Positions 1-37,752 of a DNA stretch of 37,752 nucleotides are shown here, piece after piece. This stretch comes from Clostridia bacterium (GTDB taxonomy: Bacteria > Bacillota > Clostridia > Oscillospirales > CAG-272). The translations under genes and the position numbers were made by a program. Below the pieces are notes generated by a model. It saw only the letters and a list, made by a program, of their open reading frames with translations, was not told the origin of the DNA and did no database searches. How positions within the stretch are numbered: the stretch's first letter is position 1; each line of letters begins with the position of its first letter. The stretch lies in NCBI GenBank assembly GCA_017501005.1, contig JAFVXT010000160.1:1-37752 (forward strand), read 5' to 3'.

Positions 1-781
1 GCGGCTTCCACAAGGCAAAGATGACGATGGCAATGGCAAGCCAGCCGCGGTCACCAAAGCCGTTGTTGGTCCAAGCGCCTGTGGTATAATCCATCACGAA
101 ATAGAGTCCGCCAAGACCTGCGATCATACCGCCGATACAGGTGGAAACGTATTTATACTTGGTGACGTTGATGCCTGCGGCATCGGCGGTGGCGGGGTTT
201 TCACCGACCGCACGCAGATGCAGACCGACTCTTGTTTTCTTGAGAATGAAGCCTGCCACAAGCGCGCAGGCGATGGCGAGATACACCATAAAGCCGTGCG
301 AGAACAGGATCTCGCCGATCGGGCCGAGGCTCTCTGCAAAGGGCAAGGGGGTGCGGAACACCTTGGCGAAGCGCGTGAGCGAGACCGTGGGGATATCACT
401 GCCCGTCAGCTTGATGAGCGAGCCGCCGAAAAAGTTACCGAAGCCGACACCGAAGGTGGTGAGGGCAAGACCCGTGACGTTTTGATTGGCACGGAGAGTG
501 ACCGTCAAGAAGCAATAGAGCAGCGAAGCCAGCCCCGAGCCGATCAGGGAGCAGATCAGGGGAATGAGAATGGCAAAGAGGGGGGCAATATGGGTGGGGC
601 CGACCGCATCCTGATAGAGGAAGCCGCCGATGACGCCCGAGATCGCGCCGATATACATGATACCGGGGATACCGAGGTTCAGATTGCCCGATTTTTCGGT
701 GACGATCTCACCCGTGGCACCGAAAAGAAGCGGCGTACCGCCGATGATGGCGGAATGAATGAACGGAATGACAGGAAACAT
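1..781 (-). CDS. ABC transporter permease, nucleoside/BMP type (second permease, C-terminus outside window)
   Basis: This is an inner-membrane permease of the BPD_transp_2 family, the last gene of a BMP-type nucleoside uptake system (NupQ/YufQ-like). Translation from the ATG at 781 runs open to base 1, giving 260 residues of an expected 300-320, so the end lies outside the window. The N-terminus MFPVIPFIHSAI leads into the family region GEIVTEKSGNLNLG, with a later GLHLRAVGENPATADAAGI loop that is typical of the coupling region. Long hydrophobic stretches suggest many membrane helices. The ATG overlaps the TGA of the upstream permease (ATGA), which implies translational coupling. The exact substrate cannot be read from the sequence; nucleosides are the family expectation. 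Confidence 0.9.
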   Translation of the reverse strand, partial: MFPVIPFIHSAIIGGTPLLFGATGEIVTEKSGNLNLGIPGIMYIGAISGVIGGFLYQDAVGPTHIAPLFAILIPLICSLIGSGLASLLYCFLTVTLRANQNVTGLALTTFGVGFGNFFGGSLIKLTGSDIPTVSLTRFAKVFRTPLPFAESLGPIGEILFSHGFMVYLAIACALVAGFILKKTRVGLHLRAVGENPATADAAGINVTKYKYVSTCIGGMIAGLGGLYFVMDYTTGAWTNNGFGDRGWLAIAIVIFALWKP

Positions 782-1911
782 CACGCCACCTCCTTTGCTT
801 CGTCGGCAAGGTTCTTTTTCTTACGGTTGACATGTAACTGATAGTTGACAAAAAATTCGCATCCGATGATGAAGAAGAGAATGATACCCGTCAGGATATC
901 GGCAAAGGACGCGTTGAGACCGAAGACCGAGGAAACCTCCTCGGCACCGTGCGCCATGAAGATGATGAGCGCGGAGGTCAGCACCATCATAAAGGGATTG
1001 AAATGGGCAAGCCAGGACACCATAATCGCGGTGAAGCCGCGGCTGTCCGCGGTGCTCGTGGTGATACCGTGGTGCGTACCGCCAACCAGCAAAAAGCCGA
1101 CGAGCGCGCAGATCGCACCCGAGATGGCCATGGTGCGAAGCATGACCTTTTTGACGTTGATCCCGATATAGCGGGCGGTATTCTCACTTTCACCGACGAC
1201 CGAGATCTCATAGCCGTGCTTGGTATATTTGAGATAGATATAGATCACGACAGTCAGCACGGCCACAACGAGAATACTCAAAAAATAGGGGTGAATGATC
1301 TCGGGCAGCCAGCCGTGCGTCAGCTCGGTCGGGCCGATCGTGCTTTGTCCGCTCTTATCCGCCACGTTCAAAAAGAAGCGGACGAGCTGGATTGACACGT
1401 AGTTCATCATGAGTGTGAAAAGCGTTTCGTTCGTGCCGAAATGCGCCTTGAAGAAGGCGGGGAGCAAGCCCCAGACGGCACCTGCGATGAGTGCCGTGAC
1501 CAGCATGATGAGAATGAGCGCCCATCGGGGCACGCTATTGCCGATATAGAACATACAAACGGCGGTGGCAAGCGCACCGATGAGGATCTGTCCCTCGCCG
1601 CCGATGTTCCAGAAGCGCATTTTAAATGCGGTGGTGAGGGCAAGCGCAACGGCAAGCAGCATGGCGGTTTCGAGCAGGGTACGCCAGATACGCACCGACG
1701 TGCCGAACGCACCGTCGAAAATGGTGGCATAGACCGAGAAGGGGTTATCGCCCGTTACGAAAATGGTGATAACACCGCAGAAAAGGAGCGAAGCGAGAAT
1801 GGCGACCACGCGGATCAGAATTGCTTGGGAGAGAGGCAATGCCGCACGCTTGGTGATGTGAATAAGCGGCTCATGCGTTTTCTTTTCCTTGACTTTGACA
1901 TCATTTTTCAT
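781..1911 (-). CDS. ABC transporter permease, nucleoside/BMP type (first permease)
   Basis: This 376-residue membrane permease of the BPD_transp_2 family (NupP/YufP-like) should form the channel together with the gene that follows it. A short charged cytoplasmic N-terminus rich in lysine precedes the first helix (about residues 30-52). The diagnostic segment FWNIGGEGQILIGA follows at about residues 84-97, and the coupling loop KHGYEISVVGESENTARYIG lies in the C-terminal half. The start overlaps the stop of the ATPase gene (ATGA) and has a GGAGG Shine-Dalgarno site inside that gene. Coupled overlaps on both sides indicate one operon. The family assignment is firm; nucleoside specificity is inferred from the BMP-type partner. 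Confidence 0.93.
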   Translation of the reverse strand: MKNDVKVKEKKTHEPLIHITKRAALPLSQAILIRVVAILASLLFCGVITIFVTGDNPFSVYATIFDGAFGTSVRIWRTLLETAMLLAVALALTTAFKMRFWNIGGEGQILIGALATAVCMFYIGNSVPRWALILIMLVTALIAGAVWGLLPAFFKAHFGTNETLFTLMMNYVSIQLVRFFLNVADKSGQSTIGPTELTHGWLPEIIHPYFLSILVVAVLTVVIYIYLKYTKHGYEISVVGESENTARYIGINVKKVMLRTMAISGAICALVGFLLVGGTHHGITTSTADSRGFTAIMVSWLAHFNPFMMVLTSALIIFMAHGAEEVSSVFGLNASFADILTGIILFFIIGCEFFVNYQLHVNRKKKNLADEAKEVA

Positions 1912-3443
1912 GCCTCTTCCCTCCTTTCGGTGGCGGTCATCAGATAGCCGACCTCTTCCTTGGTGGTCTTTCTTGCGTCAAGTGTACCCGTGATGACACC
2001 CGAGCCGATGACGAGGATTCTGTCGCAAAGCTCAAGCAATACGTCAAGGTCCTCACCGACGAAGATGACGGCAACGCCGCTTTCCTTTTGTCGGTTCAAA
2101 AGATGATAGATGGTGTAAGACGAGTTGATATCCAGGCCGCGCACGGGATAGGCGGCCATGAGCACGGTGGGGGCGGCGGCGATTTCACGGCCGACCAGCA
2201 CCTTTTGCACGTTACCGCCCGAAAGACGGCGCACGGGGGTGGTGGTGCCGGGGGTGACCACCTCAAGCTCGTCAATGATACGCTCGGCAAGCTCATGCGG
2301 CGGCTTACGGTCAACGAAGAAGGAATGGCCGACACGGTAGCTTCTGAGCATCATATTGTCGGTGATATCCATATTGCCGACAAGGCCCATGCCCAAGCGG
2401 TCCTCGGGCACGAAGGAAAGGCGCACGCCGAGATCGCGGATCTGCACGGGGGTTTTATCGCGCAGATTGACCTCTTCCCCGCCTGCCTTCGGATCGTAAT
2501 AGAGAATCTCGCCGTTCTCCAGCTTCTGCAAGCCCGCAATGGCCTCCAGCAGCTCACGCTGGCCGCTGCCAGCGATGCCCGCAATGCCGAGAATCTCGCC
2601 GCTTCTTGCTTCAAAGGACACGTTATCGAGCACCTTGACGCCCTCGCGGTTCACGCAATTGAGGCCGCGCACGACCAGACGGTCAAGAGGCTCCTTCGGT
2701 TCGCTTCTGGCGATATTGAGAGAAACCTTCTTACCGACCATCATTTCGGTCAGCGCACCTTCGTTCGTTTCGGCGGTATTCACCGTGGCGATATGTTCAC
2801 CGCGGCGCAAAACGGCCACGCGGTCGGAGATCGAAAGCACCTCGTGCATTTTATGTGTAATGATGATGATGGATTTTCCGTCGTCACGCATTTTACGCAG
2901 AACCGCAAACAGCTTTTGCGTTTCCTGCGGCGTTAAGACGGCGGTCGGCTCGTCGAGAATGAGGATCTCGGCACCGCGGTAAAGCACCTTGATGATTTCA
3001 ACAGTCTGCTTTTCCGAAACCGCCATATCGTAAATTTTCTTCTTTGGATCAAGCTCAAAGCCATAGCGCGCGGTGATTTCCGCGATGCGCTCGGTGGCAC
3101 GCTTGAGGTCGTATTTGCCGTCTTCAATGCCGAGCACGATATTTTCGGCGGCCGTAAAGACGTCGATCAGCTTGAAATGCTGATGGATCATACCGATGCC
3201 GTAAGAAAAGGCATCTTTCGGAGAGGCGATGGTGACGGGCGCGCCGTCAATGAAAATCTCGCCCTCGTCGGGAAAATAAATACCCGAGATCATATTCATA
3301 AGCGTTGTCTTGCCGCTTCCGTTTTCACCGAGAATGGCAAGAATTTCGCCGTGACGGACGTCAAGATCGACGTCACGGTTGGCAACCACCTCGCCGAAGC
3401 GCTTGGTGATGCCCTTGAGTTCAAGTGCGGGTACGTTTGACAC
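1908..3443 (-). CDS. ABC transporter ATP-binding protein with two ATPase domains, nucleoside/BMP type
   Basis: This cytoplasmic protein powers the transporter and carries two fused nucleotide-binding domains in 511 residues (NupO/YufO-like). The first domain has a complete Walker A, GENGSGKTT, near residue 45, and Walker B ILILDEPTAVL. The second is degenerate: GIAGSGQRE lacks the Walker A lysine, the signature LSGGNVQK is intact, and the Walker B equivalent reads VLMAAYPVRGLD. That asymmetry is normal for this family and for sugar importers of the RbsA type. I place the start at the GTG at 3443 because AGGAGG lies about seven bases upstream of it. An in-frame ATG at 3482 would put that site inside the gene and lacks its own. 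Confidence 0.92.
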   Translation of the reverse strand: MSNVPALELKGITKRFGEVVANRDVDLDVRHGEILAILGENGSGKTTLMNMISGIYFPDEGEIFIDGAPVTIASPKDAFSYGIGMIHQHFKLIDVFTAAENIVLGIEDGKYDLKRATERIAEITARYGFELDPKKKIYDMAVSEKQTVEIIKVLYRGAEILILDEPTAVLTPQETQKLFAVLRKMRDDGKSIIIITHKMHEVLSISDRVAVLRRGEHIATVNTAETNEGALTEMMVGKKVSLNIARSEPKEPLDRLVVRGLNCVNREGVKVLDNVSFEARSGEILGIAGIAGSGQRELLEAIAGLQKLENGEILYYDPKAGGEEVNLRDKTPVQIRDLGVRLSFVPEDRLGMGLVGNMDITDNMMLRSYRVGHSFFVDRKPPHELAERIIDELEVVTPGTTTPVRRLSGGNVQKVLVGREIAAAPTVLMAAYPVRGLDINSSYTIYHLLNRQKESGVAVIFVGEDLDVLLELCDRILVIGSGVITGTLDARKTTKEEVGYLMTATERREEA

Positions 3444-3492
3444 GGAACGTCCTCCTTCTGTGTCCTTCTCACAGGGATTCATACAATTTCAT

Positions 3493-3525
3493 AATGGGGT
3501 GTCGCGCAGAATGCGGCACCCCATT
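3493..3525 (-). other. Intercistronic hairpin between BMP lipoprotein and ATPase genes
   Basis: Arms 3493-3505 and 3513-3525 pair over 13 bp (AATGGGGTG core, one wobble) around a 7-base loop. No T-run follows on the minus strand, so it is not a classical terminator. A hairpin here commonly protects the 3' end of the abundant binding-protein mRNA relative to the transporter mRNA; that role is inference. Confidence 0.6.
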
Positions 3526-3560
3526 CGATGTGAAAAAATGTCGGTTTACTGAAAACGCAA

Positions 3561-4844
3561 TCAGCTCAACTCGGTGATACCGTCGATGCGGATATCGAAG
3601 TAAGGAGCCGAACGGTCGGAGCTTTCAGCGAAAGCGCCGTCCTTGATGGCTTCGGTTTCGGGAGCGAAATCGCCGAAATCGTCAACGTCTGTAAGGTAAG
3701 ATTCAACCTTCTTGCCGTTCACGGTGAAGGTATCGATATCGAAGACGTCAAGCTCGCCTGCCTGGATCTTGGTCACAAGCTCCTGGATCTTTTCGAAGGT
3801 ACCCTCTGCTGCAACGTCGAGGTTGATGGCAGAAAGAACGACAGAGCCTTCCTTGATACCGCCGCACCAGTCAACAGCAATTTCCTTGCCGGTCACAACC
3901 TGCTTCACAATGTAAACGTAGTAAGGCGTCCAGTTGATGGCAGAAGAAACGATGAAGGTTTCGGGGCAAGCGGCAACCGTGCTGCCGTTATAGGAAACGT
4001 TCGGAACACCTGCAACCTCGCATGCGTTCGGAGCGCCCATGGAGTCTGCGTGCTGGCTGATCAGAACGCACTTATCCTTGGTGATGAGAGCTTCTGCAGC
4101 GGATTTTTCTTCAGCTTCATTATACCAGGATTTGGTGTAACGAACCTTCATGGTAACCGAAGGACATACGGATCTTGCGCCGAGGAAGAAGGAAGTATAG
4201 CCCGATACAACCTCTGCATAGGGGAATGCGCCGACGTAACCGATCACAGCCTGTTCAGCGGTAATCTTGCCGTCCTTGATCATTTCGTTGAGCTTCATAC
4301 CTGCAGCAACACCTGCAAGGAAACGGCCCTGGTAAATGTCAGCAAAGGCGTTATGGAAGTTTTTAAGGCCTTCTTTTTCATCAGTATCGAGAGCTTCTGT
4401 ATGAGCCTTCGTACCGGTTGCATGGCAGAACTCTACGTTCGGAAATTCCTTTGCAACGGGAATGAGATAGCCCTCATGACCGAAGCTGTTGGCGAAGACG
4501 ATTGCGCAGCCCTGACCTGCGAGGTCGCGAGCAGCATCCGTGCAAGCGGGGCCTTCTTCAACGTTGGTCTTGATGATCACCTGCTCATCCTTCAAGCCGA
4601 GAGCGGTCTGCATTCTCTTCGCAGCATCGATGAAGTTCTTATCGTAGGTGGAGTTTTCATCATGCAGGCAGATAAAGCCGATCTTGAAGGTTTCGGGAAT
4701 CTCAAAATCGGTGTCGAGAGCGACTTCGCTGATCGGAAGTTCGCTGGTTTCTGCTTCCGAGCCATCGCCCGAGCAAGCGGTCATGGCGACTGCGCCCAAG
4801 CACATGAGTGCAGCCAGAAGCAATGCGGTCAGTTTCTTGAACAT
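3561..4844 (-). CDS. BMP-family substrate-binding lipoprotein
   Basis: This 427-residue extracellular lipoprotein of the Bmp family (PF02608-type, NupN/YufN/PnrA-like) should capture nucleosides and deliver them to the permeases. The chosen ATG at 4844 gives MFKKLTALLLAALMCLGAV, a lysine-plus-hydrophobic lipoprotein signal with lipobox MTAC and acylated Cys24. A Ser/Glu-rich linker follows, then the Bmp fold beginning KIGFICLHDENSTYDKNF. GGAGG lies nine bases upstream of this ATG; upstream in-frame starts would add a charged stretch before the signal. It is the first gene of the four-gene operon, with its own promoter, a leader of about 150 nt, and a hairpin separating it from the ATPase gene. 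Confidence 0.93.
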   Translation of the reverse strand: MFKKLTALLLAALMCLGAVAMTACSGDGSEAETSELPISEVALDTDFEIPETFKIGFICLHDENSTYDKNFIDAAKRMQTALGLKDEQVIIKTNVEEGPACTDAARDLAGQGCAIVFANSFGHEGYLIPVAKEFPNVEFCHATGTKAHTEALDTDEKEGLKNFHNAFADIYQGRFLAGVAAGMKLNEMIKDGKITAEQAVIGYVGAFPYAEVVSGYTSFFLGARSVCPSVTMKVRYTKSWYNEAEEKSAAEALITKDKCVLISQHADSMGAPNACEVAGVPNVSYNGSTVAACPETFIVSSAINWTPYYVYIVKQVVTGKEIAVDWCGGIKEGSVVLSAINLDVAAEGTFEKIQELVTKIQAGELDVFDIDTFTVNGKKVESYLTDVDDFGDFAPETEAIKDGAFAESSDRSAPYFDIRIDGITELS

Positions 4845-4912
4845 GGGTATTTTCCTCCGTTTTTTTAATTTTTCCTTTTGATCTATTACACGGCTGAGCC
4901 GATGCAAAACTG

Positions 4913-4944
4913 AAGTAAGAAGTAAAAAGTAAGAGGTAAGAGGT
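4913..4944. repeat. Tandem 7-bp repeat (AAGTAAG type) in the BMP-gene leader
   Basis: Four consecutive heptamers (aagtaag, aagtaaa, aagtaag, aggtaag) plus a partial fifth are visible. They lie between the promoter and the start of the BMP lipoprotein gene and are therefore transcribed in its 5' untranslated region. Confidence 0.8.
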
Positions 4945-4976
4945 GCGGTTGATTTTTGCCGTAGGCAAAAAACCGC
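4945..4976 (-). other. Hairpin next to the heptamer repeats in the BMP-gene leader
   Basis: The inner stem pairs TTTTTGCC (4953-4960) with GGCAAAAA (4964-4971) around a 3-base loop. It is extended by GCGG (4945-4948) with CCGC (4973-4976) across an asymmetric bulge. It directly abuts the heptamer tract in the transcribed leader. I see no purine-riboswitch core. It could be an RNA regulatory hairpin or part of a dispersed repeat element. Confidence 0.55.
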
Positions 4977-4996
4977 GTAAATTTGATTACCTAATT

Positions 4997-5025
4997 ATTC
5001 TATCACAAGTTAATCACAAATGCAA
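4997..5025 (-). promoter_or_regulatory. Sigma-A-type promoter of the BMP transporter operon
   Basis: On the minus strand the -35 is TTGCAT (5020-5025) and the -10 is TAGAAT (4997-5002) with a 17-bp spacer. Within and beside the spacer, TTGTGAT occurs twice as a direct repeat 11 bp apart (5013-5019 and 5002-5008), placing both copies on one face of the helix. That makes them a candidate operator. Confidence 0.75.
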
Positions 5026-5050
5026 GGGTTTTTCGCAAAAAAACGAATTT

Positions 5051-6013
5051 TCACGAAAAAAGCAAGCGTGCCGCATTGACAAAGAGGATCTTATCAAGCT
5101 CTTCTCCCGAAAGACCGAGCGACAGAAGAAGGGCACTCACCTCGCGCGCGCTCTTCCACGGATAATCCGAGCCGAAGAGGATCTTTTGCGCGCCGTGCGC
5201 ACGGATGATCGCACGGTAAGCTTCGCGCGTGGGCTCGCCGTCAAAAAGGCCGAGATAGGCGGTATCGAGCAGAATCGGCTTGCCGACGAGGTATTTCTGC
5301 ACATCCTCCCACATGCGAAAGCCGCCGAGATGCGCACAGATCAGCCGCTCGCCCGAAATATAGTCAAGGGCATGCGCGATCGATGCGGGTGCGCCGTGCA
5401 CGGGGGGCGGAAAGCCGATATCGCGCCCTGCGTGAATGACTGTATAAAGGCCGAGTGCTTCGGCTTTTTTGAGAATCGCGATCGCACGCGGCGAGGAAAT
5501 CTCGAAATGCTGAAATTCAGGGTGCAATTTGATGCCGCGAAAGCCGCGCTCGGCAATGCGCTCCAGCTGATCAAGCGCTTTTTCATCGTCGGGGTGCACC
5601 GAAGCGAAGGAAAGAAGCGTGCCGCCGCCGAGCGAATCGTAAAAGGCTTGCTCCGCTTGGCTCGGGCGGCAGAGCTCTCTTTTGACCGTCAGAGATTCCT
5701 CGGCGGCCGTATAGACTGCCGTCAGGCCGGCAAAGGCCCTTTGGCAAGCGGCGAGCTTCTCTCTGTTTTGCCGATTCAAGCGTTCGGCAAAGGAAAGAAT
5801 ACTATCAAATTGCGAGGGGCGCGTGACGATCGGCATAATGACCGAAAGCGGCACGCATTCCCGCGCCATCGCGGCGAGTATGCCCTCTTCTGTGGCCTCG
5901 CCGCGCGGCAAAAGCTCTCTTCCCTCCACGCGCTGCGTGCCCGCAACCAGAGAGGAGACGGCGCGCGAGGCGATCGCATCGGGAAAGAGGTGACTGTGGA
6001 AATCGATCAACAT
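5051..6013 (-). CDS. Amidohydrolase family protein (metal-dependent TIM-barrel hydrolase)
   Basis: This 320-residue protein matches the amidohydrolase 2 (PF04909-like) fold. It has N-terminal metal ligands DFHSHLFPD (residues 4-12), a GFRGIKLHPEFQ strand mid-protein, a later histidine in ICAHLGGFRMWEDV, and the C-terminal aspartate motif LFGSDYPWKS. Members include decarboxylases and lactonases of aromatic and sugar acids; the substrate is not determinable here. It is the last gene of the rhaB-rhaA-manA-like run on the same strand, so a sugar-derived lactone or acid is conceivable (inference). The start at 6013 has AAAGGA upstream, and the final in-frame TAA of a decayed ORF lies only six bases before it. 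Confidence 0.8.
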   Translation of the reverse strand: MLIDFHSHLFPDAIASRAVSSLVAGTQRVEGRELLPRGEATEEGILAAMARECVPLSVIMPIVTRPSQFDSILSFAERLNRQNREKLAACQRAFAGLTAVYTAAEESLTVKRELCRPSQAEQAFYDSLGGGTLLSFASVHPDDEKALDQLERIAERGFRGIKLHPEFQHFEISSPRAIAILKKAEALGLYTVIHAGRDIGFPPPVHGAPASIAHALDYISGERLICAHLGGFRMWEDVQKYLVGKPILLDTAYLGLFDGEPTREAYRAIIRAHGAQKILFGSDYPWKSAREVSALLLSLGLSGEELDKILFVNAARLLFS

Positions 6014-6019
6014 AACGTT

Positions 6020-6313
6020 TTATTCCTTTTCGGGGTAGGCGATCATGCGCCCTCGGTATGCGCCTTTCGGCGGCGGGCAGTAGCTGCCGCGTGTGCCGTG
6101 CCGTCCACGATCGGGCAAAGGTGATCTTTCTGTCTGCGATACGTGCGGCGGTTGAAATCGGCATGGAAGGGGGCGCAATCGTCTTCTGTGAAAAGTTTAT
6201 CCCATTTCATCAGTCATATACCGCGCACGACGATGCCGTGCTATTTCTCGGAATGAAAGAAATTCAGAACCCTTTTCGAGAAAATGCCGCCTGCTCGGGC
6301 ATGATCTGCTCAA
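6020..6313 (-). pseudogene. Possible decayed or frameshifted small gene between manA-like and amidohydrolase genes
   Basis: About 320 bp separate the manA-like stop (6337) from the amidohydrolase start (6013), which is wide for this operon. After an AGAGGTG-like site, a TTG at 6313 opens 38 residues ending ...ARYMTDEMG at 6197. In another frame, ATG 6210 reads MKWDKLFTEDDCAPFHADFN and onward to 6043. In the third frame, RGSYCPPPKGAYRGRMIAYP and four further residues end at a TAA (6020-6022) beside the next gene's ribosome site. Read together through two or three frameshifts, these give one protein-like chain of about 90-100 residues. I recognise no family. Chance ORFs or sequencing errors are alternatives. 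Confidence 0.3.
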
Positions 6314-6336
6314 ATATGATCACCTCTTATGATGAT

Positions 6337-7320
6337 TCACTGTTTTTCAAAAAGGCAATCGGTGTCGGCCACGAGCGCGTGCCCCGAAACGGTATAAGCC
6401 CCCGTGCCTGCAGGCACGAAGACGGCGCCAAAGCGCGGCACCTCCAATACCGTGCCGCCACCCGAAATCGTCAGATCGGAAAGGGCCAGCACGCAGCGGA
6501 AGTACTTCTCCGCCGCGTCACAAAAGAGCTCGTCCTCGGCAGTTATGCGCACGCGGAAGCGATTTGTATCGGCAAGTGTATCGGCCGACGGCTCCTCCTC
6601 TGCCGCTTCATAGCGCGCAAACGTAAGCTCCTCTTCCCCATAGGGGCGCAAAACGGCAAGGCCGTCCTGCAGATGTAACGCGCGCTTTTGTCCGTTTTTA
6701 TCCGTGCGGTCGTAATCGTAGATGCGGTAGGTCGTATCCGAATTTTGCTGAATCTCGGCCACGGTGATGCCGCCGCCGAGCGCATGCAGAAGGCCTGCGG
6801 GAATATAATAAAAATCCCCTTCGGCAATTTTTTCGGTATGCACGCCCTCAAGCGTGCGCCCCTCCTCCACCGCCTTTGCAAACAGGGGGGCGGTCATACC
6901 CTCCTTCATGCCGTAGATAATCTCGGCATGCTCCTCGGCGTGCAGAGTATACCACATTTCGCTTTTGCCGAGACTCCCCGCATGCTCTTTGGCATAGAGA
7001 TCATCGGGATGCACCTGCACGGAAAGGGGTAGATCGGCATCGAGGATCTTCAAAAGAAGCGGAAAGGGCTGATCAGGCGTATAGGTGGGCGCGACGGTAT
7101 CGCCGCCCTGCTCTTTGATATAGTCGGCAAGCGTTTGTGCGCTGCCCGCAATTTTCGTATTGACGTCATCGCGCACCGAGAGTGCCCACAGCTCGGCGAT
7201 GCGATGCTCTTTTTTTCCCTGCAAGCGCGAGATGCGCGTGCCGCCCCACAAGGCGTCGCGCTCCTCGCCAACGAGAAGAAGCGGACGGCGGTTGCCGTCC
7301 GCTTTTTGAAGGTTACGCAT
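6337..7320 (-). CDS. manA: Mannose-6-phosphate isomerase, class I (cupin metalloenzyme)
   Basis: The enzyme interconverts mannose 6-phosphate and fructose 6-phosphate in the cytoplasm. The 327-residue product has the type I signature: the first strand ends ALWGGTR, and metal ligands lie in [15 protein letters not shown] and GKSEMWYTL. The second cupin part contains [20 protein letters not shown] and the following [10 protein letters not shown]. The ATG at 7320 overlaps the end of rhaA by eight bases, and I see no clear Shine-Dalgarno site, so translation probably depends on rhaA. An in-frame ATG at 7389 lies well inside rhaA and is less likely. A perfect 9-bp hairpin lies in codons 7-14. Its place in a rhamnose operon is unusual; the natural substrate might be another phospho-sugar. 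Confidence 0.85.
7281..7307. terminator. Perfect hairpin with flanking T-run at the 5' end of the manA-like gene
   Basis: GCGGACGGC (7281-7289) and GCCGTCCGC (7294-7302) form a perfect 9-bp stem with a GGTT loop. On the plus strand TTTTT follows (7303-7307), the shape of an intrinsic terminator that would stop antisense transcripts. On the minus strand TTCTTCTCG follows, a weaker terminator. It lies within the first codons of the manA-like gene and could attenuate it relative to rhaA. Confidence 0.5.
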
Positions 7321-8557
7321 TTCGATTGGAGAGAACGTCGCGCTCGTAGCGACGCACCTCTGCAAGCCATCCCTCACGAACGGGCACATTCATGCGGCGG
7401 CAGTATTCATCGTAGACTGCGCCGAAGGGATAGGTTTTGTATTCCTCGACAAGGGCAAGGCGTGCGGTGAAGTCACCTGCAAGCTCGCTTTCCATGAGCG
7501 CCTTGGTGGGCTCAAGCATGGCGCGCAGAAGTGCCTTTTGCATATTGCGCGTGCCGATCACCCAAGCAGCAATGCGGTTGATCGAGGCATCGAAATAGTC
7601 AAGGCCGACGTGCGTGCGGTCAAGCAGATTCGTGCGAACCAGCGCGTGTGCGATGGCCTGCAGCTCGTCGTCCATGATGACGACGTGGTCGCTGTCCCAA
7701 CGGACGGGGCGGCTGACGTGCAGGGAAAGCTCCTTCGTGAAGAGCAAAACCGACGAGATCTTATCCGAGATAACCTCGGTCGGATGGAAGTGGCCGGAGT
7801 CGAGCGTATACGCGATATCGCGCGTGGCGGCATAGGCGAGGGCAAACTCATTCGATGCCACGGTATAGCTTTCGGCACCGATGCCGAACACCTTGCTTTC
7901 AAGGGCGTCGAGGTGCAAAGCGCGATCCTTCTTTTCGGCAAAGACTTGGTCAAGGGCGGCGGCCATGCGTGCGCGCGGGCCTTCGCGGTCAACGGGGATA
8001 TCCTTTGAGCCGTCGGGGAACCAGAAGTTGGTGAGCGACGGTGTGCCCGTGCGGCGGCCGAAGGCTTCGCTGACGTCGCGCGAGGTCTTGCAGTGCGCGA
8101 TCCAGAAATCACGAACGGCGGGATCGGCGGACGAAATGGTCATGCCGCTATCGGCCATGGGGTGTGAAAAGCAGGTGGGGTTATAGTCAAGACCGAGCTT
8201 CTTCTCTGCCGCCCAATCCATCCAAGTGGCGAAATGGCGAGGCGCAAGCTCGGGCAGATCGACCTCCTCGTCGGTATCTGCATAAATGGCGTGGAGACTC
8301 AAGCGGTGCTGACCGGGGATCAGGGAGAGTGCGAGATCAAGGTCGGCACGCAGCTCCTCTGCCGTGCGTGCGCGGCCGGGATAGTTGCCCGTGGTCTGAA
8401 TACCGCCCGAAAGCGCGCGGTTGAAGAGGAATCCCTTGACGTCGTCACCCTGCCAGCAATGAATCGAGATGGGGGCGCGTGCAAGGCGCGCGATGGCTTC
8501 TTCGGTATCCACACCGATCGAAGCATACATTTCTTTGGCAAGCTCGTAATTGTTCAT
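7313..8557 (-). CDS. rhaA: L-rhamnose isomerase
   Basis: This cytoplasmic enzyme converts L-rhamnose to L-rhamnulose, the first committed step of rhamnose use, and needs divalent metal such as manganese. The 414-residue length matches the family (about 419 in E. coli). The N-terminus reads [20 protein letters not shown], followed by [15 protein letters not shown]. Metal- and substrate-site segments include the [16 protein letters not shown]-like region (DSGHFHPTE) and [18 protein letters not shown] lies seven bases upstream of the ATG. It follows rhaB by 25 bases on the same strand, so rhaBA form one transcript with the downstream manA-like gene. Confidence 0.96.
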
Positions 8558-8582
8558 ATCTATGCTCCTTTACTGTATTAAT

Positions 8583-10067
8583 TTATGCGCGGTTCTGTGC
8601 ACTCTTGCCGAGGATCTTGCGGTAGGCCGCTTCCCGGGCTTCCCAGGCGGCGGTATCCTGCGGCTCGTAGATCATGGGCTCAATCGAATTCTTGATGACC
8701 TCGCGTGCGGCTTTGACGTTTTCAATCTCACCGAGGGCAATCAGCTGCACGGCCACGTTACCCATGACGGTGGCCTCGATCGGGCCTGCGACAACCGTGA
8801 TGCCGGTTGCAGCGGCGGTCAGGCGGCAAAGCAGGGTATCCTTGATACCGCCGCCCAGCATATTGATGCAGGCGTACTTCTTGCCCGTGACCTCGGAGAG
8901 CGTCTGAATATTCATGCGGTACTTCATGGCAAGGCTTTCGTAGATACAGCGCATGACCTCACCGCGGCTTTGCGGGACGTACTGCCCCGTGACCTCGCAG
9001 AAGCGGCGCACGCGGCCGGGCAGGTCGCCCGAGGTCTCAAATTCGGGGGCGTCGCAGTCGATAAAGCATTGGAAGGGCTCGGCTTCGAGTGCTTCACGCT
9101 CAAGGTCGGCATAGCTGACCTGCTCGCCCTCGCGGATCCACTGGCGGCGGGATTCCTGAATCAGCCAAAGGCCGATGATATTCTTTAAGAAGCGCGTGGT
9201 GCCCGTGTGGCCGCCCTCGTTCGTATATTCGACCTCGTAGCTCTTTTCGGTGCGGAGCGGTGCTTGCAGCTCGGTGCCGAAGAGGCTCCACGTACCGCAG
9301 CTGATGCAGGCAAAATCGCCTTCAGCGGGGGCGGAAGCAAAGGCGGAGGCGGTATCGTGCGTGCAGACGGCGATGACGGGAATGGGATCGCAGTCAAATT
9401 CCTCGCAAAGGGCGGGGGTGAGCACGCCGTAGCTTTCGCCGGGGCGAATGATCTCGGGCAGAATGCGGGTGGGAATACCCAGCTTTTCAAGAAGCTCATA
9501 GCAGAAGGTACGCTTTTCGGGATCGAAGAAGTTCGAGGTCGAAGCGATGGTCTCCTCAGCGCGGCACGCGCCTGTGAGCATGTAGGCAATCAGGTCGGGT
9601 ATGAAGAGCATGGTTTCTGCCTGCTCGAGCAATTCGGGGCGGCGTGTTGCCAAATAATAGAGCTGATAGAGGGTATTGATACGCATGGTCTGCGTACCCG
9701 TGAGGGCATAAAGCTCGCGCTTGGGGATCTTTTCGAAGACCTCCTCGGGCATACCGACGGTGCGCTCGTCACGGTAGTTGACGGGGTTGGCAAGCAGCTC
9801 GCCGTGCTTGTTGAGCAGACCGAAGTCAACGCCCCATGTATCGATACCGATGGCATCAACGGGACCTGCCTTGACTGCCAGATTGATGGCGGTCTTGACC
9901 TCGTGGAAGAGGCGAAGGATATCCCAATACATACGATCGCCAACCTTGACGAGATCGTTTGAGAAGCGGTGGATTTCGGTGATTTTGATCTGACCGTCAA
10001 TATATTCGCCGATCATTGCGCGGCCGCTTGACGCGCCAAAATCAAATGCAAGAACCTTCTTTGCCAT
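8583..10067 (-). CDS. rhaB: Rhamnulokinase
   Basis: This FGGY-family sugar kinase phosphorylates L-rhamnulose at C1 using ATP. The 494-residue protein starts AKKVLAFDFGASSGRAMIGE, the first phosphate-binding loop, and contains DAIGIDTWGVDFGLLNKHGE, the sugar-site strand typical of RhaB. The second ATPase half has VIAVCTHDTASAFASAPA and later CINMLGGGIKDTLLCRLTA. A strong AAAAGGAGATAGCACAC site precedes the ATG at 10067. It is first in its operon, behind a 17-bp-spaced promoter at 10112-10140. The expected third step, rhamnulose-1-phosphate aldolase, is not encoded anywhere in this window. Confidence 0.96.
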   Translation of the reverse strand: MAKKVLAFDFGASSGRAMIGEYIDGQIKITEIHRFSNDLVKVGDRMYWDILRLFHEVKTAINLAVKAGPVDAIGIDTWGVDFGLLNKHGELLANPVNYRDERTVGMPEEVFEKIPKRELYALTGTQTMRINTLYQLYYLATRRPELLEQAETMLFIPDLIAYMLTGACRAEETIASTSNFFDPEKRTFCYELLEKLGIPTRILPEIIRPGESYGVLTPALCEEFDCDPIPVIAVCTHDTASAFASAPAEGDFACISCGTWSLFGTELQAPLRTEKSYEVEYTNEGGHTGTTRFLKNIIGLWLIQESRRQWIREGEQVSYADLEREALEAEPFQCFIDCDAPEFETSGDLPGRVRRFCEVTGQYVPQSRGEVMRCIYESLAMKYRMNIQTLSEVTGKKYACINMLGGGIKDTLLCRLTAAATGITVVAGPIEATVMGNVAVQLIALGEIENVKAAREVIKNSIEPMIYEPQDTAAWEAREAAYRKILGKSAQNRA

Positions 10068-10097
10068 GTGTGCTATCTCCTTTTCGGGAAAATACTG

Positions 10098-10124
10098 TAT
10101 TTGATATCTCTATTATAGCAAATA
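10098..10124. promoter_or_regulatory. Candidate operator dyad over the rhaB -10 box
   Basis: A 27-bp imperfect palindrome has perfectly paired 6-bp ends, TATTTG and CAAATA, and three more inner pairs; 9 of 13 positions are symmetric. It covers the -10 element and start region of the rhaB promoter, a position where repressor binding would block transcription. The regulator is not encoded nearby. Confidence 0.5.
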
Positions 10125-10140
10125 AAATGCCGTTTGTAAA
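10112..10140 (-). promoter_or_regulatory. Sigma-A-type promoter of the rhaB operon
   Basis: On the minus strand the -35 is TTTACA (10135-10140) and the -10 is a perfect TATAAT (10112-10117) with a 17-bp spacer. The distance to the rhaB ATG is about 45 bases. Confidence 0.85.
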
Positions 10141-10201
10141 GAAATTCCTGCGTTTTTTTCAAACTTTTTCACGCCTCGGGCGCATATTTTCCAAGTGATT
10201 C

Positions 10202-10254
10202 GAAAAAAAGAGCGCGAACCGTGCAAAAAACAACATTTTTTGCACGGTTCGCGC
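10202..10254 (-). terminator. Perfect 19-bp hairpin terminator reading toward rhaB
   Basis: Arms 10212-10230 and 10236-10254 pair perfectly over 19 bp around CAACA. On the minus strand the stem is followed by TCTTTTTTT (down to 10203), a strong intrinsic terminator. It would end minus-strand transcripts that cross the DapF-like gene before they reach the rhaB promoter. On the plus strand no T-run follows, and a TAGAAT (10256-10261) just beyond it may be part of the next gene's promoter. Confidence 0.75.
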
Positions 10255-10294
10255 ATAGAATGGTGAAAAAGAAATCGAAAAAAGGAGGCAGGCC

Positions 10295-11149
10295 ATGCAA
10301 GTGCCCTTCACCGCCATGCAAACGCTTTCCCGCCATTTTCTGCTCGCACCGATGGGTGAAGAGGCGCGCGGGCCATTGGCACTCCGTCTGCTCGGACGGC
10401 AGAGCGGCGTGCGTGCCGAGGGGCTTGTCCTTTACGAATGCGAGAGGCTTGCCGACGGCACGTGTCTTTTCGGCGCGGAGGAATACACGGCGTTCGGTGA
10501 GCGCGTGCCCCTTTCGGCCGACGGTGCACGCACGCTCGGCGCGCATTTGCAGGGCCGTGAGGAAACGCAAGCCAAAACCGTGCGCATTCTGTCAAGCGGC
10601 GAGATCAAAAGCGTGAGTCTGCAAAATGAAGCGGACGGCTCGCTTCATTTTGCGGTCAGGCTGCCGCCGTCTCTCTTTGATCCCGATCACGTGGGACTGA
10701 CTGCCACATCCCCCTTGCTCGGGCAAAAGATCCCCTTGGGTACGGCCTCACTTCCCTTCTATGCGCTTGCGCTCGGCGCGCGCTCCTTTGCCGTCTGCTT
10801 TCGGTTCGGCACGTCGCTTGCCGAGCTGCGCCCCGCTTCAATTGCCCTGCCCCTTTCTGTCAAGCGGCTCTTTTCCCGCCCCTTTGAGGCCGTCTTTGCC
10901 GAGATTGTGGGGGAGGACGCGCTTTCGGTGCGCATCTTCGAGCCATCGCTCGGTGAGCTTGACGCGTCAAGCGAGGGAGCGGCCGCCGCCGTTTCGGTGG
11001 CGCACCTGCTGGGGCTTTTGCCTGTCGCATGCGCATTGCGCGTCAAGATGCGGGGCGGCACGCTTTTCGTCCGTGCCGACTATCTCGGTGCGCCAATCTC
11101 GGTTGCAGCCGAAGTGCAGCACTGCTTTGACGGCAGAACGGAGATCTGA
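10295..11149 (+). CDS. Diaminopimelate epimerase-like protein lacking both catalytic cysteines
   Basis: The 284-residue protein follows the DapF fold end to end in my manual comparison with remembered H. influenzae DapF. FTAMQTLSRHF matches the start (DapF FSKMHGLGNDF). ALRLLGRQSGVRAEGLVL matches the next strand. VPLSADGART aligns with the first catalytic motif QCGNGARC, and LDASSEGAAAAVSVAHLLGL aligns with [20 protein letters not shown]. Both catalytic cysteines are thus serine (Ser74 and Ser225), and the substrate Asn/Asp of GNDF is also gone. Epimerase activity is therefore unlikely; a structural, regulatory or diverged role is possible. GGAGG sits six bases before the ATG, and the gene stands alone with its own terminator. 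True dapF is presumably elsewhere. Confidence 0.7.
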   Translation: MQVPFTAMQTLSRHFLLAPMGEEARGPLALRLLGRQSGVRAEGLVLYECERLADGTCLFGAEEYTAFGERVPLSADGARTLGAHLQGREETQAKTVRILSSGEIKSVSLQNEADGSLHFAVRLPPSLFDPDHVGLTATSPLLGQKIPLGTASLPFYALALGARSFAVCFRFGTSLAELRPASIALPLSVKRLFSRPFEAVFAEIVGEDALSVRIFEPSLGELDASSEGAAAAVSVAHLLGLLPVACALRVKMRGGTLFVRADYLGAPISVAAEVQHCFDGRTEI

Positions 11150-11234
11150 AAGGTCACGTTTTCTTTTTCATGGAATTTTTCCGTTTTGCGTTTGTCATGA
11201 GCTGTTGCTCACGGCAGAATTCTATCAATATGAT

Positions 11235-11273
11235 AAGGGCAAGCGCAGCATTTGTTCATGCACGCTTGCCCTT
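11235..11273. terminator. Long hairpin between the DapF-like and phosphatase genes
   Basis: AAGGGCAAGCG (11235-11245) pairs with CGCTTGCCCTT (11263-11273), with an inner GCAT/ATGC pairing in the loop. It sits in the convergent gap. It is flanked by AT-rich sequence on the side downstream for the minus strand, so it may end the phosphatase transcript, though no clean T-run follows. Confidence 0.45.
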
Positions 11274-11275
11274 GA

Positions 11276-11305
11276 CACGGAAGGCGCATCTTCCGTGCTT
11301 TTTTT
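11276..11305 (+). terminator. Rho-independent terminator of the DapF-like gene
   Basis: CACGGAAG (11276-11283) and CTTCCGTG (11290-11297) form an 8-bp stem with loop GCGCAT, followed by CTTTTTTT. The T-run overlaps the TAA of the convergent phosphatase gene. Confidence 0.88.
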
Positions 11306-11999
11306 AATAATCGGTGGGAAGTCCTGCGGCGAAGAGGTGCGAATCGCCCGAATGCTGCAAAACCCGAGGATAGACGATTTTCTTATCAACGTCGAATTGA
11401 ATGGCGGTCACGCCTGTGTGACCGATTGTAAAGCGCGTGCTGTAAAGCGGATAGGGGATATCGAGCACGTTGCTCAAAAAGAGGTTGCCGAAGCCCGCGT
11501 GCGCGAAGAGCGCCACGCACTTTTCGCTCGGATTGATCGCCTCGTAGCCGTTAAGCTCGGGGCGGTGGCGGTAGCCGAGGGATTCGAAGAAGGCATCGGT
11601 CTCACGCGCGACGCGCTGATAGCCCTTTTTATAATTTCTGCCTGCAAAGGCGGGGTGGTCGTACCAATCGCGGTCAAGCGCGCGAACCTCGGGCGAATTG
11701 AAGAGACTGGCGGTTTCCTCATCGTCAAAGCACCATCTGCTCTTGCCGTTGTTCTCGTGAAAAAAATCCTTCGCAGCAAGATCCTCATGGCACCAATCGA
11801 GCTTGATGATCGGCAACCCGAGCATTTCGGCGGTGGGGGTGGCGGTCATGATGGCGCGCGTGGACGAGGAGGCATAGATTTCGTCAATGCCCGCGAGCTT
11901 CAGGCGGTGCTTGAGTGCCTCTGCCTGCTTGTGACCGAGCTCGGTCAGGGAGTCGGGCGAATAGATGGGATTGCCGTGGCGAATGTATAAGAATAGCAT
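11304..11999 (-). CDS. Histidine phosphatase family protein (phosphoglycerate mutase-like)
   Basis: This 231-residue cytoplasmic enzyme belongs to the histidine phosphatase superfamily, which uses a phospho-histidine intermediate. The start MLFLYIRHGNPIY carries the catalytic RHG. SSSTRAIMTATPTAEMLGLP supplies the second arginine region, and the C-terminal half has CVALFAHAGFGNLFLS with the second histidine. The substrate cannot be predicted; true glycolytic phosphoglycerate mutase is less likely because the typical RHGES/WN motif is absent. I chose the ATG at 11999 because AGGAG precedes it; an upstream in-frame ATG would run into a hairpin region. It is downstream of rplQ on the same strand, separated by a hairpin, so it may receive ribosomal-operon read-through. 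Confidence 0.82.
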   Translation of the reverse strand: MLFLYIRHGNPIYSPDSLTELGHKQAEALKHRLKLAGIDEIYASSSTRAIMTATPTAEMLGLPIIKLDWCHEDLAAKDFFHENNGKSRWCFDDEETASLFNSPEVRALDRDWYDHPAFAGRNYKKGYQRVARETDAFFESLGYRHRPELNGYEAINPSEKCVALFAHAGFGNLFLSNVLDIPYPLYSTRFTIGHTGVTAIQFDVDKKIVYPRVLQHSGDSHLFAAGLPTDY

Positions 12000-12041
12000 G
12001 AGTGGTTCTCCTGTCGTACAAAAAGACTTGTCAAAGCAGAA

Positions 12042-12069
12042 CAGAGGCACCATTTTCATAGTGCCTCTG
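12042..12069 (-). terminator. Hairpin after rplQ, end of the ribosomal operon
   Basis: CAGAGGCAC (12042-12050) pairs perfectly with GTGCCTCTG (12061-12069) around a 10-base loop. On the minus strand TTCTGCTTTG follows, a poor T-run. It probably acts as a partial terminator or mRNA 3' end after rplQ, allowing some transcription into the phosphatase gene. Confidence 0.6.
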
Positions 12070-12079
12070 CGGTTGGGTT

Positions 12080-12448
12080 TTATTCTGCCTTACCGTCAGC
12101 ATCAACCTTGACGAGTCTGATCAATGCCATTTCTGCGGCGTCGCCGCGACGGGGACCGAGCTTATAAATTTGTGTGTAACCGCCATCTACGTTCTCATAA
12201 GACGGAGCGATCTGATCGAATACCTTCTTCGCAACACTTTCCTTCGTGATATATGCGAGCGCTTCACGGTAGGAAGCGAGGGTGTTCTTCTTGCCGAGGG
12301 TGATCATCTTTTCGGCAATGGAGCGAACTTCCTTTGCTCTTGTGAGCGTGGTTTCGATCTCACCGTTTTCGAGAAGGTAGGTAACCAAGCCTCTCAACAT
12401 GGCCTTTCTGTGAGCGGTAGTTCTGCCGAGTTTTCTGTTTCCGGCCAT
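12080..12448 (-). CDS. rplQ: 50S ribosomal protein L17
   Basis: L17 is a large-subunit protein near the exit-tunnel side of the ribosome. The 122-residue sequence opens [20 protein letters not shown], the family signature, followed by [20 protein letters not shown]. The C-terminus [20 protein letters not shown] is also typical. The length is normal for a Firmicutes L17. AGGAGG lies just upstream of the ATG. It is the last ribosomal gene of the superoperon, directly after rpoA, as in most bacteria. Confidence 0.98.
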
Positions 12449-12473
12449 TTTCTTTACCTCCTAATCAAGTATC

Positions 12474-13460
12474 TCACTCTTCAACTTGCTTGAGCGCAAG
12501 GCCGAGCGAGTGCAGCTTCTGAATAACTTCTTCGAGCGATTTTCTGCCGAGGTTTCTGACTTTGATCATGTCATCCTCGGTACGGCTGACAAGATCGCCA
12601 ACCGTATCAATGCTTGCGCGCTTCAAGCAGTTGAAGGAGCGCACAGACAAGTCAAGGTCCTCAATGGTCATCTCAAGGATCTTATCCCGCTTACATTCGG
12701 GAGGCTCAACTGTCGTTGTCAAATTCTTCGCTTCATCGGACATATCCACGAAGAGTGTGAAATGGTCATTGAGAATCTTGGCAGCAAGAGAAACCGCTTC
12801 TTTGGCTGCGATGGTGCCGTTTGTGACAACGTGCATCGTCAGCTTATCGTAGTCTGTAATATTGCCGACACGGGTATTTTCCACTCTGTATTCAGCCTTG
12901 TAGACAGGGCCGAAGATCGAGTCAACGAAAATAAGACCGATCGGTGCGCCGAAATTGGAATCGAGGTTCGCGAGATAATTCTGCTTATTCTTCTCCTGCG
13001 GCACGTATCCGCGGCCGGAATTGATGGTCAATTCCATGAAGAAGTGAGCGTCTGCGCTGACCGTGCAGATGTGGTGGTCGGGATTGAGAATCTCAACGTC
13101 CGCATCGGTGGCAATAGAGCCGGCGGTGACAACGCAAGGACCGACAGCGTCAATGATGACGGTCTTCGGGCCGGGCACGTTCAGCTTGGGAACGATGCCT
13201 TTAACGTTCAGAATAATTTCGGGAACGTCTTCTTTCACTCCCTCAACGGTGGAGATCTCATGGAGAACACCGTCGATTTTCACGCTGGTGACAGCGAAGC
13301 CGGGAAGAGAGCTCATCAACATTCTGCGCAAAGAGTTGCCGAGCGTGATACCGTAGCCTCTTTCAAGAGGCTCGATGACGAACTCACTGTCGCTGCCCGT
13401 ATCGTTGAGGTCATTGACTGTGATGTTCGGCTTTTCAATCGGCTGATCAAACGTTAACAT
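12474..13460 (-). CDS. rpoA: DNA-directed RNA polymerase alpha subunit
   Basis: Alpha dimerises to nucleate RNA polymerase assembly, and its C-terminal domain contacts activators and UP elements. The 328-residue protein has the N-terminal assembly domain with [20 protein letters not shown]. An acidic linker leads to the C-terminal helix-hairpin-helix domain ([31 protein letters not shown]). I start at the ATG at 13460, eight bases after AGGAGG. A TTG two codons earlier is too close to that site. It follows rpsD across an unusually long 138-base structured spacer. Confidence 0.98.
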
Positions 13461-13515
13461 GTGCAAATCCTCCTAAAATCAATTTAACAGTACGCGTACA
13501 TTCCATAGGGAAATT

Positions 13516-13577
13516 GGCAATTAGCCAAATTGCCGATCTGTCCAAGGTGAAGCATAGAAGCGATCCAACCTCGGACA
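13516..13577 (-). promoter_or_regulatory. Two hairpins in the rpsD-rpoA spacer
   Basis: GGCAATT (13516-13522) pairs with AATTGCC (13528-13534). Just upstream in the transcript, 13568-13577 pairs with 13539-13548 over 10 positions including one G-U pair. S4 is a known autogenous regulator in other bacteria, so this spacer may be a control site or an mRNA processing site. That function is inference. Confidence 0.5.
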
Positions 13578-13598
13578 AGACCGAATCGGAGGGGGATA

Positions 13599-14222
13599 TT
13601 ACTTGGAATAAAGCTCGACGATCAGACGTTCGTTGAACGGGAAGTCGATATCCTCGCGCATAGGCATAGCCACGATCTTGCAGGTCGTGTTCTGTGCGTC
13701 TGCATCAAGCCACTTCGGCTTCACTCTGTCGCCCATTGCTTCGGCCAAAGCCTTCAGCTTTGCACCGTCGCGGCGGCTTTCCTTCACTGCGATCACGTCT
13801 CCGACCTTCACGAGCAAGGAAGGAATGTTGACCTTCTTACCGTTCAGGGTGAAATGGCCGTGGAGAACGAGCTGACGAGCTTCCTTGCGGCTCTCTGCCA
13901 TACCCATTCTGTAGATGACGTTGTCAAGGCGGCGCTCAAGGAGGATGAGCAGGTTTTCACCGGTCATGCCCTCTTTCTTTTCAGCCATTTCGTAATACTT
14001 TTCGAACTGGCTTTCAAGAACGCCGTAGTAACGTCTTGCCTTCTGCTTCTCACGAAGCTGCATGCCATACTCTTCGATCTTCTTGCGGGCAGCGCCATGC
14101 TGACCGGGCGCATTGCTTCTGCGCTCCAGAGTACACTTGTTCGTGCAACGGTCTCCCTTCAGATAAAGCTTTTCGCCTTCTCTGCGGCAGAGCTTGCAAC
14201 TGGGTCCTGTATATCTTGCCAT
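13599..14222 (-). CDS. rpsD: 30S ribosomal protein S4
   Basis: S4 nucleates 16S rRNA folding and is a translational repressor of its own operon in several bacteria. The 207-residue protein carries a zinc-binding type N-terminus with Cys9, Cys12, Cys26 and Cys30 ([19 protein letters not shown]). The S4 RNA-binding domain follows, beginning near [20 protein letters not shown]. The ATG at 14222 follows GGAAGG. Placement inside the alpha cluster between rpsK and rpoA is typical of Clostridia, whereas Bacillus has rpsD elsewhere. Confidence 0.98.
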
Positions 14223-14243
14223 AGTTTTGTACCTTCCTTTCGA

Positions 14244-14642
14244 TTACACGCGGCGACGCTTCGGAGGGCGGCAACCGTTGTGAGGAATCGGGGTGACATC
14301 TTTGATGAGGGTGATGTCGAGACCTGCGGTCTGAAGTGCGCGAATGGCAGCTTCACGTCCCGATCCGGGGCCGCGGACATACACTTCAACAGTCTTCATG
14401 CCATGCTCCATTGCTGCCTTTGCAGCTGCTTCAGCAGCGGTCTGTGCAGCGAAGGGAGTGGACTTTCTGGAGCCCTTGAAGCCCTGGCCGCCCGAGGTTG
14501 CCCACGAAATTGCGTTACCTGCAACGTCGGTGATGGTGACGATCGTGTTGTTGAAAGTGGAACGAATATGTGCCGCACCTTTTTCAATGTTCTTGCGTTC
14601 GCGGCGCTTCTTGACGACTTTTTTAACTGCAGCCTTAGCCAT
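14244..14642 (-). CDS. rpsK: 30S ribosomal protein S11
   Basis: S11 lies on the small-subunit platform and contacts mRNA at the exit site. The 132-residue sequence has a basic start ([20 protein letters not shown]), the core [20 protein letters not shown], and the conserved tail [24 protein letters not shown] precedes the ATG. It lies 13 bases after rpsM and 21 bases before rpsD in the alpha cluster. Confidence 0.98.
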
Positions 14643-14655
14643 TTGTTCTCACTCC

Positions 14656-15024
14656 TTACTTCTTCTTGTTAGCGATGGTCTTTGCGGGACCTTTTCTCGT
14701 TCTCGCGTTGGTCTTGGTTCTCTGACCGCGTACGGGCAGACCTTTTCTGTGTCTGATACCGCGGTAGCAGTTGATTTCGACCATGTTCTTGATGTTCATA
14801 GCAACCTCACGGCGAAGGTCACCTTCTACGTGATAGTTGGTTTCGATCTCTTCACGGAGCTTTGCGTTATCGCCCTCGGTGAGATCCTTTGCACGGGTAT
14901 CGGGATCGATGCCTGTCTTTGCAAGAATGTCCTTGGCGCTCTTCGGACCGATGCCGTAAATATAGGTGAGCGCGATTTCCACGCGCTTGTGGTTGGGAAT
15001 ATCAACACCAGCAATACGTGCCAT
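14656..15024 (-). CDS. rpsM: 30S ribosomal protein S13
   Basis: S13 sits in the small-subunit head and forms bridges to the large subunit and P-site tRNA. The 122-residue protein begins [20 protein letters not shown] and has the helix-hairpin-helix region [18 protein letters not shown]. The conserved [20 protein letters not shown] precedes a lysine-rich tail that enters the P site. AAGGAG precedes the ATG. It follows rpmJ, the normal order in the alpha cluster. Confidence 0.98.
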
Positions 15025-15058
15025 AAGATATTACTCTCCTTCTATTTTGATCGTGGAA

Positions 15059-15172
15059 TCAGCCCTGCTTCTGCTTATGCTTGGGGTTCTCGCAGATAAC
15101 CATGACTTTTCCTTTTCTTTTGATGATCTTGCACTTATCGCAGATCTTTTTGACGGAAGGTTTTACTTTCAC
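15059..15172 (-). CDS. rpmJ: 50S ribosomal protein L36
   Basis: L36 is the smallest large-subunit protein and binds 23S rRNA with a zinc ion. The 37-residue product [20 protein letters not shown] continues to the tail [12 protein letters not shown] and matches the family full length. Zinc ligands are Cys11, Cys14, Cys27 and His32, so this is the zinc-containing form. The start codon is GTG (15170-15172), since no in-frame ATG exists upstream and the sequence aligns from this Met. The upstream AAAGGA is about 13 bases away, longer than usual, suggesting modest initiation or coupling with infA. Confidence 0.96.
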
Positions 15173-15197
15173 TTTTGAATACCGTTCCTTTCTCGGT

Positions 15198-15419
15198 TTA
15201 TTTTTTCCGCCAGGTGATACGTCCTTTGGTCAGGTCGTAGATCGAGACCTCAACCGTTACCGTGTCACCGGGAAGAATCTTGATATAGTTCATACGCAGC
15301 TTCCCCGAGATGTGTGCGGTCACGATGTGGCCGTTCGGGAGCTGCACCTTGAAGGTTGCGTTCGGCAGTGCTTCCACCACCACGCCGTCTTCAAATTCAA
15401 TCAAATCGTCCTTAGCCAG
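15198..15419 (-). CDS. infA: Translation initiation factor IF-1 with probable CTG start
   Basis: IF-1 binds the ribosomal A site during initiation. The OB-fold protein has [35 protein letters not shown] and the tail [13 protein letters not shown]. No ATG or GTG lies at the N-terminus. The codon aligning with the family start MAKDD is CTG (15417-15419), giving [13 protein letters not shown] strong GAGGAGG site is seven bases before it, whereas the TTG five codons later (15404) is 23 bases away and would lose conserved residues. ATT codons directly before CTG are other options. With CTG read as Met the product is 73 residues, the usual size. Confidence 0.93.
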
Positions 15420-15426
15420 AATAATC

Positions 15427-15433
15427 CCTCCTC
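15427..15433 (-). promoter_or_regulatory. Shine-Dalgarno site that supports the CTG start of infA
   Basis: GAGGAGG on the minus strand ends seven bases before CTG (15419), the optimal spacing. It overlaps the end of the KOW-protein gene. It is the only strong site near the infA start and decides between CTG and the downstream TTG. Confidence 0.8.
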
Positions 15434-15729
15434 TACCGTAAGTTAGAACTTAAAGGTGCAAGCGCTTCGCGCAGCATACGGTTTGTGATCCTGCCGCTTC
15501 GGCAGGCCTCACACACCTCGCTCGGTGCGCGGTCAACAATCTTGACGTGCTTGCTTTTTTTCTTCTTCGGATGTTGGATTTGCCGTAACTTGCCGTCAGC
15601 GACGTATACATATCCGTTCACCTCGTCAAGTGAAACGATCACAAAAAGACGTTTGCGATCGCGTCCTGCGAGGGACAGCACGATACTGCCAACCCAAGTG
15701 TCGGGAGCTGTATCAACCTTCGGTGTCAT
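15433..15729 (-). CDS. KOW domain-containing RNA-binding protein (L14e-like)
   Basis: This 98-residue protein has a KOW-type beta-barrel. It matches the small RNA-binding proteins found between map and infA in many Clostridia and related to archaeal/eukaryotic L14e/L6e. The core [20 protein letters not shown] is followed by [20 protein letters not shown]. The C-terminal part has CEAC and a basic helix. Its role is not established; a ribosome-associated function is inferred from the fold and position. GAGGAGG lies seven bases before the ATG. Its stop is 13 bases from the proposed infA start. Confidence 0.88.
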
Positions 15730-15741
15730 CGCCCGACCTCC

Positions 15742-16494
15742 TCATCGCGCCGCCGTGAGAACGTAAGGGCCGTCGTTTGTGATGGCGACCGTATTCTCAT
15801 AGTGTGCCGAAAGGGAGCCGTCAGCGGTAACCACTGTCCAGTTGTCCTTCAAAACCCTGACCTCATAGGTGCCGATATTGATCATCGGCTCAATGGCCAG
15901 AGTCATGCCGGGATACAAGCGTATGCCGTGTCCCGCTCGACCGAAGTTCGGAACTTCGGGATCTTCATGCAACTGCATGCCGATTCCGTGCCCTACGTAT
16001 TTGCGAACAACACCGTAGCCCGCGTCCTCCGCCGTCTTCTGTGCGGCAGCGGAAATATCGCCGATACGGTTGCCGGGGAGCGCCACTTTGAGTGCCGCTT
16101 CAAAGCAAGCCTTCGTGACGGCGATCAGGCGGGCGGCTTCCCCGCTGACCGTCCCACAAGCAAAGGTCCGTGCGCTGTCTCCGTGGAAACCGCGGTAGAA
16201 TGCGCCGACGTCAACCTTGACGAGGTCGCCTTCCTCAATGAACCTTTTGGGGGACGGAATTCCGTGAATCACTTCCTGATTCAAGCTGATGCACGCACTG
16301 CCGGGAAAGCCGCCGTACCCGAGAAAGGACGGACGCGCGCCGCATTTTTCAATGTGTGCGCGGATCTTGCGGTCAAGCTCGGCTGTGGAGATGCCTGCGC
16401 GGACGTTTTCCTCGGCAACGAGGAGTGCCTCGGCCGTGATACGTCCCGCTTCTTTCATCAATGCCAACTGTTCGGAATTTTTCAGCGAGATCAT
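15742..16494 (-). CDS. map: Methionine aminopeptidase, type I
   Basis: The enzyme removes the initiator methionine from nascent proteins using a dinuclear metal centre. The 250-residue protein has the substrate histidine in NQEVIHGIPS, the first metal aspartate in KVDVGAFYRGFHGDSARTF, the histidine of VGHGIGMQLHEDPEVPNFG, and the glutamates of LAIEPMINIGT and the final ENTVAIT. It is a type Ia form without an N-terminal zinc extension. I start at ATG 16494, two bases past the adk stop (TGACTATG). An in-frame TTG two codons earlier is possible. No strong Shine-Dalgarno site is present, so coupling with adk is likely. Confidence 0.96.
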   Translation of the reverse strand: MISLKNSEQLALMKEAGRITAEALLVAEENVRAGISTAELDRKIRAHIEKCGARPSFLGYGGFPGSACISLNQEVIHGIPSPKRFIEEGDLVKVDVGAFYRGFHGDSARTFACGTVSGEAARLIAVTKACFEAALKVALPGNRIGDISAAAQKTAEDAGYGVVRKYVGHGIGMQLHEDPEVPNFGRAGHGIRLYPGMTLAIEPMINIGTYEVRVLKDNWTVVTADGSLSAHYENTVAITNDGPYVLTAAR

Positions 16495-16496
16495 AG

Positions 16497-17126
16497 TCAA
16501 ATACCCAGAGCAGCACGAACCAGTGCTGTTGTATCCTCCACTTTTTCCTGCCCTTCAACGATCTTCAGAATGCCTTTGGCCTCATAGAAGCTCTTCAGGG
16601 GCTCGGTGGTTTCGTGGTAGACTTTCAAACGACTTCTGACGACCTCCGGTGCATCGTCACGGCGGATGGTCAGCTCTTTACCGCATTTATCGCAGTGCTT
16701 TCCGTCTGCCGAGGGTTTGTACGCCGTATGGTAGGAGGCACCGCATTCGCAGACACGGCGGCCGCTCATGCGCTCAACGATTGCTTCGTCCGAGACCTCG
16801 ATACTGAGTACGACGTCAATTTTGATGCCCATACGGTCGAGTGCCTCTGCCTGAGGCACGGTACGGGGGAAGCCGTCGAGAATGTAGCCGTTTTCGCAAT
16901 CACTCTGCGCGAGACGCTCCTGAATGATGCCGATGACCACATCGTCGGGAACGAGGTTACCTGCATCGGTATAGGCCTTGGCGGCCATACCCATTTCGGT
17001 ACCCGTTCTGATGGCTTCTCTGATAATGGCGCCGGTGGAAATGGTGGGAATGCTTGCGCGCTCAGCCACCAATTCCGCCTGTGTTCCCTTTCCTGCGCCG
17101 GGAGCTCCCAAAAAGATAATCTTCAT
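16497..17126 (-). CDS. adk: Adenylate kinase, long form with zinc-type lid
   Basis: This cytoplasmic enzyme balances ATP, ADP and AMP. The 209-residue protein has the P-loop GAPGAGKGT (7-15), the AMP-site DGFPRT (84-89) and a long lid domain. The lid carries a zinc knuckle, but its first half reads RRVCECGASYH, with Cys126 and Cys128 one residue apart, where most zinc-type enzymes have CxxC. The second half, HCDKCG (Cys145, Cys148), is normal. The start at 17126 has only a weak GGGGG site. It lies between secY and map, the standard Firmicutes arrangement. Confidence 0.96.
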   Translation of the reverse strand: MKIIFLGAPGAGKGTQAELVAERASIPTISTGAIIREAIRTGTEMGMAAKAYTDAGNLVPDDVVIGIIQERLAQSDCENGYILDGFPRTVPQAEALDRMGIKIDVVLSIEVSDEAIVERMSGRRVCECGASYHTAYKPSADGKHCDKCGKELTIRRDDAPEVVRSRLKVYHETTEPLKSFYEAKGILKIVEGQEKVEDTTALVRAALGI

Positions 17127-17145
17127 GGTTCTCTACCCCCGCATC

Positions 17146-18609
17146 TTACGAAAGGAAGCCCTTATAGTTACGCATGGTCAGCTGAGCTTCAAGCTCACGT
17201 TCGGTTTCAATGGCAACACCGATGACGATCAGAAGCGACGTACCGCCGAAAGTGAAGGTGCTTGCGAAGTAGTTCACAGCACTGGCGAGTGCGGCGTCCT
17301 TGGTGACATAGGAGGAAGCCTTGAAGAACGGATCGAGAAGAGCCTCGATGACGGGCGAGATGACGAGGGGCTGCGCGATGATCGGCAGAACCGCGACGAT
17401 GCTGAGGAACAGCGCACCCATCAGCGTAACCTTGGAAAGGATCTTGGAAATGAACTCAGCGGTCGGTCTGCCCTGACGGATGCCGGGGATCATACCGCCG
17501 TTTTTCTTCAGATTGTTGGATACTTCAACGGGGTTGAAGGAAATCTGAATATAGAAGTATGCGAATGCGATGATCAGAACGAAGAGCAGAAGCGGATAGA
17601 ACCATCCGTTCGGCGAGAAGAACTTGTAAACACCGCTTGTCTGGCTTGTGCCGAGCATCATCATGATGGTGGCGGGCAGCGAGACGATGGAGGAAGCGAA
17701 GATGACAGGCATAACGCCCGACATATTGAGCTTCAGGGGGAGTTCACTGTTCTGGCCGCCGTACATCTTACGGCCGACCACGCGCTTTGCATACTGAATT
17801 TTGATCTTGCGCTCGGAGCCCGTGACAAAGATCGAGAAGACGGTCATTGCCAGGACGACGAACAAAATCAGCACTGCGAAGAAAATCGCGAGTGTGACGT
17901 AAAGACCGATGCTTGTGCCCTCACCGCCCGTATAGTTGGCGGCAAAGCCTGCAGTCGATGCACCCATATCCAGATTGCCGGTTGCGGTTTTGATCAGCTG
18001 ATACATCTTCATGACGAAGGAAGGAGCTGCCGCAATGATGTTGACAAACAGGATGAGCGAAATACCGTTACCGATGCCGCTCTCGTTGATCTTCTCTGCC
18101 AGCCACATGACGATGGCTGCACCTGCGCAGAAGCAGGTGACGATGACAAGACCGTAGAAGAAGGTCCAGCCTGCGCCCTTACCGGTAGCCGAAGCAATCA
18201 ACATACCGTTACGCTTCAGAAGCATGTAATAGCCGAAGCCGGTGATGATGGCCAGAATCACGGTAGCAACGCGAGTATGGCGGTTGATGATTTTCTTACC
18301 CTCTTCGCCGAGCTTTGCCAATCTTTCATAGTAAGGAAGGGCGACCGTCAAGAGCTGCATGACGATGGACGCGGTGATATAGGGCGAGATACCAAGAGCA
18401 AACAAGGTGGCCGTTCCCAGCGCACCGCCGGACAAGGTGTCCATGAATGCAAGAATCGTATCTCCGAACTGTGCATCGAAGTTAGAGGAATCGACAAAGG
18501 GAACGGGGATAACCGTACCGATTCTGTAGAGCACCAGAATCATGATGACGAACAGAAGCTTATTTCGGATTTCCTTAATTTTCCATGCGTTTCTTAAAGT
18601 CTGAAGCAT
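17146..18609 (-). CDS. secY: Protein translocase subunit SecY
   Basis: SecY forms the membrane channel for Sec-dependent secretion and membrane insertion. The 487-residue protein starts LQTLRNAWKIKEIRNKLLFV and shows about ten hydrophobic segments. Conserved landmarks include the plug-region start FGDTILAFMDTLSGGAL, LGISPYITASIVMQLL, and the cytoplasmic loops near RIKIQYAKRVVGRK-like sequence (KIKIQYAKRVVGRKMYGG) and GGMIPGIRQGRPTAEFI. It is about 45-55 residues longer than typical SecY, with extended loops near GNLDMGASTAGFAANYTGGE and before the last helix. The start codon shares its A with the TAA of rplO. GAGGTGG precedes it. Confidence 0.97.
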   Translation of the reverse strand: MLQTLRNAWKIKEIRNKLLFVIMILVLYRIGTVIPVPFVDSSNFDAQFGDTILAFMDTLSGGALGTATLFALGISPYITASIVMQLLTVALPYYERLAKLGEEGKKIINRHTRVATVILAIITGFGYYMLLKRNGMLIASATGKGAGWTFFYGLVIVTCFCAGAAIVMWLAEKINESGIGNGISLILFVNIIAAAPSFVMKMYQLIKTATGNLDMGASTAGFAANYTGGEGTSIGLYVTLAIFFAVLILFVVLAMTVFSIFVTGSERKIKIQYAKRVVGRKMYGGQNSELPLKLNMSGVMPVIFASSIVSLPATIMMMLGTSQTSGVYKFFSPNGWFYPLLLFVLIIAFAYFYIQISFNPVEVSNNLKKNGGMIPGIRQGRPTAEFISKILSKVTLMGALFLSIVAVLPIIAQPLVISPVIEALLDPFFKASSYVTKDAALASAVNYFASTFTFGGTSLLIVIGVAIETERELEAQLTMRNYKGFLS

Positions 18610-19049
18610 TATACCACCTCAGTCTTTCCACCTGCTGCTTCGATCTTTGCCTTGGCGCTTTCAGAGAAAGCTGCTGCCATCACAGTAAGTTTTTTAGTGA
18701 TTTCACCTCTGCCGAGGACCTTGACACCGTCAAGCACGCGGCTGATGATGCCTGCCTCAAGAAGAGCGGTTTCGTCGACTACCGTGTTATCGTCAAATAC
18801 GTTCAGAGCGGAAAGATTGACAACGACGTAGGTCTTGCCAAAACGATTGTAGAAGCCTCTCTTCGGGAGTCTTCTGTAAAGCGGAAGCTGGCCGCCCTCA
18901 AAGCCGGGACGAACGCCGCCGCCCGAACGGGCGTTCTGGCCCTTGTGGCCCTTGCCCGCCGTTTTTCCGTTACCGGAACCGGGTCCTCTGCCTTTGCGGA
19001 AGTTGCTCTTGACCGAGCCTTCTGCCGGCGAAAGTTCATGAAGTTCCAT
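18609..19049 (-). CDS. rplO: 50S ribosomal protein L15
   Basis: L15 assembles early onto 23S rRNA near the peptidyl-transferase region. The 146-residue protein starts [20 protein letters not shown] and has the glycine-rich basic tail typical of L15 ([20 protein letters not shown]). The globular half includes [29 protein letters not shown] site precedes the ATG. Its TAA overlaps the start of secY by one base, so secY translation is probably coupled to it. Confidence 0.98.
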
Positions 19050-19078
19050 GTGTTTTCCTCCTTCAATCCAAATTCCGA

Positions 19079-19258
19079 TTAAACGGTTTCAACTTTGACC
19101 AGGTGGCTGAGAACTCTGATCTTGCCTGCGAGGACGGCGTCGTTTGCGTGAACAACGCTGTCACCGATCTTGACAAGACCGAGCGACTTTGCAGTCGCCT
19201 TCTGGTTCGGTTTTGCACCGATCAAGCTTTTTGCTAATACTACTTTAACTTGTTCCAT
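19079..19258 (-). CDS. rpmD: 50S ribosomal protein L30
   Basis: L30 is a small large-subunit protein. The 59-residue product [20 protein letters not shown] continues [20 protein letters not shown] and covers the whole family. Two adjacent ATG codons exist (19261 and 19258). I chose 19258 because GAGGAGGAGC gives about six bases of spacing to it and only three to the other. Any longer reading upstream would run through rpsE in another frame. It lies between rpsE and rplO as expected. Confidence 0.96.
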
Positions 19259-19269
19259 CATGCTCCTCC

Positions 19270-19770
19270 TCACTTCACACGATCGGGGCTGATGCCGCGG
19301 ATCTCTGCAACTTCCTGCAGAGTACGCAGAGCCTTGAGGCCCTCGAAGGTCGCCTTGACGACGTTGGTGGGGTTGTTGGAACGGAGGCACTTTGCACGGA
19401 TGTTCTTGATACCAGCAAGCTCGAGAACGTCACGGACAGCACCGCCGGCGATGATACCGGTACCGGGTGCGGCAGGCTTCAAAAGAACCTTACCTGCGCC
19501 GAATTCACCGATAATTTCATGAGGAATGGTTTCTCCATTGAGCGAAACCTCAATGAGATTCTTTTTGGCGTCTTCAATTCCTTTGCGGATGGCATCCGGA
19601 ACTTCAGCAGCTTTTCCGAGACCGAAGCCGACGTGACCGTTTTCGTCACCGACTACCATGATGGCAGCGAAGCGAGCGATACGGCCGCCCTTTACAGTCT
19701 TGGAAACACGGTTGAGAACGACAAGCTTTTCTTTGAGATCAAGCGTTGCCGCGTCAATAATCTTTGCCAT
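19270..19770 (-). CDS. rpsE: 30S ribosomal protein S5
   Basis: S5 is at the mRNA entry site and contributes to decoding fidelity and helicase activity. The 166-residue protein has the N-terminal double-stranded RNA-binding fold ([40 protein letters not shown]). The C-terminal S5 fold has [20 protein letters not shown] and [26 protein letters not shown] lies before the ATG. The length is normal. It follows rplR after a 57-base spacer that contains a 7-bp hairpin, TTTCAAA (19793-19799) with TTTGAAA (19804-19810). Confidence 0.98.
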
Positions 19771-19827
19771 GTTTTTTCTCCTTAAATCAATCTTTCAAAT
19801 TGCTTTGAAATAGTGTACAAACCGGAA

Positions 19828-20187
19828 TCAGAACTGCAAGCCGCCTTCGCGTGCGCCTGCAGCAAGTTCCGATACACGCCCGTGATAAATATAGCCGCCG
19901 CGGTCAAATACGACTGCGGAAATGCCCTTCTCAAGCGCTCTCTTTGCGATGAGCTCGCCAACCTTCTTGGCTGCTTCCTTATTGGAGCCCTTGCCTTCGA
20001 AGGATGCTTCGTAACTGTTCGCGGAAACGAGGGTTACACGTGCATCATCATCAATGATCTGCGCGCTGATGTGTGCATTGGAACGATACACAGCAAGACG
20101 GGGACGAGCCGCGGTGCCTGCCACCTTGGCGCGCACTCTCTTATGTCTCTTAAGACGCTGTGCGTTACTATCTGTTCTCTTAACCAT
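19828..20187 (-). CDS. rplR: 50S ribosomal protein L18
   Basis: L18 binds 5S rRNA and links it to the large subunit. The 119-residue sequence has a basic N-terminus ([20 protein letters not shown]) followed by [20 protein letters not shown]. The core [20 protein letters not shown] leads to the conserved end [20 protein letters not shown] and [15 protein letters not shown] precedes the ATG. Position after rplF and before rpsE matches the spc order. Confidence 0.98.
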
Positions 20188-20204
20188 TGCGTTAACTCCT
20201 TTCC

Positions 20205-20744
20205 TTATTTACCGGTCTTTCCGGCCTTACGGCGGATCTTTTCACCCGCGTACTTCACGCCCTTGCCGAGGTACGGCTCGGGAGGTCTCTTCTCGCGGAT
20301 CTGAGCGGCGATTTCGCCGACGACCTGCTTGTCAATACCCTTGACGATGATCGTGGTGTTATCGGGCAGCTCAAAGGTGATGCCGTTTTCTTCTTCAAAG
20401 TAGATGGGGTGGGAGTAACCCAGGCTGAGGACCAGCTGCTTACCCTTCTTCTCTGCCTTGTAACCGACACCGACGATCTCGAGCTTCTTAGCGTAGCCCT
20501 CGGTGACACCGATGACCATGTTCGACAGAAGCGTGCGGGTGAGGCCGTGGAGTGCGCGGTTTTCCTTTTCATCGTTCGGACGGGTGACGGTGAGCGTCTC
20601 GCCCTCCAGTGCGATCTTCATCTCAGGCTTGAAGGTCTGGGTAAGAGTACCGAGCTTGCCCTTGACGGTGACAGTGTTCGAAGCGTCAACCGTAACGGTG
20701 ACACCTGCGGGAACAGTAATGGGGGCTCTACCAATTCTTGACAT
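20205..20744 (-). CDS. rplF: 50S ribosomal protein L6
   Basis: L6 lies near the sarcin-ricin loop and supports elongation-factor binding. The 179-residue protein begins [20 protein letters not shown] and has the two L6 repeat domains. The second ends with the signature [20 protein letters not shown], followed by a lysine-rich tail. A GGAGG site lies before the ATG. It stands 17 bases after the rpsH stop, in normal spc order. Confidence 0.98.
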
Positions 20745-20761
20745 ATCTTTCTACCTCCCGC

Positions 20762-21160
20762 TTACCAGACAAAGGCGAGAACTTCGCCGCCGACGTTGGC
20801 GCGGCGAGCGTCTTTGTCGGTCATAATGCCTTTAGATGTGGAAATGATGGCGATGCCGAGGCCGTTCATGACGCGGGGCATATCCTCGCAATTGGTGTAG
20901 ATACGCAGACCGGGCTTGGAAACGCGGCGAAGACCGTGAATGACCTTCTGCTTGCCCTGTGCATACTTGAGGGCGATGCGGATGATGCCCTGCTTACCGT
21001 CCTCTACGACCTGATAGCTCTTGATATAGCCTTCGTTCAAAAGGATGTCGGCGATTGCCTTCTTCATGTTGGATGCCGGAATGTCAACAGTATCGTGCTT
21101 TGCATCGTTTGCATTTCTGATTCTGGTGAGCATATCAGCGATAACGTCTGAAATTTGCAT
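20762..21160 (-). CDS. rpsH: 30S ribosomal protein S8
   Basis: S8 binds the central domain of 16S rRNA and in E. coli represses the spc operon. The 132-residue protein starts [20 protein letters not shown] and has the C-terminal hallmark [20 protein letters not shown], followed by [18 protein letters not shown] precedes the ATG. The spacer to rpsZ is 114 bases, longer than neighbours, with a GC-rich hairpin. Confidence 0.98.
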
Positions 21161-21197
21161 GTTTTTATCCTCCTAATGCAAGTTCAATTTTCTTGCT

Positions 21198-21216
21198 GCC
21201 GCGCTCTTGGCGCGGC
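21198..21216 (-). other. GC-rich hairpin in the S14-S8 spacer
   Basis: GCCGCGC (21198-21204) pairs with GCGCGGC (21210-21216) around TCTTG. No T-run follows. It lies in the 114-base spacer upstream of rpsH and could be a processing or regulatory element. Confidence 0.45.
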
Positions 21217-21274
21217 GGCTGATTGGTGGTAAAAGCATTTCGCTTTCCTGCCAATAGATGAGAGAATAGTGAGT

Positions 21275-21460
21275 TTACCAGCTTGCCTTTCTGACACCCG
21301 GGATCTCGCCCTTGTATGCGAGCTCGCGGAAGCAGATGCGGCAGATGCCGTACTTACGCATATAAGCGTGGGGTCTTCCGCAGATCTTGCAACGGGTGTA
21401 AGCGCGCGTGGAGAACTTAGGGGTTCTCTGCTGCTTCAAAACCATGGATTTCTTTGCCAT
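21275..21460 (-). CDS. rpsZ: 30S ribosomal protein S14, zinc type
   Basis: S14 belongs to the small-subunit head near the A site. The 61-residue length and the four cysteines Cys24, Cys27, Cys40 and Cys43 ([20 protein letters not shown]) define the short zinc-binding form rather than the 89-100-residue zinc-free form. The C-terminus [18 protein letters not shown] is typical. GGAGG lies upstream of the ATG. It lies between rplE and rpsH as usual. Confidence 0.98.
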
Positions 21461-21474
21461 GTTGCTCTTCCTCC

Positions 21475-22014
21475 TTATTTCGCAAAGGGAGCGCCCATCA
21501 GCGTGAGCAGCTCTTTTGCTTCTTCGTCGGTTTGCGCGGTCGTGACAAAGACGATGTCCATGCCGCGGATCTTCTCAACTTTGTCGTATTCGATTTCAGG
21601 GAAAATCAACTGCTCCTTCAAGCCGAGGGCATAGTTGCCGCGGCCGTCGAACGCGTTCGGATTGATACCCTTGAAGTCGCGGACACGGGGAAGCGCGAAG
21701 CTGAAAAGTCTATCCATGAATTCATACATTCTGTCGCCGCGAAGGGTAACCTTTGCGCCGATCTTCATGCCTTCTCTGAGCTTGAAGTTTGCGACAGACT
21801 TCTTTGCGTAGGTGGGAACTGCTCTCTGACCTGCGATCAGGGTGAGCTCCTCAATGATCGAATCGATCACCTTGGCGTTGTCCTTGGCATCGCCTGCACC
21901 AACGTTGATGACGATCTTATCGAACTTCGGAATCTGCATGGGGCTCTTGTAAGCGAACTTGCTCATCAGAGCGGGGGCAACTTCCGATACGTATTTATCC
22001 TTAAATCTTGCCAT
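21475..22014 (-). CDS. rplE: 50S ribosomal protein L5
   Basis: L5 anchors 5S rRNA and contacts P-site tRNA. The 179-residue protein has [20 protein letters not shown] near residue 35, followed by [20 protein letters not shown] and [20 protein letters not shown]. The end [20 protein letters not shown] is typical of the family. GGGAGG precedes the ATG at 22014. It follows rplX by 15 bases. Confidence 0.98.
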
Positions 22015-22029
22015 GTTCTCTTACCTCCC

Positions 22030-22356
22030 TTACAGACTCTTGCCGCACTTCACGCAAACGCGGGTCTTGATCTTCTTGCCGTTTTCTTCGGTGACAACGG
22101 TCTTGGTGCGGCGGGGAGCGTCGCACTTGTCGCAGTACAGAAGAACCTTGGACGCATAGATCGCACCTTCGGTTTTCACGATGGAGCTGACCTCGCCCTG
22201 CTTGCGGGCCTTGTTATGCTTGGAAACGACGTGGACGCCCTCGACAATGACCTTGCCCTCGGCGGGAGCGGTTGCGATAACCTTACCCTTCTTGCCCTTA
22301 TCGTTACCGGAGATAACCACAACGGTATCGTCTTTTTTAATATGAAGATGTGCCAT
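22030..22356 (-). CDS. rplX: 50S ribosomal protein L24
   Basis: L24 initiates large-subunit assembly. The 108-residue protein has the KOW motif (KKDDTVVVISGNDKGKKGKV) followed by VIVEGVHVVSKHNKARKQGE. The C-terminal part carries four cysteines in two pairs, CDKC and CVKC, a probable zinc ribbon seen in some Clostridia. AGGAGG lies before the ATG. It is 12 bases from the rplN stop and shows normal gene order. Confidence 0.98.
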   Translation of the reverse strand: MAHLHIKKDDTVVVISGNDKGKKGKVIATAPAEGKVIVEGVHVVSKHNKARKQGEVSSIVKTEGAIYASKVLLYCDKCDAPRRTKTVVTEENGKKIKTRVCVKCGKSL

Positions 22357-22368
22357 TGCTCTACCTCC

Positions 22369-22737
22369 TTACAGAACCTCGGGAGCGAGGGAGAGGATCT
22401 TGGTGAAGTCCTTTTCACGAAGCTCTCTTGCTACCGGGCCAAAAATACGTGTACCCTTAGGGGTATTGTCTTCCTTGATGACAACTGCTGCGTTCTCATC
22501 AAACTTGATATAAGAACCGTCTGCGCGGCGAAGGCCCTTGACGCTTCTTACAACAACCGCTTTGACAACGTCGCCCTTTTTCACAACGCCACCGGGCGCT
22601 GCCTTTTTGACGGCTGCCACAACGATATCGCCGATGTTGGCGTAACGGCGGCCGGAGCCACCGAGTACGCGGATGCACATGATTTCCTTGGCACCCGTAT
22701 TATCGGCAACTTTCATAAGTGTCTGTTGCTGAATCAC
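22369..22737 (-). CDS. rplN: 50S ribosomal protein L14
   Basis: L14 lies at the subunit interface and forms bridges to 16S rRNA. The 122-residue sequence opens [20 protein letters not shown] and has [20 protein letters not shown] and [20 protein letters not shown], all family landmarks. GGAGG precedes the ATG at 22737. The spacer to rpsQ is 63 bases. Confidence 0.98.
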
Positions 22738-22800
22738 TGATAGTTTCCTCCTTATTTCGGTAAGCGTTTGACCTACCTACTTGATTCATATGAAACTCGA

Positions 22801-23064
22801 TTATTTTGCTTTCTCCAGGATTTCGACGAGGCGCCATCTCTTGGTCTTGGAAAGCGGTCTGGTCTCGGTGACCGAAACCTTATCGCCGATGCTGCACTCA
22901 CCCTTTTCATCGTGCACGTGAATTTTCACGGTGCGCTTGATGATCTTGCCGTACTTGGGGTGAGGAACGTTGTCCTCGATGGCAACGACAACGGTCTTCT
23001 GCATTTTGTCGCTGACGACCTTGCCGACACGGACTCTTCTCATTTTCTTACGCTCTACGCTCAT
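22801..23064 (-). CDS. rpsQ: 30S ribosomal protein S17
   Basis: S17 is an early-assembling small-subunit protein with an OB-fold. The 87-residue protein has [20 protein letters not shown], followed by [20 protein letters not shown] and [20 protein letters not shown], a full-length match. GGAGG lies upstream of the ATG. It is in normal order after rpmC, 14 bases away. Confidence 0.98.
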
Positions 23065-23078
23065 GTTGCTTTACCTCC

Positions 23079-23267
23079 TTACGCATTCTTCTCGCGCAAA
23101 ACAGTCATCACACGAGCGATGTCGTGCTTCACGTCACCGATTTTGTGAGGATTGTCAAGCTGGTTAATGGCATGCTGAAAGCGGAGATTGAAAAGCTCGC
23201 GCTTGAGTTCAGTCAGCTTGCTTTCAAGCTGCTCTACGCTCATTTCTCTGAGTTCTTTTGCTTTCAC
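23079..23267 (-). CDS. rpmC: 50S ribosomal protein L29
   Basis: L29 lies at the polypeptide exit tunnel beside L23. The 62-residue two-helix protein begins [20 protein letters not shown] and has [20 protein letters not shown], then a [19 protein letters not shown] tail, as in Firmicutes. GAGG lies within the end of rplP upstream. The stop of rplP is only three bases from the ATG, suggesting coupling. Confidence 0.98.
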
Positions 23268-23270
23268 GGC

Positions 23271-23699
23271 TTATACCTCCTCTGCTTGCTGCTCCTCGCG
23301 AGCGACGAACTTACACTTGATAGGAAGTTTGTGCATCGCAAGACGCATTGCTTCTTTTGCAATTTCCTCGGAAACGCCGTCCATCTCGAAGAGAACGCGT
23401 CCGGGCTTAACAACGGCAACCCAATACTCGGGCGAGCCCTTACCGGAACCCATTCGAGTTTCGGCAGGCTTTTCGGTGATCGGCTTGTCGGGGAAGATCT
23501 TGATCCAGACCTGACCGCCGCGGCGGATATATCTGGTCATTGCGATACGGGCAGCCTCGATCTGGTTGCTGGTGATCCAAGCGGGCTCAAGTGCAACCAA
23601 GCCGTAGGTGCCGTTCGTGATTTGGTTACCACGGGAAGCTTTACCGGTCAGTCTTCCGCGCTGAACACGGCGGTACTTCACTCTCTTAGGCATCAACAT
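23271..23699 (-). CDS. rplP: 50S ribosomal protein L16
   Basis: L16 helps position A-site tRNA. The 142-residue protein starts [20 protein letters not shown] and contains [20 protein letters not shown] and [20 protein letters not shown], the L16 core. I start at ATG 23699 because GGGAGG is nine bases away; the second ATG (23693) is farther off, and MLMPKR starts are common in Clostridia. It is two bases from the rpsC stop. Confidence 0.98.
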
Positions 23700-23701
23700 G
23701 A

Positions 23702-24472
23702 TTAGCGGCCTCCCTCTGTTCTTCTTTCGTTACGGTGAAAATCACGGCGAGGTGCGCGTCCGTCGCGGTTGTCGCGGCGGTTGTTGTCACCGTTGCGGCG
23801 AGGACGGCGCTCGTTGCGCTCACGGGGAGCTGCGTTGCCGTTGTCGTTCAGGATCTCACCCTTGTAGATCCAGACCTTGATACCGATCTTACCGTAGGTG
23901 GTATTTGCTTCATAGAAGCCGTAATCGATGTCAGCTCTGATGGTTTGCAGCGGAATCGTACCGTCATGGTAATGCTCGGTACGAGCGATCTCGGCACCGC
24001 CCAAGCGGCCGCCGCAGGAGATCTTGATACCCTTTGCGCCAAGGCGCATGGTTCTGCCGATGGCCAATTTCATGGCACGGCGGAATGCAACTCTTCTTTC
24101 GAGCTGAGAAGCGATGCTTTCAGCAACGAGCTGTGCGTTCAGGTCAGCGTTCTTGATCTCAACGACGTTGACGATCACGCTCTTGCCCGTCATAGCCTCG
24201 AGCTCGTTCTTGAGTGCTTCAATGGCTGCACCCTTCTGGCCGATGACCATACCGGGCTTTGCGCAGTGAATGAAGACACGGACGCGAGCGCGGTCGCGCT
24301 CGATTTCGATTTTGGGTACGCCGGCACCCTGCAGCTTGTTCTTCAGATACTTTCTGATCTGATAGTCGGATACCAACGTATCACCGAATTCATGGTCACC
24401 CACAAACCATCTGGAATCCCAGGGCTTGATGACGCCAACGCGAAGACCATGAGGATTTACCTTCTGTCCCAT
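23702..24472 (-). CDS. rpsC: 30S ribosomal protein S3 with charged C-terminal tail
   Basis: S3 lines the mRNA entry channel. The 256-residue protein has the start [20 protein letters not shown], a KH domain with [20 protein letters not shown], and the S3 C-domain containing [20 protein letters not shown] and [20 protein letters not shown]. About 40 residues rich in Arg, Asn and Glu form an extra disordered tail, making it longer than the roughly 220 residues of Bacillus S3. AGGTAGG precedes the ATG. It overlaps nothing and follows rplV by four bases. Confidence 0.98.
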
Positions 24473-24476
24473 AGTG

Positions 24477-24830
24477 TCAGCCTACCTCCTTCTCCGAATT
24501 TTTTTCTTTGACCGCCAGCGTTACGTGGCTTGTTCTCTTCAGGATTCTGTATGCTCTGCCTTGTGCACGGGGCTGGACACGCTTCAGCGTGGGGCCGGGG
24601 CAAACAAAGCATTCGGAAACGTAAAGATTGGTCGTATCCATATGGAAATTGTGTTCTGCGTTCGCTACCGCGCTTTTCAATAGCTTGGTCAGATATTCGG
24701 ACGCGCTTTTCGGCGTATTCTTCAGAATCGCCATTGCCGTCTCGGTGTCCTTGCCTCTGATGAGGTCGAGAACGATCTTAACCTTGCGCGGAGAGATTCT
24801 CGCGTATTTAAGATATGCCTTTGCTTCCAT
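24477..24830 (-). CDS. rplV: 50S ribosomal protein L22
   Basis: L22 lines the peptide exit tunnel. The 117-residue sequence starts [20 protein letters not shown] and contains [20 protein letters not shown]. The tunnel hairpin region follows ([20 protein letters not shown] and [17 protein letters not shown]). The length is close to the family norm. GGAGG precedes the ATG by about ten bases. It lies between rpsS and rpsC. Confidence 0.98.
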
Positions 24831-24872
24831 AGTTCAGGCGTTGCCTCCTCTCGCAATTTTGCGATTCATTCA

Positions 24873-25154
24873 TTATTTACCGTTATTGGACGTTTTGGAT
24901 CCCGCGTGGCCCTTGAAGGTGCGGGTGGGTGCGAATTCACCGAGCTTGTGACCGACCATATCTTCGGTAACGTACACCGGTACATGCTTTCTGCCATCGT
25001 GGACAGCAATCGTATGACCGACGAATTCAGGGAAGATAGTCGATGCACGAGACCAGGTCTTCAGCACCTTTTTTTCGCCTTTATCATTCATAGCAACCAC
25101 ACGGTCGAAAAGCTTCTTTTCAACGTAGGGTGCTTTTTTCAGGCTTCTGCTCAT
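24873..25154 (-). CDS. rpsS: 30S ribosomal protein S19
   Basis: S19 sits in the small-subunit head and binds S13. The 93-residue protein starts [20 protein letters not shown] and has the conserved [20 protein letters not shown] and [20 protein letters not shown], then a [10 protein letters not shown] tail. AAGGAGG precedes the ATG. Position between rplB and rplV matches the S10 operon order. Confidence 0.98.
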
Positions 25155-25188
25155 GTTTTAGTGCCTCCTTCTCAATATCTCGGCAACA

Positions 25189-26019
25189 TTATTTGCTGCC
25201 TCTGCGTTTCACGATGAACTTGTTGGTGCGAGCCTTCTTGCTTCTGGTCTTCAGACCGAGAGCAGGCTTGCCCCACGGGGTAACAGGGCCGGGACGGCCG
25301 ATCGGCGAACGACCTTCACCACCACCGTGCGGGTGGTCGCAGGGGTTCATGACCGAACCGCGGACGGTCGGGCGGATACCCTTGTGGCGGGGCTTACCGG
25401 CTTTACCGAGCTTCACGGTTTCGTGCTCGATATTGCCAACCTGGCCGATTGTTGCCTTGCAGTCCAGACGGATGATACGCACTTCACCCGAAGGAAGTCT
25501 TACCTGAGCGACACCGTTCTCCTTGGCCATCAGCTGTGCAGCCGAGCCTGCGGAACGGACGAGCTGTGCGCCCTTGCCGGGGTAAAGCTCGATGTTGTAG
25601 ATGAAGGTACCGACTGGGATCGAAGAGATCGGCATGGTGTTGCCGGGCTTGATGTCGGCATTGGCGCCCGAGTAGATGACGTCGCCGTCGGTCAGACCGA
25701 CAGGAGCGATCACATAGCTCTTTTCGCCGCCTTCATGCTGCAGAAGTGCGATATACGCGGTTCTGTTCGGGTCGTACTCGATACCGACAACGGTTGCTGC
25801 GCCTTCGATCTGACGCTTGAAGTCGACCAGTCTGTACTTCTGCTTGTTGCCGCCGCCGTGATGACGGACGGTGATCTTGCCGTAGCTGTTGCGTCCGGCG
25901 TGTTTCTTTTTGATCTGAATGAGGCTCTTTTCGGGGGTAAACTTGGTTACCTCGTCAAAGGAAGGAGCCTGCATATTTCTGCGCGACGGAGTTGTCGGCT
26001 TGTAATTTACGGTAGGCAT
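25189..26019 (-). CDS. rplB: 50S ribosomal protein L2
   Basis: L2 is essential for subunit association and the peptidyl-transferase centre. The 276-residue protein starts [20 protein letters not shown]. It has the SH3-like and OB domains with [20 protein letters not shown], and the conserved catalytic-side loop [20 protein letters not shown] including the key histidine. It ends in a basic tail. AGGAGG lies upstream of the ATG. The order after rplW is normal. Confidence 0.98.
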
Positions 26020-26037
26020 TCCGTGTTAACCTCCTAC

Positions 26038-26331
26038 TCAATTCATGCTGTCGAAGAAGGCAATGCTCTTGGAGTCGGGCTTCAAGGTAACGATTGCTTT
26101 CTTCCACTCGCTGGTGGAGCCGAAATGGACACCGAGTCTTTTCGGCTTCTTCTTCATGTTGATGGTGTTGACGCTGGCAACCTTCACATCAAACATTTCC
26201 TCAACCGCACGAGCGATCTCGGGCTTGGTTGCACTCTTCATCACCTTGAATGCGTAGCACTTCTCTGCGAGAGAGTCGGTCGCCTTTTCGGTGATCAGAG
26301 GCTTGATGATGATATCAGCAACTGCTTTCAT
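26038..26331 (-). CDS. rplW: 50S ribosomal protein L23
   Basis: L23 at the exit tunnel docks trigger factor and SRP. The 97-residue protein has ADIIIKPLITEKATDSLAEK near its start, and the rRNA-binding loop VNTINMKKKPKRLGVHFGST. AGGAGG precedes the ATG, inside the end of rplD. Its ATG overlaps the rplD TGA (ATGA), which suggests coupled translation of L4 and L23. Confidence 0.98.
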   Translation of the reverse strand: MKAVADIIIKPLITEKATDSLAEKCYAFKVMKSATKPEIARAVEEMFDVKVASVNTINMKKKPKRLGVHFGSTSEWKKAIVTLKPDSKSIAFFDSMN

Positions 26332-26954
26332 TTCGCGTACACCTCCTGAATTTTCTCAACGGCCTCTTTTGCAACGATGAGGGTGTTGCAATTCAGAACG
26401 TCGTATGCGCTGAACGAATTGTAGACGGTCGTACGAACGCCTTCGATGTTCGCACAGCTCTTGACAACATACTGGTCAACTGCGGGCAGAATGACAAGAG
26501 ATTTCTTATCAGCGCCGACAGCCTTGAGCATTGCTGCCATGGTTGCGGTTTTGTATTCGGTAGCCGCGATCTTGTCCACAACCACCATCTCGCCTGCGGC
26601 GACCTTGGAGGAGAGTGCGCTGAACATTGCGATGCGCTTTTCCTTCTTGTTCATGGTGACGCGGTATTCACGGGGCTTCGGACCGAGAGCAACACCGCCG
26701 TGCGTCCACTGGGGAGCGCGGGTGGAGCCCTGTCTTGCACGGCCTGTACCCTTCTGCTTCCAGGGCTTCTTACCGCCGCCCGAAACCTCGGTGCGGGTCA
26801 AGGTGGACTGTGTGCCCTGTCTCTGGTTTGCGAGGTATGCCTTCACTGCGGTATGGAGGACAGACTCATTGACGTTGGCGGCAAAGATTGCATCGGAGAG
26901 TTCCATCTCACCGACTGCCTTGCCGTTCATATCCACAACTTTAATAACTGCCAT
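26328..26954 (-). CDS. rplD: 50S ribosomal protein L4
   Basis: L4 reaches into the exit tunnel and in E. coli is the autogenous repressor of the S10 operon. The 208-residue protein has the extended-loop segment EVSGGGKKPWKQKGTGRARQ followed by GSTRAPQWTHGGVALGPKPR, typical of L4. The C-terminal domain has ALSSKVAAGEMVVVDKIAAT. GGAGG lies upstream of the ATG. It follows rplC by 18 bases. Whether it regulates this operon is not shown by the sequence. Confidence 0.98.
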   Translation of the reverse strand: MAVIKVVDMNGKAVGEMELSDAIFAANVNESVLHTAVKAYLANQRQGTQSTLTRTEVSGGGKKPWKQKGTGRARQGSTRAPQWTHGGVALGPKPREYRVTMNKKEKRIAMFSALSSKVAAGEMVVVDKIAATEYKTATMAAMLKAVGADKKSLVILPAVDQYVVKSCANIEGVRTTVYNSFSAYDVLNCNTLIVAKEAVEKIQEVYAK

Positions 26955-26972
26955 TTCAATTTCCTCCTTCCG

Positions 26973-27605
26973 TTATGCTTTCACAGAATCGCGGATGAAG
27001 ACGATGCCGCCCTTTGCACCGGGAACAGCGCCCTTCACTGCGATCAGATTTTTCTCTGCATCGATTTTGACAACGACCAGGTTGAGAATGGTGACCTGCT
27101 CGTTACCGTACTGGCCCGCCATCTTCTTATTCTTAAAGACGCGGGAGGGGGTGGAGTTCGCGCCCATGGAACCGACCTGGCGGTGTACAGGGCCCGTACC
27201 GTGCGTCATTCTCAGGATGTGGTGGCCCCATCTCTTGACTGCGCCCGTGTAGCCGTGACCTTTGGTAATGCCTGTGATGTCGACCTTTTCGCCTGCGGCG
27301 AAGGTATCGACGGCAATAACGTCGCCCACGTTGTACGCGCTGCAATCCTCAAGGCGGAATTCCTTCAAATGTCTCTTAGGCGAAATGCCTGCTTTTTTGA
27401 AGTGACCGAGCTCTGCCTTGGTGAGATGCTTTTCCTTTGCATCCTCGAATGCGAGCTGCAATGCTTCATAGCCGTCGTTCTCGGCGGTCTTCTTCTGTGC
27501 GATGGCACAGGGACCTGCTTCGATCAGGGTGACGGGAATCACATTGCCGACTTCGTCGAAGATCTGAGTCATACCCAGTTTCTTACCGATAATGCCTTTT
27601 TTCAT
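26973..27605 (-). CDS. rplC: 50S ribosomal protein L3
   Basis: L3 is an early-assembly protein near the peptidyl-transferase centre. The 210-residue protein starts MKKGIIGKKLGMTQIFDEVG and has KGHGYTGAVKRWGHHILRMT, then GSMGANSTPSRVFKNKKMAG, the L3 hallmark including the tip loop. GAGG lies before the ATG at 27605. The spacer to rpsJ is 119 bases and strongly structured, which is long for this operon. Confidence 0.98.
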   Translation of the reverse strand: MKKGIIGKKLGMTQIFDEVGNVIPVTLIEAGPCAIAQKKTAENDGYEALQLAFEDAKEKHLTKAELGHFKKAGISPKRHLKEFRLEDCSAYNVGDVIAVDTFAAGEKVDITGITKGHGYTGAVKRWGHHILRMTHGTGPVHRQVGSMGANSTPSRVFKNKKMAGQYGNEQVTILNLVVVKIDAEKNLIAVKGAVPGAKGGIVFIRDSVKA

Positions 27606-27627
27606 TGTTTTTCTCCTCAGTTATTGG

Positions 27628-27704
27628 TTGACGCTTTTTGAATTTCGTTTTAAACGAAGCGCCAACATGACCGCAGGGTTCTGCGTTTGGAGGACCGTTC
27701 CTCC
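27628..27704 (-). promoter_or_regulatory. Three consecutive hairpins in the rpsJ-rplC spacer
   Basis: In transcript order: GGAGGA/TCCTCC with a 4-base loop (27689-27704); CGCAG/CTGCG with a 4-base loop (27672-27685); and a 9-bp stem with one G-U pair formed by 27657-27665 and 27628-27636, with an inner TTCGTT/AACGAA hairpin. None is followed by a long T-run. The first sequesters a GGAGG-like purine tract. The arrangement suggests regulated readthrough, processing or protein binding ahead of rplC. Confidence 0.6.
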
Positions 27705-27724
27705 TATGGGGTTCGGGGTTTGCG

Positions 27725-28036
27725 TCAAGCCTTGATCTCGATGTCGACGCCTGCGGGGAGCTCTACGCTCATCAGGGCCTCAACCGTCTTGCTCTGGGGC
27801 TTGAGAATGTCGATCAGACGCTTGTGGGTGCGCATTTCGAACTGCTCGCGGCTATCCTTATACTTGTGAACCGCGCGGAGAATGGTCACAATCTCCTTTT
27901 CGGTCGGAAGCGGAATAGGACCCGAAACCGCACTGCCGTTTCTCTTCGCAATTTCCACGATCTTCTCTGCTGCGGCGTCTACGAGAGTGTGGTCATAGCT
28001 CTTGAGTCTGACTCTGATCTTTTCATTTGCTGCCAT
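27725..28036 (-). CDS. rpsJ: 30S ribosomal protein S10
   Basis: S10 lies in the small-subunit head and also acts as NusE in antitermination complexes. The 103-residue protein begins [20 protein letters not shown] and has the full-length family match [20 protein letters not shown], then [27 protein letters not shown] precedes the ATG. It is the first gene of the ribosomal superoperon, behind a leader of about 230 nt and the promoter at 28272-28300. Confidence 0.98.
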
Positions 28037-28265
28037 TGTTTTGCCTCCTTTTTCTTACTTTGCATGGGGGCGATACATTGTACACTGTGCCGGGAGAATC
28101 TTTGCGAGTCTGTAAAAAGCGGGCGCCGTCTGCCGCACAGACATAGCCCATTTACATGCTGACTCACGCCGATCCTTCGGCTGCTGTCGCCCGTTTCATC
28201 GGACATACTCCACGAAAATTCCCCGTGTTTTCCACGGCAACCTCTCGCTTCATCGCATATCAAGC
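28037..28265 (-). promoter_or_regulatory. Long structured leader of the S10 ribosomal operon
   Basis: The predicted transcript start near 28265 leaves about 230 untranslated bases before rpsJ. Local hairpins include GCCGA/TCGGC (28168-28181) and GTCTG/CAGAC (28128-28142). CGGGCG (28188-28193) can pair with CGCCCG (28120-28125), which is followed by CTTTTT on the minus strand, an attenuator-like layout. ACAGAC/GTCTGT (28108-28142) is an alternative pairing that excludes the 28128-28142 stem. A regulatory leader is inferred; its ligand is unknown. Confidence 0.55.
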
Positions 28266-28271
28266 CTTACT

Positions 28272-28300
28272 ATTATAGCGTATTTGCCGTTAAAAAGCAA
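28272..28300 (-). promoter_or_regulatory. Sigma-A-type promoter of the S10 ribosomal superoperon
   Basis: On the minus strand the -35 is TTGCTT (28295-28300) and the -10 is a perfect TATAAT (28272-28277) with a 17-bp spacer. The AT-rich sequence upstream (28301-28440) with T/A tracts could act as an UP element. Confidence 0.85.
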
Positions 28301-28461
28301 TCCCTTTGCCTCTTTTTGGGATATAGATTTTTGACGAAATTTTTCGGACTTTTTTGTGCATATTGCATAAATATCCCTTTTTTCTCTCTTTTTCGGGCGA
28401 GTTTTCGCAATTGTTTTACTTTCATTGCTTTTTTATTCATCAAATGTTAACGAACATACAG

Positions 28462-28467
28462 TATAAT
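28462..28467 (+). promoter_or_regulatory. Probable -10 box for the membrane-protein/polA operon
   Basis: A perfect TATAAT lies about 45 bases before the ATG at 28514. No good -35 is present at 17 bp (ATCAAA). The segment 28301-28461 is AT-rich intergenic DNA shared with the divergent S10 promoter, with no gene visible in it. Confidence 0.55.
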
Positions 28468-28513
28468 ATATGGTAGGTTTTTGAAATTTGAAAACAGAAA
28501 GGCTTTTCGGATC

Positions 28514-29620
28514 ATGTCAAAATCAACACGCATTGCATTTTCGATCTTTCTTGCGCTTGCATTTTTCCTCTCGGTGTTCATTTCCGCCCTGCGCGTGATG
28601 GCACTTGACGACTTTGAGGCGAGCACGCAGTATTTTGCGCACGGTGCAACGCTTTACCGCACCGTGAACTATCTTTTGCTTGCCGCTGTGCTGATCTTTT
28701 TCGTGTGCGGACTCTACCTGCGCGGAAAGGTTGCGCTTGCCCCCTCCGACCGCGGGATTCCCTTCTATTTTGCAAACGCGGTGCTCGGCACGTCGCTTGC
28801 CGCCTATGCGCTCTTCTCCTTCCCCGTCTTTTTCAGAACGGCGGAGGAGGCCTTCGGTGCATCTCCTCTCACGGATGCGCTGCGACTCTTCTGCACGCTT
28901 TTCGCGGTGGCGGGTGTTTTCTTTTGCATTCACAACTGCCTTTTTCCGAACGCAGAGCGCGGACGCCGCTTGCTCTTCGGTCTGTCGGTCCCTCTCTTTG
29001 CGGTGCTGAACGTGCTTTATCTTTATTTTGATACGACCACACCCCTGAACGCGCCGAACAAGCTCTTCGATCAGTTCACCTACGTGTTCGTGGCGCTTTA
29101 TCTGCTTTACGAGCTGCGCGTGCTCTTCCATGCCCCCCGCTATGCCGCGCAATGCACGTTCGGTCTAATCGCCATGGTCTTTACCGCGGTGAACGGCTTT
29201 CCTTCCTTTATATATATGCTCACGCACGGCGAGCCCCTCAATGTCAATGCCGCCCATGACGCATTGATGATCTCCCTTTTCCTTTACACGGCCATTCGCA
29301 TGCTGCACATGCTCTTTTCCGAGAGCGCACGCGGCGATCGCGTTTTTGATCTTCTCAACCAAGCCGAGCATCCTGCAACTGATTTTGCGCAGCGTGCCGA
29401 CGAAATCGAAGGAGAGGAAGAGACCGAGGATCATTCGCAGCTGACCTTCGATTCTGTCATACCCTCTGAGATTGAAACCATTCCCGACACGGCTCTTGTC
29501 TACGACGTACCGATCGACCTTGACACGGAGATGCCCGAAAAGGCAGAGGAGAGTGCAGAAAAGGGCGAAGAAGAAGCGCAGGAAGCACAAGACTCTGTCC
29601 CGGAGAACGAAAACGCCTGA
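28514..29620 (+). CDS. Putative 8-helix membrane protein with acidic C-terminal tail, function unknown
   Basis: I do not recognise this 368-residue protein. Eight hydrophobic segments can be seen, roughly at residues 7-31, 50-71, 84-107, 118-141, 149-170, 183-205, 214-236 and 248-269. An acidic, low-complexity cytoplasmic-like tail of about 80 residues, rich in Glu and Ala, runs to the end. The ATG at 28514 has AAAGG about 12 bases upstream. A TTG at 28481 in frame would add 11 residues before the first helix. It lies 15 bases before polA on the same strand, so they are probably co-transcribed. No enzyme motif is visible. Confidence 0.75.
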   Translation: MSKSTRIAFSIFLALAFFLSVFISALRVMALDDFEASTQYFAHGATLYRTVNYLLLAAVLIFFVCGLYLRGKVALAPSDRGIPFYFANAVLGTSLAAYALFSFPVFFRTAEEAFGASPLTDALRLFCTLFAVAGVFFCIHNCLFPNAERGRRLLFGLSVPLFAVLNVLYLYFDTTTPLNAPNKLFDQFTYVFVALYLLYELRVLFHAPRYAAQCTFGLIAMVFTAVNGFPSFIYMLTHGEPLNVNAAHDALMISLFLYTAIRMLHMLFSESARGDRVFDLLNQAEHPATDFAQRADEIEGEEETEDHSQLTFDSVIPSEIETIPDTALVYDVPIDLDTEMPEKAEESAEKGEEEAQEAQDSVPENENA

Positions 29621-29635
29621 TGGAAAGGAATGACC

Positions 29636-32185
29636 ATGGATAAGCTTCTCGTCATTGACGGAAACAGCATCATCAACCGTGCCTTTTACGGCATTCGTGC
29701 GCTTTCGACGGCAGACGGCCGTCCGACCAACGCCATTTACGGACTGATCAATATCGTGCGCATGCAGCTTGAAAAGCTGCAGCCGACCTATGCCTGCATT
29801 GCCTTTGACGTCAAGGATGCCAATTTCCGCAAAAAGAAATACCCCTTCTACAAGGAGGGGCGGCATCCGACGCCGCCCGAGCTTCTCGCGCAGTTTCCCG
29901 ATGCCAAGGAGTGCATGCGCCTGATGGGGGTGCACACGTTGGAATTACCCGGCTATGAGGCAGACGACATTCTGGCCACAGTTTCGCGCATGGCTGCCGA
30001 GCGTCCGAACACCGAGGCCTATATTCTGACGGGCGACCGCGACCTGTTGCAGACGGTTTCGCCGAACGTGACCGTGCTTTTGGCCACCAACAGCGACACA
30101 GTTCCCTTCACCCCCGAGCATTTCACCGAGGTATACGGCATTTCGCCCTCGCAGTTCGTTGATGTCAAGGCGCTGATGGGAGATTCCTCCGACCACATTC
30201 CCGGGGTGGCGGGCATTGGCGAAAAGACCGCGCTTCGCCTGATCTCCTGCTTCGGCTCACTTGAGAATATTTATGACAATCTGGATCACCCGACTATTAA
30301 GCGCGGTGTGCGCGACAAGCTGGCCGAGGGCAAGGAATGCGCCGAGATCGCCAAGTGGCTGGTGACGGCGGTTTACGATGTACCGATCGGCAAGACGCTG
30401 GACGAGCTTCGCTATCTTGGCAATCGGGCAGGTCTTTACGACAAGCTGATGTCGCTGGAATTCCGTGCGCTCGTGCGCAAGCTCGGCTTGAACGAGAGTC
30501 CGCAGATCAGCCTTTTCGAAGAGAGCCTCCCCGAGGAAAAAATCAAAAGCGTCTCCAAGGACGAGCTTTTTGCGGCGATCGGTGCCGCTACCTTTGCCGT
30601 TTGCCCGACCGAGGACGGCTATCTCTTCTCGTGCGAGGGCAGTGAGCTTCTTTCCTACGTTGGCGATTCGGCCTCGCTTGCTCCGCTTTTCGACGGCAGT
30701 CACGAGGTCATCTGCTACGATGCCAAGGCGCTTTTGCACCGCTTGCACAGCGAGGGCGTCAAATGTGCGTGCGTGCCGCTTGACGTTTTGCTTTATGCGT
30801 ACCTACTGAATCCGACGGGGCATTTGCAAACGCTTTCCTCGGCACTTGATTCGGTGGCGCCTCATCTGCCGAAGGGCAGTGCGCCCTTACCCGCGCCCGC
30901 TTTGCACGCGGTCACGCGCATGCGTCTCTGCGAGCCTATTTTGCGCGAGGCCATCAAGGAGCAGGGCATGCTGACTCTGCTGACCGAGATCGAGCTGCCG
31001 CTTGCGCCCTTGCTTACCGAGATGGAAGAGATCGGCTTTAAGATTCACCGCCGCGGTCTTTCGGATTTTGGCTGCGAGCTTGACGATACCATTGCCGAGC
31101 TGACCGAGGAGATCTACGAGCTGGCAGGCATGACCTTCAATATCAATTCTTCTAAGCAGCTTGGTGAAGTTTTGTTTACAAAGCTGGGATTACCGACGGC
31201 AAAAAAGACCAAGTCGGGCTTCTCAACGAACGTGGAGACGCTTGAAAAGATCGCCGCCTTCCACCCCATCATACCGAAGATCCTCGAATACCGTCATCTG
31301 ACCAAGCTCCGTTCGACCTACGTGACGGCGCTTTTGCGTCAGGCAGACGAAAACGGCCGCGTGCATACCACCTTCAAGCAGGCGTTGACGGCCACGGGGC
31401 GGCTTTCCTCAACCGATCCCAACCTGCAAAACATTCCGATCCGCACGCCGCTTGGCCGTGAGATGCGCCGCTTCTTCATTGCCGAGGACGACGATCACGT
31501 GCTGATTGATGCCGACTATTCGCAGATCGAGCTGCGCTTGCTTGCGCATTTGTCGGGCGACCGCACGATGATCGAGGCCTTCCGTGCGGAGGAGGACATT
31601 CACACCAAAACCGCCTCGCTTGTTTTCGGTGTCTCTGAAAACGAGGTGACCGAGGAGATGCGCAAGCGCGCCAAGGCGGTCAATTTCGGCATTGTGTACG
31701 GCATCGGCGCTTTCTCGCTTTCAGAGGATCTGAAGATCTCCACGGCGCAGGCGAAGCGCTATATCGAGGATTATCTTGCCACCTATCCGTCCATTGACGT
31801 CTACCGCCAAAAAACCGTTGAGGACGCCAAGGAAAACGGCTATTCGGAAACGCTTCTCGGCCGCCGCCGTTACATTCCCGAGCTTGCCGCCTCCAATAAA
31901 AACACGCAGGCCTTCGGCTGCCGCATTGCCATGAACAGTCCGATCCAGGGCAGCGCGACCGACATCATCAAGCTTGCCATGATCCGCACGGCCGACCGCT
32001 TACGAAGCGAATGTCCCGAGGCGCATCTCATTATGCAGGTGCATGACGAGCTGATCGTCGAATCGCCCCGCGCGTGTGCCGAATCGGCCGCCAAGATTCT
32101 CCGCGAGGAGATGGAGAACGCCTACCGCGTGAGCGTGCCGCTGACCGTTGATCTCATGATTGCGGACAATTGGCTTGGGGAGTAA
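29636..32185 (+). CDS. polA: DNA polymerase I
   Basis: Pol I fills repair gaps and removes RNA primers. The 849-residue protein has an N-terminal 5' nuclease domain (LLVIDGNSIINRAFYGIRAL, then CIAFDVKDANFRKK and GYEADDILATVSRMA). The central domain lacks the proofreading Asp-x-Glu (TFAVCPTEDGYLF in its place), so 3'-5' exonuclease is probably inactive. The polymerase domain has motif A DYSQIELRLLAHLSGD, motif B RAKAVNFGIVYGIGAFSLS and motif C QVHDELIVE. I start at ATG 29636, seven bases after AAAGG; the ATG at 29630 touches that site. It follows the 8-helix membrane-protein gene in the same operon. Confidence 0.97.
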   Translation: MDKLLVIDGNSIINRAFYGIRALSTADGRPTNAIYGLINIVRMQLEKLQPTYACIAFDVKDANFRKKKYPFYKEGRHPTPPELLAQFPDAKECMRLMGVHTLELPGYEADDILATVSRMAAERPNTEAYILTGDRDLLQTVSPNVTVLLATNSDTVPFTPEHFTEVYGISPSQFVDVKALMGDSSDHIPGVAGIGEKTALRLISCFGSLENIYDNLDHPTIKRGVRDKLAEGKECAEIAKWLVTAVYDVPIGKTLDELRYLGNRAGLYDKLMSLEFRALVRKLGLNESPQISLFEESLPEEKIKSVSKDELFAAIGAATFAVCPTEDGYLFSCEGSELLSYVGDSASLAPLFDGSHEVICYDAKALLHRLHSEGVKCACVPLDVLLYAYLLNPTGHLQTLSSALDSVAPHLPKGSAPLPAPALHAVTRMRLCEPILREAIKEQGMLTLLTEIELPLAPLLTEMEEIGFKIHRRGLSDFGCELDDTIAELTEEIYELAGMTFNINSSKQLGEVLFTKLGLPTAKKTKSGFSTNVETLEKIAAFHPIIPKILEYRHLTKLRSTYVTALLRQADENGRVHTTFKQALTATGRLSSTDPNLQNIPIRTPLGREMRRFFIAEDDDHVLIDADYSQIELRLLAHLSGDRTMIEAFRAEEDIHTKTASLVFGVSENEVTEEMRKRAKAVNFGIVYGIGAFSLSEDLKISTAQAKRYIEDYLATYPSIDVYRQKTVEDAKENGYSETLLGRRRYIPELAASNKNTQAFGCRIAMNSPIQGSATDIIKLAMIRTADRLRSECPEAHLIMQVHDELIVESPRACAESAAKILREEMENAYRVSVPLTVDLMIADNWLGE

Positions 32186-32257
32186 GCAAAAAAGCGCAAC
32201 GGAACTTGCGACGAAGCCTATGGCTTTTGACGCGCAACCTCTTGCGCATTGACAACA

Positions 32258-32291
32258 AAAGAACGCATCTGCCGCGGCAGATGCGTTCTTT
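32258..32291. terminator. Terminator between convergent polA and nnr
   Basis: AAAGAACGCATCTGC (32258-32272) and its complement (32277-32291) form a perfect 15-bp stem with a CGCG loop. On the plus strand GCTTTTATC follows, and on the minus strand TGTTGTC. It ends polA and possibly nnr. A second small hairpin, GCGCAA/TTGCGC, is at 32232-32247. Confidence 0.82.
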
Positions 32292-32306
32292 GCTTTTATC
32301 ATTCTG

Positions 32307-33872
32307 TCATTTTTGCGCTTCCTTGGCGATCTGCAGCGGCAGATCCGAGGGGAGCACGCCCGCTTCGCCGAGCGTTTCGGCAAGAACCTCGCCCGCCCGA
32401 CCGTGCAGGTAAGCGCCGAGTGCGGCGGCTTCAAAGACGGGCAAGCCTTGGGCAACGTAGGAGGCAACGAGTCCTGCCAGCACGTCGCCGCTGCCCCCCT
32501 TCGAGAGCGCGGTATTGCCGCTTGTGTTCACGCAGACGCGGCCGTCGGGCGCGGCGATGACCGAGCCCTTGCCCTTTAAAAGCACGGTGACCTCATAGCG
32601 TTTTGCAAAGGCGCGGGCAAGCGCAAGACGGTTTTTTTGCACCTCCTCCACGCTTTTGCCGATCAGACGCGCAAATTCCTGTGGGTGAGGCGTTAACAAA
32701 ACTTCACCCTTGCAGAAGGAAAAGCAATCGAAAAGATCATTTTGGGGATCGGAAAGCACATTCAGCGCATCGGCATCGAGAACGGTGGGTGCGGTGCGGT
32801 GCAAAAGAAGCACGCGAAGGAGATTGGCCAGCCCCTCGCTTCGGCCGCATCCCGAGCCGACCAGGACCGCATCGGCGCGGGGGAGCGCATCGACAAGGCG
32901 TTGTGCCGTCTCAAGGTCCAGGGGTGCGATCGGCGCAACGCGATGGCAAACAGCCTCGGGGGTACGCGCGAGCAAGGCATCGCACACCTCGTCCTCGCCA
33001 ACGTAGCGCAAAAGCCCGATACCGCCGCGCAAGGCGGCTTCGGCTGCAAGAAGCGCCGCACCGCGATAGAGGCGGCTGCCCGTGAACGAGAGCAGCGTGC
33101 CGAAGCTGCCCTTGTGGCCTTCGCTCAGACGGAGGGGGCGCAGTTTTTTGGCGTCCTCGCCGTCCATGACAATATCTTGCAAATGAAAGTTGTCCTTAAT
33201 CTCTTTGATCGGCAGACCGAGAGAGTCATAGAAAAATTCGCCTGCATAGCGCGCGGCGGGATAGGAATGCGTGCCGATCTTCGGGAAGCTCAATTCGACC
33301 GTGGCATCGAAAAAGAAGGCTTCCTCATGCGCCGTGCCGTTTTCGGCATTGATGCCCAGAGGGCAATCCACGCTGACGCAAAACGCACCTTCCCCTTTTT
33401 CGGAGAGGCGTTTCCCGCTGACCTCGTGAAGGGTGCGAAGAAGCCAGAGCGCCTCCTCGGGCAGGCTTTCTCGCGCACCGACACCGAAGACCGCCTCGAC
33501 CACGCAATCGGCGCGGAAAAGCTCCTCCCGCACGTCCTCCGTGCCGTAGAGCATACGGGCATCGGGCGAGGCGAGATAGGCGGCAAGCGCGCGCTTGCCC
33601 TCTTCGGTGCGCTGTCCTGCCGCAAAGAGATCGACCGCGCACACGCGCATGCCGTGCTCGAGCATGAGCTTGGCTGCCGCATAGCCGTCGCCGCCGTTAT
33701 TACCGCCGCCGCAGAGGACGAGCACACGCGGGCTCTTTTTGTTCACTTTTGTTTGCACACACTTAAAAACGGCCTCACCTGCGCGCTGCATGAGCGTATC
33801 GGTGGGGATTCCCAATTTTTCTTCTGCATACTGATCGATCCTGCGGATCATATCCGGCTTGACTGCAACCAT
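32307..33872 (-). CDS. nnr: Bifunctional NAD(P)H-hydrate repair enzyme (epimerase and dehydratase)
   Basis: The enzyme repairs hydrated NADH and NADPH. The 521-residue protein has an N-terminal YjeF_N epimerase domain (VLVLCGGGNNGGDGYAAAKL, VDCPLGINAENG). A C-terminal ADP-dependent dehydratase of ribokinase-like fold follows (GTLLSFTGSRLYRGAALLAA, VLDADALNVL, LLTPHPQEFARLIG, NTALSKGGSGDVLAGLVASY). The glycine and aspartate of GGSGDVLAG are the catalytic region. I start at ATG 33872 because GGAG is six bases upstream of it; other in-frame ATGs farther out lack this. It stands alone, convergent with polA. Confidence 0.95.
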   Translation of the reverse strand: MVAVKPDMIRRIDQYAEEKLGIPTDTLMQRAGEAVFKCVQTKVNKKSPRVLVLCGGGNNGGDGYAAAKLMLEHGMRVCAVDLFAAGQRTEEGKRALAAYLASPDARMLYGTEDVREELFRADCVVEAVFGVGARESLPEEALWLLRTLHEVSGKRLSEKGEGAFCVSVDCPLGINAENGTAHEEAFFFDATVELSFPKIGTHSYPAARYAGEFFYDSLGLPIKEIKDNFHLQDIVMDGEDAKKLRPLRLSEGHKGSFGTLLSFTGSRLYRGAALLAAEAALRGGIGLLRYVGEDEVCDALLARTPEAVCHRVAPIAPLDLETAQRLVDALPRADAVLVGSGCGRSEGLANLLRVLLLHRTAPTVLDADALNVLSDPQNDLFDCFSFCKGEVLLTPHPQEFARLIGKSVEEVQKNRLALARAFAKRYEVTVLLKGKGSVIAAPDGRVCVNTSGNTALSKGGSGDVLAGLVASYVAQGLPVFEAAALGAYLHGRAGEVLAETLGEAGVLPSDLPLQIAKEAQK

Positions 33873-33985
33873 CAAAATCTCCATTCTGCCGCGCGGCGGC
33901 ACACCTTTTTCTTCATTTTACCATGTTCGGCGCAAAAAATCAAGTGTGCGCGCTTGGTATTTTCCATAAATTTTCGCTGATACTC

Positions 33986-34014
33986 TTTACTTTTTTGGGC
34001 AAATATGTTATAAT
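33986..34014 (+). promoter_or_regulatory. Promoter of the cytidylate-kinase-like gene
   Basis: The -35 is TTTACT (33986-33991) and the -10 is TATAAT (34009-34014) with a 17-bp spacer and an extended TGT directly before the -10. The start codon is about 60 bases downstream. Confidence 0.85.
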
Positions 34015-34074
34015 AGAGCTGACAAGTGATCAGATACGATCATATGTCAAAAGACAAGCGAAGGAGGTTTTGTT

Positions 34075-34701
34075 ATGTCCAAAAAAATCATCATCACCAT
34101 TGCGCGGCAATACGGAAGCGGCGGACGCGAGATCGGCGAAAAAGTGGCCGCCCTGCTCTCGATTCCCTGCTACGACCGTGAGCTGATCACCATGTCTGCG
34201 CAAAAGGAAAATATCAGTCCCGAAATTGCCGAAAACGCGGACGAGGTGGCGGCGAACAGCCTGCTTTACACGCTGGCCGTCGGCTCGAACCCCTTTGGCG
34301 CGGCGCACCTTTTCGGCTACACCATGCCTCTCAACGACCGTCTGTTCGTTTTGCAGTCGGATCTGATCCGCCGTCTTGCCGAGAAGGAAAGCTGTGTGAT
34401 CGTCGGCCGCTGTGCCGATCACGTTCTGCGCGAGCACCCCGGCCGCTTGAGCGTCTTCGTCTATGCCAATCTTGAGGACCGCCGCGCACGCGTGGCCTCC
34501 CGCCACGATATCAGCGAGGGGAAGGCGCTTGATCTCATCAACAAGACCGACCGCCGCCGTGCCTCCTACTACAATTTCTATACGGGCAGTAAATGGGGAC
34601 GCTACGACAATTACCACCTGGCGATCAACAGCTCGACCCTTGGCATTGACGAAACCGCCGCTTTGATTGCCGAATGTGCCAAAAGGAAGATCGGACGCTG
34701 A
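34075..34701 (+). CDS. Cytidylate kinase-like family protein
   Basis: This 208-residue protein belongs to the cytidylate-kinase-like P-loop family (Cytidylate_kin2-type). It starts SKKIIITIARQYGSGGREIG, where GSGGREIG replaces the standard GxxxxGK[ST] loop, as is normal for this family. Later landmarks are CVIVGRCADHVLREHPGRLS, VASRHDISEGKALDLINKTD and the YYNFYTGSKWGRYDNYHLAI segment. Many Clostridia carry several members whose substrates are untested. GGAGG lies before the ATG and a strong promoter precedes it. upp begins about 130 bases on with its own promoter. Confidence 0.85.
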   Translation: MSKKIIITIARQYGSGGREIGEKVAALLSIPCYDRELITMSAQKENISPEIAENADEVAANSLLYTLAVGSNPFGAAHLFGYTMPLNDRLFVLQSDLIRRLAEKESCVIVGRCADHVLREHPGRLSVFVYANLEDRRARVASRHDISEGKALDLINKTDRRRASYYNFYTGSKWGRYDNYHLAINSSTLGIDETAALIAECAKRKIGR

Positions 34702-34723
34702 CGCGCACCGCAGGTTTTCTTGA

Positions 34724-35467
<744 letters not shown>

Positions 35468-35470
35468 GCG

Positions 35471-36448
35471 ATGAGAGAGCTGCGAATCGGCAAAAACGAT
35501 GCAGGTCAGCGCGTGGATAAGTTTCTTTCCAAGGCGCTATGCAACATGCCGCCGTCGCTTCTCTACAAATCCATTCGCACAAAAAAGATCAAATTGAACC
35601 GCGCACGCGTCACCCCCTCCCGAATCCTCGAGGAGGGGGATACTTTACAGCTTTTTTTGCGTGATGAATTTTTCGGAGATGCTGACGCTGACCAAAACGA
35701 GACCGTCCGCCGACTCAAGTCGGTCACGCCGCACGTAACCCCCCTTTACGAGGACGAGCATATCATTTTGCTTCATAAGCGGCCGGGTGTTTCGGTGCAC
35801 GAGGACGAAAATCAGACCACCGACAACCTGATCACCCACCTGCAGGCTTATCTTTACAAAAAGGGCGCGTACGATCCTGCGTCCGAGCAATCCTTTGCAC
35901 CCGCGCTTTGCAACCGCATTGACCGCAACACGGGCGGTATTGTGATTGCCGCCAAGGATGCCGAGGCTTTGCGCATCATGAACGAAAAAATCCGCGGCCG
36001 CGAGATCGACAAATACTATCTCGCGGCGGTACACGGCACGCCAAGGCCTCCCGAGGCCGTGCTTTCGGCTTATCTTTACAAGCACGAAAAGGGCAATATC
36101 GTCACGGTTTCCGACCGCCCGAGCGGACGGCAGGGCGAAAAGGATATCCGCACGGGCTATCGCGTGCTCAAAAGCAAAAACGGCCTTTCCTTACTTGAGG
36201 TGCGGCTGTTCACGGGGCGCACGCACCAGATCCGCGCCCATATGGCGCACGTCGGGCATCCCCTGCTCGGCGACGGCAAATACGGCATCAACCGTGCCGA
36301 CGCGCAAAGGGGCTACAAGCACCAGGCCCTTTACGCCTATAAGCTTCGCTTCTCCTTCAAGGGCGAAGAGAATCTGCTTTCCTATCTTGACGGACGGGAA
36401 TTTTCCATTCCGCCCGAGGATATTTATTTCACAGAATTATTCAAGTAA
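35471..36448 (+). CDS. RluA-family rRNA pseudouridine synthase
   Basis: This 325-residue enzyme converts uridine to pseudouridine in rRNA or tRNA. It has an N-terminal S4 RNA-binding domain (DAGQRVDKFLSKALCNMPPS). The catalytic domain has the aspartate at Asp151 in CNRIDRNTGGIVIAAK, equivalent to the HRLDxxTSG motif. LFTGRTHQIRAHMAHVGHPL is the second family hallmark. Whether the target is like RluC or RluD is unclear. No strong Shine-Dalgarno site precedes the ATG, which is four bases after the upp stop, suggesting coupled translation. Confidence 0.92.
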   Translation: MRELRIGKNDAGQRVDKFLSKALCNMPPSLLYKSIRTKKIKLNRARVTPSRILEEGDTLQLFLRDEFFGDADADQNETVRRLKSVTPHVTPLYEDEHIILLHKRPGVSVHEDENQTTDNLITHLQAYLYKKGAYDPASEQSFAPALCNRIDRNTGGIVIAAKDAEALRIMNEKIRGREIDKYYLAAVHGTPRPPEAVLSAYLYKHEKGNIVTVSDRPSGRQGEKDIRTGYRVLKSKNGLSLLEVRLFTGRTHQIRAHMAHVGHPLLGDGKYGINRADAQRGYKHQALYAYKLRFSFKGEENLLSYLDGREFSIPPEDIYFTELFK

Positions 36449-36507
36449 ATTTTTATTTGCATTTTGCCCGATACGAGCCGCGCTCGAGGGGCGGAAAGGA
36501 GAAGCGC

Positions 36508-37752
36508 GTGAAAAAAATCCCGATATGGCTTCGGCATCTGGCGGGCGGCTTTTGCCTCTCATTGCCGATCTTGCTTGACGGCAAAGCACCGATTTTGGCG
36601 GCCGCGCTTGCCTTTTTCGCGGGGATTCCCGCGCTTTATCTGCTTTTTTCGGACGTACTCGGCGAAGAAAAGCACAGCTACCGCGCCTATCTTCACCGCG
36701 GCTTCTTCTTTGCCTACGGCTTTCACCTCGGTGTTTACCATTGGTTCATTTCGGTGTATCCGCTGGATTTCATTGCCGATTTCACAGCACTTGAAGCCAT
36801 TGGCGTGGTATGCGTGGCGTGGTTCGGCCTCGCGCTCGTGGCCACCGCCTGCTATGCCTTCATTCACCCGACCTTCGCGCTTGCCGCGCGCCTTCCCTTC
36901 GTGCGCCGTCACGCGCTTTTGCTGCCGCCTCTTTTCGCCGCGGTGATGACCGTCTTCTCCTATCTGATCTCCTTGACGTGGGCCGGCGTGCCGTGGGGCA
37001 ATCTTGCCCTTTCGCAAACGGCGCACCCCTACCTCATTGGCTCGGCCTCGCTTTTCGGCTCTTATTTGACAACATTCGTTGTCCTTTTTATCAACGGCAT
37101 GCTCGCACTTGCCCTCTATGCGTACAGGCATGCTGCGCTCAAAGCACGCACGTGGACGTGTACGCGCCTGCCGCTTCTGCTGGCGGCGTGTGTGTTCCTT
37201 CTGAACACGCTTACGGGCGCACTGCTTTATCACGCACCGCACGAGAAGGCGGGCACGCTCACCGTGCTTTTACTGCAGGGCAATGTTTCCTCGCGTGAGA
37301 AGTGGACGGGTGAGGGCGAAAGCCTTTTCGAGCGTTACGAGCGGCTTTTGCGCACCTCGGTGGCGGACTCTGACGAGGCGGGACGTCACCCCGATCTTGT
37401 GATCTGGAGCGAAAGTGCCCTGCTGACCGAGCTGCCGACGCATGAGCAAGATGCCACAGCTCACTCGCGCGCGCTTGCATCACTGTCAGAGGAGCTGCAG
37501 CTTGATCAGCTCGTCGGCGCGTTTTGTGAGGAAGAGGACGAGGACGGCACACTCAAGCGATACAATTCGCTCTTTCTTTACCGTGCGGACGGCACAGTTT
37601 CGGAAAATATCTATCACAAGCGCCGCCCCGTGCCCTTTGGTGAGTTCACACCCTGGAAGCCGCTGATCAACGCACTCTTCCCTTTTATGGCCGAGCTTGT
37701 GATGTCAAGTGATCTTTCGCCCGGGGAGGATTCCTGCGTCTTTTCCGAAGAC
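36508..37752 (+). CDS. lnt: Apolipoprotein N-acyltransferase (C-terminus outside window)
   Basis: Lnt adds the third acyl chain to lipoproteins in the membrane. The open frame from GTG 36508 runs 415 codons to the window end. Several membrane helices occupy roughly the first 245 residues, with the family-like VPWGNLALSQT near residue 165. A nitrilase (CN_hydrolase) domain follows. Catalytic glutamate is Glu302 in VIWSESALL and catalytic lysine Lys371 in YHKRRPVPFGEF, spaced 69 residues as in E. coli Lnt; Glu379 is also present. The catalytic cysteine would lie near residue 423, just past the window. The GTG has AAAGGAG six bases upstream. The gene follows rluA-type by 59 bases. Confidence 0.87.
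   Translation, partial: MKKIPIWLRHLAGGFCLSLPILLDGKAPILAAALAFFAGIPALYLLFSDVLGEEKHSYRAYLHRGFFFAYGFHLGVYHWFISVYPLDFIADFTALEAIGVVCVAWFGLALVATACYAFIHPTFALAARLPFVRRHALLLPPLFAAVMTVFSYLISLTWAGVPWGNLALSQTAHPYLIGSASLFGSYLTTFVVLFINGMLALALYAYRHAALKARTWTCTRLPLLLAACVFLLNTLTGALLYHAPHEKAGTLTVLLLQGNVSSREKWTGEGESLFERYERLLRTSVADSDEAGRHPDLVIWSESALLTELPTHEQDATAHSRALASLSEELQLDQLVGAFCEEEDEDGTLKRYNSLFLYRADGTVSENIYHKRRPVPFGEFTPWKPLINALFPFMAELVMSSDLSPGEDSCVFSED

Follow-up and report, generated by a model that had tools for sequence, protein, structure and literature searches.

A DapF homologue without catalytic cysteines in a Clostridia genome that encodes Ddh: a putative pseudo-epimerase

The window (the whole stretch of DNA that was analysed, i.e. 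the 37,752 nucleotides of contig JAFVXT010000160.1 from a Clostridia bacterium) carries an intact gene for a divergent homologue of diaminopimelate (DAP) epimerase, DapF, in which both catalytic cysteines, and nearly all other active-site residues, are replaced, in a genome that also encodes Ddh. The gene has probably been retained for something other than the original reaction, and it seems that there is about an even chance that the cell keeps this protein, as a pseudo-epimerase, for non-catalytic binding, which the switch to Ddh would have allowed. The name pseudo-epimerase is used here as a description of the sequence.

Results

The gene and its surroundings

The reading frame runs from ATG to TGA without internal stops (Table 1). 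The first-pass annotation had described an intact gene with a strong ribosome binding site and a terminator of its own, of which the open frame and the ribosome binding site are plainly present, whereas the hairpin downstream of the stop codon is weak evidence for a terminator, because the scan that found it returned 4 terminator-like sites versus 2.8 expected from shuffles, i.e. close to chance. In a consensus scan, promoter-like sites between positions 10000 and 11400 numbered 4 versus 0.3 expected, which is no evidence for function. The hairpin on the reverse strand lies in the likely leader and may stop transcripts coming from the rplQ/His_Phos_1 side, which, unless ended, would cross the DapF-like gene in the antisense direction.

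The gene is flanked by FGGY kinase and RhaA genes on one side and by His_Phos_1, L17 and RpoA genes on the other, and these neighbours point to no binding partner. Genes for dapL, dapB and lysA are absent from the neighbourhood, the lysine operon being located on another contig. A match to the neighbouring His_Phos_1 gene occurs in 31 of the 69 genomes of the genus (E <= 1e-20, best identity about 54%). Elsewhere in the window, an S10-Clostridia ribosomal protein leader is found at 28187-28262 (reverse strand, 48.1 bits).

Table 1. Positions of the DapF-like gene, its residues and putative signals in the window, and of the cca-linked DapF paralogues at their own loci
Feature	Position	Strand	Basis
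DapF-like gene, 284 residues, without catalytic cysteines	10295..11149	+	Open reading frame and homology
Ribosome binding site AAGGAGG, 6 bases before ATG	10282..10288	+	Sequence reading
Promoter-like TTGATA-16-TAAAAT, candidate promoter of the DapF-like gene	10101..10128	+	Consensus scan, 10/12 matches
Terminator-like 20-pair hairpin and T run, between candidate promoter and start codon	10212..10254	-	Hairpin scan and sequence reading
Terminator-like hairpin and T run, about 126 bases past the stop codon	11276..11297	+	Hairpin scan, count near chance
Arg35, equivalent to DapF Arg36 (dimerisation), kept	10397..10399	+	Alignment with PDB matches
Ser74 (TCG), replacing catalytic Cys73, just ahead of predicted helix 75-85	10514..10516	+	Alignments, model
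Glu216, equivalent to Glu208, sole active-site position of 13 kept	10940..10942	+	Alignment
Ser225 (TCA), replacing catalytic Cys217, just ahead of predicted helix 226-238	10967..10969	+	Alignments, model
Phe278 at DapF Tyr268 (dimerisation), conservative change	11126..11128	+	Alignment with PDB matches
Divergent DapF paralogue downstream of cca, 9/13 active-site residues (G003)	L166 5984-6808	+	
Divergent DapF paralogue downstream of cca, 2/13 active-site residues (G037)	L064 4572-5441	-	
Divergent DapF paralogue downstream of cca, 0/13 active-site residues (G104)	L063 4194-5030	+	

Homology and fold

The NCBIfam model TIGR00652 matched the window protein over residues 5-281 (E 5.2e-6) with 26.1 bits, which does not reach its curated cut-off of 114.65, and the match to Pfam PF01678 was limited to residues 199-259 (E 0.0014, 19.2 bits, below the cut-off of 34.7). 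Alignment with 12 DapFs of the order by hhalign gave 97.8% and E 7e-13 over 276 columns, and an HMM built from order-level DapFs scored the protein at 77.6 bits (E 7e-25), in agreement with the end-to-end alignment of all 284 residues with DapF that had been made by eye in the first-pass annotation. In a sequence search of the PDB, the top matches were 2q9j (E 3.9e-9) and 2q9h (E 5.3e-9), the titles of which identify them as the DapF mutants C217S and C73S, respectively; PhzF was absent among the PDB sequence matches. Judged by these alignments, the window protein is a true full-length homologue of DapF, though a weakly matching one.

AlphaFold failed on the single sequence (pLDDT 30.8) and gave a modest model when three sequences were supplied (pLDDT 57.6, pTM 0.46). 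Foldseek ranked DapF structures first for this model (E 5.3e-15, query TM 0.55-0.64), with rows 1-26 all being DapF or O-ureidoserine racemase and PhzF appearing only from E 4.5e-9. A DapF fold, for which the first-pass annotation had proposed this kind of check, is thus indicated chiefly by homology and modestly by the model. Membership of the PhzF, proline racemase or hydroxyproline epimerase branches was considered as well, and both the sequence and the fold searches favoured DapF.

Active site and dimer residues

For the active site of DapF we take 13 positions (Asn11, Asn64, Cys73, Gly74, Asn75, Asn157, His159, Asn190, Glu208, Arg209, Cys217, Gly218 and Thr219), of which Asn11, Asn64, Asn157, Asn190, Glu208 and Arg209 bind the substrate. 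The two serines that the first-pass annotation had placed at the catalytic cysteines do align with Cys73 and Cys217, and the Asn/Asp that it had noted as gone near residues 13-14 is indeed replaced by Arg/His, but the loss is wider than it had claimed, since 12 of the 13 positions are changed and, of the six substrate-binding residues, Glu208 alone is kept. Among the changes are those of two conserved motifs, GNDY to SRHF and GNPH to GARS. Over columns with a conservation of at least 95% across 23 ordinary standalone DapFs, 26 of 64 positions outside the active site are kept, compared to 1 of 13 within it (Fisher p 0.027). The scaffold has thus been preserved better than the pocket, which is erased, although the p for the contrast is only 0.027. 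Of the residues involved in dimerisation, one is kept and one is conservatively changed (Table 1); in E. coli DapF, the double mutant Y268A/R36A is reported to lose both the dimer and activity (PMC7144940).

The DAP pathway in the genome and the genus

The genome carrying the window, labelled G000, is a MAG of 1.45 Mb that is 92% complete. It encodes Ddh on contig C119 (429 bits), and its lysine operon on contig C77 consists of dapA-dapB-lysA, without dapF or dapL, compared to dapA-dapB-dapF-dapL-lysA in G003 and G045 (the neighbouring genes dapA, dapB and dapL, like cca, carA, argF and argD below, were named through NCBIfam). The interval between dapB and lysA is thus empty in G000, as it is in G035 and G036, holds dapF-dapL in G003 and G045, and is occupied by ddh in G002.

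Within the genus, DapF was detected in 17 of 69 genomes (in 16 of them above the cut-off) and Ddh in 51, which by a count made by hand, over MAGs many of which are incomplete, divides into 14 genomes with DapF only, 48 with Ddh only, 3 with both (G000, G025 and G056) and 4 with neither. Ddh and DapF are therefore nearly mutually exclusive in the genus. A separate canonical dapF, for which the first-pass annotation had proposed a search, was not detected in the 92% complete MAG, the sole other DapF being a CarB-fused domain without Cys73; at this completeness, an ordinary dapF could be absent from the assembly. Gene content suggests that meso-DAP in G000 is most likely derived from Ddh, with DapF being dispensable. 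Given the loss of the active site and the presence of Ddh, DAP epimerase activity of the window protein is almost certainly both absent and unneeded.

Relatives of the window protein

No orthologue was found in a protein search of 98 relative genomes, 44 of which had a match at E <= 0.001, near-full-length at 20-27% identity or, in a few short cases, at up to 35%. The same holds for 394 genomes of the order, where 117 had matches at E <= 1e-7, all at 20-27% identity barring the query itself, and for 395 genomes of the family searched with a three-sequence profile (E <= 1e-33), where the 4 matching genomes held the profile's own three members and, as L158, an ordinary DapF; both sets are samples of larger groups, and in some genomes these searches scored a capped number of first-look candidates. 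Neither the genus set of 69 genomes, nor 118 stretches of a genome contig collection (1 weak match of 37 residues, in Bacillus sp. SG-1), nor 7 stretches from IMG/VR contained an orthologue, and plasmids and phages gave no match at E <= 0.001.

Relatives were compared in a table and a tree of 50 rows, i.e. the window protein and 49 relatives picked from loci (leaving out duplicates, the partial L050, the fused L030, L048 and L052, which were duplicate rows or, for L052, contained an in-frame TAG, and hits without a locus). The ordinary standalone DapFs in the table have Cys/Cys in 23 of 23 cases, and no relative with the Ser/Ser pattern, the conservation of which the first-pass annotation had named as support, was found; the alignment of L062 at Cys217 is ambiguous. 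With an end branch of 10, the window protein could not be placed by the tree. A standalone DapF of 336 residues in G008 (L066 2098-3108, reverse strand, contig C31) has an insertion past the N-terminal strand and retains 13 of 13 active-site residues, yet has a very long branch.

The CarB fusion of G000 with its C-terminal DapF domain (L067 4093-8127, reverse strand, contig C100) is a frame of 1348 residues, the DapF domain of which has Gly at Cys73, retains 12 of the 13 active-site residues, Cys217 among them, and exceeds the DapF cut-off. Among 22 tabulated fused copies, Cys73 is missing in 17 (being Ala, Gly or Ser) and Cys217 is kept in 21, while all 11 copies tabulated from the genus, including that of G000, miss Cys73. 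Here, 'fused' refers to copies with a long frame upstream. The CarB portion was confirmed for L067, L106 and genus members rather than for each order-level row, and for L018 the confirmation extends to the C-terminal part. Another such fusion, in G008 (L106 933-4964, reverse strand, contig C40), is preceded by argD, argF and carA, and that of G032 (L052, contig C10) contains one in-frame TAG. Frames of comparable length recur across other families of the order, and unfused CarB is also present in several genus genomes. No paper describing a CarB-DapF fusion was found in the literature, the papers listed being on Corynebacterium mutagenesis and on diatom amino acids. A clade of the window protein and the CarB-fused copy of G000 was not rejected (p 0.447), in a tree in which the placement of the window row is unusable.

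G003, G037 and G104 each carry a further paralogue downstream of cca, on the same strand as cca and with an open frame, besides an ordinary standalone DapF. CCA tRNA nucleotidyltransferase is the best NCBIfam family for all 4 cca proteins compared and is above the cut-off in 1 of them; in G000, nothing DapF-like lies next to cca (C94). The three paralogues show that other genes of DapF descent have seen their active site erode while their frames stayed open. Scored with an HMM built from these three, the window protein had 28.7 bits, at the low end of what 25 triples of ordinary DapFs gave (25.4-64.6, mean 50.3), although such triples are less diverse than the three; adding the three to all others raised the HMM score of the window protein from 70.7 to 83.3. 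The AU test returned p 0.466 for a clade of the window protein with two of them, in a tree unable to place the former. A separate origin of the window protein and the cca-linked paralogues is the simpler reading, though some kinship, with the window gene as a cca-linked paralogue that has moved, is conceivable.

Constraint on the gene

In simulations, an ordinary dapF that had drifted neutrally to 35% identity, which equals the fraction of conserved columns retained (27/77), still had an open frame in 0, 3, 2 and 9 of 400 runs at a G+C of 0.50, 0.55, 0.63 and 0.70, respectively, and after drift to 50% identity in 4, 4, 8 and 17 of 400, divergence being guided by the conserved columns, with indels and partial constraint outside the model. 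The G+C of the window gene at codon positions 1, 2 and 3 is 0.69, 0.50 and 0.70, and no set of 300 drift runs, for any of three starting genes at either of two G+C values, had more than one run that matched both contrasts between the positions; the contrast of position 3 minus position 2 alone was matched in 17/300 and 10/300 runs from the G045 gene. On the other hand, the share of Ala, Gly, Arg and Pro is raised to 0.36 in the window protein, whereas 45 standalone and fused DapFs average 0.276 and reach 0.325 at most; such a rise is as expected if constraint is relaxed in a G+C-rich genome. No orthologue was found against which purifying selection between species could be gauged. The drift simulations, although rough controls, speak for constraint as a protein.

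Discussion

Following these results, a sequence of events can be proposed. Once Ddh was available, DapF catalysis would no longer have been under selection, after which the dapF-dapL pair would have been lost from the lysine operon, while a divergent DapF copy may have been retained to act without catalysis, most likely by binding a protein partner in the manner of a scaffold or regulator, with the DapF fold, and probably the dimer, being kept and the chemistry being lost. E. coli DapF without its cysteines still binds and stimulates RppH, showing that the fold need not catalyse to be of use. The first candidate partners would be the CarB-fused DapF domain of G000 and a Nudix enzyme. The suggestion of the first-pass annotation that this is a pseudo-enzyme or a protein with a new role thus gains from the loss of the active site, the apparently undecayed frame and the presence of Ddh, as far as the pseudo-enzyme is concerned, whereas the new role stays a proposal. 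A broader version, in which the clade turned spare DapFs, after the arrival of Ddh or beside an intact DapF, into non-catalytic adaptors (the window protein and, separately, the cca-linked paralogues) acting in RNA metabolism or CarB control, with no part in amino-acid turnover, is one that we regard as quite improbable.

The gene could also be a dapF that Ddh released from selection and that now drifts without having been broken so far, which we consider rather unlikely but the most serious of the alternatives. The Ddh gene, the empty orthologue searches and the drift towards G+C-rich residues are all as expected from it, and several odd DapF copies occur in the genus (L060, L061, L062 and L063), but an open frame with such a codon-position G+C contrast is unexpected after so much neutral change, the ribosome binding site is intact, and conserved positions survive better outside the active site than within it. 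Alternatively, the fold may have acquired a new reaction on a different substrate, with Ser74, Ser225 and/or Glu216 acting as acid-base groups. Serines stand at both helix heads and Glu216 is retained, and PhzF, which has the same fold, works with an active-site glutamate. Several chemistries are hosted by the fold according to the Foldseek matches (O-ureidoserine racemase, PhzF, hydroxyproline epimerase and 3-hydroxyproline dehydratase), to which can be added a reported histidine racemase with a DapF-like fold (PMC11602996) and a reported cofactor-independent racemase in which one catalytic Cys is replaced by Thr (PMC8142540). Against this, the whole pocket is altered, motifs included, rather than just the two bases, the searches prefer DapF itself to PhzF or hydroxyproline epimerase, and no relative with a shared new pocket motif was found, which makes a new reaction unlikely.

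That the protein still works as an epimerase or racemase, its active site merely being less strict, is hardly credible, even though the fold is kept: both cysteines and nearly all of the listed active-site residues are missing, DapF with both cysteines changed to alanine reportedly gives no conversion of L,L-DAP (PMC4227774), and Ddh is able to make the product. The pseudo-epimerase kept for binding is the reading that we prefer.

What is new here is a DapF paralogue, to all appearances catalytically dead, in an organism that has Ddh; the literature covered, which left most subscription journals aside, held no account of a DapF pseudo-enzyme, the paper that mentions both the epimerase and pseudoenzymes being on a colourless protist. 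Within the lineage, a natural series runs from intact DapF via one-cysteine CarB fusions to copies without an active site, beside a clean replacement by Ddh, which makes it directly testable whether a catalysis-independent job of DapF survives the loss of catalysis.

Comparison with known systems

Compared to DapF as defined by TIGR00652 and PF01678, the window protein is alike in its full-length alignment, its predicted fold, the serines preceding helices and the Arg/Phe at Arg36/Tyr268, but it differs in having Ser/Ser, in its changed active site, in scoring far below the curated cut-offs and in being encoded outside the lysine operon. It has serine at the same positions as the PDB entries 2q9h and 2q9j, which, however, are single engineered substitutions that leave the rest of the active site intact. 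The CarB-fused DapF domain likewise lacks Cys73, as in the other genus copies, whereas it keeps Cys217 and most active-site residues and scores above the DapF cut-off. The cca-linked paralogues are also DapF-derived, with open frames and with active sites reduced to various degrees, but sit downstream of cca, which the window gene does not. The closest functional analogue may be the DapF-RppH pair of E. coli, in which DapF with both cysteines changed to alanine is reported to lose epimerase activity and still to bind and stimulate RppH, an RNA pyrophosphohydrolase (PMC4227774), and in which the DapF dimer is reportedly unnecessary for RppH activation as well (PMC7144940). The likeness would lie in a role of the DapF fold for which both cysteines are unnecessary, with the difference that E. 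coli DapF is an active enzyme with a second job.
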